Shown: piece after piece, positions 1 through 45,044 of the stretch
Layout of the letters: the number at the start of each line of letters is the position of its first letter
Numbering within the stretch: position 1 is the stretch's first letter
NCBI RefSeq assembly: GCF_005435165.1
Contig: NZ_SGUC01000025.1
Span: forward strand, 1 to 45,044
Length of the DNA stretch: 45,044 bases
Direction: 5' to 3'
Source: Halorubrum sp. GN11_10-6_MGM
GTDB taxonomy: Archaea > Halobacteriota > Halobacteria > Halobacteriales > Haloferacaceae
Notes under the pieces: generated by a model
Told to the model about the DNA's origin: nothing
Seen by the model: only the letters and a program-made list of their open reading frames with translations
The model's database searches: none
Position numbers and translations under genes: made by a program

Positions 1-29
1 GGGATGGTCTCCTGATCGGAGACCATCCC
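1..29. terminator. Perfect 12-bp hairpin at the window edge
   Basis: GGGATGGTCTCC and its exact reverse complement are separated by the five bases TGATC. A stem this strong could end a transcript from a gene outside the window or be a small palindromic repeat. No T-tract follows it. Between it and the end of moaA (30-163) I see no gene. Confidence 0.45.
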
Positions 30-163
30 TCAGGAATCCACTTGCTCGCCTGTTGCATCGATCTACGATACCTCTCAAACGGCTCCTACGAGAGAGTACC
101 GAAATCGATCTCGGGCTAAACACATACGAGATTCGTAAGTCTACCCACTCTCGGTACACCAAC

Positions 164-1168
164 TCAGTCCGCCGCGCTCGGCGTCCCGAGGTACTTATCG
201 TTGAGTTCGTAGCCGCCGTCGTCACCCTCGATCAGGTACTCGCCGTAGTAGGGCACCCGATTCGCGACGACTTCCTCGAACGTCTCCGCGATCTCCTCGC
301 GGGTCATCTCACCCATCGACCGGAGGTCGTCGTTGCGGTTGAGACAGCCCTTCAAGTACCCCTCATGCGTGACGCGGACGCGGCCGCAGTTCGCGCAAAA
401 GTCCTCGTTCTCGACGGGGTCGACGATCTCGACCATGCCGCCCGTCTCGTCGTCGCTCGCCTCGCCGACGAAGTAGCGCTTCCGGTCGTGCATCTCGCGG
501 TGCTCGACGCGGTCCGCCTTCTCGGCGAGCCAGTCGTGGACGCGTCCGATGTCGACGTTCCACTCGGGGCGGCCCGTCAGCTCCGGCATGTACTGGATGA
601 GCTGGAGCTGGAGCCCCTCGTTGTCGGCGACGTGCTCGACCATCTCCTCGACGTAGCCCGCGGTGTGCGTGAACACGACCATGTTGAGCTTCACGGGGTC
701 GAGCCCGGCGTCGACGGCGGCCTTCACGCCTTCGAGGACCTTCTCGTAGGCGCCCGACTTCGTGACCTCGGCGAAGTCGTCCGGGTCGAGCGCGTCCTGC
801 GAGACGTTGACGCGGTCGAGCCCGGCGACCTTCAGGTCCGCCGCGCGCCCGGGGAGGAACGTGCCGTTCGTCGTCATCGAGACCTCCATCGAGTCGGGTG
901 TGCGCTCGATGATCTCCTCCAGATCCTGCCTGAGCATCGGCTCGCCGCCGGTGAACTTCACGGCGTCGACGCCGTATCCCTCGACGACCTCCAGGAAGCG
1001 GACCACGTCGTCGGCGCTCATCTCCGACTCGCTCGGCTCCATCGGCCCGCGCGTGTCGCCTAACCCCTCGTTGTGACAGTAGACGCAGTCGAAGTTACAC
1101 CGGTCGGTGAGCGAGATCCGCACGCCCGTCACCTCCCGTCCGAAGTCGTCCGCGAGTGGACCGGCCAT
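164..1168 (-). CDS. moaA: GTP 3',8-cyclase MoaA (molybdenum cofactor biosynthesis)
   Basis: Radical SAM enzyme that starts molybdopterin synthesis by rearranging GTP to 3',8-cyclo-7,8-dihydro-GTP. Near the N-terminus (residues about 15-32) it has [18 protein letters not shown], the CxxxCxxC site that binds the S-adenosylmethionine iron-sulfur cluster. FTGGEPMLR follows, and the C-terminal second-cluster cysteines are in [10 protein letters not shown] and YLKGCL. At 334 residues it has the usual family length. The ATG is preceded at 1193-1201 by an AT-rich TATA element (TTATTTAAG on this strand) about 27 bp upstream, so the message is probably leaderless. It stands alone, with no other mo-cofactor gene in view. 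Assignment is firm from the two cysteine clusters and the overall pattern. Confidence 0.95.
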
Positions 1169-1192
1169 GGGAGATGGAAGCGACTACGCGCG

Positions 1193-1201
1193 CTTAAATA
1201 A
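1193..1201 (-). promoter_or_regulatory. TATA box of moaA
   Basis: The sequence cttaaataa (TTATTTAAG on the minus strand) lies about 25-30 bp before the moaA ATG, the archaeal distance for a leaderless transcript. Confidence 0.55.
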
Positions 1202-1295
1202 CCGGGTCATTCGTGCGGGTGCGTAACACCCTTTGGTTACGTCGCGGCCGCGACGCGGCCCGCTTCGGGTTACGATCTCCGCCCGTATCGCCCTC

Positions 1296-2063
1296 TCACA
1301 GCGACACGCGGAGCCCGTCGGTCGCGACCCGGACCTCGCCGTCGAACCCCGCCTCGCGGACGCTCGCCTCCATCTCGCGCTCGCGGCCGCCGGTGTGCGG
1401 GTAGAGGTGCGAGAGGAGGAGCGTCCCGACCTCCGCGCCCGCGAGCGACTCGCCGAGGCTCGTCGGGTTCGGGTGGTTCGACACGTCGACGTCGTCCGGG
1501 AACGAGCAGTCGTGGACGAGGCAGTCGGCGCCGCCCGCGAACCGCGCCATCCCCGCGAACGCCTCGGTGTCGCCCGAGCAGACGAGCGGGCCGTCCGCGG
1601 GCGCCGCGTCCGAACTCGGCGGCGAGAAGCGGTACGCGAACCCGTCCATCGAGTGCCGCACCTCGCGGGCGGCCACGTCGAACCCGCCGGCGGTGAACGA
1701 CCGTGAGGCGGACACCTCGCGCACGGCGAGATCGATCCGACCGTCGAGGTAGTCGTGAACGTCGAGCAGCCCGTCGATGAGCAACTTCGTGCCGGGGGGG
1801 CCGACGACTTCGAGGTGCTCCTCGCCGGCGAGCCAGCGCGCCTTCAGGAGGGGGAGGAGCGCCGCGACGTGGTCGAGGTGGTGGTGCGTGAGGAGGACGG
1901 TCGAGACGCCCTCGTAGCCGGTGTCGGTGCCGGCGAGCCGCTGGAGGACGCCGCTGCCGCAGTCGACGAGCAGCGACCGGTCGCCGTCGTCGAGGAGGTA
2001 CCCAGCCTGCGCGCGGTCGGGGACCGGCATCGCGCTGCCGGACCCGAGCACGGTGAGTTCCAT
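1296..2063 (-). CDS. MBL-fold metallohydrolase (RNase Z-like)
   Basis: A 255-residue metallo-beta-lactamase-fold protein. It opens with the typical strand MELTVLGSGSA, then LLVDCGSG. The zinc-binding motif LLTHHHLDHVAALLP supplies the HxHxDH ligands near residue 80. Further ligands are likely in REVRHSMDG, LVCSGDTEAF (acidic bridge) and LLLSHLYPH. The GSGSA start and the order of these motifs resemble RNase Z/ElaC and arylsulfatase-like members. However, no clear exosite arm for tRNA binding is visible, so the substrate is unknown. It lies alone between moaA and the stress protein, on the same strand but with gaps of about 100 bp. Fold assignment is sure; function is not. Confidence 0.85.
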   Translation of the reverse strand: MELTVLGSGSAMPVPDRAQAGYLLDDGDRSLLVDCGSGVLQRLAGTDTGYEGVSTVLLTHHHLDHVAALLPLLKARWLAGEEHLEVVGPPGTKLLIDGLLDVHDYLDGRIDLAVREVSASRSFTAGGFDVAAREVRHSMDGFAYRFSPPSSDAAPADGPLVCSGDTEAFAGMARFAGGADCLVHDCSFPDDVDVSNHPNPTSLGESLAGAEVGTLLLSHLYPHTGGREREMEASVREAGFDGEVRVATDGLRVSL

Positions 2064-2159
2064 GCGGACGGGTCGCGGCCGAACCCACCTAATTGGCTCG
2101 GACGCACGGCGGCCGGCCGCTGGCGGGGTCGGCCCGGTCGGCGTCGCCCGGACGCCCGG

Positions 2160-2585
2160 TCACTTGATGAGGAACACCGGCACCGACGCGTCGTCGGCGA
2201 CGCGGTCGGAGACGCTCCCGAGCGACCGGATCCGCTCGCGCGGCGACTTTCCCTCCGGGCTCATCACGATCACGTCGATACCGACATCGTCGGCGTACGC
2301 GACGATCTCGGCGTCCGGCGTCCCGTGTGCGATGTGGGTCTCGGCGTCGAGACCGGCCTCGCTTGCCGCGTCGGCGACCGCCTCGACCGCGCTTTCCCCC
2401 TGCGATTCGAGGTCGTCGACGACCTCGTCGTGGAGGTCGCCCGAGTTCGCGGTCGTGACCCGCTGGTCGACCACGTACAGCGCGTGGAGCGTCGCGTCGT
2501 GGTCCGTCGCCAGCCGAATCGCGTGGTCGAGCGCGCGGTCGACCGCATCGCTCCCGTCGGTCGGCACCAGAATCTCGTCGTACAT
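2160..2585 (-). CDS. Universal stress protein (single UspA domain)
   Basis: A 141-residue single-domain Usp protein. The first strand [23 protein letters not shown] is the family signature, with the DGS nucleotide contact. The C-terminal part has DVIVMSPEGKSPRERIRSLGSVSDRV and ends in PVFLIK. This is a diverged form of the Gly-x2-Gly-x9-Gly-Ser ATP-binding loop, in which the first glycine pair is altered. Such proteins are cytosolic dimers that bind ATP or other nucleotides and help in stress survival; the ligand here is unknown. It is monocistronic by spacing. A second, double-domain relative is at 21851-22714. Confidence 0.9.
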   Translation of the reverse strand: MYDEILVPTDGSDAVDRALDHAIRLATDHDATLHALYVVDQRVTTANSGDLHDEVVDDLESQGESAVEAVADAASEAGLDAETHIAHGTPDAEIVAYADDVGIDVIVMSPEGKSPRERIRSLGSVSDRVADDASVPVFLIK

Positions 2586-2696
2586 GCGCGAGCGTTCGCC
2601 CGGGACCGGCTTAACGATGGGGCCTCTGTGTCGGGGTCCGGGAGCGCTCCACGCCGCGCGCGGAGTCGACGCCGGAGGTCGGCGGCCGCTGGCGCG

Positions 2697-3254
2697 CTAC
2701 TCCCCGCGCCAGCGGCCGCCGATCTCCTCGCGGCGCATGGTGTCGGCCTCGCCGTCGCGGAAGACGCTGACGCGGCCGGTCTCCTCGCTCAGCGTCACGG
2801 TCGCGACGACCTCGGGACGGACGGAGGTCTCGATCGCGCTCATGTGGCGCGACCCCATCCACGGCTCGTAGCTCACGTCGTCGACGAGATCGGTCTCCTC
2901 GTCGCGGGTGCCCAGGTCGCGGAACCTGACCATCTGCGTCTCGATCTCGCCGTCGACCGCGACGACGACGCCCCCGTCCTGCGCGACGCTCACCGACTCG
3001 GCGGCGGTCGCGAGCGCGTCGCCGTCGAAGACGGAGGGCGCGGTGTCGCGCGGCCAGCGGTTGTCGCCCATCGGGTCGGCGTACGCACCGTAGTCGCTGT
3101 CGCCGATGACGGCGAAGTACAGTCCCGGCCCCTTCACGTGCGGCTCCTCCCACCCGTCGAAGGAGACGCTGACGCCCTCGGCGCAGTAGGTCAGGCGGTC
3201 GACGACCTCGCACAGCCGGTCGTGGTCGCCGTAGTCGATGGCGAGGCCGCTCAT
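2697..3254 (-). CDS. dacZ: Diadenylate cyclase DacZ (c-di-AMP synthase)
   Basis: A 185-residue protein with a DisA_N-like (DAC) domain, predicted to join two ATP into cyclic di-AMP. The segment MGSRHMSAIETS around residue 135 matches the GxRHxxA nucleotide-binding motif of diadenylate cyclases. The preceding strand GGVVVAVDG and the region MVRFRDLG fit the other half of the active site. Archaeal DacZ enzymes are of similar short length and act in osmotic control in haloarchaea (family knowledge). The frame stays open to an ATG at 3324-3326, but I start at the ATG at 3252-3254. The TATA box CCTTATATACC (3330-3340) lies too close to the first ATG, and gives a transcript start near 3305 with a leader of about 50 nt. 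The canonical DGA triplet is degenerate here, so function is likely but not certain. Confidence 0.8.
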   Translation of the reverse strand: MSGLAIDYGDHDRLCEVVDRLTYCAEGVSVSFDGWEEPHVKGPGLYFAVIGDSDYGAYADPMGDNRWPRDTAPSVFDGDALATAAESVSVAQDGGVVVAVDGEIETQMVRFRDLGTRDEETDLVDDVSYEPWMGSRHMSAIETSVRPEVVATVTLSEETGRVSVFRDGEADTMRREEIGGRWRGE

Positions 3255-3328
3255 CGCAGTTGGTCCCCCCGGTCCCCCCGTCCGCTGCGGTTGCCGCCGT
3301 TGATCACAGTCGAAGAGACGAGACACCG

Positions 3329-3340
3329 GTATATAAGGGC
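3329..3340 (-). promoter_or_regulatory. TATA box of dacZ
   Basis: The run cggtatataagg is a consensus haloarchaeal TATA box on the minus strand. It places transcription start near 3305. The leader contains two tandem GGTCCCCCC copies (3260-3280 region), which read as G-rich tracts in the RNA. Confidence 0.6.
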
Positions 3341-3426
3341 AACCGAGTCGGTCGGCGCCTCAGGGCCGCGTGCGCTGGCCCGAACGCTCGCTCACGGCCG
3401 TCAGCGCTCACGACACCGAACGCTCG

Positions 3427-4305
3427 CTACCGCCGCCACTGCGTGAACAGCCGCGTGTCGAACCGGTCGGCGCGGACGAGGCCGACCCCGAACGCGGCCG
3501 CGACCGCGGCGGGCAGGAGGTTCCCGAACCAGACGTTGATTCCCCCCCAGAGGATCACGAAGCTCACCATGTCGTCGAGCATGAACTCGCAGTCGCGGAG
3601 TCGCTCGCGGATCCCCGCCTCGGCGAAGGCGCGGTCGAGCGTGACGACGGCGACGATCGCGGACAGCACCCACCCGACATAGTTCGACAGCGGGACGCCG
3701 TAGAACGCGCCGCCGCCGAAGTCCCAGAAGCCGAGCGACACCGCGCCGGGGTCTAAGACGACGTCCATCGCGACGACGACCGGGATCACCGTCGCCAGTC
3801 GGACCCAGACGCTGTCGGCTCGCGGACCGAGCAACAGCAGACACAGCAGGTAGGCGTTCAACACGAGGGGGATGAAGAAGACGGGGAGCGCGACCGGCAC
3901 GCCCGCGAGCATCGGCCCGAGGTCCACGGTGTACGCGAACTCGCCGTACGGCCACCCGGTCGCGACGCCGACCCCCTCGATCAGGTAAGTGTACGCGATC
4001 AGGACGCCGATCCACCCGAGCGCGCGGCGGTCGACCGTCGGTAACACCCCGACGACGAGCGGCGACCGCATCACGATCACGCCGAACAGGACGAACCACG
4101 GGTGGAAGGCGAACGGCTCGGGCACCCACCCCTCAGCGCTGCCGACGAGCGCGAGCGCGCCGACGAGCGGGAAGACGACCGCGATGGTGAAGCGGTTCTC
4201 GCGGACGATCCGGTCGAGCAGCGCCTCCGCCTCGTCGCGCGTGTCGGGCGCGCGCTCGCGGAGCGCGTCGAGCCGCGACCCCGTCGTCGCGGTCGAGTCG
4301 GTCAC
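3427..4305 (-). CDS. cruF: Bisanhydrobacterioruberin hydratase CruF
   Basis: A polytopic membrane protein of 292 residues that adds water to the C2''/C3'' double bonds of bisanhydrobacterioruberin, giving bacterioruberin, the red C50 membrane pigment. Seven or so hydrophobic segments are visible (for example FTIAVVFPLVGALALVG and LGWIGVLIAYTYLIEGVGVA). The patterns GVATGWPYGEFAYT and MDVVLDPGAVSLGFWDF are typical of the CruF/DUF422 carotenoid-hydratase family. The start is a GTG at 4303-4305 whose last bases overlap the TGA of the upstream prenyltransferase (GTGA), so translation is probably coupled. The frame extends further upstream without meaning. It is third in the operon crtD-lyeJ-cruF, in the same order as known haloarchaeal clusters, which strengthens the call. 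Confidence 0.92.
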   Translation of the reverse strand: MTDSTATTGSRLDALRERAPDTRDEAEALLDRIVRENRFTIAVVFPLVGALALVGSAEGWVPEPFAFHPWFVLFGVIVMRSPLVVGVLPTVDRRALGWIGVLIAYTYLIEGVGVATGWPYGEFAYTVDLGPMLAGVPVALPVFFIPLVLNAYLLCLLLLGPRADSVWVRLATVIPVVVAMDVVLDPGAVSLGFWDFGGGAFYGVPLSNYVGWVLSAIVAVVTLDRAFAEAGIRERLRDCEFMLDDMVSFVILWGGINVWFGNLLPAAVAAAFGVGLVRADRFDTRLFTQWRR

Positions 4306-5276
4306 GGCAGCGCCTCCCAGAGCGGGTACACCCGCCAGAGGCCGCCCATCGACAGCAGCGTGCCGACGACGGTGTTCAGCGCCGGGAACCACCAGTACGC
4401 GCGGTCGACGGAGACAGCCGAGCGCGCAACCCACGCGACGAACAGCGGGTACACGCCGAGCAGCGCCCCGAGACGGGGGTCGACAAGCCAGAACGCGGCG
4501 GCCGCGGCGGTCCACGCCGCGAAGCAGTAGGCGTACGTCCGCGCCTCGCCGAGGACGGTCGCGGTCGTGTCGATCCCCGCCGCGCGGTCCGGCTCGATGT
4601 CGGGGATCGCGGAGAACGTGTGCATCCCCATCGTCCAGAGCCACGCGCCCGCCAGCGCCGCGAGTGGCGGGTGCGCGCCCGCGACCGTCGCGTACGCCGC
4701 CGCGCCCGGGAGGACGTACAGCCCGTTCGACAGCGAGTCGAGGAACGGCGTCGTCTTGAAGCGCGCGGGCGGCGCGCTGTAGCCGACGGCCAAGACGAAG
4801 AATCCGATCAGGTACGGCCACGCGACCCGGGGCGTGATCGCGAGCGTCGCCAGCCCGAGGAGCCCGGAGGCGACGACCGCGGCGGAGACGAACCGGCTCC
4901 CCCGCCAGCGCGCCTCTCGGTCATCCTTCTTGGGGTTCACCTCGTCGATGTCGGCGTCGAACACGTCGTTGACGCCGTAGAGGAACACGTTCGCGGGGAC
5001 GAGGAAGTACCCGGCGAGCGCGACCGTGACGGGCGTGAACAGCCCGCTCACGGCGTCGATACCGTAGGTGACGCCGACCGCGACCGGCCCGGCGAGGTAG
5101 AGCCAGAAGCGCGGCCGCGACAGCACCAGTAGGTACCGGAGTCCCTCGCGGCCGGTGCCGGCGGCCTGGCCCCGCTCTCCCGTCGCGGCCCGGTCCGCCT
5201 CTTCCGAGCCGGGTCGGTCCCGGCTCTCTCCGGCGGCTCGCTCGCCGTCGGTCTCGGGTCGGTTCTGGTCGCTCAC
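4302..5276 (-). CDS. lyeJ: Lycopene elongase/hydratase LyeJ (UbiA-type prenyltransferase)
   Basis: UbiA-superfamily membrane enzyme that adds dimethylallyl (C5) units to lycopene and hydrates C1,C2 on the way to the C50 carotenoid bacterioruberin. The first Asp-rich motif is NDVFDADIDEVNPKKDDRE. The second is IPDIEPDRAAGIDT. Both bind Mg-diphosphate. About eight or nine membrane helices follow a hydrophilic, low-complexity N-terminal stretch of about 45 residues. Two GTG starts are possible: 5274-5276 (VSDQNRPE), chosen here, and 5286-5288, which overlaps the crtD stop as GTGA. The downstream end overlaps cruF by 4 bp. Related geranylgeranyl transferases have the same fold, but operon context selects the carotenoid role. 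Confidence 0.9.
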   Translation of the reverse strand: MSDQNRPETDGERAAGESRDRPGSEEADRAATGERGQAAGTGREGLRYLLVLSRPRFWLYLAGPVAVGVTYGIDAVSGLFTPVTVALAGYFLVPANVFLYGVNDVFDADIDEVNPKKDDREARWRGSRFVSAAVVASGLLGLATLAITPRVAWPYLIGFFVLAVGYSAPPARFKTTPFLDSLSNGLYVLPGAAAYATVAGAHPPLAALAGAWLWTMGMHTFSAIPDIEPDRAAGIDTTATVLGEARTYAYCFAAWTAAAAAFWLVDPRLGALLGVYPLFVAWVARSAVSVDRAYWWFPALNTVVGTLLSMGGLWRVYPLWEALP

Positions 5277-5284
5277 GGCGGCGA

Positions 5285-6787
5285 TCACACGTCGTCGTCG
5301 GCCATCGCTTCCGCGGTCAGCCCCCCGCTGATGAGACACATCGGGACGCCGATGCCGGGCGTCGTCGTCGACCCCGTGAAGTAGAGCCCGTCGACCGCGT
5401 CGGAGACGTGCGGCGGGCGCAGCAGCGAGGTCTGGGTGAGCGTGTGCGCCAGCCCGAGCGCGCTGCCCGCGTAGCTGTTGTAGCGGTCCGCGAAGTCGTC
5501 GACCGAAAACGTCTCCTCGACGACGATCCGCCCGCGGAGGTCCGTGTCGGCGTTCTCGGCGATGTCGTCGATCACGAGATCGCGGTACCGGTTCCGGATC
5601 TCGGGTGTGTCTGCCAACCCGGGCGCGATCGGCACCAAGGCGAAGAGGTTGCTGTGGCCCTCAGGCGCGACCGTATCGTCAGTCTTCGAGGGGACGCAGA
5701 GGTAGTACGCGGGGTCGTCGGGCCACTCGGGGTCGTCGAATATCTGCGCGAAGTGCCCGTCCCAGTCGGTCGGGAGGACGAGCGTGTGGTGTTCGAGGTT
5801 CGGCACGTCGCCCTCGACGCCGAGGTATAACAGGAACGCGGACGGCGCGTACGTCCGCGACTCCCAGTACTCCTCGGTGTACTGTCGCTTGTGTTCGGGC
5901 AGCAGCTCCTGTTCGGTGTGCGCGTAGTCGGCGTCGGAGACGACCCGGTCCGCGAGGTAGCGCTCCCCGCCCGTGGTGTCGACCGCGAAGGCGCCGTACC
6001 GACCTTCGATCCCGGTCACCTCGGCGTCGGTGACGAACTCGACGCCGAGCTCCTCCGCGAGTTCGACGATCCCGTCGACGACGGCGCCGATCCCGCCCTC
6101 GGGGTAGTAGACGCCCATGTTGTAGTCGACGTGGCTCATCAGGTTGTACAGCGCGGGCGTGTTCGTCGGCGAGCCGCCGAGGAACACGAGCGTGTACTGC
6201 ATCAGCTGCTGGAGCTTCGGGTGGTCGAAGTACTTCTCGACGTGCCCCTGCATCTTGCCCAGAAGCGAGAGCCCCCACGAGTAGCGGAGCACGTCGCGGT
6301 CGACGTAGTCGCGCAGCCGCGGGCGGTCCTCGTAGACGAAGTGCTCCATCCCGATCTCGTAGGTCCGCTCCGACTCCTCCAAGTACGCGTCGAACGCCTC
6401 GCCCGCGCCGGGCTCGTACGACTCGAATATCTCCCTGTTCGCCTCGCGGTCCGGCAGCACGTCGACCTGGTCCCCGTCTTTCCAGAACACGCGGTAATGC
6501 GGATCGAGGCGCTCTAACTCGTAGAACTCGTCGGGCGACCGGTCGAAGTGGCCGAAGAAGCGCTCGAACACGTCCGGCATCAGGTACCACGACGGCCCCA
6601 TGTCGAAGCGGAAGCCGTCGACTTCGAGCCGGCTGGCGCGCCCGCCGAGCTGCTCGTTCTTCTCCAAGAGGGTGACGTCCGCGCCGGCGTCCGCGAGGTA
6701 ACAGGCCGTCGAGAGGCCGCCGAATCCGCCGCCGATCACGACGACGGACTCGCCGGCGACGCCGTCGATGTCCGGGACCACGTCCAT
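5285..6787 (-). CDS. crtD: Carotenoid 3,4-desaturase CrtD (CrtI-type oxidoreductase)
   Basis: A 500-residue FAD-dependent phytoene-desaturase-family protein. The N-terminus has the dinucleotide-binding loop VVVIGGGFGGLSTACYLADA followed by EKNEQLGGRAS. The C-terminal GLYFTGSTTTPGIGVPM is the family FAD-proximal signature. In haloarchaea the member next to lyeJ and cruF is the 3,4-desaturase of the bacterioruberin branch rather than the phytoene desaturase CrtI. I assign crtD from that context, since the sequence alone would allow either. The ATG at 6785-6787 lies about 25 bp from a TATA box embedded in a 16-bp palindrome (6808-6823), so it is leaderless and heads the operon. The frame is open far upstream (to about 8107), but that extension crosses the divergent gene and a repeat and is not coding. 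Confidence 0.9.
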   Translation of the reverse strand: MDVVPDIDGVAGESVVVIGGGFGGLSTACYLADAGADVTLLEKNEQLGGRASRLEVDGFRFDMGPSWYLMPDVFERFFGHFDRSPDEFYELERLDPHYRVFWKDGDQVDVLPDREANREIFESYEPGAGEAFDAYLEESERTYEIGMEHFVYEDRPRLRDYVDRDVLRYSWGLSLLGKMQGHVEKYFDHPKLQQLMQYTLVFLGGSPTNTPALYNLMSHVDYNMGVYYPEGGIGAVVDGIVELAEELGVEFVTDAEVTGIEGRYGAFAVDTTGGERYLADRVVSDADYAHTEQELLPEHKRQYTEEYWESRTYAPSAFLLYLGVEGDVPNLEHHTLVLPTDWDGHFAQIFDDPEWPDDPAYYLCVPSKTDDTVAPEGHSNLFALVPIAPGLADTPEIRNRYRDLVIDDIAENADTDLRGRIVVEETFSVDDFADRYNSYAGSALGLAHTLTQTSLLRPPHVSDAVDGLYFTGSTTTPGIGVPMCLISGGLTAEAMADDDV

Positions 6788-6807
6788 GTCCGAAGCTACG
6801 GACGGAA

Positions 6808-6823
6808 CCGGTATAAATACCGG
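6808..6823 (-). promoter_or_regulatory. Palindromic TATA box of the carotenoid operon
   Basis: CCGGTATAAATACCGG is a perfect inverted repeat (7-bp arms around AA) that contains the TATA element. It sits about 25 bp from the crtD start codon. A protein binding the palindrome would compete directly with TBP. The divergent dehydrogenase starts 55 bp further on, so both could be affected. Confidence 0.6.
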
Positions 6824-6877
6824 CCAGATGCGCCGAGTGGATACCACTAAGTCGCCGTCGCGCGTACCCGAGTTCAC

Positions 6878-7648
6878 ATGGACCTGACGGTCGCGATCAC
6901 CGGCGCAACGAGCGGGATCGGGCGAGCCGTCGCCGAGGCGTTCGTCGACGAGGGGGCGTTCGTCGCCGTCTCCGGGCGCGACGGCGCGGCCGTCGATCGG
7001 ACCGTCGCGGCGCTGAACGGCGATGGAGAGGACGGCGAACGCGACGTCGACGCCGACGGCGAGGGGGCGGGCGGCGCGGACGCCGCCGACGGTGCGGCCG
7101 ACCGCGGCACGGCGTGGGGCGCCCGCGTCGACGTGCGCGACGAGTTCGACCTCGAACGGTTCTTCGAGCGCGTCGCCCGCGAGGCCGGCCCGGTCGACGT
7201 CGTGTTCGCGAACGCCGGCGTGTTCCACGGCGCGCCGGGCGAGCGACCGACGACAGAGGTCACTTACGCCGACTACGACGACACGATGCGGACGAACGCC
7301 CGCGGCGTGTTCGCGACGATAACGGAGGCGACCCCTCACCTCGCCGACGACGCACGCGTCCTCGTCCCGTCGGGCGCGGTCGCGGCCGAGTCGAAGCCGG
7401 GGATGGGCGCGTACGCGGTGTCGAAGGCGGCCGCCGAGGCGGTCGCGCGCGGCTTCGCCGCCGACCTCTCGGCGACGGTCGGCGTCGTCGACCCCGGCCT
7501 CGTCGCCACCGACCTCACGGGGAAGGAGCGCGCCCGCGACCCCGAGAGCGTCGCGCCGCTGTTCGTCTGGGCCGCCACCGAGGCGCCCGCCGAGGACGTG
7601 AACGGCGAGCGGGTGGGGCTCCGGGAGTGGAAGTCGGCGACGCGGTAG
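6878..7648 (+). CDS. SDR-family oxidoreductase with acidic Ala/Gly/Asp insert
   Basis: A 256-residue short-chain dehydrogenase/reductase. The Rossmann glycine motif is GATSGIG at residues 8-14. The Asn-Ala-Gly motif appears as VFANAGVF and the catalytic Tyr-x3-Lys as AYAVSKAAAE. FADLSATVGVVDPGLVATDLTG is the substrate-side end of the fold. Between strands 2 and 3 (residues about 47-77) there is a low-complexity insert of Asp, Glu, Gly and Ala, absent from typical members, that probably forms an exposed acidic loop. At 3' the family ends normally. It is divergent from the carotenoid operon but nothing shows a role in it. Substrate unknown. Confidence 0.88.
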   Translation: MDLTVAITGATSGIGRAVAEAFVDEGAFVAVSGRDGAAVDRTVAALNGDGEDGERDVDADGEGAGGADAADGAADRGTAWGARVDVRDEFDLERFFERVAREAGPVDVVFANAGVFHGAPGERPTTEVTYADYDDTMRTNARGVFATITEATPHLADDARVLVPSGAVAAESKPGMGAYAVSKAAAEAVARGFAADLSATVGVVDPGLVATDLTGKERARDPESVAPLFVWAATEAPAEDVNGERVGLREWKSATR

Positions 7649-7740
7649 GGGTAGATTGGGCTCGGGTCGGCGGGGAAGGGCGCTATGACTCCAGTCGCTC
7701 GTTTGTAAATATCCGATCGCGGATTGGCGCTGAACACCGC

Positions 7741-7854
7741 CAAAGCCCCAGTCGCGAGGACGACCCTCGACGACGCAAGGACCGCAAGGAGCGAGCGAAG
7801 CGAGCGACTGAGGACCGCAGCGAGTCGCGGGTCGTCCTCGCGACTGGGGCTTTG
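7741..7854. repeat. 25-bp perfect inverted repeat bracketing GCGAGCGAAGCGAGCG
   Basis: The left arm 7741-7765 starts CAAAGCCCCAGTCGCGAG. The right arm 7830-7854 is its exact reverse complement. The 64-bp spacer is made of short related words (gcgagcgaag, cgagcgactgagg, cgcagcgag). Similar words occur downstream of element B at 31360-31420, so this belongs to a dispersed repeat family. It forms the 3' part of element A when read on the minus strand. It is not a tandem or CRISPR repeat. Confidence 0.8.
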
Positions 7855-8005
7855 AGTCCCACCCCGCACCGCAACCGCACGGCACCTCACGCCTCCCCAG
7901 CCTCGTCGGCGGCTCCCGATGGTCGCCGCCGACTCCCTCGCGCGGTGCTCCTCGGCCGCACCGCGGCCTCGGAGGCACGCGCCACCGCAGTTGTTGTTTA
8001 TAAGT
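7741..8005 (-). ncRNA. Structured repeat element A, candidate multicopy RNA
   Basis: Read on the minus strand, a TATA-like CTTATAAAC (7997-8005) precedes a block that matches element B (31112-31440) in long stretches: GGTGGCGCGTGCCT (from 7986), the hairpin GGCCGC-GGT-GCGGCC, GCGCGAGGGAGTCG, CGACGAGGCTGGGGAGG and GGGACTC near 7856. Between the last two big blocks both copies have a hairpin at the same place, with different bases but intact pairing: here GTCGGCGGC pairs with GCCGCCGAC. That is the mark of a selected RNA structure. The element ends in the 25-bp inverted repeat. No convincing protein is encoded; the frames across it are arginine-rich and lack start signals. This fills the whole gap between the two dehydrogenase genes. 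An inert mobile palindromic repeat is the alternative. Confidence 0.6.
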
Positions 8006-8057
8006 GAATAGCGCCACCTCTCGCGGGTATTTACACAGCACATCGTCGATTCCGCGA

Positions 8058-8092
8058 TTCGACCACCGAGAATTATCCCTCGGTCGGTCGAA
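8058..8092 (+). promoter_or_regulatory. Inverted repeat around the TATA region of the second SDR gene
   Basis: TTCGACCACCGAG at 8058-8070 and CTCGGTCGGTCGAA at 8079-8092 are reverse complements except for one extra base. They flank AATTATCC, the likely TATA element, about 27 bp before the ATG at 8101. The layout suits a dimeric regulator controlling a leaderless gene. Confidence 0.5.
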
Positions 8093-8100
8093 CGAGGGGT

Positions 8101-8952
8101 ATGCCACTCGCGGACCCCGACCTCTCGGGCTCGACGGCGTTCATCACCGGAACGACTCGCGGCATCGGCAAGCAGATCGCGCTCGCGCTCGCCGAGCAGG
8201 GCTGTAACGTCGTCTCGACCGGCAAGACGACGGACGACGACGACACCGAGCTGGCGGGGTCGATCGAGCAGACGGCCCGGGAGGTGCGCGAGCGCGGACC
8301 GGAGGCGCTGGCGCTCGAACTCGACCTCCGCGACGAAGAGCGCGTCGACGAGGTCGTCGAGGAGTCGATCGACCGCTTCGGCGAGGTCGACATCGTGATC
8401 AACAACGCGAGCGCCATCCAGCTGGCGAACGTCGCGGACCTGCCGGCCGACCGCTTCGACCTCCTGACCGACGTGAACGTCCGCGGGACCCACCTCGTCG
8501 CGCACGCGTTCGCCGACCACCTCGCGGGGCTCGACGAGGCGTGGCTGCTGACGAACGCGCCACCGGTCACGACCGACCGCTCGCCGGGCAAGGCGCCGTA
8601 CGCGTGGTCGAAGCTCGGGATGTCCTTCGTCACGCTCTCGCTCGCCGAGGAGCTCGCGGGCGACGACGTGGGCTGTAACACCTTCTGGCCCGTGACGACG
8701 ATCGACACCCGCGCGACGCGCTACTTCGGGCTCGGGACCGAGGACGACTGGCGCACCCCCGAGATCGTCTCCGACGCGGTGCTCGAAATCCTCGCGCGCG
8801 ACCCCGCCGAGTGTACGGGCGAGAGCTTCTACGACGAGGAGCTGCTCCGCGAGGCCGGCGTCACCGACTTCTCCGCGTACAACCTCACCGAGGGCGACCC
8901 GGCGCCGATGTCGGCGCGGCTGTTCGACCCCGAGTACGAGCGCGAGGTCTGA
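8101..8952 (+). CDS. SDR-family oxidoreductase (HSDL2-like)
   Basis: A 283-residue NAD(P)-dependent short-chain dehydrogenase. The cofactor loop is FITGTTRGIGKQIA, followed by NVVSTGKT, the position where NADPH-dependent members hold basic residues. The strand-4 motif is VINNAS. Catalytic Tyr-x3-Lys is in APYAWSKLGM. The pattern FWPVTTIDT and the C-terminal region that includes EIVSDAVLEILARDPAECTG resemble the hydroxysteroid-dehydrogenase-like 2 branch, which also covers terpenoid alcohol enzymes. It is unlike the first SDR at 6878, so the two are not a recent tandem duplication. Substrate unknown. Confidence 0.87.
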   Translation: MPLADPDLSGSTAFITGTTRGIGKQIALALAEQGCNVVSTGKTTDDDDTELAGSIEQTAREVRERGPEALALELDLRDEERVDEVVEESIDRFGEVDIVINNASAIQLANVADLPADRFDLLTDVNVRGTHLVAHAFADHLAGLDEAWLLTNAPPVTTDRSPGKAPYAWSKLGMSFVTLSLAEELAGDDVGCNTFWPVTTIDTRATRYFGLGTEDDWRTPEIVSDAVLEILARDPAECTGESFYDEELLREAGVTDFSAYNLTEGDPAPMSARLFDPEYEREV

Positions 8953-8991
8953 GGGGCCGTCACCGCGTCAGCACGTCACTCCGCCGCTCCA

Positions 8992-9624
8992 TCACTCCGT
9001 CACCGACTCCCGAAGCGCCGCGGTCGCCGCTGCCGGGTCCTCGGCGGCCGTGACCGCCGACAGCGCGGCCACGCCGGTCGCGCCCGCCTCGACCACGGGC
9101 GCGGCGTTTCCCGCGTCGATCCCGCCGATCCCGATCACCGGAACCGCGACCGCGTCGGCGATCGCCGCGATCCGCTCGGTGCCGATCCCGTCCCGGTCGC
9201 CCGAGACGTCCTTCGAGTCGGTGCCGTAGACGGCGCCGACGCCGAGGTAGTCCGCGCCCGCCGCCGCGGCCGTCTCGGCCTGTTCGACCGTCGAGGCCGA
9301 GACGCCGACGACGGCGTCCTCGCCGAGCCGCTCGCGGGCGACCGCGACCGGGAGGTCCGACTGTCCGAGGTGGACGCCGTCGGCGTCTATCGCGGCCGCG
9401 AGGTCGATCCGATCGTTCACGAGGAGCGGCACGCCCGCCTCCGCGGTCAGCTCGCGGAGCCGGAGCCCCGTCTCGTAGCGCTCGCGGTCGGTCGTCGCCT
9501 TGTCGCGGAGCTGGACGACGTCGACGCCGCCCTCCAGCGCGGCCGCGACCACCTCCGGCGTCGACCGCCCCGCCGAGCGGCTCGCCGCCGTGACGAGGTA
9601 CGTTCGCCACTCGTTGATATTCAT
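8992..9624 (-). CDS. thiE: Thiamine-phosphate synthase ThiE
   Basis: Couples hydroxymethylpyrimidine diphosphate with thiazole phosphate to make thiamine phosphate. The TIM-barrel protein (210 residues) shows the family motifs in order: VDVVQLRDKATTDRE (diphosphate contact), PLLVNDRIDLA, DGVHLGQSDLP, VGVSASTVEQA, ADYLGVGAVYGTDSK and VIGIGGIDAGN. I start at the ATG at 9622-9624 (MNINEWRTYLVT), the family's usual N-terminus. An upstream ATG at 9678 would add unrelated residues and overrun the TATA element GTTTTTATCG at about 9646-9655. No thi-box riboswitch fold is apparent in this near-leaderless start. It is convergent with the SDR gene and alone. Confidence 0.94.
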   Translation of the reverse strand: MNINEWRTYLVTAASRSAGRSTPEVVAAALEGGVDVVQLRDKATTDRERYETGLRLRELTAEAGVPLLVNDRIDLAAAIDADGVHLGQSDLPVAVARERLGEDAVVGVSASTVEQAETAAAAGADYLGVGAVYGTDSKDVSGDRDGIGTERIAAIADAVAVPVIGIGGIDAGNAAPVVEAGATGVAALSAVTAAEDPAAATAALRESVTE

Positions 9625-9716
9625 TAGTGGTACAACTCGTGGTTCGATAAAAACGGTTGCGCTCCGGGACCGCTCCACCGGGACGGGTCCGGCGAACCGG
9701 CCGATATGCTCACGTT

Positions 9717-9762
9717 GTACACACGCAAAGCGCTAAGTGCGCCGGCTCACATCGTACACACG
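9717..9762 (+). promoter_or_regulatory. Direct repeats GTACACACG before the RHH/PIN pair
   Basis: GTACACACG occurs at 9717-9725 and again at 9754-9762, the second copy ending at the base before the ATG of the ribbon-helix-helix gene. Spacing of 37 bp start to start is about three and a half helical turns. Autoregulated antitoxins often bind such sites, so these are candidate operators. Confidence 0.4.
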
Positions 9763-10065
9763 ATGAGCAGCGACAAGAAGCGGGTCCAGTTCCGGGCGCC
9801 GCACCGACTCATCGACCGGACCGACGCGCTCGCGGACGTGCTCGGGGAGGACCGGACGGACATCCTCGTGACGGCGCTGCGAGAGTACCTCCAAGAGGCG
9901 GCCCACGACGACGCGCTCACTCAGGAGATCGCGGCCGCCTACTACGACGACGCGATCACCTTCGAGCAGCTCAAGGCGCTCGTCGGCGCCGAGGAGGCCG
10001 CGAACCTCCGCGTGCTGAAACGGCAGTTGGACGAGGGGTTCGTCGACGAGGTCGCCGACGCGTAG
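9763..10065 (+). CDS. Ribbon-helix-helix antitoxin-like protein
   Basis: A 100-residue protein with an N-terminal MetJ/Arc-type ribbon-helix-helix. The strand KKRVQFRAPHRLIDRTDALA is followed by a helix-turn-helix pair, LGEDRTDILVTALREYLQEA. The C-terminal half (FEQLKALVGAEEAANLRVLKRQL) is helical and probably binds the partner toxin. The ATG at 9763 is chosen because family proteins begin shortly before the strand; an ATG 57 bp upstream would absorb the repeat operators. Its stop codon touches the start of the PIN gene (TAGATG), typical of coupled antitoxin-toxin pairs. It probably represses its own operon. Confidence 0.8.
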   Translation: MSSDKKRVQFRAPHRLIDRTDALADVLGEDRTDILVTALREYLQEAAHDDALTQEIAAAYYDDAITFEQLKALVGAEEAANLRVLKRQLDEGFVDEVADA

Positions 10066-10578
10066 ATGGCCCGGCTCGTCGCCGACACCTCCGGCCTCGT
10101 GAGCCTCGGGATCGCCACCGGTGACGACCCCGACCCACTCTCGACCTGCGCGGAGCGGTACGAGGTCGTCGTCCCGACGGTTGTCGTTGAAGAGCTCCGA
10201 GAGACCGCCTCGTACGACGACGCGCACGGCCGCGCCGCGACCGCCGTTCTCGATCGGACCGGAGCGATATCGACCCGATCGGTCGAACTCGACGCGGAGT
10301 TCCCCCTCGACGACGGCGAGAACGCCGCCGTCGCCCTCGCGAACGATCTCAACGCCGCGCTGCTGCTCTGCGACGAGTTCACCCAGCTCGGCTTGGTTCA
10401 CGCGTCGCTCGCCGACACGCGGCTCGTCACGACGCCGACGCTCCTCTCGGTCCTCGTCCGGACCGACGCGCTTTCGGCGGGCGACGCGAGGGTGGCTCTC
10501 ATCTCGATCGGCGACGCTCGGAGTTGGGACGCGAACGCCTACGTACAACGGGCTCGGTCGCTGCTCGAAGGCGACTGA
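10066..10578 (+). CDS. PIN-domain toxin-like ribonuclease
   Basis: A 170-residue PIN-fold protein, predicted Mg-dependent RNA nuclease. The acidic residues expected for the metal site are visible: D7 in LVADTSGLVSLG, Glu in PTVVVEELRE, the DDGENAAVALAND segment and LLLCDEFTQLG. It starts directly after the antitoxin stop with no gap. Together they form a type II toxin-antitoxin-like operon. However, many haloarchaeal PIN/RHH pairs on chromosomes have no proven toxicity, so the role may be plain RNA regulation. The target RNA cannot be told from sequence. Confidence 0.8.
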   Translation: MARLVADTSGLVSLGIATGDDPDPLSTCAERYEVVVPTVVVEELRETASYDDAHGRAATAVLDRTGAISTRSVELDAEFPLDDGENAAVALANDLNAALLLCDEFTQLGLVHASLADTRLVTTPTLLSVLVRTDALSAGDARVALISIGDARSWDANAYVQRARSLLEGD

Positions 10579-10655
10579 CGCCGACGTCGACGGACGCCTC
10601 CCCTCGCGACGCGGACGGACAGACACAAGCCCGCCCGGCCCGTACCGTGGTTCGA

Positions 10656-12107
10656 ATGCTATCCCGGCTCCGCAACGGCGCCGCGCGCGTCGGCGAGGCG
10701 GTCGCGGGCGCGCTCGATCGGGCCGGAATTATCGACCGGTCGCGGCTCGACGAGACGATGGGGCTCGCGTGGCCGCGGATCGTGACGGGGTTCGCGATCA
10801 TGTCGAAAAACACCGTGGACCTCGCGGTGATCGGTTACGCGTTGGGCGTCTCGGCGGTCGCCGGGCTCGGGTACGCCTTCGCGTTCTGGCAGCTGGCGAA
10901 GTTCGTCTCCATCGGACTCGCGGGCGGCACCGTCTCGCTCGTCTCGCAGAACTACGGCGGCGACGACCGCGGGCGGGCGGGGCTCGTCGTCAAGCAGTCG
11001 CTGCTCGTGGCCGCGCTGCTCGCCGCGCCGATCGTCGCCGGCTACATCCTCGGCGCGGAGCGGCTGATCGGCCTCGTCGGCGGCGACGGGGCGGCGCTGT
11101 CCGCCGGGACCACCTACCTCGTCGTCACCGCGCCCGCGCTCGCCTTCGAGTTCTTCAACATGATCGCGAGCCGGACGTACGCCGGCGTCGGCGACACGGT
11201 CACCCCGATGGTCGCCCGCGCCGGCGGCGCGCTGTTGAACGTCGTCCTCACGGTCTGGCTCGTCCTCGGCGCCGGACTCGGCGTGTTCGGCGCCGGACTC
11301 GGCACCGCGGTCTCCATCGCCGCCGTCGGCGTCGTCCTCGCGTGGGGGATGTCCGGCCACTCGTACTTCGGCCGCGGCGCGTCGCCCGTCCCGGTCGGGC
11401 GCTCCGGCCCGTGGCTCGACGCCGGGCTGACCCGACAGCTGCTCCGCGTCTCGGCCCCCCTGATCGCGCGCCGCGTCGCCGAGGGGGTCGTCGTCTTCCC
11501 GCTGCTGTGGATCGCGTCGTCGTTCGGCGAGGCGGTCGTCGCCGCCCTGGAGGTCGGCCGCCGGGTGCGGGCACTGCTCGGCAGCTTCAGCTGGGGCTTT
11601 TCGATCGCCGCGAGCACGCTCGTCGGCCAGCGGCTCGGGGCGGGCGAGGAGTCGCTCGCGACCGCCTACGGCCGCGACGTGATCGCCCTCTCGGCGGTCG
11701 TCTACGTCCTCGCGTCGGCCGCGGTGATCGCCGCCGCCACGCCGATCGCGGGCGTGTTCGTCGACGACCCGGCCGCGGTGAGCGCGACCGCGGCGTTCGT
11801 CGTCGCGGCCGCCGTGAGCGCCGTCCCGCTCGGCGTCGACGGCTCGATCACGGGGTCGCTGCGCGGCGCGGGCGACACGCGGTGGCCCTTCGTCGCGTCG
11901 ATGATCGGGCTGTACGCGTTCGCGCTCCCGGTCGCGCTGGTCGGGCTCGTCACGCCGCTCGGCGTCGCCGGCCTCTACGCGGCGCTCGTGGCCGAGAAGC
12001 TCGTGCCGGCCGGGCTGAACGGCTACCGGTTCCGGTCGAACCGGTGGCAGGCCGTCAGCCGACAGTACCGGCCCGACCGGGGCGACGCCGAAGAAGAGGT
12101 CGGGTGA
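10656..12107 (+). CDS. MATE-family efflux transporter
   Basis: A 483-residue, twelve-helix multidrug and toxin extrusion protein, probably driven by Na+ or H+. The two halves are visible as pseudo-repeats: LAWPRIVTGFAIMSKNTVDLAVIGY in the first, and RVSAPLIARRVAEGVVVFPLLWIAS in the second. Family signatures include VSLVSQNYGG (first half) and ASTLVGQRLGAGEE (second half), the latter nearly diagnostic. GSITGSLRGAGDTRWPFVAS follows. The start at 10656 leaves a short amphipathic N-terminus (MLSRLRNGAARVGEAV) before helix 1. It is convergent with the MscS gene, only 3 bp between stops. Substrate unknown. Confidence 0.92.
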   Translation: MLSRLRNGAARVGEAVAGALDRAGIIDRSRLDETMGLAWPRIVTGFAIMSKNTVDLAVIGYALGVSAVAGLGYAFAFWQLAKFVSIGLAGGTVSLVSQNYGGDDRGRAGLVVKQSLLVAALLAAPIVAGYILGAERLIGLVGGDGAALSAGTTYLVVTAPALAFEFFNMIASRTYAGVGDTVTPMVARAGGALLNVVLTVWLVLGAGLGVFGAGLGTAVSIAAVGVVLAWGMSGHSYFGRGASPVPVGRSGPWLDAGLTRQLLRVSAPLIARRVAEGVVVFPLLWIASSFGEAVVAALEVGRRVRALLGSFSWGFSIAASTLVGQRLGAGEESLATAYGRDVIALSAVVYVLASAAVIAAATPIAGVFVDDPAAVSATAAFVVAAAVSAVPLGVDGSITGSLRGAGDTRWPFVASMIGLYAFALPVALVGLVTPLGVAGLYAALVAEKLVPAGLNGYRFRSNRWQAVSRQYRPDRGDAEEEVG

Positions 12108-12110
12108 GGC

Positions 12111-12971
12111 CTACTCCTCGGCGGCGACGTCCTCGATGACTTCGACGCTGCCGGTGAGCTGCCGGTGGACGTACGGCATGTCGATGCCGGCCTCGTCGAA
12201 CGCCTCCTTCACCGCGGTGACGTACTCGGAGCGCACGCGGACGAAGTCGCCGCGGTCGGGGTCGGCGATCCACCAGCGCGACTGGAGCCCGACGGCGGAG
12301 TCACCGAGCTCGACGAGCCGGACCGAGACGCCGGGGTCGTCGAGGATCTCCTCGTGGGCCTCGGCCTTCTCGACGATGATGTCGGTCGCCTCCGCGATGT
12401 CGTCGTCGTAGCCGATCCCGAAGACGAACTTCTGTCTGAGCGTGTCGTAGGCGACGGGGTTGGTGACCGCGCTGTTCGCGAGGTCGCCGTTCGGCACCGT
12501 CACCAGCTCGTTGTCGAACGTCCGGACCCGCGAGACCCGCAGGTCGATCTCCTCGACGCGACCGCTGTTCCCGTCCCACTCGATCCAGTCGCCGACCTCG
12601 AACGGCTTGTCCTTCAAGATGAACACCCCGGCGACGAAGTTGCCGAGGAGGTCCTGTGCGGCGAAGCCGACCGCGAGCGCGATGGCGCCGCCGAACACCG
12701 CGAACGCCGAGAGGAACGCGCCGTAACCGGCCACGGCGAAGCCGATCGCGATCGCCGCCACCCAGACGACGGCGTTGAGGACGTTCGTGCCGAGGCTCAC
12801 GACCGCCTCGTCGAACCCGCGCGATCTGGCGATCCGACGGAATCCCGGAATGACGGCGAGCTTTCCGAGCAGCAACACGGCGAGGAAGCCGGCGACGAAC
12901 CTGACCAACGTCACGGCGATCGCCGCCACGTCGACCGCGTTCGTGATCGCGTCGAGCTGTAAGGGGTACAT
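12111..12971 (-). CDS. Small-conductance mechanosensitive channel (MscS family)
   Basis: A 286-residue MscS-like channel that lets solutes out when membrane tension rises. Three or four helices fill the first 110 residues. The pore-lining third helix is AFLSAFAVFGGAIALAVGFAAQDLLGNFVAGVFIL, glycine/alanine-rich as expected. The beta domain starts KPFEVGDWIEWDGNSGRVEEIDLRVSRVRTFDNELVTVPNG, the standard MscS signature. The C-terminal alpha/beta domain follows. The TATA box CTTTATATAG (12991-13000) lies about 25 bp upstream, so the gene is leaderless. Alone on its strand. Confidence 0.93.
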   Translation of the reverse strand: MYPLQLDAITNAVDVAAIAVTLVRFVAGFLAVLLLGKLAVIPGFRRIARSRGFDEAVVSLGTNVLNAVVWVAAIAIGFAVAGYGAFLSAFAVFGGAIALAVGFAAQDLLGNFVAGVFILKDKPFEVGDWIEWDGNSGRVEEIDLRVSRVRTFDNELVTVPNGDLANSAVTNPVAYDTLRQKFVFGIGYDDDIAEATDIIVEKAEAHEEILDDPGVSVRLVELGDSAVGLQSRWWIADPDRGDFVRVRSEYVTAVKEAFDEAGIDMPYVHRQLTGSVEVIEDVAAEE

Positions 12972-12990
12972 CGTCCCACCTTTCGGGCGA

Positions 12991-13000
12991 CTATATAAAG
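12991..13000 (-). promoter_or_regulatory. TATA box of the MscS gene
   Basis: ctatataaag on the plus strand gives CTTTATATAG on the coding strand, about 25 bp from the ATG at 12971. Confidence 0.6.
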
Positions 13001-13052
13001 AAGCTACTGGCAGCGCGGTTGTTTACGTTCGGTGTGAGAGCCAGTCCGAGCG

Positions 13053-13110
13053 GAACTCGGCGCGGTCCGAACTCCGGCCGGGGCAGAACTCGGCGCGGTC
13101 CGAACTCCGG
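13053..13110. repeat. Two exact 25-bp direct repeats (33-bp period)
   Basis: GAACTCGGCGCGGTCCGAAC plus the next five bases CTCCGG-ending occurs at 13053-13077 and 13086-13110. The repeats lie in the non-coding gap between the MscS start and the end of cofG. A third, weaker relative (tccgaaccg) is in the gap at 24380. I see no gene here. Confidence 0.75.
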
Positions 13111-13155
13111 GTCGGGACGCGGCCGCGGCCCGCTCGCGCTCCGGGCGACGAGGGG

Positions 13156-14328
13156 TCAGTCGCCTCGCACCGCGAGCGGGCCGTCCCCCCGAGCGACCGC
13201 GCGCAGCCGTCGGCCGTGGACGTCGTCCGCGGCGATCCGCTCCCGGACCGCCGCCGGAACCCACTCGTCGCGACCGGCCGGTTCGGGCGCGGACTCGACG
13301 CCCGCGGGCCGGAGTTCGTCGGGGAGGTACCGGGCGTACGTCGGGAGGCGCTCGCGGAGCGGGACGCCGCCCGCGTCCGCGACCGCCTCCAGTTCCCGGT
13401 GGTCGGGCCACTCGTACGCCGGGTTGATGTAGTCGTCCGTCACCGGCGAGACGCCGCCGAGGTCGTCGATCCCGCAGTCGACCAGATCGGCGGCCGGCGA
13501 GAGGTTCGGCGGCACCTGAACGGACACCTCCTCGGGTAGCGCCGCCCGCGCCATCGCGACGACTCGGCGCATCGTGTCGAGGTCCGGCTTCGGGAAGTCG
13601 GAGCGCTCGTTGGGGACGACGTTCTGGACGATCACCTCTTGAACGTGGCCGTGGCGCTCGTGGAGGTCGCGGATCGCGAGCAGGCTCTCGGCGCGGTCGC
13701 GCCAGTCCTCACCGATCCCGACGAGGATGCCGGTGGTGAACGGCACGCCCTGCCGGCCCGCCGCGCGGATCGTGTTGAGCCGCTGGCCGGGCGTCTTCCG
13801 GCGTCCCCCGGCGTGCGCGTCGACGTCGGCGGTCGTCTCCAGCATGACGCCCATCGACGCGTTCACCTCGCGGAGGTCTGCGAACCCCGCCTCGGTCAGA
13901 TCGCCGGGGTTCGAGTGCGGGAGCAGCCCCTCCTCCAAGGCGATCTCGCAGGCGCGATAGAGGTACTCGTGGATCGAGTCGAACCCCCACTCCGCGAGCG
14001 TCTCGTGGAGGGCCGTGTACCGGTCGTCCGGCTCGTCGCCGAAGGTAAAAAGCGCCTCCGTACAGCCCGCGTCGGCGCCGACGCGACACTGCTCGCGCAC
14101 CTCCTCGGGCGACAGCAGCGACGCCTCGCCCGGCACGTCGTAGTAGGTACAGTACGTACAGGTGTAGCGACACGCAGTCGTGAGCGGGATGAACACGTTG
14201 CGCGCGAACGTGAGCCGGTCGGCGACCGCGACGTCGGAAGGGTGGACCGAGAGCAGTCGCTCGACGGCCGCCCCGTCGACCGAAAGGTCGATCCCGTACT
14301 CGTCGCCCCCGGCGAACACGGACCTCAC
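13156..14328 (-). CDS. cofG: F420 synthesis: 7,8-didemethyl-8-hydroxy-5-deazariboflavin synthase, CofG subunit
   Basis: Radical SAM half of FO synthase; with CofH it joins tyrosine and a ribityl-pyrimidine to form the F420 chromophore. The cluster motif is TTACRYTCTYCTYYDVPG near residue 52. It is followed by ALFTFGDEPDDRY, HSNPGDLTEAG, GVMLETTADVDAHAGG, and the C-terminal VNLSP-like VQVPPNLSPAADLVDCGIDDLGGVSPVTDDYINPA, all CofG hallmarks. Length 390 residues is normal. Haloarchaea usually carry cofC directly upstream on the same strand. Here cofC is 4.5 kb away, behind a low-GC island. The promoter that serves cofG is therefore unclear; an AT-rich run lies just before the start (14339-14350). 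Confidence 0.94.
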   Translation of the reverse strand: MRSVFAGGDEYGIDLSVDGAAVERLLSVHPSDVAVADRLTFARNVFIPLTTACRYTCTYCTYYDVPGEASLLSPEEVREQCRVGADAGCTEALFTFGDEPDDRYTALHETLAEWGFDSIHEYLYRACEIALEEGLLPHSNPGDLTEAGFADLREVNASMGVMLETTADVDAHAGGRRKTPGQRLNTIRAAGRQGVPFTTGILVGIGEDWRDRAESLLAIRDLHERHGHVQEVIVQNVVPNERSDFPKPDLDTMRRVVAMARAALPEEVSVQVPPNLSPAADLVDCGIDDLGGVSPVTDDYINPAYEWPDHRELEAVADAGGVPLRERLPTYARYLPDELRPAGVESAPEPAGRDEWVPAAVRERIAADDVHGRRLRAVARGDGPLAVRGD

Positions 14329-14809
14329 TCGCGGCCGGCGTTTAAAAAGAATCGCGGTTGCGGATCCCGCCGCGAGGCCGAATCCGGTTACGTTGTGCGG
14401 GAGAAATGGAGTCGCTCGCGTTCGCTTCGGCTCGCCAAATACCTCGACAAGTGTGTCAATATACGGTTCGATGACATCAGGATCTGAAACTCCTATACTG
14501 TCTCATACATCTCGACCAGATCGACCTCTTATTCATACCCAAAATTCTCTCCCACAAATGGATTGGCGCTTGACCAGCGCATCAGCGAAGAGTTCGAAGT
14601 TACTACCTGAAGTTGGGTTGTTCGCGACAGTCGAACCGTCGTATCGTACTCAGTTCCTGGATTCGGTTGTATACTCGTAGTTGAGGGGTTGCGTAGTTAG
14701 TATCTCGTAATTTTGATGTGGCGAACGATTTGCGGTAGTTCCGTCTTCTGACGGCAAATGAGCGGAAGTTTCCCGGCATTCATCACAATAAATCCTCGTT
14801 ATTTGTGTG
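14329..14809. other. Left junction of the low-GC island, no complete gene
   Basis: The first 110 bp are GC-rich like the core genome. From about 14440 the composition falls. A short open stretch at 14560-14680 on the plus strand (reading FATVEPSYRTQFLDSVVYS at its end) may be the tail of a lost gene, but I recognise no family. No terminal inverted repeats or target duplication stand out. Confidence 0.4.
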
Positions 14810-14812
14810 ATG
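14781..14812 (+). promoter_or_regulatory. Inverted repeat over the symporter promoter and start
   Basis: CATCACA (14781-14787) and TGTGATG (14806-14812) are perfect reverse complements; ATAA/TTAT extend the arms imperfectly. They enclose the probable TATA element acaataaat, and the right arm covers the start codon. The site is a candidate operator for the IclR regulator coded 3 kb downstream. Confidence 0.45.
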
Positions 14813-16312
14813 ACACCCCTCAAACTGTACCTCTGGGTGGGACTCGGCCTCTTCCTCGTTGTAGTGGCCGGGCTTGCCTACCTTGGATGGAAACGGACAA
14901 ACACGATGTCTGATTTCGCGATCGCCAGTGAGTCACTAGGACCGTATGTACTCGGTGCGGCGTTCGCTGCGACGTTCTTTAGCGCCGCCACGTTCGTCGG
15001 GTACGTCGGCTGGTCGTACACCGCTGGTTTGTCGAACCTTTGGTTGTTCCTGGCGTTGATCGGGGCATCCCCAGTTGCGCTCATCCTCTTCGCGAAACGC
15101 GTTCGCGAGATCAACGTCGACCAACATTCCTTGTCGTTGCCTGACTGGCTCGGTTCATTCTATGACAGTCAGTTCATCCGCGTCTGGGCGGCAATCGCGG
15201 TGATGTTCAACCTCTTCTACATCGCCGCACAACTTGATGCCGGCGCCCTGTTCTTCACAACCCTGCTTGGATTCAGCAAAGAGATTGGACTTACCATCAT
15301 CACCGTCTTGGTGGTACTCTACGTAATGGCCGGTGCGACGTTCGCTGACATCTACACCGACGCCGTTCAGGCCGTTCTCATGGCGATTATGGGTGTACTC
15401 GTGTTTGTTTCGGCGTTCTGGACGATCGGTGGTGGACCGATCGGGACGTTCACACATATCGGTGCTGAGATGAATGCGATGGACCCCGCACTTACGAAAC
15501 CGACAAACCCCGATTCGTCGGTTTTCTATAGTGCCTTCGCCATCATCGCCCTATTCATCCTGGAGTTCGCGTTTGCCGCACAACCCCAGCTGTTCAACAA
15601 AGTCCTCGCAATTTCGAACCCGAGTGACCTCCGGAAGATGATCGTTACGTATGTCTCCCTCACGCTGGCGTTCATCCTCACTATCTTCGGTGGGTTCTAC
15701 TTGCTTGTGCTCGATTCATCGCTGGAGGTCGCCGACCAAGCGATATTCGTGTACGCGATGGATTACTTCCCCGCCATCGTTGCCGCATTCCTTGGACTGG
15801 TGATCTTGTCTGCGGCGCTCTCTACCACAGACGGCATCTTCATCGTTCTCTCGACGGCGGTCGCGAATGACGTATTCCTGAAGTTCCTCGTCGGTGAAGA
15901 CTACATTGAGATGGACGCTGATCGTGCCGACCGAGTCTCCAAATACATTGCGCAAGCAGTTGTCCTCCTTGTTGGGGCGATCGCGTACTACATCGCACTC
16001 ACTGCTCCGTTCAATATTGGCGAGCTCATCTGGGTGGGAATTTCAGGTGTTGCCGCTGCTACCGTCCCGCCGATCATGGTCGGAATTTACTTCCCGAATT
16101 TCGTAACTCGGAAGGCAGCGATCGCCTCGATGGTTGTCGGAGTATTGGGTTATGGCGTCATCACGACCGTATCGAACGCTCCTAGCGTGTTCGTTCGCGG
16201 GACCTACGCGCTCGTCCTCTCAACGGCCGTCATGATCGCTGTAAGCGCAGTTACCGCCCAAGAGGACGGGGTAGCCGAAATTGGTGCTGACACCACAACC
16301 GGAGGTGACTAA
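14810..16312 (+). CDS. Sodium:solute symporter (SSS family)
   Basis: A 500-residue Na+-coupled uptake protein with about 13 membrane helices. FAIASESLGPYVLGAAFAATFFSAATFVGYVGWSY is the classic SSS helix 1 region with the unwound, small-residue substrate/Na site. YVMAGATFADIYTDAVQAVLM and LSAALSTTDGIFIVLSTAVANDVFLKF are further family signatures; Ser/Thr in the latter bind Na2. The C-terminus is hydrophilic. GTG at 14807 precedes ATG at 14810; I choose ATG. Base composition and codon use (many A/T third bases) differ sharply from the core genes. The one-helix protein and amidase follow in the same operon. A nitrogenous amide or ureide is a reasonable substrate guess. Confidence 0.9.
   Translation: MTPLKLYLWVGLGLFLVVVAGLAYLGWKRTNTMSDFAIASESLGPYVLGAAFAATFFSAATFVGYVGWSYTAGLSNLWLFLALIGASPVALILFAKRVREINVDQHSLSLPDWLGSFYDSQFIRVWAAIAVMFNLFYIAAQLDAGALFFTTLLGFSKEIGLTIITVLVVLYVMAGATFADIYTDAVQAVLMAIMGVLVFVSAFWTIGGGPIGTFTHIGAEMNAMDPALTKPTNPDSSVFYSAFAIIALFILEFAFAAQPQLFNKVLAISNPSDLRKMIVTYVSLTLAFILTIFGGFYLLVLDSSLEVADQAIFVYAMDYFPAIVAAFLGLVILSAALSTTDGIFIVLSTAVANDVFLKFLVGEDYIEMDADRADRVSKYIAQAVVLLVGAIAYYIALTAPFNIGELIWVGISGVAAATVPPIMVGIYFPNFVTRKAAIASMVVGVLGYGVITTVSNAPSVFVRGTYALVLSTAVMIAVSAVTAQEDGVAEIGADTTTGGD
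16301..16309 (+). promoter_or_regulatory. Strong Shine-Dalgarno GGAGGTGAC for the 30-residue gene
   Basis: GGAGGTGAC lies inside the last codons of the symporter, 5-6 bases before the ATG at 16315. Because most haloarchaeal genes here lack such a site, it argues that the small frame is really translated. Confidence 0.65.
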
Positions 16313-16314
16313 GA

Positions 16315-16407
16315 ATGGTATCCATTATGTGGTACGTCTGGCTTGTCGGCACTGCGGTATCGCTGGCGACGATCTACGTGCTGCTTCGCGTCCTTTACAG
16401 CGAATGA
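16315..16407 (+). CDS. One-helix small accessory protein of the symporter
   Basis: A 30-residue protein. MVSIMWYVWLV opens a single membrane helix, the middle reads GTAVSLATIYVLL, and it closes with the positively charged tail RVLYSE. It starts 2 bp after the symporter stop, has a strong ribosome site inside that gene, and its TGA overlaps the amidase ATG (ATGA). Such tight packing means a three-gene translational unit. Very small helical partners next to SSS transporters are known to annotation as symporter small accessory proteins; by analogy it may stabilise or tune the transporter. Too short for ordinary gene calling. Identity as a subunit is inference; that it is a gene is well supported. 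Confidence 0.7.
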   Translation: MVSIMWYVWLVGTAVSLATIYVLLRVLYSE

Positions 16408-17849
16408 CGGGCGACGGCACGCCTGACCTCGACGAGCTTGCCGCGGTCGCCACCGAACTAGAGTTCGACCCGCCCGAGAGCGTCCTCAAGAGTGTACGAG
16501 ACGCTGCCAGCCAACTCGCCAGTAGCGCTGCTACTGTCCGGGAACGCGAGACGCCGGTAGCGACGGAGAACTCATCACAGGAAGAACTACTTGATGACGA
16601 GTACGGCGCGCTCCTATACGGCTACAAAACACCGCATCAGCGCCACGCCGATGGCAGATTGGATGGGTGTCGCGTAGCGGTAAAAGATAACATCGCGGTG
16701 AAGGGGCTGACGATGACCTGCGGGTCCAGTGAGTTCGAGTACACTCCCGGATTCAACGCCACAGTCGTTGACCGGCTTCTTGATGCGGGTGTAAATCTCG
16801 TTGGGAAGGCGAATATGGATGCGTTCGCATTCGGGCCGAGCGGCGAATTCAGCGGCCGAAAGCCTGTCACAAACCCAATTGCTGAAGACCGGATTCCGGG
16901 TGGAGCCTCTAGCGGAAGTGGTACAGCAGTTGCCGCAGGCATCGTTGATGTCGCACTCGGCACTGACACCGGCGGTAGCGTCCGCATTCCTGCTGCCTGT
17001 TGTGGCGTCGTCGGGGTGAAACCAACGTTTGGAGCCATCTCGACACACGGTGTCGTTCCGTTCGCCCCATCGCTCGATACGGTCGGCCCGCTCGCACGCG
17101 ACGTTTCCACGGCCACCGACGCTTTTACCGCCATTCACGGTTCCGACTCCAGAGACGCAACAACGGCACAGACACCGTCATTAGAACTTCCAGACACGCC
17201 GACGTTTGGAATTCCAGAATCGTTCTTGGAAGATTGTACGTCCCAGGTCGTGGATGAATTTGCTGAACTCCGAGAGACGCTCAGTACGAAGTTCGAAGTT
17301 CGGCCCGTCGACCTACCATTGGGGTCGATCGAGGCGGCATACTCGCTTGTCGGGGCGACAGAGTTTGCGTGGTTCATCCGACAGCAGGGCATTTCTCGTG
17401 GTATCGGTGCGACGTACGACGCTGGTTGGGCCGATGCCTTACACGAGTTTATGACGGAACATGGATTCAGCGATCATGTTGCGGAACGTGTGCTACCGGC
17501 TGCCACAATCGATGCCAGGGAAAGTGGCAAACCATATCTCGCCGGTCGACGCGAAGCACGTAGGTTCGACCAGTACTTACAGGAAGCGTTCGCTGATGTC
17601 GACCTACTTGTAACACCGACACTTCGTTCAGTACCACATGAACGCGGCAATATCGGCGCTGACGGTAGTATGTACGACCTGCTTGGGAACACGGCCCCGT
17701 TCAACCTCACCGGTCATCCTGCTGTCACACTTCCGGTCGCCGAACGTGATGGTCTCCCGGTGAGCGCACAAGTTATTGCCCCACGCTTTGCGGATAAAAT
17801 CGCGCTTGCCGGTGCCAAACAAATCGAAGATCACGTAGACACAAGCTAA
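16404..17849 (+). CDS. Amidase-signature hydrolase
   Basis: A 481-residue amidase-signature enzyme hydrolysing a C-N amide bond. The catalytic triad is visible: Lys94 in RVAVKDNIA, the cis-Ser in PGGASSGSGTAVAAG (169/170) and the nucleophile Ser192 in GTDTGGSVRIPAACCGVVGVKP. The N-terminal 60 residues form a helical, acidic extension like that of ureide and allophanate-type amidases rather than GatA. The C-terminal NLTGHPAVTLPV is the family's usual ending. It is not likely to be the tRNA amidotransferase GatA, since no gatB/C neighbour exists and it sits behind a transporter. The start is the ATG overlapping the small gene's stop. Probable role: hydrolysis of the imported amide for nitrogen or carbon. 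Confidence 0.9.
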   Translation: MTGDGTPDLDELAAVATELEFDPPESVLKSVRDAASQLASSAATVRERETPVATENSSQEELLDDEYGALLYGYKTPHQRHADGRLDGCRVAVKDNIAVKGLTMTCGSSEFEYTPGFNATVVDRLLDAGVNLVGKANMDAFAFGPSGEFSGRKPVTNPIAEDRIPGGASSGSGTAVAAGIVDVALGTDTGGSVRIPAACCGVVGVKPTFGAISTHGVVPFAPSLDTVGPLARDVSTATDAFTAIHGSDSRDATTAQTPSLELPDTPTFGIPESFLEDCTSQVVDEFAELRETLSTKFEVRPVDLPLGSIEAAYSLVGATEFAWFIRQQGISRGIGATYDAGWADALHEFMTEHGFSDHVAERVLPAATIDARESGKPYLAGRREARRFDQYLQEAFADVDLLVTPTLRSVPHERGNIGADGSMYDLLGNTAPFNLTGHPAVTLPVAERDGLPVSAQVIAPRFADKIALAGAKQIEDHVDTS

Positions 17850-17894
17850 CGTCCACCCTCGCAGTCGGCACTAATTCGTGTCGCGTCGATACGG

Positions 17895-18665
17895 TCACTG
17901 TGAGTGCGTGATATTCAGTTCAAGTTCGTTGGTTGTGCCGAGGAGCCGAGAGCGAACCTCTTCTTCAATGTCCGCATCCTCAAATCGGCGTTCCGGGCCA
18001 GAGATACTAATTGCGCCGATAACCCCGCCATCTGAGCGACGTACCGGAGCACCAAACGCAGTGAGACCTTCGATGTGTTCGCAATGATTGACTGCATACC
18101 CCTGTTCACGAACTGAGTCTAACTCCTCACGAAGTGTGTCTCGATCGGTGATTGTGTTCGGAGTCTCTACGGGCAATGATTCGTCAAGCAATTCTTTGAT
18201 ACGGTGGGTTGGAAGGAATGCGAGAATCGATTTCCCTGACGCAGTTGCATGTAATGGCATCTGGGAGCCAACCTGTGGATCGGTCTCGACAGCGTGTTCG
18301 CCAGTGGCCCGGAACACACAGAAGCCAACACCGTCTTCTTCAACGACGAACTGCGCGCGTTCGCCCGTCTTCCTGGCAAGTTCTTCGACTTTCTCTTCAG
18401 CCAGTGCGTATGTTTCGTCCTTCCGTCTAGCGGCTTCTCCAAGAGCCAGCAATTCGAAGCTCAGTTCAAATTCTCCTTCTTTGTGGGTAATGTAGTGGCG
18501 ATCGTTTAGTGTTCGTAGATGCCGGTGTACTGTACTCTTCGCCAAGGAGAGATCATCCGCAAGATCGGAAAGCGTGACGTTGTTCTGGCTGCGAATTTCG
18601 TCCAGAATATCGAAGGCAGTTTCGACGGCTTGTACTGTTTCTCTACTCTCCGATTGTTGTGACAT
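17895..18665 (-). CDS. IclR-family transcriptional regulator
   Basis: A 256-residue two-domain regulator. The N-terminal winged HTH (residues about 10-75) reads AFDILDEIRSQNNVTLSDLADDLSLAKSTVHRHLRTLNDRHYI. The C-terminal ligand-binding domain ends in GAISISGPERRFED, the IclR signature, preceded by GFCVFRATGEHAVE and PLHATASGKSILAFLP. It is convergent with the amidase (45 bp between stops) and shares the island's lower GC, so it most likely controls the transport operon, perhaps through the inverted repeat at 14781-14812. Its own TATA-like TCTTAAATC lies at about 18687-18696. Activator or repressor cannot be told. Confidence 0.92.
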   Translation of the reverse strand: MSQQSESRETVQAVETAFDILDEIRSQNNVTLSDLADDLSLAKSTVHRHLRTLNDRHYITHKEGEFELSFELLALGEAARRKDETYALAEEKVEELARKTGERAQFVVEEDGVGFCVFRATGEHAVETDPQVGSQMPLHATASGKSILAFLPTHRIKELLDESLPVETPNTITDRDTLREELDSVREQGYAVNHCEHIEGLTAFGAPVRRSDGGVIGAISISGPERRFEDADIEEEVRSRLLGTTNELELNITHSQ

Positions 18666-18818
18666 ACCACCACACTACACATTCCGCGATTTAAGATCTC
18701 TGGGAGATGAACGGATAGAAACAGCAGGCTTCGTCGAAACCCTGTGCTTCAAATACAGTATTGACCGAAACGGGGCAAGACGTGTCTCGTGTGAGAATCT
18801 GCGACGGCGTCGTTCTGC

Positions 18819-19493
18819 TCACTCCCGAACGACCGTCACGCGTCCCTCGGACGCGTCGAGCGCGAAGCCAGCCTCGCGGAGCCACGTCGCAGCCCGACCC
18901 TCGCCGTGGATCAGCACCTCCGCGAGGTCCGCGGGCTCGTCGACGTCGGTGCCGAGTCTGTGGGAGTCGACCGCGGCGAAGTCCGCTCCGATCTCGGCCG
19001 CGATCTCGCGGTGATCGAGGTACGACGCGCCGTGGTAGTCGACCCGGAACTCGGGGTGCGAGGCGACGAACGCGTTCGTGCCGCCGCCGCGGCCCGGCGC
19101 GACGACGACGTCCGCGCCGCGGCCGGCCTCGAACAGGCGTTCGACCGCCGCCGGCGTCGCGAGCGCGAGGTCCGCCATCACGACGGCGACCGGCTCGGGG
19201 GGGCCGTCGGGCTCAGCGTCGTTTTCCGGCCGCGACGACGCCGTTTCGGCACCCAGCCGCGCGTCCAGAGCCGCGTTCACCGCGGCCGTCAGCAGGCGGT
19301 CGTCGACGGTGACCGACCGGTCGACGTCGACCGCGTCGGTGGCGAGGACGCGGGGCTCGCCGCCGGCGTCCTCGACCGCGTCCAGCACGTCGTCGAGCAT
19401 GGCGCGCGCGAACGCGCTCCGCTCGTCGAGCGAGAGCACGTCTGCGAGTCGTGACTTCGGGCGATCGGTCGAAAAGGGGACGATGACCTCCAT
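18819..19493 (-). CDS. cofC: 2-phospho-L-lactate guanylyltransferase CofC
   Basis: Transfers GMP from GTP to 2-phospho-L-lactate (or a related acid), giving the activated precursor of the F420 side chain. The 224-residue nucleotidyltransferase starts [25 protein letters not shown], the CofC form of the pyrophosphorylase loop. [20 protein letters not shown] carries the metal-binding Asp. [30 protein letters not shown] is the family's most distinctive stretch. It follows cetZ by 18 bp on the same strand, so they are probably co-transcribed. Its usual downstream partner cofG has been displaced by the island. An Ala/Glu/Pro-rich loop ([19 protein letters not shown]) is an acidic insert. Confidence 0.93.
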
Positions 19494-19511
19494 CGCGGGG
19501 AGCGGCGCGCC

Positions 19512-20690
19512 TCAGAACAGGGATTCCAGCTCGTCGCTGTCGTCGCTGACGAGCTCGTCGAGGTTGTCGTCGCTCTCCTCGCGGATCTCGTCTAAGTTGT
19601 CCTGCGCCTCGATGGCGACCTGCTGGAGCTCCTTGATCCGCGGGACGTTCGTGACGCCCGCGAGCAGGATGACCGTCGCGACGAAGCCGGCGCCGCGGTA
19701 CGGGTAGTCCCCGCCGCGGACCTCCATCGAGCCGGTCTGCTCTTCGAGCCACTTGCGCCCGCGCTCGATACCCTTCCGGTTGAGGTACTCCGGCGGCCCG
19801 GCGAGCACGAGCAGCGCGCGCTCTGCGCCCTCGATCTCGCAGGGGAGCGTGAGCCGACCGAGCGCCGCCTTGCGGACGAGGCTGGTGATCCGGTTCGTGG
19901 TGTGCGCGCTGTCGAGCTCGTCGTCGTTGCCGTCGTCTCGGAGCCGCGAGAGCAGCCCGCCCGAGGAGCGCTCCTCGACCTCTTCCTCCGCGTAGCCGAC
20001 CGTGGAGACGCCGCCGCCGGAGAGCGTGTTGATGATCTCCGAGGAGTCGACGACGCTCTCGGCGACCTCCTGGCCCTGCTGGATCTCGCCGGCGCCGAAT
20101 AAGATCCCGAACCGCCGGACGATCTCCTCGTTGATCTCCTCGTAGCCGCCCTGAACGGACTCGCCCGTCTTCCGCCAAGCGTCGTTGTCGAACACCATCA
20201 GGTTGTCCACCTCGCGGACGAACGTCTGGAACGAGCGGGCCGCGTTGAGGGTGTAGATGCCGCCCTCGTCGCTCCCGGGCAGGATGCCCAGTCCGTAGAC
20301 GGGTTCGGTGTAGATCCGCTTGAGGTGTTTCGCGAGCACCGGCGCGCCGCCGGAGCCGGTCCCGCCGCCGAGACCGGCGACGACGAGGAAGGCGTCGACC
20401 TCGTGGACCGGGATCGAGTCGATCGCGCCCTGTACCTCGTCGATGTCCTCCTCGGCGATCTCCGCGCCGAGCTCGTTGTCCGCGCCGACGCCGTGGCCCT
20501 TCACGCGCGACTGGCCGATGAGGACGCGCTGGTCCTCGGCGATGTGTTCGAGCCCCATGAGGTCCGCCTTCGCCGTGTTGACGGCCGCGGCGGCCCGGAC
20601 GATCTCGGAGCCCGTCCGCTTGTCGTACTCCAAGAACTTGTCAACGACTTTACCCCCCGCCTGTCCGAATCCGATCATTGCGAGTTTCAT
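19512..20690 (-). CDS. cetZ: Tubulin-like cell-shape protein CetZ
   Basis: A 392-residue FtsZ/tubulin-superfamily GTPase of the archaeal CetZ family, which in haloarchaea controls cell shape and motility rather than division. The start MKLAMIGFGQAGGKVVDKFLEY and the GTP loop VAGLGGGTGSGGAP (tubulin signature GGGTGSG) are clear. LGILPGSDEGGIYTLNAARSF and YPYRGAGFVATVILLAGVTNVPRI belong to CetZ, not to FtsZ1/2. The acidic tail ends in DELESLF. Start choice is supported by a GGAGG ribosome site 9 bases before ATG and a TATA box at 20733-20741. Its position before cofC is that of CetZ1-type genes, but paralogue number cannot be settled from here. Confidence 0.93.
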   Translation of the reverse strand: MKLAMIGFGQAGGKVVDKFLEYDKRTGSEIVRAAAAVNTAKADLMGLEHIAEDQRVLIGQSRVKGHGVGADNELGAEIAEEDIDEVQGAIDSIPVHEVDAFLVVAGLGGGTGSGGAPVLAKHLKRIYTEPVYGLGILPGSDEGGIYTLNAARSFQTFVREVDNLMVFDNDAWRKTGESVQGGYEEINEEIVRRFGILFGAGEIQQGQEVAESVVDSSEIINTLSGGGVSTVGYAEEEVEERSSGGLLSRLRDDGNDDELDSAHTTNRITSLVRKAALGRLTLPCEIEGAERALLVLAGPPEYLNRKGIERGRKWLEEQTGSMEVRGGDYPYRGAGFVATVILLAGVTNVPRIKELQQVAIEAQDNLDEIREESDDNLDELVSDDSDELESLF

Positions 20691-20695
20691 CGTGT

Positions 20696-20741
20696 GCTCC
20701 CTCCGCGTTTGAACTGAACAGAACGTGATCTCGTATATAAG
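20696..20741 (-). promoter_or_regulatory. cetZ promoter: TATA box plus Shine-Dalgarno
   Basis: TTATATACGA (20732-20741 on the minus strand) is a consensus TATA box. A GGAGG core near 20700-20704 lies 9 bases before the ATG. With a leader of about 20-25 nt, this is one of the few genes here with a clear leader and ribosome site. Confidence 0.6.
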
Positions 20742-20799
20742 CCTTCGGTTGCCGTTACCAGCGCTGAGATTATCGCAGTTGACACGTTCGGGTCACCTG

Positions 20800-21696
20800 T
20801 CATCGGATTCCGAGGTGCTCACCGAGCGTCGTCAGTTCGGACGGGTCGACCCCGAACGCCTCTACGTCGTTGTCGGCGGTCGTGTTGTCGAACTTCAGCG
20901 ACCGGTACTGGTCCGGACCCATCGGGAACCCGGGGACGGCGCCGAGGACGGAGAGCCCGACCTTCGCGAGCGGCATCGGGAGCGGGACGATCGTGACGCC
21001 CTTCTCCTCCGCCTCGTAGACGAGGTCGGTCACCTGCCGCAGCGTGAGCACCTCGGGGCCGCCGATCTCGTAGGCCCCCCCAACGTGTTCGTCGTCGGTC
21101 ACCGCGGCGGCGATCATCGGCACGAGGTCCTCGACGTGAATCGGTTGGAACCGCGTCTTCCCGCCGCCGGGAAGCGGGTACAGCGGGACGCCCGGCGCGA
21201 ACATCCCCTTCAGCCGCTTGGTGAACGAGACGAACTCCCCGCCCTCGCCGAAGACGACGGAGGGACGGAAGATCGTCCAGTCGAGCTCGCTCTCGCGGAC
21301 TATCTCCTCGGCCGCTCCCTTGGCGCGGATGTAGGCTGTGTCGCCGTTCGGGTCCGCGCCGAGCGCGCTCAGTTGGACGAACCCCTCGACGCCTCCGTCC
21401 TCGGCCGCGCGGACGAGGTTCTCGGTCCCGCCGCGGTGGATCCGGTCGTGCATCCGGTTGCCGCCGTCCGGTTCGAACAGCGGCGAGAGCGCGACCAGGT
21501 TCACGACCGCGTCGTGACCGTCGACCGCCGCCGCGATCGAGTCGTAGTCGGTCACGTCGCCGCTCACGCCCGTCACGCCCTCCGGCGCCTCCTCGGGCGA
21601 GCGGGAGAGCGCGGTCACCGCGTGGCCGTCGTTCGCGAGCGCGCGACAGAGGTACGAGCCGATGAACCCGGTCCCGCCGGCTACCAACACTTTCAT
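20800..21696 (-). CDS. NAD(P)-binding epimerase-like protein (NDUFA9 family)
   Basis: A 298-residue atypical short-chain dehydrogenase. It begins MKVLVAGGTGFIGSYLCRALA (GxxGxxG cofactor loop). The sequence AAVDGHDAVVNLVALSPLF, the ALGADPNGDTAYIRAKGAAEEIVRES segment (Tyr-Ile-Arg-Ala-Lys in place of Tyr-x3-Lys) and FRPSVVFGEGGEFV match the branch that contains complex I subunit NDUFA9 and plant/archaeal flavin-reductase-like relatives. The catalytic Tyr-Lys is intact, but related proteins are often structural or quinone/lipid-linked. Function is therefore open. It is 110 bp from cetZ, on the same strand but with a separate promoter between them. Confidence 0.85.
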   Translation of the reverse strand: MKVLVAGGTGFIGSYLCRALANDGHAVTALSRSPEEAPEGVTGVSGDVTDYDSIAAAVDGHDAVVNLVALSPLFEPDGGNRMHDRIHRGGTENLVRAAEDGGVEGFVQLSALGADPNGDTAYIRAKGAAEEIVRESELDWTIFRPSVVFGEGGEFVSFTKRLKGMFAPGVPLYPLPGGGKTRFQPIHVEDLVPMIAAAVTDDEHVGGAYEIGGPEVLTLRQVTDLVYEAEEKGVTIVPLPMPLAKVGLSVLGAVPGFPMGPDQYRSLKFDNTTADNDVEAFGVDPSELTTLGEHLGIR

Positions 21697-21850
21697 GCGT
21701 TCCGTATCGCGTGGAAGCCCCGTAAACCTACCGCGGCGTCAGACGCTCGCTGAACCCGGCGCCGCGATGGCCGGCGATCGATGGCTCCGAGGCGGCGGCC
21801 GGCGATCGACGTCTCCGGCGCGGCGACCGACCTCGGCGCGAGCAGCCGGG

Positions 21851-22714
21851 TCACTCCTCGTCCGGAACCGGGACCGTCAACACCGGGACGGGCGCGCTCC
21901 GGAGGGTGCGCTCGGCGACGCTGCCGAGCAGGTACCGTCCCACGCCGGTCCGGCCGTGGGTCCCCATCGCCACGAGGTCGACGCCGGGGTCGTCGACGTA
22001 CGCTCGAATTCCGCGCGCAGCCGAGGACGCGGCCTCGACGGCGCCGACCGCCTCCACTCCTGCGGCCTCGACGCGCTCGACGCCCGCGGCGACGGCGTCG
22101 TCGGCGTACTCGGAGAGGACGTCGACCTCCACGTGGTCGCCGATACCGATCCCGCCGGTGTCGACGACCGAGAGGACGTGGACCGTCGCGCCCGCCCGCT
22201 CGGCGATCGGGATCGCCCGGTCGAGCGCGGCCGTCGCCGCCGGGCTCCCGTCGGTGGGGACCAAGACGCCCTCGTACGGGTACGGGACCGCCTCGTCGCC
22301 CGGCCGCAGCGCGAGCACCGGCACCGGCGAGCGCCGGACGACGCGCTCGGTCGTGCTGCCGACGAGGCGCTCGACCCCCTGCCGTCCCCGCGTCGACATC
22401 GCGACGAGGTCGGCGTCGATCCGGTCCGCGTAGTCGACGACCGTCTCGGGGACGCCGCCCTGCTCGACGGCCGTCTCGGCGTCGACGCCGCGCTCCGCGG
22501 CGCGGGCCGCCGCCGCCTCGACGATCGACTCCCCCTCCTGCTCCAGCACGTCGACCACGTCGCCGCCGATCCGCGTCACGCTGTCGCGGGTCGTGTCCGC
22601 GACGTGGAGGAGGTGAACCGTCGCGCCGTGGTCGGCGGCGATCGCCAGGATGTGGTCGAACGCCGCCGCGGCCGCGTCGCTGCCGTCGGTGGGAACGCAG
22701 ATCCGGTCGAACAT
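21851..22714 (-). CDS. Universal stress protein with two UspA domains
   Basis: A 287-residue tandem Usp. Domain 1 begins [19 protein letters not shown] and ends with [31 protein letters not shown]. Domain 2 begins [18 protein letters not shown] and ends [32 protein letters not shown]. Both carry a complete G-x2-G-x9-G-(S) ATP-binding motif ([12 protein letters not shown] and [13 protein letters not shown]), unlike the diverged single-domain copy at 2160. The protein can pair its own domains intramolecularly. The stress that induces it is not visible. The gap 21697-21850 holds two copies of GGCCGGCGATCGA but no gene. Confidence 0.92.
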
Positions 22715-22802
22715 ACCGGACCGGTCGCGGCCGCGGGTAAAAAAACGCTCGCGTCGTCGCGGTCGCCCCGGTGGCGTCGGCCCGCTGGCGTGTGCCGCGC
22801 CG

Positions 22803-24215
22803 TTACGCCGCGTCGTCGTCCGGAGATTCGCCGCCCGGGGCTTCGCCGTCCCCGGCGTCGTCGGCGTCCCCCGCCTCCCCGCCGTCCCGCCGCGTGACGC
22901 GCACCGTCGAGATGCGCGCGCCGTCGACCGCGGTGACCTCGAAGGCGAACCGCTCCGTCTCCGCGACGTCGCCGACCTCGGGCGAGCGCCCGATCCGGTC
23001 GAGCACGAACCCGCCGAGCGTCTCGTAGCCGTCGCCGCTGAGGTCGGTGCCGAGCGCGTCGTTGACGTCCGTGAGCGGCACCGACCCGTCCGCCTCGTGC
23101 GTCCGGTCGCCCGTCCGGCGGATGGTGTGGCGGCCCTCGGCGACGTCGAACTCGTCGCGGAGGTCGCCGACGAGCGCCTCGGCGACGTCCTCGACGGTGA
23201 CGATCCCCTCGAAGGCGCCCCACTCGTCTATCACCGCCGCCATCTGTCGCCGCCCGTCGCGGAACTGGACGAGGAGGTCGCTCGCGCTCGTCGTCTCCGG
23301 GACGACGAGGATCTCGCGGGCGAGGTCCGCCGCGGTGGGACCGTCCGCGTCGTCGAGAGCGTCGTCGCAGTCGCCCGTCTCGATCGCGCGCAGCACGTCC
23401 TTCACGTCGACGAAGCCGACGACGCGGTCGGCGTCGTCGGCCTCGACGACCGGGTACCGAGTGTGACCCGCGTCGAGGACCGTCTCGCGGATCGCCGAGA
23501 GCGTCGCGTCAGCGGGCAGCGAGACCACGTCGGGGCGGGGGGCCATCAGCTCGCGGGCCGCGGTGTCGTCGAGCTCGAAGACGCCCTCGATCATCGCCAC
23601 CTCCGACTCGTCGACGTGGCCTGCGTCGCCGGCCCGCGCCAGCACGCGTCGGATCTCGCGCTCTTCGAGCGTCTCGTCGCTCTCGGAGGCGGGCGGGACG
23701 CCGATCAGGCTCGTGAAGGCGTTCGCGGTGCCGTTGAACACCGCGATGCCGGGCGAAAAGAGGAGGTACGACAGCTTCATCGGCGGGGCGAGCAACAGCG
23801 AGATCCGCTCCGCCTGCGCGATGGCGATGGTCTTCGGGGCCAGCTCGCCGAAGACGACGTGGAGGAACGTGATAACGGAGAAGCCGATCGCGAACGCGAC
23901 GAGGTGGACGACGCTCTCGGGCAGGAGCGGACCGAGGACGGGTTCGATCAGCGCCGCGACCGCGGGCTCGCCGATCCATCCGAGGCCGAGCGACGCGAGC
24001 GTGATCCCGAGCTGGGTCGCGGCGAGGTAGTCGTCGAGGTTGGCCATCACCTCCTGAAGCGTCTGCGCGCCCGCCTTCCCCTCCTCTGCCAGCTGTTCGA
24101 CCGAGGTGGCCCGTATCCTGACGAACGCGAACTCCGAGGCGACGAAGAACCCGTTCAGCGCCACCAACACGAGGGCCGCCGCGACGCGGGAGACCGAGAC
24201 GGCGACGCCTACCAT
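22803..24215 (-). CDS. CNNM/CBS/CorC_HlyC membrane protein (hemolysin-family, likely cation transport)
   Basis: A 470-residue protein with three parts. The N-terminal CNNM (DUF21) domain has about four helices, and includes [28 protein letters not shown] and [23 protein letters not shown] pair follows (residues about 200-330), starting [21 protein letters not shown]. The C-terminal CorC_HlyC domain ([41 protein letters not shown]) ends the fold. Relatives transport or regulate Mg2+/Co2+ or Na+; the name hemolysin is historical. The tail is an acidic low-complexity run rich in Asp/Gly. It may sense adenine nucleotides through the CBS domains. Confidence 0.9.
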
Positions 24216-24263
24216 CCGTCCCTCCGGAGCGCGCGAGCGGTTGACGAGTGGACGACCATGGCG

Positions 24264-24279
24264 CCCGTTCGTGAACGGG
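24264..24279. repeat. Short perfect hairpin CCCGTTC-GT-GAACGGG
   Basis: Seven-base arms around GT, between the divergent CNNM and tmk genes. The remaining gap (24280-24453) is GC-rich with repeated ccgaacc words and holds no gene. It may be a regulatory site shared by the two genes. Confidence 0.4.
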
Positions 24280-24453
24280 TCACTAAAAATGGTGGTGGGG
24301 CTGGCGTCGCGCTCCCCGGAGGGCGGGCGTCGAACGAGCGGCCCGCTTGTGGCGGAAGGGGGACCGAACCGCGCGGCCCGTTCGCGGCGGAGAGGTCCGA
24401 ACCGGGCGGGCCGGAGCCGCGCCGTTTATTCCTCGGCGCGGCGGAACGCCACC

Positions 24454-25047
24454 ATGCTGATCACGCTGGAGGGGCTCGACGGCAGCGGCAAGACGACGGT
24501 CTGGGAGGCGCTCCACGACGTGTACCCCGGCGCGACGTTCACCCGCGAACCCACCGACAGCTGGTACGGGGAGGCGGTGGGGCGCTCGATGGCCGACCCG
24601 GAGGCCGACCCGCTCGCGGAGCTGTTCCTGTACACCGCCGACCACGCGAACCACCTCTCCGAGACGGTGCGGCCGGCGCTCGCCGACGGCGACCTCGTGG
24701 TCTCCGACCGCTACTCCGACTCGCGGTTCGCCTATCAGGGGGCGACGCTCGCGCGCGCCGACGCGGACGTCCAGCGACCGTTGGAGTACGTCAGGGGGAT
24801 CCACGCCGCCTTCTCGCGGCCGCCCGACGCCACCATCTACCTCGATCTGGACCCCGAGACCGCCGCCGAGCGCGCCGGCCGGACCGACAAGTTCGAGCGC
24901 GGCGGCTACCTCGCGGCCGTGCGCGACAACTACGAGCGCCTGATCGACGCCGACCCCGGTCGGTTCCACCGCGTCGACGCGGCGCGCGCGCCCGAGGACG
25001 TGGTGGCGCGAGTCGAGGATATCGTGGCCGAGCTGGTCGACCGCTGA
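24454..25047 (+). CDS. tmk: Thymidylate kinase
   Basis: Phosphorylates dTMP to dTDP for DNA synthesis. The 197-residue P-loop kinase starts [20 protein letters not shown] (Walker A GLDGSGKT). The DR(Y/H) motif is [19 protein letters not shown], containing the TMP-binding Arg and the Tyr-Gln stack. The LID region ([22 protein letters not shown]) is next. The start is set by the conserved N-terminus; the frame stays open upstream without similarity. A TATA-like tttatt at 24424-24429 lies about 27 bp before ATG, so the message is leaderless. Confidence 0.95.
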
Positions 25048-25065
25048 ACCCTTCTCCGAGCGTTC

Positions 25066-25389
25066 TCAGCGCGTGTCCGGCAGTTCGTACTCGTCGGGCG
25101 ACGGGACGTAGAGGTAGTCGATGGCGACGCCGAGCGCCAGCGGAAGCGCGATCAAAAGCGCCAGCAGGATCGTCGAGCTCCCGACGTCGATACCGGTGCC
25201 GACGCCGAGCGCGCCCGTGAACACGAGCGTCGAAACGAGCAACAGCAGCGGCGTCAACACGAGGGTGTACACGACGGTCCCCCACGACGTCGAGAGCTGA
25301 ATCCGAAAGAATCGGGTCGCGACCCCGGCGAGGAACGTGTGGAACGCGACCAGAGCGAGGAGGCTGGCGAACCCAAACAGCGCGAGCAT
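25066..25389 (-). CDS. Small haloarchaeal membrane protein, unknown function
   Basis: A 107-residue protein with three hydrophobic segments: MLALFGFASLLALVAFHTFLA, GTVVYTLVLTPLLLLVSTLVF, and ILLALLIALPLALGVAIDYLYV. It ends in a short polar tail, SPDEYELPDTR. I begin at the ATG at 25387-25389; an ATG 24 bp upstream would add a polar octapeptide. It resembles conserved haloarchaeal membrane proteins of unknown function, for which I offer no role. It is convergent with tmk (18 bp between stops), which is positional only. Confidence 0.75.
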   Translation of the reverse strand: MLALFGFASLLALVAFHTFLAGVATRFFRIQLSTSWGTVVYTLVLTPLLLLVSTLVFTGALGVGTGIDVGSSTILLALLIALPLALGVAIDYLYVPSPDEYELPDTR

Positions 25390-25488
25390 GGTCGACGTAC
25401 GGGCCGGCGACACTTCCCCCTATCGGCCGCAGCCGAGACCGCCACCGCTCGGACCGGACCGCCATCGCTTAGACCGGATTGCCGCCCC

Positions 25489-26010
25489 TCAAACCGGACC
25501 GCCGCCGCCCTGCTGCCGCGCGGCCGAGAGGAGGCCGGAAACGGGGTCGGTGTACTCGTACCCGGGGATCACGCCCTGAACGTACGTCCCCTCGACGAAG
25601 TCGATCAGCGCGCCAGCGTCGTCGACGCCCCGGCGTTCGTTGATATCGGTGAGCGCGTACGCGACGGCGATCTCGTCGCCCTCGCGCTCGACGACCGGGT
25701 CGAACTCGCGGTCCGCCCGGGTGACGCCGCCGACGTCGACCGCGCGGCGCTCGAACGTGTCGGCCCAGCCGTCCTCGACCACGTCGGCGACCTCGTCGGC
25801 GGTGACCGCCGAGAGCGTCGGCACGCGGACGGTGACCGCGAGCCGGACCCGCCCTCCGTCCGCCGGCTCGGCGCGGACGCGCCCGTCGAACGCGGTCGTC
25901 GTCGAGACCCAGCCGTCGCCGTCCCGCTCGAAGGAGCCGTGGTCCGCGAACGCGCGGCGGACCCCCTCGGGGAGCGCCTCCGTGGCGTCCGTGTCGTCGG
26001 TTTCGGTCAT
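25489..26010 (-). CDS. Conserved haloarchaeal protein (DUF5813-like)
   Basis: A 173-residue soluble acidic protein starting MTETDDTDATEALPEGVRRAFADHGSFE. The middle, VRLAVTVRVPTLSAVTADEVADVVEDGWADTFERR, looks like alternating strands and helices. The C-terminus reads ALIDFVEGTYVQGVIPGYEYTDPVSGLL. I recognise the pattern as the haloarchaeal family DUF5813, from memory and with moderate certainty. No catalytic motif is visible. I start at the ATG at 26008-26010, because 38 upstream in-frame residues are Arg-rich and non-conserved in character. It is divergent from the ATP-grasp gene. Confidence 0.75.
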   Translation of the reverse strand: MTETDDTDATEALPEGVRRAFADHGSFERDGDGWVSTTTAFDGRVRAEPADGGRVRLAVTVRVPTLSAVTADEVADVVEDGWADTFERRAVDVGGVTRADREFDPVVEREGDEIAVAYALTDINERRGVDDAGALIDFVEGTYVQGVIPGYEYTDPVSGLLSAARQQGGGGPV

Positions 26011-26133
26011 AGCCGATCGGAGGCGGCGCACCCTGAAAAGCCGCTCGCGTCGCGGACGCGACTCGCGACGCCCGTCCCGGACCGCCGCGACCCCCGCCGC
26101 TCGGCTCGTCACCGATACGGGCACAGCGGGCCG

Positions 26134-26159
26134 GTACGTCGAGCCCTTTTGTACGTCGA
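26134..26159 (+). promoter_or_regulatory. Direct repeat GTACGTCGA in the ATP-grasp promoter
   Basis: GTACGTCGA occurs at 26134-26142 and 26151-26159, flanking a weak TATA-like ccttttgt, 16-41 bp before the ATG. It could be a regulator site; there is no other support. Confidence 0.3.
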
Positions 26160-26174
26160 CCGACGAGACGCGGT

Positions 26175-27503
26175 ATGGCAGACCGGTTTCGCTCGACGGA
26201 GGGACTGATAGACGCGCTCGCCGACGCGACGTTCGACCGTCCGCCCGCGCTCGTCAGCAACGCACACATCACCGGGCTCGGCGTCGCGCGGGCGCTCGAC
26301 GCCCACGACGTGCCCGTGATCGCGCTCGACCGGGCGGGCGGGGCGGGCGGGACCCCCGGCGACGACGCGGACGGAGGCGCCGCCGGCTCCGTCACCCACG
26401 ACGGGCTCGCGCCGCCGTCGGACGCGGTCGACTTCGCGGGCGCGGTGACGTACCCGCTGGACGACCTCGACGGGTTCCGCGAGGACGTGGAGGCGATCGT
26501 CGACGCCGCGGGGACGGAGGCGGTCGCGTTCGGCTGCATGGACGAGTGGGCGCTGTCGTACGCCGAGGCCGACCCCGACGGCGTCCGACTCCCGTTCGCC
26601 GGGAGCGAGACGCTCGACGAGGTGTTGAACAAGTCCGAGCTGTACGCAACCTGCGAGGCGCTCGGCGTCCCCTACCCGGAGACGTATCGGCTGGCGGAGA
26701 CCGCGGCGGCGGCGACGCGCGAACCCGACGCGACGGTCGAGGAGGCCGCCGAGGCGCTCGGCTTCCCGCTGGTGGTGAAACCCGAGCTCAAACGGGACTT
26801 CGAGGAGGCGTTCGGGACCAACGTGATCGAGGTCGCGGACCGCGAGGAGTTCGAGGACGTCGTCGCGGCCGCGAGCGACGCGGGGACCGCGGTGATGGCC
26901 CAGAAGCGCGTCGACATCGCGACCGGGAAGGACCACTCGCTGGCGTCGTACGTCCCGCCCTCGGGCGCCGCCGACGCGCTCGCGGTCGTCGGCAACGCCG
27001 CGGTTCGGTACCCGCGCAACTTCGGCACCTCCTGTCTGGTCGAGACGGCCGACGAGCCCGCGATCGAGGAGCGAGCGCTCGCCGTCCTCGACGACGCCGG
27101 CTACCACGGGATCAGCGAGTCGGAGTTCGTCTACGACGCCGACCGCGGGGAGTTCCTCCTGCTCGACGTCAACACCCGCCCGTGGAAGTGGATCGGGATG
27201 CCCGTCGCCGCGGGCGCGAACCTCCCGATGGCGGCGTACGCGGCGGTGACGGACGCGACCTACGAGTCCGACGGGATCGAGCCGACGCGGTGGGTGTACC
27301 TCCGCGACTACCTCTCGCTGCTCGCCGGCGACGACGCGTTCTGGGACCAGCTGTCGGCCGCGGACTGGCGGCGGCTCGTCTCCGGCGCCTTCGAGCGCGA
27401 GGGCGACCTCACGACCGGCGTGTACCGGCCCTCGGACCCCGCTCCGGCCGCGAAGCTGTTCGAGACCGAGTTCGTCGACCGCGAGTACTACTGCTCCTGT
27501 TAG
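26175..27503 (+). CDS. ATP-grasp carboxylate-amine ligase family protein
   Basis: A 442-residue ATP-grasp enzyme, predicted to join a carboxylate to an amine or thiol via an acyl-phosphate. An N-terminal Rossmann-like part (PPALVSNAHITGLGVARALDAHDVPVIALD) precedes an acidic Gly/Asp loop (AGGTPGDDADGGAAG). The central domain has NKSELYATCEALGVPYPETY and GFPLVVKPELKRDFEEAFGTNV, with the ATP-binding lysines. The C-terminal SEFVYDADRGEFLLLDVNTRPWKW holds the Mg-binding Glu/Asn pair (LLDVNxR). Substrates cannot be read from sequence. The protein ends REYYCSC, an unusual cysteine-bearing tail. It is convergent with the MFS gene. Confidence 0.87.
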   Translation: MADRFRSTEGLIDALADATFDRPPALVSNAHITGLGVARALDAHDVPVIALDRAGGAGGTPGDDADGGAAGSVTHDGLAPPSDAVDFAGAVTYPLDDLDGFREDVEAIVDAAGTEAVAFGCMDEWALSYAEADPDGVRLPFAGSETLDEVLNKSELYATCEALGVPYPETYRLAETAAAATREPDATVEEAAEALGFPLVVKPELKRDFEEAFGTNVIEVADREEFEDVVAAASDAGTAVMAQKRVDIATGKDHSLASYVPPSGAADALAVVGNAAVRYPRNFGTSCLVETADEPAIEERALAVLDDAGYHGISESEFVYDADRGEFLLLDVNTRPWKWIGMPVAAGANLPMAAYAAVTDATYESDGIEPTRWVYLRDYLSLLAGDDAFWDQLSAADWRRLVSGAFEREGDLTTGVYRPSDPAPAAKLFETEFVDREYYCSC

Positions 27504-27533
27504 GTCGCCGACGGTCCGAGCGGGACTCGTCGG

Positions 27534-28886
27534 TCACGCCCGGTCGTCGGTCGAGTTGCCGGCCGAGTCGTCGGTCGAGTTGCCGGCCGAGTCGTCGGTC
27601 GAGTTGCCGGCCGAGTCGTCGGTCGAGTTGCCGGCCGAGTCGTCGGTCGAGTTGCCGGCCGAGTCGTCGGCGACGGGGACCTCCCAGCGGAGGATCGCCG
27701 CCGACCCGACGACGAGGACGGCGCCGCCGACGCCCAGCGCGAACAGCGGGGAGACGGCGTCCGAGACGACGCCGCTGCCCAGCTGGAACGGGATGACCGC
27801 GAGGCCGCTGACCATCGCCATCGCGCTCAGGACGGTCGCGCGACCGAGCGACTCCGCCCGATCGTTGACGTACTGGCCGGCGAACGACCGCGTGACGTCG
27901 GACACGCCGCGGATCAGGAGGAACGTCGGGATGGCGAGGATCGGGAGGAAGTACATCCCGATCAGCGCGCCGCCGACGGCGAACGGGAGGACGATAAACC
28001 ACGTCCGCAGCCCGATCCGCTCCCGGATCGCCCCCGTGTAGTAGTTGAGCACCGCGCCGACGAGGCTGTACGCCGCGTAGAACCACCCCAGCAGGGCCTC
28101 CACCTGCGACTGTCGGATGCCGAGGTCGATGACGACCGTCTCGAAGATCGGCTGAAGGAAGACGAACACGAGGTACGTGACCGCGGCGTAGAGGACGTAG
28201 TAGTACAGCAGCAGCGACCGCAGCCGACGGCGCGAGAGAACCTCTCTCACGATACCGACCGTCCGGCGGAGGCCCAGGTCCGCCGAATCGGTCTCCTCGT
28301 ACGTCTCGGGCTCGTCGAGCGTGAGCAGCACCGCGACGCCGAGGCTCGTCACGCCCGCCGCGACGAACCACGGGTACGAGAGGTCGATGCCGCCGAGGTA
28401 TCCGCCGAGGATCGCCGCGACGGCGCCGACGGCCAGCGCCGCCGACTCCCCGCGGCCCCGGACGCGGGCGAACTCGTCCTCGGAGAGGTCGTCGGTGAGC
28501 GTGTCGTAGAGCCACGCGTCCTCGCTGCCGGACCGGAAGTTGTAGCCCAGCGACCAGCAGACGTAGAGGCCGGCCAGCGCGAGGAACGAGCTCGACAACT
28601 CGATACCGAGGAGCGTCACGGAGATGAGCGCGGTGCCGACGAGGAGGCTGTTGCGTCGCCCGACGCGGTCGCCGACGTAGCCGGTCGGGATCTCGCCGAA
28701 CAGCGTTGTCAGGTTATACAGCGCCTCCAGAACGGCGATCTGCGTGAACGAGAGCCCCTGCGCCAGGAAGAAGAGGTACATGACCGGCCGATAGAACTCG
28801 ACCGCCTTCGTCGCCTTGTAGACGTAGTACTTCGCGATGTTGCCGGAGAGCGTTCCTCCGAGACCGTCATCGGTGCTACTCGCCAT
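27534..28886 (-). CDS. MFS transporter with an octapeptide-repeat tail
   Basis: A 450-residue major facilitator protein with about 12 helices. Loop 2-3 shows GEIPTGYVGDRVGRRNSLLVGTAL, the MFS G-x3-D-x2-G-R-R-x motif. Helices continue to GVGGAVLVVGSAAILRWEVPVADD. The last 46 residues are cytosolic and consist of DDSAGNST repeated five times, ending in DDRA; the repeat is coded by five identical 24-bp DNA units. I start at the ATG at 28884-28886. Pairing with the ATP-grasp ligase (stops 30 bp apart) is convergent and need not mean joint function. Substrate unknown; drug or metabolite export is plausible. Confidence 0.88.
   Translation of the reverse strand: MASSTDDGLGGTLSGNIAKYYVYKATKAVEFYRPVMYLFFLAQGLSFTQIAVLEALYNLTTLFGEIPTGYVGDRVGRRNSLLVGTALISVTLLGIELSSSFLALAGLYVCWSLGYNFRSGSEDAWLYDTLTDDLSEDEFARVRGRGESAALAVGAVAAILGGYLGGIDLSYPWFVAAGVTSLGVAVLLTLDEPETYEETDSADLGLRRTVGIVREVLSRRRLRSLLLYYYVLYAAVTYLVFVFLQPIFETVVIDLGIRQSQVEALLGWFYAAYSLVGAVLNYYTGAIRERIGLRTWFIVLPFAVGGALIGMYFLPILAIPTFLLIRGVSDVTRSFAGQYVNDRAESLGRATVLSAMAMVSGLAVIPFQLGSGVVSDAVSPLFALGVGGAVLVVGSAAILRWEVPVADDSAGNSTDDSAGNSTDDSAGNSTDDSAGNSTDDSAGNSTDDRA
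27543..27670. repeat. Five identical 24-bp tandem repeats inside the MFS gene
   Basis: The unit GTCGTCGGTCGAGTTGCC-GGCCGA fills 27543-27566, 27567-27590, 27591-27614, 27615-27638 and 27639-27662, with an 8-bp partial unit after. Copies show no base change, even at third positions, so the array is young or homogenised. The unit length is a multiple of three, so copy number can change without frameshift. Confidence 0.95.
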
Positions 28887-29019
28887 GCCCGTGCTGGCGG
28901 ACGGAAGGGGGACGAAAGTATCCTGTTGTTGCCGATCCCGCGGCCGGCGCGACGCGACCGAGCTGACGGCGGCGACACCGGAACGCAACGATTAGTGCGC
29001 CCGCCGCCGCAGGGCGCGT

Positions 29020-29850
29020 ATGGGCTTCTTCGAGACGCTCGCGGACCGGATCGAGGCGGTCGACAGCGTCGTCTCGGTCGGGCTCGACCCCGACCCGAGC
29101 CGACTCCCCAACCACGTGGCCGACGCCGACCTGCCGCGGTGGGCGTTCAACCGTCGGATCATCGACGCGACCCACGAGCACGCCGCCTGCTACAAGCCGA
29201 ACGCCGCCTTCTACGAGGACCCTGACGGCTGGCGGGCGCTCCGCGAGACCGCGGCGTACGCCGAGGGCAAAGGCGTTCCCGTCCTGCTCGACGCGAAGCG
29301 CGGCGACATCGGCAACACGGCGCGGCGGTACGCCGAGATGCTCGACCACGTCGACGCGATCACGGTGAACCCGTACCTCGGGCGCGACTCGCTCCAGCCG
29401 TTCCTCGACCGCGAAGACAAGGGCGTGTTCGCGCTCTGTCGCACGTCGAACCCCGGCGGCGCCGACCTCCAGGACCTCGAACTGGCCTCGGGCGAGCCGC
29501 TCTACGAGCGCGTCGCCGCGCTCGCGGACGTGTGGAACGCCAACGGCAACGTCGGCCTCGTCGTCGGCGCGACCGCGCCCGAGGAGCTGGAGACGGTCCG
29601 CGAGATCGTCCCCGAGATCCCGTTCCTCGTGCCCGGCGTCGGCGCGCAGGGCGGCGACGCCGAGGCCGCGGTCGAACACGGGCTCGCCGAGCGCCCCGAC
29701 CGCCCGGTCGACGTGGGGCTCGTCAACTCCTCGCGCGGGATCATCTTCGCGGGCGAGGAGTCGAGCCGACCGGGCGACGAGGCGACGTACTTCGGCGCCG
29801 CGGGCGACGCGGCGAAGCGGCTCAAGAAGCGACTGAACCGGCACCGATAG
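29020..29850 (+). CDS. pyrF: Orotidine 5'-phosphate decarboxylase
   Basis: Final step of UMP synthesis, decarboxylating OMP. The 276-residue protein is of the long type-2 class found in haloarchaea and actinobacteria. SVVSVGLDPDPSRLP begins the barrel. The catalytic Lys-Asp network is in VLLDAKRGDIGNTARRYAEML. The phosphate-binding C-terminal segment is PFLVPGVGAQGGDAEAAV followed by GLVNSSRGIIFA. No other pyr gene is nearby. A typical leader is not visible; the ATG is 25-30 bp after an AT-richer run (acgattag). Confidence 0.95.
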   Translation: MGFFETLADRIEAVDSVVSVGLDPDPSRLPNHVADADLPRWAFNRRIIDATHEHAACYKPNAAFYEDPDGWRALRETAAYAEGKGVPVLLDAKRGDIGNTARRYAEMLDHVDAITVNPYLGRDSLQPFLDREDKGVFALCRTSNPGGADLQDLELASGEPLYERVAALADVWNANGNVGLVVGATAPEELETVREIVPEIPFLVPGVGAQGGDAEAAVEHGLAERPDRPVDVGLVNSSRGIIFAGEESSRPGDEATYFGAAGDAAKRLKKRLNRHR

Positions 29851-29883
29851 CGCCGGAAGCGTGCCGTCGGGGACACCCCCGCG

Positions 29884-30024
29884 CTACCCGGATCCGGCGA
29901 CGCAGCCGGTACAGGCGCGGACCGTCTCGTCCCAGTGGTCGTCGCAGACGGCGCGCCCGCAGCGGTCGCAGGCGTGGCTCGCCGTGGCCGCCTCACAGAT
30001 CTGACACAGGCCGGTGAGGCTCAT
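29884..30024 (-). CDS. Small double zinc-ribbon protein (46 residues)
   Basis: A compact 46-residue protein with three Cys pairs: CQIC, CDRC followed by a Cys-x3-His (VCDDHW), and a final CTGC. The full pattern is C-x2-C-x8-C-x2-C-x4-C-x2-H-x8-C-x2-C, enough for two Zn sites. This is typical of haloarchaeal small zinc-finger proteins that bind RNA or partner proteins. It is coded on the opposite strand from pyrF (33 bp away, convergent) and divergent from trmY, with 50 bp between starts. The start ATG is at 30022-30024. Too short for routine calling, but the regular cysteine spacing makes chance unlikely. Function unknown. Confidence 0.8.
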   Translation of the reverse strand: MSLTGLCQICEAATASHACDRCGRAVCDDHWDETVRACTGCVAGSG

Positions 30025-30074
30025 ACCCCTCGTTGGGTCGGACGCCTTATCATGGTCGCGGGCGACCGCCCGGT

Positions 30075-30689
30075 ATGCGCCAGTTCGTCGTCATCGGCCG
30101 CGACGTCCCCACCGACCCCGACGCGATCTCGCTGTCGGACATCCCCGGGGCCGGGCGGCTCGACCTGTGCTGTCGGTGCGTGAGCGCCGGCGTCTTCCTC
30201 TCACACGGCATCCGCGAGTCGGTCCGGGTCCACCTCGTGATCGCCGACGAGTTCACCGCCACCTTCGACGCGGACAGCCTCCGACACCTCCACCCCGACG
30301 AGCGCAACGTCGCCGCGCGGGTCCGCGACGCGCTCGCCGCACGAGACGACGCGATCGGTCACATGCCCGCGGACGTCTCGCCGGGCGTCGAGCTCCGTCG
30401 AATGGGCCTCGACGCCACGCTCGATCGACTCGTCGGCGACGGCGGCCGCGGTCCGGACGGGACGCTCGTCCAGCTCCACGAGGACGGCGATCCGCTCGTC
30501 GAGGCGGAGCCGCCCGACGATCCCGTGTTCGTGCTCTCGGACCACCACGACTTCGCGCCGGAGGAGGCGGACTCGGTCGCTGACCGCGCCGAGCGCCGGC
30601 TGCGCGTCGGGCCCGAGCTCCTCCACGCGGACCACACGATCACGGTGGTCCACAACTGGCTCGACACGGACGGGTACGCGACCTACTGA
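30075..30689 (+). CDS. trmY: tRNA pseudouridine(54) N1-methyltransferase TrmY
   Basis: SPOUT-fold methyltransferase that makes N1-methylpseudouridine at position 54 of archaeal tRNAs, in the T-loop. MRQFVVIGRDVPTDPDAISLSDIPGAGRLDLCCRCVSAGVFLSHGIRESVRVHLV is the characteristic N-terminus. VFVLSDHHDFAPEEAD and VGPELLHADHTITVVHNWLD form the SAM-binding trefoil end. Length of 204 residues fits. The start ATG at 30075 matches the family; the frame extends 14 codons upstream. CHY zinc-finger gene follows by 11 bp and is likely co-transcribed. This gene acts on tRNAs such as the tRNA-Pro and tRNA-Val in this window. Confidence 0.95.
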   Translation: MRQFVVIGRDVPTDPDAISLSDIPGAGRLDLCCRCVSAGVFLSHGIRESVRVHLVIADEFTATFDADSLRHLHPDERNVAARVRDALAARDDAIGHMPADVSPGVELRRMGLDATLDRLVGDGGRGPDGTLVQLHEDGDPLVEAEPPDDPVFVLSDHHDFAPEEADSVADRAERRLRVGPELLHADHTITVVHNWLDTDGYATY

Positions 30690-30700
30690 CCGCGAAACCG

Positions 30701-31120
30701 ATGTCAGATCAACCGAGCGACCGCGAGACGACGAGCGCGCCCGACACCGACTCGCGCTTCGACGTCCCCCTCCGCGGAATCGATGTCGATCCCGAGACGC
30801 GCTGCGCGCACTGGGACGACGTGGTCGACGTGATCGCGCTCCGGTTCGGCTGCTGTGGGACGTACTACCCCTGCGACGCCTGTCACGACGCGGCCGCCGA
30901 CCACGAGGCGGTCCCGTGGCCCCGCGAGCGGTTCGACGAGCCGGCGGTGCTGTGTGGCGCCTGCGGAACGACGCTCACCGCCCGGCAGTACCTCGAAGCC
31001 GACGGCGACGCTTGTCCCGCGTGCGGGGTCGCATTCAATTCGGGTTGTCGGAAACATCGCGACCGGTACTTCGAAATCGAAGACGCGGGAGCGTCCGGGA
31101 GCGACGACGAGAATATATAA
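30701..31120 (+). CDS. CHY zinc-finger protein
   Basis: A 139-residue zf-CHY protein. The family order is visible: CAHW (Cys-x-His), CCGTYYPCDACHDAAADHE, then LCGACGTTLTARQYLE, and ACPACGVAFNSGCRKHRDRYFEI. The four-to-five Cys/His clusters suggest three Zn ions. In eukaryotes CHY domains occur in ubiquitin ligases (and in mitochondrial import factor Hot13). In archaea the role is unknown, possibly redox or metal handling. Upstream trmY is 11 bp away, so they are an operon. The stop TAA lies inside AATATATAAG, the TATA box proposed for element B. Start ATG at 30701. Confidence 0.88.
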   Translation: MSDQPSDRETTSAPDTDSRFDVPLRGIDVDPETRCAHWDDVVDVIALRFGCCGTYYPCDACHDAAADHEAVPWPRERFDEPAVLCGACGTTLTARQYLEADGDACPACGVAFNSGCRKHRDRYFEIEDAGASGSDDENI

Positions 31121-31440
31121 GTCGAACAGGCGGTGTGGTGGCGCGTGCCTATGAGGCCGCATCGCGGCCGAGTAGCACGCGCGAGGGAGTCGACCGGTCG
31201 GAGCGAAGCGGAGACCGGTCGACGAGGCTGGGGAGGAACGAGGCTGCGGTGCTGCGCGGGGACGGGATTCGAAGGGGCAGTCGCCGGCGGCTCCGCCGCC
31301 GGCTGCCCGTGGCGCGTCGTGCCACGCTGCCGCGAGGAGGAAGACGCGCGACGTAAGCACCGCAACGAGGGAGCGAAGCGACCGAGTGAGGAGCACAGCG
31401 AGCGCATCGACTCCTCCCGGCTGGGGCTTCGGTGGTCGTG
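31112..31440 (+). ncRNA. Structured repeat element B, candidate multicopy RNA
   Basis: A TATA box (AATATATAAG, 31112-31121) overlaps the stop of the CHY gene. About 21 bp on comes GGTGGCGCGTGCCT (31137-31150), then hairpin GGCCGC-ATC-GCGGCC, GCGCGAGGGAGTCG, a long hairpin, CGACGAGGCTGGGGAGG and GGGATTC. All but the hairpin match element A (7741-8005). In the long hairpin the stem GTCGACCGGTC pairs with GACCGGTCGAC; element A has a different but equally perfect stem there. A second hairpin GCCGGCGGC-TCC-GCCGCCGGC (31283-31303) follows. Downstream words such as gagcgaagcg and cagcgagcg recur as in A. No credible protein frame. Between 31441 and the tRNA-Pro I see only a hairpin (GACAGCGGCGCTGTC) and no gene. 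Confidence 0.6.
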
Positions 31441-31597
31441 TTCCCGGGAAGAGTTTCGTCGCAGCGAGCGACTGAGGCTTCGAGAGTTCTCGCACCGAAA
31501 TCGAACCAACACGAATCACGCGTTGTCTCCGGGACAGCGGCGCTGTCGGTCTCCCGATACGGTGTCCGGCCATGGCGTACCGCCCCCTTTCGGAAGG

Positions 31598-31605
31598 ATT
31601 AAAAG
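31598..31605 (+). promoter_or_regulatory. TATA-like element of tRNA-Pro
   Basis: ATTAAAAG, about 28 bp before the first base of the tRNA, is the usual archaeal distance. Confidence 0.5.
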
Positions 31606-31629
31606 AACGAGCGGCCTTCTGTCGAGTGC

Positions 31630-31702
31630 GGGCCGGTGGGGTAGCTTGGTATCCTTCGGCCTTCGGGTGGCCGTAACCACGATTCAAATTCGTGCCGGCC
31701 CA
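31630..31702 (+). tRNA. tRNA-Pro (anticodon CGG)
   Basis: Acceptor arms GGGCCGG and CCGGCCC pair fully, with discriminator A and no encoded CCA. Anticodon stem CGGCC/GGCCG holds loop TTCGGGT, so the anticodon is CGG, reading codon CCG. T-arm CACGA-TTCAAAT-TCGTG and the D-loop with A14, GG and A21 are normal. Length 73 nt, no intron. A T-rich run (ctttttcc) at about 31714 can end the transcript. Confidence 0.95.
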
Positions 31703-31790
31703 CTACCCCCTTATACTTTTTCCAGCCTCTACTGACGGATTTTAGCGTCTCCACGGGCGGTCTCGGGATCGGTCGAACCGCGTTCGTCGG

Positions 31791-34700
31791 TCACCACGAG
31801 ACCCGGCGACCGAGGACGAACACGACGAGCGCGACGAGCAGCGCGCCGAGGAACGACTCCAAGCCCGCGAGGAAGCGAGAGAGCGTCCCGACGGGTTGGA
31901 TGTCGCCGTATCCGAGGGTAGTGAACGTGACGATGCTGAAGTAGAGGTTCTTCACCATGATGTCCGCGCCCTCCGGCGTCGCGAGCTGCGAGAGGCTGTC
32001 GAGCCCCTCGGTCGTCAGCCCCGCCGCGTCACCCGACGTCCCCTCGGTGAGCGTCGCGTACATGAGACTCCAGCCCAAGACGACGACCACCGACGCGTAG
32101 ATGACTCGCCACAGTCGCTCGCCGTACCCGCAGGACTGGTGGAGCAGATAGTTCCCGAGCCACTTGCCCGCCGAGACGAACCGCACGCCGAGATCCTGGT
32201 CCGGGTCTCGGACGAACTGGTAGTTTTTCGCCCGCCTGTACTTCATCTCCTGAACGAAGAACTGCGCGGCCACGTGTCGGTCCCCCACCTGATCTGCGCC
32301 GTTTTTGGCTTTCAGGTAGGTGTTTTCGAGGTCCGCGGGAGTCGTCGTCTCGCGGAACTCCTCCTCGCCGGTCATCTCGTACAGCTCCTCGCCGGTCGGC
32401 ATCTCCGAGGCCTCCTCGGCGTCGGCTATCTCCTCGATGACTCCCCGGTCCAGTCCGGTCTGTTCTCGGATCATTCCGACGTGATCGACCTCGTCGAAGA
32501 GCTCTCCGTCCAGCCTGTCGTCGGTCTCGTCCAGCTCGTCTTCGACGGAGAGCGCGTCGATGAGGTCTTGTCGTCCCGGATTCGCGAACTCGGGCCCGTC
32601 GACGGTAGTGTGTAGTTGCCAGTTGGCCTCGGCGAGTTCTTGCTTGTAGTCCCCGAAGTCGAACCCGTCGAAGCTGGTGTTCGCGAACCGGAAGTGCTCG
32701 AAGAGGTCCACGCCGCTCGCCTCTCCGAGCCCGGTGGAGAGGTCGACCGCGCCGAGCGTCGCGTTCGCGAGGTCGTAGGCGATATCGCCGTCGTCCGGGA
32801 GCGCGATCGACCCGTCCGCGATATCACAGCTCCGCAGGTCAACGATCGACTCGTCGCCGGTCCGCGTTCCCAGACACGTGAGCTCGGCGAACGTCGAGCC
32901 GAAGAATGCGGCCCCCGACCGGAAGTACACGCCGTCGAAGTTCGCCATCCCGCCGACCGTGATCGTCTCGAAGGAGGCCGGCCCCTCGACGGTCGTCTGC
33001 GCGAACGACGCGTCTTCGGCGAACTCCGCGTCGTCGAACGTACACGCGCCCCCCAGTTCGCACAGCTGGAAGAGGGCGTCGCGTCCGAACGTCGCGTTGC
33101 TGAACGTCGCGGGACCGCCGACCGACGTCCGCATGACGGTAACGTCGTCCTCGAACCGAGCGATATCGCCGTCCAGCCCCTCCTCGATGGTCGTCGAGAG
33201 CGACAGTTGTCCCTCGAAGCGACTCGACGAGATGTCCAGCCCGCCCCCGATCGTCACCTCGAAGAACATGACCGTTCCCCCGAACGCGACGGAGGAGAGG
33301 TCGAAGTTGCCGCCCACGTCGAGACGGACGAAGTCGGCCTGTTCGCCGACGGACGCGGAGCTGGCCTCGAGCGTGCCGCCGACCTCGGCCTCGCGCAGGG
33401 TCAACACGCCCTCGAACGCCCCGAGCGAGAGCTCCAGGTCGCCGTCGATCTCGGCCGCTTGGAACGTCGTAACGTCCCCGAAAGAGACTCCGCTGAACGC
33501 GCATTCCCCGGTGACGCGCGTCCGCTGGAACGAAACCCGCTTCGCCACCGAGGCCGCATCGAAGTCGACGCTACCGGCGGTCAGGTCCGGACAGAGCACA
33601 TCCCGCCGGATCTCCGCGCTCGAAAGCGACAGCGTTCCGCCCACCCGCGCGTCCGAGGCGTGGACCGTCTTCTCAACGGTCAGATTCGACGCGGAGAGGT
33701 CGCCGTCGACGTCGGCGTCCGACAGTCTGAGGTTCCTGACCCGGCCACCCCGGATCCTGACGTCGCCTTCGGCTTCGATCCCTCCCATCTTGAGGGAACG
33801 ATCGCAGACGACGTGCCCGAGATCGAGCGTTCCCGCGGCGTGTGCGTCCTCGAACGACGCCGAGTCGAAGACCGTTCGGGAGAACTCCGCGTGGTCGCCG
33901 AACCGCGCCCCTTGGAACTCCCCGCGGTCGGTGAACGTCGCCCCGGTGAAGAGCGTCTCCGCGTGGACCGTCGCGTCGTCGAAACTCACGCCGTCCCGGA
34001 ACTCCGACTTACCGAACCACGCGTGCTCCGCGGCGATCCCTTCGAACGACGCCCACGACTCGAACGTCGTCACGTTACAGTTTATCCCCTCGGCGACCGT
34101 TCCCCCGTCGAACCAGAGCGGTTGCCCGAACTCGGCTCGCCGGCAGTTGATCGACCCCTCGACGGTCGCGTATCTGAGGTCGATCGGGTAGTTGTCCGGC
34201 GCGTCGAGGATGTCGAACGAGAGGTTCAGGTCGCCGAAGCGTGCGCCGACGAACTCCTTAGTTTCCCGCCCGGGGCGCTGGACCGCGTCGAGGAACGCGT
34301 CCCGGACGGCGTCGTCGTCGGTGTCTTCGACCGGGGCATGGAAGAGACAGTACTCGCCGCCGTCCCGCGGACTCCGGTGACAGGTCCAGACGTCGTCGTC
34401 CTGTTCCCGCGCGTACTCCCCGAGATCGCGTCCGTACGAGCAGATGTCGTCCGGACGAGCGGCGGGGTCGACGCGCGCCTGTTCGTCCCACCCCGTCTCG
34501 GCCCCGCCGAGTTCGCCATCGATATCCGCGTCGAACCCCTCGTCGCCGTCCCCGTCACCGTCGGTATCGAGCGCGGTCCGGACCGTTTCGCGCATCGTTT
34601 CGAAGTCGCCGGCGTCGACGCCCGAGACGGCCTCGGGGTCGATCGACTCGGTCAACGTGAGAAACTCCCGGAGCATGGAGTCGTCGAACGTGGCCAGCGT

Positions 34701-35858
34701 CTCCGCTCCGGCCGTCTCCATCACCGACGCCAATTCCCGGAGTTTCTCTCCCGCCTCGTCGGGCACGTCGCCTTCCGACGGATCCGTGTCGTCCCGGTTC
34801 GGCCCCTCGGCGACCGTCTCGATCGCCTCGTGGACGGCACCGACGCTGTCGGTGTCGACGTCCGCGTCGTGGGCGCTGGCGAGCACGCCGCCGATCTCGT
34901 CGGGGTGCTCGTCGGCCAGGCCGTGGAGCGTCTTTCGGGCGTCCGCCCGCGTGTCCTCGCGGGGGTCGGCGAGCAGCTCGACGAGTTCGAACTGCGCCGG
35001 CAACACCGCGTCGGGATACTCCGTCACGAGCGCGCGGCACGCGCTGACGGCGTGGGATCGGACCTCCTCGCGGCCGTCGGCGAGCCCGTCGACGAGCGCG
35101 TCGCTCGCTTCGACCACGGCGCTCGGATCGTCCTCGGCAGCCGACGCCAGCGCCGCGCTCGCGAGTTCGCGCACGTCCTCGTCCGGATCGTCGAGCCGGT
35201 CGGCCAGCGGCTCGACGACCCCGGACAAAAGCGCCGGACGCCGTGCGGCGACCCGTTTCAGCGTCATCGCAGCGTGGTATCTGACGACGTTGTCCTCGTC
35301 GTCCAATCGCGGCCGGAGCGACTCCGCGTGCGCGGCGACTTCGTCGGGGAACCTCGTCGCGAGGCGGGCGAGCGCCACCGTCGCCTCGTTCCGCTCGGTC
35401 GACGTCTCGGCCGCCGTCCGGTCGACGGCGTCCTCGACCGCTCGCTCGGCGGCGCCGCGGATACCGTCCTCGGCGTCGGGGCCGAAGTTGTCGAGCGCCG
35501 TCCGGCACTTCTCGCGGACGTCGCCGTCGTCGTCCGCGATCCCCCTGACGAGCGGTTCGATCGCGTCGCGACACGCCTCCGGGTGGGACGCCACGATCCG
35601 ACTGATCGCGAGCGCGCTGTTGTGTCTGATCACCGGTCGGTCGTCCGTCGAGAGCCGTTCGAGCAACGCCGGGAGCGCGTCCAGAACCGCGTCCGCCCGC
35701 GTCTTCGACACGCGGCTCAAGACGGTCACCGCGTCGTTTCGAACCGCCGCGTCGTCGTCGTCGAGAAGCGCGACGACGTCCGGAACGCGGTCGACGACCG
35801 CGTCCGGGTCGGTCGAAGCCGTTTCCGCCCATTCGGTGAGCGGCGCGTCCTCGTCCAT
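31791..35858 (-). CDS. HEAT-repeat / pentapeptide-like solenoid / K+-channel pore fusion
   Basis: A 1355-residue multidomain protein. Residues 1-340 are HEAT-type helical repeats (for example DDEDNVVRYHAAMTLKRVA). An acidic linker follows. A small Cys/His cluster (C473, C493, C504, H507: ICSYGR, WTCHR, YCLFH) likely binds Zn. Residues about 536-1065 form a long beta-solenoid of loose pentapeptide-type repeats (ADLxx/AxFxx patterns such as FVGARFGDLNLS, FQGARFGDHAEFS). An acidic helical part leads to TM1 (about 1250-1272), the pore helix and selectivity filter TLGYGD at 1314-1319, and TM2 to the C-terminus. The order implies a ligand- or protein-gated tetrameric K+ channel with very large cytosolic sensors. 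Solenoid-plus-channel proteins exist in haloarchaea; the HEAT front is unusual. It stands alone. Gating signal unknown. Confidence 0.8.
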   Translation of the reverse strand: MDEDAPLTEWAETASTDPDAVVDRVPDVVALLDDDDAAVRNDAVTVLSRVSKTRADAVLDALPALLERLSTDDRPVIRHNSALAISRIVASHPEACRDAIEPLVRGIADDDGDVREKCRTALDNFGPDAEDGIRGAAERAVEDAVDRTAAETSTERNEATVALARLATRFPDEVAAHAESLRPRLDDEDNVVRYHAAMTLKRVAARRPALLSGVVEPLADRLDDPDEDVRELASAALASAAEDDPSAVVEASDALVDGLADGREEVRSHAVSACRALVTEYPDAVLPAQFELVELLADPREDTRADARKTLHGLADEHPDEIGGVLASAHDADVDTDSVGAVHEAIETVAEGPNRDDTDPSEGDVPDEAGEKLRELASVMETAGAETLATFDDSMLREFLTLTESIDPEAVSGVDAGDFETMRETVRTALDTDGDGDGDEGFDADIDGELGGAETGWDEQARVDPAARPDDICSYGRDLGEYAREQDDDVWTCHRSPRDGGEYCLFHAPVEDTDDDAVRDAFLDAVQRPGRETKEFVGARFGDLNLSFDILDAPDNYPIDLRYATVEGSINCRRAEFGQPLWFDGGTVAEGINCNVTTFESWASFEGIAAEHAWFGKSEFRDGVSFDDATVHAETLFTGATFTDRGEFQGARFGDHAEFSRTVFDSASFEDAHAAGTLDLGHVVCDRSLKMGGIEAEGDVRIRGGRVRNLRLSDADVDGDLSASNLTVEKTVHASDARVGGTLSLSSAEIRRDVLCPDLTAGSVDFDAASVAKRVSFQRTRVTGECAFSGVSFGDVTTFQAAEIDGDLELSLGAFEGVLTLREAEVGGTLEASSASVGEQADFVRLDVGGNFDLSSVAFGGTVMFFEVTIGGGLDISSSRFEGQLSLSTTIEEGLDGDIARFEDDVTVMRTSVGGPATFSNATFGRDALFQLCELGGACTFDDAEFAEDASFAQTTVEGPASFETITVGGMANFDGVYFRSGAAFFGSTFAELTCLGTRTGDESIVDLRSCDIADGSIALPDDGDIAYDLANATLGAVDLSTGLGEASGVDLFEHFRFANTSFDGFDFGDYKQELAEANWQLHTTVDGPEFANPGRQDLIDALSVEDELDETDDRLDGELFDEVDHVGMIREQTGLDRGVIEEIADAEEASEMPTGEELYEMTGEEEFRETTTPADLENTYLKAKNGADQVGDRHVAAQFFVQEMKYRRAKNYQFVRDPDQDLGVRFVSAGKWLGNYLLHQSCGYGERLWRVIYASVVVVLGWSLMYATLTEGTSGDAAGLTTEGLDSLSQLATPEGADIMVKNLYFSIVTFTTLGYGDIQPVGTLSRFLAGLESFLGALLVALVVFVLGRRVSW

Positions 35859-36006
35859 GCGTGGTCGTTCAGAGCGAACGACATAAGGGTGGGTGTGGCG
35901 GCACGCCGGGCTCGCCGGCCGCTCGTCCGGGGCCGTTCGGGTTGGCTCCGCTCCGACGCCCGCGACCGGAGCAGAGTTATTGCGCTACGAGTCGAACGGT
36001 AGGGAG

Positions 36007-36807
36007 ATGTCGGCAGACACCGTCGCGGGCGTCGACTGGGCTGGCGGCGCGTGGCTCGCGGTCGTGTTCGACGGCGGCGACGAACCGGCGGCGCGCCTCG
36101 AACCCGACCTCGGAGCGCTGTGGCGGGAAGGCGAGTTCGACCGCGTCCTCGTCGACGTGCCGATCGGCCTCCCCGACGACCCCGAAACGCTCGCGGCCCG
36201 CGAGGTCGTCGACTCGGCCGCACGGTCGGCGGCCGAGCGGCCGAGCAGCGTGTTCCCCGTCCCCTCGCGGGGCGCGTGCGAGGCCGCGGCGGCGGGCGCG
36301 GACTACGAGACCGTCAGCGATCGGAACCGGGCCGACCTCGACAAGGGGCTCAGCCGCCAGTCGTACCACATTGCGCCGGCCGTCGGCGAGGTGGACGCGT
36401 TCCTTCGCGAGGACGAGTCGGCGCGCGAGGCGGTGATGGAGGCGCACCCGGAGGTGTGCTTCCGCGGGCTCGCCGGCCGGCCGCTCGACCACTCGAAGAC
36501 CGGCGCGCCGGGCGTGGGGGAGCGGCTCGCGGCGCTCGACGGGCACCTCGACCACCCGAGCGCGGCGCTCGGCCGGATCTGTCGAGATCTGTTCGACGCC
36601 GCGGGGGATGGCGGCGGAACCGAGGGCGCCGCGATCGACGCCGCGGACGCCACCGTCGACGACGCCGTGGACGCGCTCGGGCTGGCGGTCGTCGCGCGCC
36701 GATCGGCCGACGAGCTCCGGTTCCTGCCGGGCGACGACCGCGAGCGGCGGGACGCAGAGGGCGTCCCGATGCGGATGGCGTACTGGAGTCCCGAGCCGCT
36801 GGCGTGA
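36007..36807 (+). CDS. DUF429 protein (RNase H-fold, predicted nuclease)
   Basis: A 266-residue member of the DUF429/COG4923 family. The RNase H-like fold begins with TVAGVDWAGGAWLAVVF (first strand with Asp), then DRVLVDVPIGLPDDP (second Asp). SVFPVPSRGACEAA, GLSRQSYHIAPAVGEVD, EAHPEVCFRGLAGRPLDHSKTG and DDAVDALGLAVVARR (third Asp) complete the family pattern. Acidic residues could bind metal as in nucleases. No experimental role known to me. ATG at 36007 chosen by the conserved start; divergent from the channel gene. Confidence 0.87.
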   Translation: MSADTVAGVDWAGGAWLAVVFDGGDEPAARLEPDLGALWREGEFDRVLVDVPIGLPDDPETLAAREVVDSAARSAAERPSSVFPVPSRGACEAAAAGADYETVSDRNRADLDKGLSRQSYHIAPAVGEVDAFLREDESAREAVMEAHPEVCFRGLAGRPLDHSKTGAPGVGERLAALDGHLDHPSAALGRICRDLFDAAGDGGGTEGAAIDAADATVDDAVDALGLAVVARRSADELRFLPGDDRERRDAEGVPMRMAYWSPEPLA

Positions 36808-36844
36808 GCGCGCCGCGCCGCCCGTCGACTCCAGCGCGGTCCCG

Positions 36845-36966
36845 AGCGGGATCACCCCGGTTAACAGGGAGCTCACGTTCCACGGGACGGCGTCGGAGGC
36901 GTCGGCGACGACCTTGCCACCGGTGCGGCCCTCGCGGTGGTAAGCTTCAAGTCGCTCTGCCGCCCG
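36845..36966 (-). pseudogene. Possible C-terminal remnant of a zinc-type dehydrogenase
   Basis: On the minus strand the gap reads AAERLEAYHREGRTGGKVVADASDA directly after an in-frame stop at 36967-36969. This resembles the closing helix and strand of medium-chain dehydrogenases/quinone reductases, which end in a GKVV strand. It has no start and runs into the DUF429 gene with no proper end. Could be chance; offered as a weak trace of a deleted gene. Confidence 0.25.
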
Positions 36967-36977
36967 CTACGACACGA

Positions 36978-37679
36978 ATGAGACTCTTCTCCTCGCGGGC
37001 GGACCGCCGGCGGGGGATCGCGGCCGCGGTGGGTGTCGCGGTCCTCGCGGTCGGGCTCTACGTCTTCGTGAGCCGCTACGCGGGCTTCATCACCGACACG
37101 CAGGCCCTTCGGACGTGGCTCGACGGGTTCGGGATCTTCGCCCCGATCGTCTTCGTCGGCATCCAAGCCCTCCAAGTCATCGTCGCCCCGATTCCGGGAC
37201 AGGTCGTCGCCCTCGTCGCGGGCTACCTCTTCGGTCCGCTCGCCGGGACGGTGTACAGCCTCACGGGCGTCCTCATCGGCAGCGCGGTCGCCTTCTCGCT
37301 CTCGAAGCGGTACGGGCGCTCCTTCGTCGAGCGAGTCATCCACGAGGACGTGATCGCCCGGTTCGACGGATTCGTCGACACCGTCGGTATTCCCGGGCTG
37401 TTCGCGTTCGTGATCATTCCGGGACTCCCCGACGACGCGATCTGCTTTCTGAGCGGGCTCACCAAGTGGTCGCTCCCGACCTTCATCGGCGTCATCGCCG
37501 TCGGACGGCTTCCGGCGTACGTGCTGACGGTGTACGCGGGCGGCGAACTCGCGAGCGGGCGGTTCCTCTCGGCGATGGCGCTCGTCGCGCTCGTCGTCGT
37601 CGCCTCCGCGGTGGGCTACTACAAGCAGGAGGCGGTCCGCGACCTCGTCGAGCGCGTCGAGCCTCGGCTCCCCTTCTGA
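36978..37679 (+). CDS. TVP38/TMEM64 (DedA-superfamily) membrane protein
   Basis: A 233-residue protein with five to six helices. The core motif is VIVAPIPGQVVALVAGYLFGPLAGTVYSLTGVLIGSAVAFSLSKRYGR, the VTT/SNARE-associated domain with its re-entrant loops. FAFVIIPGLPDDAICFLSGLTKWSLPTFIGVIAVGRLP is its C-terminal half. Such proteins are proposed lipid scramblases or ion-coupled transporters in the cytoplasmic membrane. 170 bp separates it from the DUF429 gene. The ATG (36978) fits a short charged N-terminus (MRLFSSRADRRRG) before helix 1. Confidence 0.9.
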   Translation: MRLFSSRADRRRGIAAAVGVAVLAVGLYVFVSRYAGFITDTQALRTWLDGFGIFAPIVFVGIQALQVIVAPIPGQVVALVAGYLFGPLAGTVYSLTGVLIGSAVAFSLSKRYGRSFVERVIHEDVIARFDGFVDTVGIPGLFAFVIIPGLPDDAICFLSGLTKWSLPTFIGVIAVGRLPAYVLTVYAGGELASGRFLSAMALVALVVVASAVGYYKQEAVRDLVERVEPRLPF

Positions 37680-37751
37680 GCCGCCGAGCGGGACTGGCGT
37701 GGCGTCGAGCGCCGCCAGTTCCGTTCGGCGACGGCGTCCGTCGCGACGGAC

Positions 37752-38174
37752 CTACCCCCACGTCCACCGCGCGTCGAGCACGAAGCGGTAGAGGCCGCTG
37801 ACGAGGATCGCGACCACGTTCGCGACGAGGTACATGATATTCCCCCACTCGACGAGCGCGGCGAGCACGCCGAGCTGGATCGGGATCGCGGTGCCGCGAA
37901 CGAGATTCGTCTTCAGCAGTCCGGTGAGGTACTCCGAGACGCCCGTGTTCCGGCTCGCGCGGAACGTCCACGCGTTGTTGAGGACGTACGAACAGATGAT
38001 CGTTATCTCGATGGCGATCGTCGCGCCGACGAGGTAGTTCAGCTCCGCGGTGTCGACGAACAGCCACAGAAGCGCCAGCTGGAGCCCCGCAGTGAGCGCG
38101 CCGACGACGACGAACCGGCGGAGCTGGACCGCGATCGGCCCGCTCGCGAGGTCGCGCAGGACCGCTCGGATCAT
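37752..38174 (-). CDS. GtrA-family membrane protein
   Basis: A 140-residue, four-helix GtrA protein. LRRFVVVGALTAGLQLALLWLFV is helix 1, followed by GATIAIEITIICSYVLNNAWTFR, which contains the family's invariant NNAWTF. KTNLVRGTAIPIQLGVLAALVEWG and the last helix VAILVSGLYRFVLDARWTW complete it. GtrA proteins are thought to flip lipid-linked sugars or help glycosyl transferases. Its ATG overlaps the stop of the sulfatase-like gene by 4 bp (ATGA), so they are translationally coupled; together they suggest modification of a cell-surface glycan or lipid. No glycosyltransferase is nearby. Confidence 0.9.
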   Translation of the reverse strand: MIRAVLRDLASGPIAVQLRRFVVVGALTAGLQLALLWLFVDTAELNYLVGATIAIEITIICSYVLNNAWTFRASRNTGVSEYLTGLLKTNLVRGTAIPIQLGVLAALVEWGNIMYLVANVVAILVSGLYRFVLDARWTWG

Positions 38175-39697
38175 TTGTACCCGAGCGCTTCGAGGCGGGC
38201 TTCGAGGTCTTCGTCGACCTCGTCGCCGCCGTCCTCGCCGCGCTCGGCGGCGGCCGCTTCGGCCGCCGCGCCGCGCTCGCGGAGCAGTTCCGCGTGGGCG
38301 TCGACGACCGGTGCGAACCGGTCGATGACCGCCTGCGCCTCCTCGTCCGGGTCGACCGCGAGGTTCTCCTGTTGGGTCGGGTCCGAGGGGCGGTGGTACA
38401 GCTCCCGCTCGCCGGCGTCGACGTTCTCGATGTACGTCCAGTCGTCGTCGCGCGCGCTGACGAACAGGTCGCCGTCCGACAGCGACCGGGGGATCGGCTG
38501 CTGGGTCACCTCCTCGCCGCGGACGGTCACCGAGACGACCGGGTCGGCCGTGGACCCGTCGCTTGTCGCCGAATCGCCCGCCTCGCCCCGGAGCGCCGGC
38601 AGGAGCGACTTGCCGTGCCACTCGTCGGGCGCGTCGACCCCGAGCAGGTCGGCGACCGTCGGCGGGATCGCGTCGAGCCCGACGTGGCCGTCGACGTGCC
38701 CCCCGTCGAGCCCGGGAACGTCGGCCACGAGCGGGACGCGGATCAGCTCGTCGTACAGCTTCGGGTAGTGGGCGAGGTGCCCGTGTTCCTGGAACTCCTC
38801 GCCGTGGTCGCCCGCGAGCAGCACCGCGGTGTCGTCGCGGACGCCGGCGGCGTCCAAGGAGTCGAGCAGCCGCCCGACACTGGCGTCGACCTGCCGCACC
38901 GTCGCCTGATACAGGGTCCGGAGCTCGCGGAGCGTCCGCTCGCCGACTTCGAGGCCGAGGCTCGTCCGGGCGTGCGCGTGAAGCATCTGATGGGTGCCGA
39001 CGATGCCGTCGGAGACCTCGCGGATGTACCGCGGCGCGGGGACGTACGGGGTGTGGGTGTCCATGTAGTGGACCCACAGGAAGAACGGCTCGTCGGTGTC
39101 GTCGACGAACGCGGTCGCGGCGTCCTCGACGTCGAACATGCGCGAGGCGTCGAGGAACGGGCGGTCGTCGCTGTCGCCCCGGAGCTTCGAGCCGAGCCGC
39201 CGGACCGGCGAGGTCGCGAGCTGGATCCACGCCTCGACGGTCGGGTGCGCCGCGAGGTACCGGCTGTAGACGCTGGAGCCGACGCTGGTGACGAACGGCT
39301 CGAACTCGTCGAACCCGTCGGGGTACCCCCAGTGGTCGGTGAGAAAGCCGTTCGCGGCGTTGAAGCCGCCGGTCGCGATCCCGGCGTCGGAGAGCGTTTC
39401 CGCGAGGGTCGTCGACTCCGCGACGCCGATGTCGCCGTTCCGGGCGAACACCGGCTCCGACGCGAGGATGGACGGGAACGAGAAGGGCGTCCAGTTGCCG
39501 GTCGCGAACGCGCGGTCGAACACCGTCCCGCCGTCGGCGAGATCGTCGATGACCGGCGAGCGCCGCGCCGCGTCGTACGGGGAGACGGCGTCCGCGCGCA
39601 GCGAGTCCACCGTGACGAGGACGACGTTCGAGACGGTCGCGTCGTCGCTCGACGCGTTCGCGTCCGCAGCGGGAGATGTCGACGAATCGGATGTCAT
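38171..39697 (-). CDS. Sulfatase / alkaline-phosphatase superfamily enzyme
   Basis: A 508-residue sulfatase-fold protein. VVLVTVDSLRADAVSPYD gives the metal-binding Asp pair. GNWTPFSFPSILASEPVF is the nucleophile region: the position of formylglycine is a serine in S-F-P-S, and the C/S-x-P-x-R arginine is missing. This points to a serine- or threonine-type family, which includes phosphoglycerol/phosphoethanolamine transferases, rather than a matured sulfatase. FFLWVHYMDTHTPYVPAP and VLLAGDHGEEFQEHGHLAHYPKLYDELIRVPLV carry the remaining metal ligands. No signal peptide is visible at the N-terminus. The first gene of a pair with GtrA. Two M starts are possible; ATG 39695-39697 is taken. Confidence 0.85.
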   Translation of the reverse strand: MTSDSSTSPAADANASSDDATVSNVVLVTVDSLRADAVSPYDAARRSPVIDDLADGGTVFDRAFATGNWTPFSFPSILASEPVFARNGDIGVAESTTLAETLSDAGIATGGFNAANGFLTDHWGYPDGFDEFEPFVTSVGSSVYSRYLAAHPTVEAWIQLATSPVRRLGSKLRGDSDDRPFLDASRMFDVEDAATAFVDDTDEPFFLWVHYMDTHTPYVPAPRYIREVSDGIVGTHQMLHAHARTSLGLEVGERTLRELRTLYQATVRQVDASVGRLLDSLDAAGVRDDTAVLLAGDHGEEFQEHGHLAHYPKLYDELIRVPLVADVPGLDGGHVDGHVGLDAIPPTVADLLGVDAPDEWHGKSLLPALRGEAGDSATSDGSTADPVVSVTVRGEEVTQQPIPRSLSDGDLFVSARDDDWTYIENVDAGERELYHRPSDPTQQENLAVDPDEEAQAVIDRFAPVVDAHAELLRERGAAAEAAAAERGEDGGDEVDEDLEARLEALGYK

Positions 39698-39706
39698 AGG
39701 TACGGT

Positions 39707-39754
39707 GCGAATCCCCACAGAACGCGCTCACTGCGGGCGAGCGCGGGGATTTGC
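39707..39754. promoter_or_regulatory. Imperfect hairpin in the sulfatase leader
   Basis: GCGAATCCCC (39707-39716) and GGGGATTTGC (39745-39754) pair at 9 of 10 positions across a 28-bp gap. A minus-strand TATA (GTATATACGC, about 39753-39762) borders the right arm. The RNA leader could fold here; function unknown. Confidence 0.35.
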
Positions 39755-39855
39755 GTATATACCCGGAACGGCGGTTGCCAGCGGCTTGAGGATTTCGATC
39801 CCCGGTATCCTCGGCCGAGCGTACCTATTTGGCGGTGCCGACGCACGGTATCGGT

Positions 39856-40812
39856 ATGGACGACGCGCCCACCGGCCGCCCGGTCGACGAGGCGGCGCTG
39901 CCGGAACCGATTCCGGACGACGAGATTCCCGAGTCGATCCCGGGTCGATCCCGCGCGGTCGAGGCGAACGGCGTCCCGCTCCACGTCGTCGAGGCCGGCC
40001 CCGAAGACGGGAAGCTCCTCGTGTTGCTCCACGGCTTCCCCGAGTTCTGGTACGGCTGGCACGAGGCGATCGCGCCGCTCGCGAACGCGGGCTACCGCGT
40101 CGTCGTTCCCGACCAGCGGGGCTACAACCTCTCGGCGAAGCCGTCGGCCGTGCGAGACTACCGGATCGACGAACTCGCACGCGACGTCGTCGGGCTGATC
40201 GACGCCTACGATCGGGAGACGGCGGCCGTCGCGGGCCACGACTGGGGCGCCGCGGTGGCGTGGTGGCTCGCGCTCGCCCACGAGGACAGGGTCTCGGAGC
40301 TGGTCGCGGTCAACGTCCCGCACCCGACGGTCTTCGAACGCGCGTTGCGGGGGTCGTGGGACCAGCGGCTCAAGAGCTGGTACGTATTGGCGTTCCAGCT
40401 TCCGAAGCTGCCCGAGGCGGTCGCGAGCGCCGGGAACTGGCGGCTCGCGACGAACGCGCTGCGCGACACGAGCGCGCCCGGCACCTTCACCGACGAGGAC
40501 CTGCGGCGGTACCGTCGGGCGTGGGACCGCGACGGCGCCTTCGAGGCGATGGTGAACTGGTACCGCGCGATCGTCCGCGACCGCCCGGAGCCGCCGAAGA
40601 CGGAGGTGTCGGTTCCGACACTCGTGATCTGGGGCGCGAAAGACCGGTTCCTCGCGCGGCGGCTGGCCAACGAGAGCGTCGAGCGCTGCGTCGACGGCCG
40701 TCTGCTCGCGCTCGACGACGCGACGCACTGGGTCGTCCACGAGCACCCGCACCGCGTCGCCGAGGCGATCGCGGACCACGCCGACCCGCTGCCGCCGGGC
40801 GCGCGGGAGTGA
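39856..40812 (+). CDS. Alpha/beta hydrolase, epoxide-hydrolase-like
   Basis: A 318-residue alpha/beta-hydrolase. LLVLLHGFPEFWYGWHEAIAPLA is the HGxP oxyanion loop. The nucleophile elbow is VAGHDWGAAVAWWLA, with Asp rather than Ser, the mark of epoxide hydrolases and haloalkane dehalogenases. The catalytic His is in LDDATHWVVHEHP, and the acid is expected near IWGAKDRFLARR. The oxyanion HGFPE and lack of a halide-binding Trp pair favour an epoxide hydrolase. The N-terminal 30 residues are acidic. Substrate unknown. ATG at 39856 lies about 30 bp after an AT-rich ctatttgg. Confidence 0.88.
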   Translation: MDDAPTGRPVDEAALPEPIPDDEIPESIPGRSRAVEANGVPLHVVEAGPEDGKLLVLLHGFPEFWYGWHEAIAPLANAGYRVVVPDQRGYNLSAKPSAVRDYRIDELARDVVGLIDAYDRETAAVAGHDWGAAVAWWLALAHEDRVSELVAVNVPHPTVFERALRGSWDQRLKSWYVLAFQLPKLPEAVASAGNWRLATNALRDTSAPGTFTDEDLRRYRRAWDRDGAFEAMVNWYRAIVRDRPEPPKTEVSVPTLVIWGAKDRFLARRLANESVERCVDGRLLALDDATHWVVHEHPHRVAEAIADHADPLPPGARE

Positions 40813-40893
40813 GAGCCTCCGAAGGCGGCGTCAATCCCGTTCGTCCGCGCGACGCGACCAGAATTCTGTCCTCACCGCGCCGCCACAAAGGTT

Positions 40894-40922
40894 ATATCTG
40901 CCCTCCACCAAAGGACAGATAT
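40894..40922 (+). promoter_or_regulatory. Inverted repeat over TATA box and start of the coiled-coil gene
   Basis: ATATCTG (40894-40900) and CAGATAT (40916-40922) are exact reverse complements. The left arm contains TATA (GTTATAT); the right arm ends inside the ATG. This makes a leaderless promoter whose TATA and start could be masked by one dimeric protein. Confidence 0.5.
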
Positions 40923-41193
40923 GAGCAAGCACTTCGAAGACGCGCGGTACTACCTCGGTCGAGCGGCGGAGCACGCGAAGGCGGGCGTCGTGGAAGAGCT
41001 GGAGCCCGTCGAGGCGCGGGTGAAAGAGCTCGTCGGCCGCGAGGAGGAGGAGCCAGAACCCTCGCGGCTGGACAAGCTTCAGGCGGATTTAAAGGAACTC
41101 GAAGAGCGCGCCGAGGGAGAGGCCCGCGAGGCGGTGGCGTCCGCCCGGAAGCGCGTCGCGGAGTACCGCGGCAAGGACGCCGCCGCGGAGTAA
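40921..41193 (+). CDS. Small coiled-coil protein (DUF7553-like)
   Basis: A 90-residue, fully helical protein, rich in Glu, Lys, Arg and Ala. The centre (LDKLQADLKELEERAEGEAREAVASARKRVAEY) has heptad spacing, so a coiled-coil dimer or oligomer is expected. MSKHFEDARYYLGRAAEHAKAGVVEEL is the conserved start I recall for a haloarchaeal family (DUF7553), with moderate certainty. No catalytic motif. Leaderless by its promoter. The 8-bp microsatellite begins 10 bp after its stop. Confidence 0.75.
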   Translation: MSKHFEDARYYLGRAAEHAKAGVVEELEPVEARVKELVGREEEEPEPSRLDKLQADLKELEERAEGEAREAVASARKRVAEYRGKDAAAE

Positions 41194-41203
41194 TCGCACG
41201 CCG

Positions 41204-41331
41204 ACCGCCTCACCGCCTCACCGCCTCACCGCCTCACCGCCTCACCGCCTCACCGCCTCACCGCCTCACCGCCTCACCGCCTCACCGCCTCACCGCCTCA
41301 CCGCCTCACCGCCTCACCGCCTCACCGTCTC
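41204..41331. repeat. 8-bp microsatellite ACCGCCTC, 15 perfect copies plus one variant
   Basis: ACCGCCTC repeats without a break from 41204 to 41323 (120 bp), followed by the variant ACCGTCTC (41324-41331). An 8-bp unit is not a multiple of three. The right end supplies the TGA stop of the minus-strand gene at 41322. The array fills the convergent space between two genes. Slippage would shift no frame in the first gene but could change the second gene's end only if the last copies altered. Confidence 0.97.
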
Positions 41332-41849
41332 GGCGGCTCGGCCGTCGCGGCCGCGTCGCCGCCGATCCGTTTCTCCGCGGGCACCACCGCGTACTCGATG
41401 CCGGCCGCCTCGAACAGCGAGCGGGCGCGCCGAACTCCGTTCTCGGCGCCGACGTCACTCGCGCGGTAGTGCCGGATCGGGTGGCGGATCCACGACGGCT
41501 CCCAGTGGGCGTACACGTCGGTCGTCGAGCGGTCGGCGCCGACGTATAAGGCGAGGTGGAGTTGGTCGTCGCTCGCGAGCGCGCCCTCGGGGTACCGGAC
41601 CCAGCTCGCGACGGTCGTCTCCGGGGGCGTCTCGTAGTCGCGGTACTTGAGCGAGGAGACGAGGTTGCGGACGAACCCGAGTCGGTGAAGCTGCGCCTCG
41701 ACGATCGGGTACGGCTCGCGGAGCGTGAGTGCGTACTGCTCGCGGGGCGTCTCGCGCTCGGCGTAGAGGCCGACGAGCGACAGCGGCGCGTGGAGGAGGC
41801 TCGCGACGCCCTGCCGGAGGCGTTCGAGGACGCGGAGTTCGTGGGTCAC
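41322..41849 (-). CDS. Conserved hypothetical protein, unknown function
   Basis: A 175-residue soluble protein that starts with GTG. MTHELRVLERLRQGVASLLHAPLSLVGLYAERETPREQYALTLREPYPIVEAQLHRLGF looks folded, with alternating helices and strands. HLALYVGADRSTTDVYAHWEPSWIRHPIRHYRA follows; the His/Trp-rich end could bind a ligand or metal but shows no named motif. The end AEPPRR lies against the microsatellite, which codes the stop. I do not recognise the family. Regular codon use supports a real gene. tRNA-Val follows on the other strand, 84 bp away. Confidence 0.7.
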   Translation of the reverse strand: MTHELRVLERLRQGVASLLHAPLSLVGLYAERETPREQYALTLREPYPIVEAQLHRLGFVRNLVSSLKYRDYETPPETTVASWVRYPEGALASDDQLHLALYVGADRSTTDVYAHWEPSWIRHPIRHYRASDVGAENGVRRARSLFEAAGIEYAVVPAEKRIGGDAAATAEPPRR

Positions 41850-41932
41850 GAGGGCGATTCGGTCGGCCGCGGGATGAACCGTTCGGCGGAAGGTAACTCT
41901 TAAGTCCGGCAGTCGGATACCTCGACACGAGC

Positions 41933-42007
41933 GGGTTGGTGGTCTAGCCAGGTTATGACGGCTCCTTCACACGGAGCAGGCCGGCGGTTCGAATCCGCCC
42001 CAACCCA
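41933..42007 (+). tRNA. tRNA-Val (anticodon CAC)
   Basis: Acceptor GGGTTGG pairs with CCAACCC, discriminator A, no CCA. Anticodon stem GCTCC/GGAGC holds loop TTCACAC; the anticodon CAC reads GTG. T-arm GGCGG-TTCGAAT-CCGCC is perfect. 75 nt, no intron. A TATA-like CTTAAG lies at 41899-41904. The GC content falls directly downstream, and a partial copy of its 3' half lies at 42223-42271. Confidence 0.96.
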
Positions 42008-42222
42008 GTCAATATTCTGACACAACAGAATGGCCGCTTAGTCACTTTAGAGCCTCTCTCGTGTCAAAAATGGGCTTACGTATCGGGAAGATCACATAAT
42101 ATTCGAACCACAATTCTGATTGGTGGCGCAGGGGCTGGCGGTTTTGCGTGAAGGAGTCCATTGGTTTCCACGATCTCCGGTGTACGCGAATGTCTGCTTG
42201 GTCTGCGCGAATAATCCTCAGT

Positions 42223-42271
42223 TGGGTTGAACACAGCGAGAACCGCCGACCTGCTCCGTGTGAAGGAGCCG
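42223..42271 (-). pseudogene. Inverted, decayed copy of the tRNA-Val 3' half
   Basis: On the minus strand the 49 bases start CGGCTCCTTCACACGGAGC, identical to the anticodon arm of tRNA-Val. One mismatch precedes CGGCGGTTC, then ten altered bases, then CAACCCA, at exactly the same spacing as in the tRNA. The 5' half is absent. Integrases often use the segment from the anticodon to the 3' end, so this is a likely old attachment site or remnant, although its orientation is opposite to the intact gene. Confidence 0.75.
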
Positions 42272-42378
42272 ATCGGAACGTGACTTCTCATGTAGAAGAC
42301 AAAATCAGATGTGTGGGAATCAAACCAGTCTACCCGGCGGACCTGAGACTACTGTGGACCATCACTTAGCGGAAGTTA

Positions 42379-42500
42379 CTACAGGTCGAACTCGTCGTAC
42401 TTTTCGAATACGAGACCGGAGTACTCGCCCGTCATCCTGCGTGGGCTTAGGAATTGATAGAATTCGTCGAGGACAAAACAGAAAAGGAGCGTCCAGCTAC
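42379..42500 (-). pseudogene. Remnant of a protein C-terminus
   Basis: The minus strand encodes, without a start codon, LDEFYQFLSPRRMTGEY followed by SGLVFEKYDEFDL and a TAG. The composition is that of a soluble, acidic halophilic protein end. A stop lies upstream in frame. I do not recognise the family. It fits debris at an integration site. Confidence 0.35.
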
Positions 42501-42542
42501 CGCACTAGACTGAGACAGGACAGAATGCGACGATATTGTTGA

Positions 42543-42983
42543 TTATCTCCAGAGATGACGATCGCTAGTACCTCCAATTTTAATCTCTGAAGCGTCTTTC
42601 GCAACTCGTCTGAAGTACTTCTGAACAGTCTCACGAGAAACACCCATATTCTCAGCAAGCTCTCGTTTTCCCTCATCATGCCGAGGACCGAGGTTGGTGT
42701 AGTACTGAAAGTGTGCCATGTAGTGATATGTTGCCATTGCTGGCTTACCAGCAAGAGCGATTTGAAATGGTATTACTTCTCGATCTGGTATTATCGGAAT
42801 ATCCCCGTATAGTGCTCGAAGAGCAGCATACATACTGCCATTAATGAAACCCACCGGTTTGATCAGTTCATCATCACCGGTGAGAATGCCGTAGCTACCA
42901 TGATCATGTCCAAACGCACACTCACCATTTTGCCCATCATATATGTGTAGGACATGTACGAACTCCTCATACTGCTCGTCCAT
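42543..42983 (-). CDS. Helix-turn-helix protein with unknown N-terminal domain
   Basis: A 146-residue protein. The first 85 residues (HVLHIYDGQNGECAFGHDHGSYGILTGDDEL and INGSMYAALRALYGDIPI) are of no family known to me. From about residue 105, KRELAENMGVSRETVQKYFRRVAKDA is a clear helix-turn-helix. Codon use and low GC differ from the core genome. A TATA box (TTTTATATATG, about 43003-43013) sits 20-30 bp before the ATG, so it is leaderless, and a 21-bp perfect palindrome overlaps the region behind it. An autoregulated DNA-binding regulator is the simplest reading. Confidence 0.65.
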   Translation of the reverse strand: MDEQYEEFVHVLHIYDGQNGECAFGHDHGSYGILTGDDELIKPVGFINGSMYAALRALYGDIPIIPDREVIPFQIALAGKPAMATYHYMAHFQYYTNLGPRHDEGKRELAENMGVSRETVQKYFRRVAKDASEIKIGGTSDRHLWR

Positions 42984-43011
42984 ACTGGATCAAACCTATG
43001 GCGCATATATA

Positions 43012-43032
43012 AAACTCACAAATTGTGAGTTT
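43012..43032. promoter_or_regulatory. 21-bp perfect palindrome, operator candidate
   Basis: AAACTCACAA and TTGTGAGTTT face each other across a single A. The left arm begins at the TATA box of the HTH gene; the right arm lies about 13 bp before the plus-strand TATA (tttttatact, 43044-43053) leading to the nuclease-like gene. One dimeric protein could therefore control both divergent genes. Confidence 0.7.
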
Positions 43033-43074
43033 GGGCACGGACGTTTTTATACTCACGTAGCAACGTTCTCAGAC

Positions 43075-43090
43075 GCCCTGTAAAAAGGGC
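43075..43090 (+). other. Small hairpin in the leader of the nuclease-like gene
   Basis: GCCCT-GTAAAA-AGGGC gives a 5-bp stem with a 6-base loop, near the predicted RNA start. Its 3' side is followed by the first 23-bp direct repeat. Confidence 0.35.
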
Positions 43091-43098
43091 GCAGAGCC

Positions 43099-43121
43099 CG
43101 CCAGAGCCCACATCCAGTAGC
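43099..43121 (+). repeat. 23-bp direct repeat, left copy
   Basis: Begins CGCCAGAGCCCACATCC and ends AGTAGC. An exact second copy is at 43831-43853. Flanking bases differ, so the identity has sharp limits. Here it sits in the 5' leader, 39-61 bp before the ATG at 43160. Confidence 0.9.
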
Positions 43122-43159
43122 ATGAGTGCGCGATGGTAGGGCACCGATGAGAGATATCA

Positions 43160-43768
43160 ATGTCCAAGCCAGACTCTCCGCGTTCATCCGAACGCAACAG
43201 CCGAGAAGAACAGAGTGCGCTGCTTCCACTAGAATCAGCTGCTGATGTTGGCCGGTCGAACTATGCTCGCGTCGAATTTGATCAACACATCAGCGAGATG
43301 CTGACTGAGCACGCACACCAGCGTTCGCCACAAGACTGCTCCGATCGTTCCTACCGGAACCATCTCCTTGGTGTTGCCAGCGAAGTGGCGGTTGCTACGT
43401 GGCAAGAGGGGGCAATCGACGTCAGAATCTACCCCGATTACTGTGGCGACGACGGTGTCGATGTGGTGGCACCAGCAACTTGGGGAGACGGAACAGACAC
43501 CTTCCAAGTGAAGGCGACACGGAAGATGCGTTCCCCCGAACAGTGGGTGGCAGAGGACGAAATCGACAAGGCGGATTACTTCGTCCTCTGTGCGACAAAT
43601 GCTCCGTCTCGATACGTCGAGATCGTGGGGTACGTTCCCCAACCTGTACTCCGGAGCATCGGAACAGGATACCTCCGGAATGGCTACCTACTGTCAGCCG
43701 AGTATCTGAGTCCGGTCAAACCGGAACACTACTCGCCGAGCGACGTGCGTGAGGTGATGTACAGCTGA
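43160..43768 (+). CDS. PD-(D/E)XK nuclease-like protein
   Basis: A 202-residue protein, low in GC. The middle shows the pattern of a PD-(D/E)XK nuclease: Glu in GVASEVAVATWQEG, Asp in DDGVDVVAPATW, then FQVKATRKMRS with Gln-x-Lys as the third element. KADYFVLCATN and VEIVGYVPQPVLRSIG form the following strand-helix. The N-terminal 30 residues are polar and probably disordered. Such folds cut or bind DNA in restriction, repair and anti-mobile-element systems. No methyltransferase is adjacent, so a classic restriction-modification pair is not supported. It lies between exact 23-bp repeats and may travel as a cassette. Likely fold; target unknown. Confidence 0.55.
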   Translation: MSKPDSPRSSERNSREEQSALLPLESAADVGRSNYARVEFDQHISEMLTEHAHQRSPQDCSDRSYRNHLLGVASEVAVATWQEGAIDVRIYPDYCGDDGVDVVAPATWGDGTDTFQVKATRKMRSPEQWVAEDEIDKADYFVLCATNAPSRYVEIVGYVPQPVLRSIGTGYLRNGYLLSAEYLSPVKPEHYSPSDVREVMYS

Positions 43769-43830
43769 CTGTTATGTTCTAAGCGCAATCACTGTCGCTC
43801 ACGAGGACAACGGCGGGCTGCTGGTACAAA

Positions 43831-43853
43831 CGCCAGAGCCCACATCCAGTAGC
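43831..43853 (+). repeat. 23-bp direct repeat, right copy
   Basis: Identical to 43099-43121, in the same orientation, 732 bp apart start to start. Lies 63 bp after the stop of the nuclease-like gene. Confidence 0.9.
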
Positions 43854-43872
43854 GATGGGAACTGTAGTACAC

Positions 43873-43913
43873 ATGGTAATCAAACCATCGGCGATTCAGC
43901 GAAAAACTGAATC
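43873..43913. terminator. Two tandem small hairpins
   Basis: ATGGT-AATCAA-ACCAT (43873-43888) is followed by GATTCAG-CGAAAAA-CTGAATC (43893-43913). Together with a nearby TTTAGGATTTAT they could end a transcript or form a small RNA. The rest of the gap to 44096 is AT-rich with no gene. Confidence 0.4.
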
Positions 43914-44096
43914 TCGTTTAGGATTTATGAGGAGACTTGACACAGGGGTCACTCCGAGCTAAATCAAAGTGTCTCTGTGATAACGTTCCACAATCGAACT
44001 GAACAAAAACGTGTGGTTAATCATAAAATTTTTATAATTATTTTCATGTGATATTTCACGCTCTCAATCGGTCAGCACAGGTCACGGAGATACAGA

Positions 44097-44846
44097 TCAA
44101 ACGTGAATCATAGCTTGTGCAACTTTTTCACCTTGATAATAGCCATACGCCGTTGTGACTGTAGCTTTTTTAATTTCACCATCGATTGCTCTAATTCGAT
44201 ACTCGATCTCTGGGGCGTGACCACCTTCACTCATGAGTGTTCGAAACCGCTCACTTGCGGTTTCTTGATCTTCGGCATGAAGGAACTGAGTAAATGCCTC
44301 GTTCTCTAGGTCTGCGTGTGAGTCTGCATTGAGGAAAGTCACGGCTGAATCATTTGCGTAGACGGACCGGCCATCAGTATCAAACAAAAGTATCGGGATA
44401 GGTGCGGTATCCACTAGGTTATGATACCGTTCATCCGTTCGTTTTGCTGTCGCTTCTGTGTGGTACTGTTCAACGGCATTCTGAATCCGATTAGCTAGTA
44501 ACGTGTAGTGATCCGTCCCGCTCTGTTTTTGAATGTAGTCTGTCGCACCAGCAGAAATCGCGTCGCCTGCAATCTCCTCACTTCCTTTTCCAGTGTATAG
44601 TATAAACGGGAGATTCGGTAACTTTGAACGGAGAGCCCTCAGAAATTCAATTCCATTTTTTCCGGGCATCTCATAGTCAGATACGATACAGTCGATATTA
44701 TCTGCCGAAACACGATCCAAGCCTTCATCGACTCGATTAGCCGTCTCAACATCAAATTTCTCGTTTTGACGTTCCAAGAAGGTCTGTACCAATTCAGTAA
44801 AGCTTGGTTCATCATCGACGTGGAGAATCGAAGCATTTTGTTTCAT
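44097..44846 (-). CDS. Response regulator receiver plus PAS domain protein, no kinase
   Basis: A 249-residue protein. Residues 1-120 form a receiver: SILHVDDEPSFTELVQTFL (acidic pair), CIVSDYEMPGKNGIEFL with the phospho-accepting Asp, LYTGKGSEEIAGDAISAGATDYIQKQ with the Thr and Lys switch. Residues about 135-249 are a PAS domain (YHNLVDTAPIPILLFDTDGRSVYANDSAVTFLN). The chain stops at AMIHV, where haloarchaeal relatives usually continue into another PAS/GAF or a histidine kinase. Hence it may be a shortened gene or a true stand-alone sensor-receiver. Low GC. No partner kinase in view. Confidence 0.87.
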   Translation of the reverse strand: MKQNASILHVDDEPSFTELVQTFLERQNEKFDVETANRVDEGLDRVSADNIDCIVSDYEMPGKNGIEFLRALRSKLPNLPFILYTGKGSEEIAGDAISAGATDYIQKQSGTDHYTLLANRIQNAVEQYHTEATAKRTDERYHNLVDTAPIPILLFDTDGRSVYANDSAVTFLNADSHADLENEAFTQFLHAEDQETASERFRTLMSEGGHAPEIEYRIRAIDGEIKKATVTTAYGYYQGEKVAQAMIHV

Positions 44847-44978
44847 AATTAGTATATTTGGTAGGCATAAGCAAAAAATCCTACGCTGGAAACTACATAG
44901 TGTATAGATACTACTTACGCTCTTGGGTAGAGGATTGTTGGTCAGTTCTCAGCAGTAGCTGGAAGTCACAGCAGGCAA

Positions 44979-45000
44979 GGGTGACGCGGCCGCGTCACCC
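44979..45000. repeat. 22-bp perfect palindrome without loop
   Basis: GGGTGACGCGG is followed directly by its reverse complement CCGCGTCACCC. The site is GC-rich inside AT-rich surroundings. A second inverted repeat follows at once (45001-45032). Confidence 0.85.
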
Positions 45001-45032
45001 GACGAACGATGTTCCCTATCAAGACGTTCGTC
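45001..45032. terminator. 8-bp inverted repeat, hairpin with 16-base loop
   Basis: GACGAACG (45001-45008) and CGTTCGTC (45025-45032) pair perfectly. Following the 22-bp palindrome, this suggests an RNA structure or terminator of a gene beyond the window. Confidence 0.5.
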
Positions 45033-45044
45033 TCGGAGCGTCGC

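Follow-up and report, generated by a model that had tools for sequence, protein, structure and literature searches.

Elements A and B of a Halorubrum contig belong to a multicopy family of structured elements with near-invariant purine boxes

Among the described systems, REP/BIME sequences and their RAYT (Y1 HUH) transposases come close to the elements reported here, since they also combine many intergenic copies, hairpins lying beside conserved single-stranded sequence and strand asymmetry. However, the present elements have hairpins that differ nearly from copy to copy, near-invariant boxes and three helices, and some copy-rich genomes lack a Y1 gene. Rickettsia palindromic elements and other palindromic repeats are likewise hairpin cassettes distributed genome-wide, some of them in coding sequence. 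In the present case, such cassettes are separate short units that insert into an element which itself carries near-invariant unpaired boxes. By functional analogy, the repeated GA/GGA-type motifs on interchangeable hairpins may be compared with those of protein-titrating sRNAs of the CsrB/RsmZ type. Unlike these sRNAs, which occupy a few loci, the present element occupies more than 100. Finally, leuA-Halobacteria (RF03001) and other haloarchaeal Rfam families are also structured and restricted to haloarchaea, but leuA is a cis-regulator, and no Rfam model matches the present element.

Elements A and B lie in a window of 45,044 nucleotides (Halorubrum sp. GN11_10-6_MGM, contig NZ_SGUC01000025.1). 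At the gathering threshold, no Rfam 15 family matched either of them in the window, and the best candidate for element A at E<=5 was a chance miRNA model (E 1.7). When six further loci were compared with Rfam, leuA alone matched, elsewhere than the element. The earlier note, which knew of no named haloarchaeal RNA of this kind, was right on this point. Searches of the open literature by topic and by sequence string returned no description of the element; a 2017 list of 224 candidate RNAs lies outside this search and could include it. The structured repeat family is apparently undescribed: although it exceeds 100 copies per genome and covaries very strongly, neither Rfam nor the searchable open literature seems to include it. 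This opens the question of whether haloarchaea harbor an abundant unrecognized RNA or an unrecognized single-strand DNA transposition system. Although the motif GGTGGCGCGTGCCTG resembles the beginning of human 7SL/Alu, none of the SRP models matched, and a relation to SRP/Alu RNA was rejected as coincidence. Elsewhere in the window, ARAGORN calls a tRNA-Pro (CGG) at 31630-31703, which falls below the gathering score of the Rfam tRNA model.

Architecture, copy number and placement

The core of the family consists of a hairpin (P1), box 1 (GAGGGA), a variable hairpin (P2) and box 2 (GAGG.TGGGGAGG...GAGG). The boxes are near-invariant in the family, and the hairpins differ nearly everywhere while keeping their pairing. 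Element B (31114 to 31431, plus strand) has the same parts as element A (Table 1), in which a G-rich linker separates box 2 from the long terminal hairpin P3. The three blocks that the earlier note had reported as shared, in order, between A (minus strand) and B (plus strand) are present. They correspond to the 5' strand of P1 with its lead-in, to box 1 together with the beginning of P2, and to the end of P2 with box 2. The element is nevertheless longer than had been proposed, as it continues through P3 to a 3' tail. The stem that had been described as different in the two copies yet perfectly paired is P2, which is indeed fully paired in both. The 5' arm of P3 in element A is a perfected palindrome relative to other copies, being the exact inverse of the 3' arm. 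Element A is antisense to both its neighbors. At site B, the stop codon of the upstream ORF lies within the TATA-like box, an overlap also seen in several orthologues of the site.

Table 1. Positions of the parts of elements A and B within the window
Feature	Coordinates	Strand	Basis or remark
A, TATA-like box TTATAAA	7997..8003	-	first T about 20 nt 5' of P1
A, P1 hairpin, GGCGCGTGC../..GCACCGCGC, inner stem and GA/GA internal loop	7940..7983	-	fold; covarying pairs
A, box 1 GAGGGA	7934..7939	-	invariant in the alignment of copies, also in distant copies
A, P2 variable hairpin, GTCGGCGGC GA CC ATC GG GA GCCGCCGAC	7905..7933	-	fold
A, box 2, GAGG-C-TGGGGAGG-CGT-GAGG	7885..7904	-	column conservation: purines near-invariant, spacers free
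A, P3 long terminal hairpin, CAAAGCCCCAGTCGCGAGG../..CCTCGCGACTGGGGCTTTG	7741..7854	-	fold z -6.7; arm pairing in 74 copies
A, 3' tail GCGGTGTTC	7732..7740	-	recurs at 3' ends of other copies
B, TATA-like box TATATAAG	31114..31121	+	includes stop codon of ORF 30701-31120
B, P1 hairpin	31140..31182	+	fold
B, box 1 GAGGGA	31183..31188	+	invariant in the alignment of copies
B, P2 hairpin, GTCGACCGGTC..GACCGGTCGAC, with GCGAAGC mini-hairpin	31189..31223	+	fold
B, box 2, GAGG-C-TGGGGAGG-AAC-GAGG	31224..31243	+	column conservation
B, P3, with extra hairpin cassettes at about 31281-31335	31270..31431	+	

With up to two mismatches, the genome contains 131 occurrences (65 + 66) of the 17-mer CGACGAGGCTGGGGAGG, which spans the junction of P2 and box 2, whereas the reversed pattern gives 3. 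In a 792-kb search, a covariance model built from 51 copies recovered element A at E 5e-17 and element B at E 2e-21, values that are rough and that concern two of the training copies (A being L001). The 17-mer count and these scores therefore exclude chance as the source of the shared sequence. BLAST with element A gives 71 matches in its own genome and the covariance model about 119 copies, i.e. approximately one per 25-30 kb. Hence, A and B are not a mere pair. The earlier note, which had also allowed for a dispersed mobile repeat, is supported insofar as the family is a dispersed repeat. Two near-complete relatives carry 128 and 142 copies, three other genomes at least 150, and the lowest number among the Halorubrum genomes examined is 16. 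The named carriers are Halorubrum species almost throughout, together with Halobellus captivus and one haloarchaeal MAG. Within the order, 293 sampled genomes were searched, and the element was present at E<=1e-4 in 19 of 87 genera. Copy numbers reach 83 in a genome from another family and 75 in a different genus of the same family. No match was obtained outside the order in a 295-genome sample of the phylum searched with strict filters. Carriage by viruses was considered and dropped, since neither 2.9 million viral contigs nor the phage records gave a match. At one locus (L087, G000:C146:26-147), box 2 and part of P2 are repeated in tandem with a 35-bp period, which indicates that the core is able to duplicate locally. 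Moreover, several contigs of the genome start or end at a copy; such copies may partly account for fragmented assemblies.

A simple codon-usage gene caller allowed 87 of the 113 copies in named Halorubrum loci to be placed. Of these, 47 lie between convergent genes, 36 in co-directional gaps and only 4 between divergent genes, the corresponding numbers among gaps of 250 bp or longer overall being 64, 107 and 42. Copies in co-directional gaps have either orientation (18 vs 18). The median distance to the gene on the 5' side is 98 nt, and twelve copies overlapped a called gene. Copies thus avoid promoters and ignore the direction of their neighbors.

The TATA box that the earlier note had placed in front of the element is statistically real: 157 of 239 copies have a match of at least 6/8 to TTTATAAA within -60..-1, with the maximum at 17-22 nt 5' of P1, whereas a control window gave 11 matches and shuffled sequences 24. 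Its spacing fits less well with a promoter of the element. In leaderless genes of the same loci, the box lies mostly 27-32 nt before the start codon (14 of the 20 genes with a good box). Therefore, a transcript driven by the TATA-like box of the element is predicted to begin about 9 nt inside P1. This mismatch may mean that transcription starts closer to the box, that another promoter is used or that the box serves something else. Several distant genera have no obvious TATA box at that spacing.

Covariation, folded strand and exchange of hairpins

Covariation across many copies lies well above background, in agreement with the selected structure that the earlier note had proposed from two copies, and the refuting outcome named in that note, no excess of covariation in an alignment of many copies, did not arise. 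In the 51 core copies, standard pairs occupy 99.1% of pair cells, against 84.9% after shuffling, and double changes affect 140 cells, compared with 46 in shuffled alignments and 0-7 in slid controls. For 72 copies from genera other than Halorubrum, including other families, these values are 91.9% vs 71.1% paired and 230 vs 70 double changes; this set took no part in building the structure, but it was aligned with the model and so leans towards it. All seven P2 pairs show double changes in the 72-copy set, including four that are constant in the 51-copy set, and P1 pairs covary as well. At least five uninterrupted outer pairs are found in 197 of 207 distinct P2 hairpins, by a pairing walk that also admits a class whose stem starts one base later. 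The purines of box 2 are at or near 100% in both alignment sets, and its spacers vary freely.

The folded strand can be recognized from its mismatches and loops. When apposition was scored neutrally in P3 (74 copies), G.T outnumbered A.C (28 vs 5). The excess in P1 and P2 (60 vs 22) goes in the same direction, although bulged columns contribute some of the A.C and G.T is tolerated by the model alignment itself. Furthermore, of 168 P2 hairpins, 53 have a GCGAAGC loop and none has GCTTCGC; symmetric GA/GA internal loops are found on the G-rich strand of 43 of the 168 and never on the opposite strand. The excess of G.T and the loops confined to one strand therefore designate the G-rich strand as the folded one. 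The fold is under selection and is probably that of an RNA, even though the sequence taken by itself fits RNA or single-stranded DNA equally.

Several other structures or functions were considered and rejected. A GCT/GGC mini-hairpin proposed by RNAalifold within box 2 is lost in distant copies, which read GGA there. When ViennaRNA was run with G-quadruplex energies on ten copies, it used a quadruplex at box 2 in L302 only, a rejection that does not extend to haloarchaeal potassium. The lengths of 207 distinct P2 sequences modulo 3 (57, 34 and 116 for 0, 1 and 2) are not restricted to multiples of three, hence the element is not coding.

The replacement of the P2 stem between A and B had been taken as compensatory. 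At site A, all 12 orthologous copies (from twelve species, with intact boxes) carry different P2 hairpins, even though most of these species show about 88-94% identity in the neighboring gene. The same holds for all 14 orthologous copies at site B, and identical hairpins recur at other sites within one genome. Since every orthologous copy has a different hairpin, the difference between A and B results mostly from the exchange of whole hairpins between copies. Some stepwise change also occurs, for instance at site B, where GTCG/TGAC (with a G.U pair) in L130 corresponds to GTCA/TGAC in L137. The exchange plausibly proceeds by gene conversion, a process described as efficient between the chromosome copies of Haloferax volcanii (PMC11276520). 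These data open the question of RNA helix evolution through whole-hairpin exchange between loci. In one locus, L100, orthologous site A is empty, which indicates that sites are gained or lost. As regards the terminal inverted repeats and target-site duplication expected of a MITE of a DDE transposon, this site, the only clear empty one, offers no clean junction, and comparison by eye of the 5' and 3' ends of the element revealed no inverted relation.

Proposed action and rival explanations

We favor, with modest confidence, a reading that places A and B in a dispersed family of many copies which acts through its folded G-rich strand, most likely as RNA, with P1 and P2 serving as struts for the boxes. 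The element would be transcribed, and its interchangeable struts (P1, P2 and, in Halorubrum, the long P3) would position the near-invariant purine boxes GAGGGA and GAGG.TGGGGAGG...GAGG for a putative partner, a protein or the ribosome, that would bind them. Copies settle between genes and trade their hairpins, probably by gene conversion through the identical boxes; combinations devoid of the fold or of the boxes would be lost, so that only those which fold and keep the boxes would persist. The data show the copy number, the boxes, the covariation, the strand bias, the position and the replacement of hairpins at fixed sites, from which we infer transcription, binding of the boxes, movement of the hairpins by gene conversion and the way in which new copies arise. 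We propose more tentatively that the family is a functional RNA class, with tens to more than 100 loci per genome, which keeps its near-invariant single-stranded boxes and exchanges whole helices between loci as cassettes, module swapping prevailing over base-by-base compensation.

The main rival of the folded-RNA reading is a non-autonomous mobile element that has to fold as single-stranded DNA, as in REP sequences mobilized by IS200/IS605-type Y1 or other HUH nucleases. Its boxes would be sites of enzyme binding and cutting, and it would have no host function. A variable copy number above 100, together with an empty site at one orthologous position at least, would be usual for a mobile repeat but less so for an RNA gene. 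Neutral intergenic placement that avoids divergent promoter gaps, the tandem units of about 57 bp that follow the element and the GCGAAGC loops of P2, a sequence that forms a very stable mini-hairpin as DNA, also fit such an element. However, 11 of the 52 Halorubrum genomes have no Y1 transposase, among them the copy-rich G015, G005 and G027 as well as G004, an absence that concerns present-day genomes and is still compatible with past mobilization. The element has no match in the viral contigs, and old copies persist at orthologous sites without visible decay. Reverse transcriptase (RVT_1) was detected in none of the 52 genomes whereas control genomes were positive, so retroposition, for instance of a SINE-like retroelement, was rejected as a present-day mode of spread in Halorubrum. 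Taken together, we regard the mobile single-stranded DNA element as possible but rather unlikely.

Perfect stems could also arise without selection, as a purely mutational product of template switching at quasi-palindromes combined with gene conversion. The exact inverse arms of P3 in element A are those expected from template switching, and hairpins move as units. Nevertheless, many hairpins keep GA/GA and GGA/GGA mismatches, on one strand only, that palindrome correction would erase; the boxes, which lie outside the stems, hardly vary between genera, a constancy that conversion inside one genome does not account for; and the excess of G.T over A.C is a further argument against this explanation, which is already disfavored and which we hold to be highly improbable. 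A cis-acting element of neighboring transcripts, such as a terminator or a 3'-UTR stability element, would be in line with the frequent location between convergent genes and with the median distance of 98 nt to the gene on the 5' side. It is improbable given that copies do not follow the direction of the upstream gene and that element A is antisense to both neighbors. Finally, the density of copies in the genome could suggest a landmark read in double-stranded DNA, for instance by a nucleoid protein or as a recombination site, but neither covariation nor strand asymmetry would be expected if duplex DNA alone were read, and we give this possibility almost no credence.

Associated repeats

Two types of shorter repeats accompany the family. 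Short hairpin cassettes (e.g. GAGGGACAGAGTCCCTC-TGGCAACCGGGCTTCGCCCGG-TGACAG) form tandem arrays inside the upstream gene of site B (L141-L150). Such cassettes also insert into the boxes and arms of the element (L093, L129, L058 and the window at about 31281-31335), and appear to be another, second family of palindromic elements. Moreover, about four tandem units of 57 bp lie directly 3' of the element in L096 (2425-2663), and such units are also found in L093-L095, at site A. Each of them carries a TATA-like box and CTGGGGCTTTGGAGGTGTTCG, and their number depends on the species.

Follow-up and report, generated by a model that had tools for sequence, protein, structure and literature searches.

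A Halobacteria-wide family of structured, non-coding elements that mostly keep their genomic sites and exchange their hairpins

The BOX, Correia and REP/BIME repeats of bacteria are modular, structured, intergenic and present in high copy number, and the stand-alone HEARO RNAs and the omega RNAs of IscB and TnpB are structured RNA elements able to outnumber their protein partner. In the archaeon Haloquadratum walsbyi, PATEs, MITEs and SMRs are described as dispersed, short, palindrome-rich elements devoid of transposase, with tens to hundreds of copies per genome (PMC3119063). Concerted evolution and gene conversion have also been reported in polyploid haloarchaea, between chromosome copies or between genes (PMC8223754, PMC4056108).

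The window studied here, i.e. the whole stretch of 45,044 nucleotides analysed from Halorubrum sp. GN11_10-6_MGM, contains two copies of an element, which we call element B (31137-31436, + strand) and element A (7736-7986, - strand). Like PATEs, MITEs and SMRs, this element is dispersed, palindrome-rich, transposase-free and short, its length of about 260-300 bp being too small for a transposase gene. Unlike them, its common unit lacks inverted ends and shows no link with IS605/TnpB loci, its fold includes conserved non-standard motifs, its sites are kept between species and its hairpins are exchanged in place. It also differs from BOX, Correia and REP/BIME repeats, as these are commonly described, in being archaeal, in its unrelated words, in its larger fold and in the reshuffling of its contents at fixed sites. 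In contrast to HEARO and omega RNAs, it has no Rfam match, is not enriched near TnpB genes and has no protein partner among our findings. With the gene conversion described in haloarchaea it would share a mechanism that copies sequence between homologous stretches, although we propose here that this mechanism acts between dispersed short repeats, through conserved blocks of 10-20 bp.

The gene upstream of element B (30701-31120, + strand), delimited from its reading frame, 34 relatives and the stop codons of its orthologues, encodes a CHY zinc-finger-like protein, a name given by an earlier note made from the sequence only. Its stop codon TAA (31118-31120) lies inside a TATA-like AT box, AATATATAAG (31112-31121, + strand), which marks the left edge of the element in its Halorubrum form. 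The conserved head word GGTGGCGCGTGCCT (31137-31150) begins 21 bp after position 31116, in agreement with that note. The head includes a P1/P2 hairpin (31141-31182), formed by the P1 arms 31141-31152 and 31172-31182 and the P2 arms 31155-31160 and 31164-31169, with a tandem G-A motif of the CGAG/CGAG type between them (31153-31154 facing 31170-31171). Then comes the hypervariable stem P3 (31187-31225), whose base is a second G-A pair (31187-31188 with 31224-31225) and whose arms are GTCGACCGGTC (31189-31199) and GACCGGTCGAC (31213-31223), followed by the conserved core GGCTGGGGAGG (31226-31236). The tail stem P4 (31270-31431) starts with CGAAG-GGG at 31270, finishes with GGG-CTTCG at 31431 and includes a conserved GGG/GGG internal loop. 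It contains a small insertion of two hairpins (31283-31330), GCCGGCGGC/GCCGCCGGC and CGTGGC../GCCACG, which constitutes a separate mini-element; the extra perfect hairpin previously seen at 31283-31303 belongs to this region. The right end (31432-31490) holds one decayed 3' repeat unit, GAGCGACTGAGGCTTCG, and the tRNA-Pro gene (31630-31703) provides the right flank of the syntenic interval used for species comparison. All these features of element B are on the + strand.

On re-reading of the sequence, all the coordinates given earlier for this region were correct, and the observation on element B is confirmed with a larger scope than had been claimed, while its interpretation is partly supported. 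The word GAGCGAAGCG, which had been noticed behind both elements, occurs at 31201 and 31371, and also on the + strand at 7793 within the minus-strand element A. The suggested modular organisation, in which a structured but variable tail follows a conserved head, is common to both elements of the window and to about 120 genomic copies. Most copies share a left edge 2-4 nt before GGTGG (-2 to -4 from the head word) and a right edge near +247 to +261. The long stem attributed to element B does exist (31189-31199/31213-31223) but it is not peculiar to this copy, each copy bearing one stem of a shuffling pool.

We then estimated the size of the family. A 371-bp query (31090-31460) gave at least 63 matching pieces in its own genome, 40 out of 239 candidates being scored. 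The 20-nt core GAGGCTGGGGAGGCGTGAGG, allowing up to 3 mismatches, was found 123 times in this genome (G000) and in all 52 Halorubrum genomes, with 9 to 196 matches each; the reversed pattern gave 0 match in G000 and 0-6 across the genus. R1, a covariance model of the head with 145 positions and 25 pairs, was built from 36 of the 40 collected heads, L003, L033, L037 and L042 being omitted. At E<=1e-4, it matched 99 of the 293 genomes of the order, 19 of them being the own genome and its genus, and the other 80 belonging to the 274 haloarchaeal genomes outside Halorubrum. Matches were present in 28 out of 87 genera, Halorubrum included; the counts per genome are lower bounds, with at most 10 candidates scored in each. 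Eleven genomes searched again had 1 to 56 matches each, and 30 of their loci show, whole or in part, the same order of blocks: GTGGCGCG, a hairpin, GCGAGGGA, a variable stem and GGYTGGGGAGG, followed in 11 of the 30 loci of other genera by the tail GAAAGGGGC...GGGGCTTTC. The element is non-coding, and its stems of variable length break any common reading frame. A scan of the window with Rfam matched only the tRNA at 41933-42007, and the element itself matched no Rfam family (best sub-threshold match with an E of 0.42, far below the gathering score). No description of the family was found in the mainly open-access literature searched, which included PMC5496347, PMC10927574, PMC6011602, PMC4500146, PMC3119063 and PMC4983044, and this literature also yielded no map of transcription start sites for Halorubrum. 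The family is large, widespread, structured and non-coding, most abundant in Halorubrum and distributed throughout Halobacteria. Spread by viruses was dropped as an explanation, with no match in phages and no exact core match in viral contigs (viral_contigs), and so was spread by plasmids, which gave only partial matches in 5 and 6 records out of 72,556.

The fold was examined in the 36 aligned heads. As copies share ancestry, the cells of the pair counts are non-independent events; 93.4% of them are paired, compared with 77.8% after shuffling and 23-47% when the alignment is slid. Changes on both sides were observed in 15 of the 25 head pairs. P1 and P2 are paired in 98.7% of cells, and in the symmetric CGAG/CGAG-type motif that separates them the G and the A of the 5' side are invariant, the 3' side being nearly so. 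A reading of this loop as a kink-turn was dropped, since the loop is symmetric. The median number of uninterrupted outer pairs in P3 is 9 over 85 copies, 77 of which have six or more, versus a median of 4 pairs and 18% with six or more when its halves are exchanged between copies. The GGG/GGG loop of the tail is present in 78 out of 85 copies of three genomes and in 11 out of 30 copies of other genera. Directly above it, these 78 copies have medians of 14 to 19 uninterrupted pairs, for a median of 0 in the arm-swap control. The tail insert of element A is inverted as a whole, which turns the GGG/GGG loop into a perfect CCC/GGG stem. We also observed that in element A (7736-7986, - strand) and in one copy of genome G029 (L181:4227-4841), the left side of the tail reads AAAGCCCC in place of AAAGGGGC, giving a perfect stem.

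The predicted fold of the + strand of element B includes the P1/P2, P3 and tail helices (z -3.45). The minus strand also folds well (z -4.38), good folding of both strands being expected of any palindrome-rich DNA. The imperfect pairs are more informative about the strand. In P1 and P2 together, 14 G-U and 0 A-C pairs were counted in one alignment (A1) and 11 G-U and 0 A-C in another (A2), counts that suggest folding of the + strand. In the tail, there are 20 G-U and 8 A-C pairs. For P3, a gapless count gives 7 G-U and 2 A-C, but the columns of A1 show the reverse (1 G-U, 7 A-C), an excess that we ascribe, as an unproven explanation, to misaligned variant stems. With the exception of these P3 columns, the family shows covarying helices with strand-specific tolerance of G-U pairs, as structured RNAs do. 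A + strand RNA, or a single DNA strand of + polarity, explains the bias between G-U and A-C pairs; a double-stranded cruciform does not. The + strand bias in the imperfect pairs of P1/P2 therefore makes RNA likelier than a DNA cruciform.

In the interval between the CHY gene and tRNA-Pro, the element has the same place and orientation in 12 out of 34 related loci, of which 11 are R1 matches and the twelfth ends at a contig edge. Two copies at this interval (L034, L041) are decayed or rearranged. The element is absent from 14 other loci with readable CHY ends, and the remaining 8 more distant genomes do not have it in the stretch shown. P3 is almost wholly different between most of the species that share the element at this place. 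Across 400 kb of two other genomes, G022 and G048, 23 out of 27 R1 matches have a counterpart at the same site, with flanks 92.7% identical. Three of the other four G022 sites map to G048 without a match there, one of them holding a truncated remnant, and the last is unmappable. Copies thus mostly remain at old insertion sites. The hairpins, on the other hand, are hardly more alike between counterparts than between non-orthologous copies of these two genomes, with median identities of 0.68 and 0.65, respectively, for P3, 0.76 and 0.72 for P2, and 0.76 for both in the tail.

The modules also form a mosaic. One site has an identical P3 but a replaced P2 and tail, a second retains P2 with a replaced P3, and a third retains everything. 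Two further pairs of genomes, with 15 and 16 shared sites, agree in kind. Elsewhere, the same small and unusual change in P1 is common to five species at one site, and these species carry three different P3 stems. For this site, the simplest account is a single old insertion followed by replacement of P3. Exact P3 stems recur across sites and genomes, 12 stems covering 38 of 85 copies, while tails never recur (79 distinct out of 79). No significant association was found between the length class of P2 and the class of P3 (mutual information 0.24 against 0.185 after shuffling, with 11% of shuffles as high). The hairpins are therefore replaced from a common pool, largely independently of one another. 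Gene conversion between copies, in polyploid and recombinogenic cells and with cross-overs in the conserved blocks, is the likely route of this exchange. Part of the turnover may nevertheless be replacement of the whole element, as the adjoining 60 bp have also diverged on both sides (medians of 0.68-0.83 between counterparts) and as the comparison between G048 and G029 shows more retention, with P2 in 7 and P3 in 6 out of 14 at 0.9 identity or more.

The AT box is positioned and not random. In 54 out of 84 copies of three Halorubrum genomes, its hexamer terminates 6-20 nt before the head, for 1 (-35 to -21), 5 (-85 to -61) and 1 (-114 to -86) out of 84 in control windows. A further box, more distal (-60 to -35), occurs in 26 out of 84 copies. 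In the element-bearing loci, the stop codon of the CHY gene is a TAA within T(T/C)ATAA in all 11 orthologues read by script, with the same reading by eye for L031, which is outside this count. By comparison, the 14 element-free orthologues stop with TGA (12) or TAA (2), and 13 of them terminate some twelve residues sooner. The AT box thus became the stop codon and the C-terminal end of the CHY gene at this locus, and it has probably served as such since before these species split. The fusion of a TATA-like box with the stop codon, noticed earlier, stands, but the suggestion that a separate RNA could begin at the very end of the gene, ahead of the core, is not supported in that form. A reading in which the box is a promoter and the core forms the 5' end of the RNA draws on the positioning of the box and on its retention in the CHY orthologues. 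Most haloarchaeal mRNAs are leaderless, and in 240 genes of G022 with free upstream space the distance from the end of the AT hexamer to the start codon is 20-28 nt, most often 25. The box of the element lies closer, its end being usually 7-12 nt from the head, and 17 nt in element B, instead of 20-28 nt from the first conserved base. A spacing of 25 nt predicts initiation at +9 of the head in element B (~31145), inside the 5' arm of P1, and a typical copy would start at about +16, within or just past this arm. The predicted start, some 9-16 nt into the head, would thus leave out a large part of the 5' arm of P1. Moreover, the box is missing in about a third of the Halorubrum copies and from 28 out of 30 copies of other genera, a stricter AT octamer being found in 2 of these 30, against 14 out of 31 in G000 and 21 out of 27 in G022. 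We hence regard initiation at the gene end, with the core as 5' end, as distinctly unlikely, and the box in the stop codon is not evidence for it. Separate transcription is plausible but unproven; a distal box, where present, would yield an RNA with the whole fold.

The common unit, of about 260 bp, spans TGCGGTGG to GGCGGTG, one subfamily reaching further. No inverted repeat was detected at its ends, and the terminal inverted repeats with target duplication that define MITEs were not found for it. One copy of G048 (L172:1422-1568; G048:C1 ~1768568, minus strand) lies inside a MITE-like unit of about 600 bp whose inverted ends are of the CTGTTGAA type and whose insertion probably duplicated 9 bp of the target; the site is empty in G022 and G029. 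The element seems to travel as a passenger in this unit. This was the best candidate for a clean empty site that would define the ends of the element, and it was rejected as the insertion of a longer unit carrying a copy; in a second candidate (G000, G025, G006, G008, G036), about 870 bp were replaced along with the element, so that no ends could be defined. TnpB loci are not enriched in the element, with 3 matches in 20 loci (62 kb) for about 2.3 expected from 123 copies in 3.3 Mb. An origin as a remnant or an RNA of IS605/TnpB elements was therefore dropped on this test of nearness.

How, then, should the family be explained? We consider it somewhat probable that element B is a copy of a structured family whose fold is most likely selected in RNA, either as a multi-copy RNA gene or as an RNA-bearing repeat of mobile origin, the hairpins being reshuffled by gene conversion. 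It might instead be a mobile repeat acting at the DNA level, of the MITE or PATE type and moved by a transposase in trans, whose hairpins are DNA palindromes kept perfect by strand switching, with no RNA involved. The large number of intergenic copies dispersed in both orientations, the AT boxes in the tandem 3' units and the copy within the 600-bp unit speak for it, as does the abundance of transposase-free MITEs, PATEs and SMRs in Haloquadratum (PMC3119063). However, if strand switching perfects palindromes, G-U without A-C pairs in P1/P2 and conserved GA/GA and GGG/GGG mismatches are unexpected; the 23 of 27 sites common to two species also indicate little recent movement, and neither inverted ends in the common unit nor enrichment at TnpB loci was found. 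We thus hold a DNA-level repeat to be a possible but rather unlikely explanation. A retroelement, SINE-like and spread through its RNA, would account for the RNA-like fold, the constant 5' boundary and the variable 3' end. Reverse transcriptase (PF00078) was detected in none of the 52 Halorubrum genomes, the control search being positive in 3 out of 14 known genomes. This makes a retroelement extremely improbable and nearly refutes it for present-day Halorubrum, where an ancient or foreign enzyme could still have acted.

The element could also belong to gene boundaries, as a terminator, a 3' processing signal or an insulating structure in the manner of REP/BIME. Its stems are strong, 24 out of 25 motif-found copies are located between genes and, by eye, many copies of other genera directly follow a stop codon. 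With crude gene calls (76% coding coverage) and one of the 25 elements (385680) not being an R1 match, the upstream gene is co-oriented with the element in 15 out of 24 cases, i.e. no clear preference, and four copies, one of them a doubtful match, stand between divergent genes. In addition, no conserved T-run follows the tail (by eye) and the conservation of the head is far above what a terminator needs. A boundary function is therefore very unlikely, and a terminator or 3'-UTR of the upstream gene was rejected as the main reading given the mixed orientation. The reading that we favour, selection of the fold in RNA, also meets contrary observations: the spacing of the box is wrong for an RNA starting at the head and other genera mostly have no box; more than 100 copies without clear orientation preference are common for a repeat but not for a functional RNA; and the retention between G048 and G029, the diverged 60-bp flanks, the 7 A-C pairs of P3 in A1 and the fold of the minus strand count against it. 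Under this favoured reading, the family would have begun as a mobile element. Transcription may start nearly 30 bp downstream of the AT box, inside P1, and the + strand would fold around the GGCTGGGGAGG core into P1/P2 with its tandem G-A motif, P3 on the second G-A pair and the GGG/GGG tail stem. The selected molecule would be RNA, a single + strand of DNA being the alternative.

This unannotated structured element, which is present throughout the genus and beyond, is absent from Rfam and evolves by swaps of whole hairpins at fixed places, would make up about 1% of a typical Halorubrum genome. The family provides thousands of naturally occurring compensatory variants from which one fold can be solved, would allow gene conversion between dispersed repeats to be read directly in polyploid archaea, and explains why some genes, like the CHY gene, have altered ends. 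The surroundings of the box appear more interesting than the single box itself. An unlikely but far-reaching extension is that these elements form a large unrecognised class of multi-copy RNA genes working as a combinatorial cassette system, with 100 or more fixed sites per genome, one fold, and P2, P3 and tail continually exchanged. If so, the set of structured RNAs expressed would differ from one lineage to the next, much as proteins vary through antigenic-variation loci, and the conserved G-tracts could add G-quadruplex folds in the K+-rich cytoplasm.

Finally, other repeats were observed. In Halorubrum as well as in other genera, the element's 3' end occurs as tandem repeats of about 55-75 bp, each of which contains GGGGCTTTGG-like words and often also TTTATAA; such units were seen at L030:1740-1870, L031:3750-3900, in G022 at 258799 and 386214, and in L094. 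The window also has a tandem repeat of the 24-bp unit GCCGAGTCGTCGGTCGAGTTGCCG (27538-27690) and, immediately downstream of a reading frame, an array of about 15 copies of the 8-mer ACCGCCTC (41204-41330). Hairpin-pair mini-elements, with units of about 25 nt of the type TGYC-hairpin-CGAC / CTCTGGCAG-hairpin, are found within copies of the element, as in the window at 31283-31330, and in frame within the CHY genes of several Halorubrum species (L041, L043, L045, L046, L049, L051, L055; ~3250-3550).
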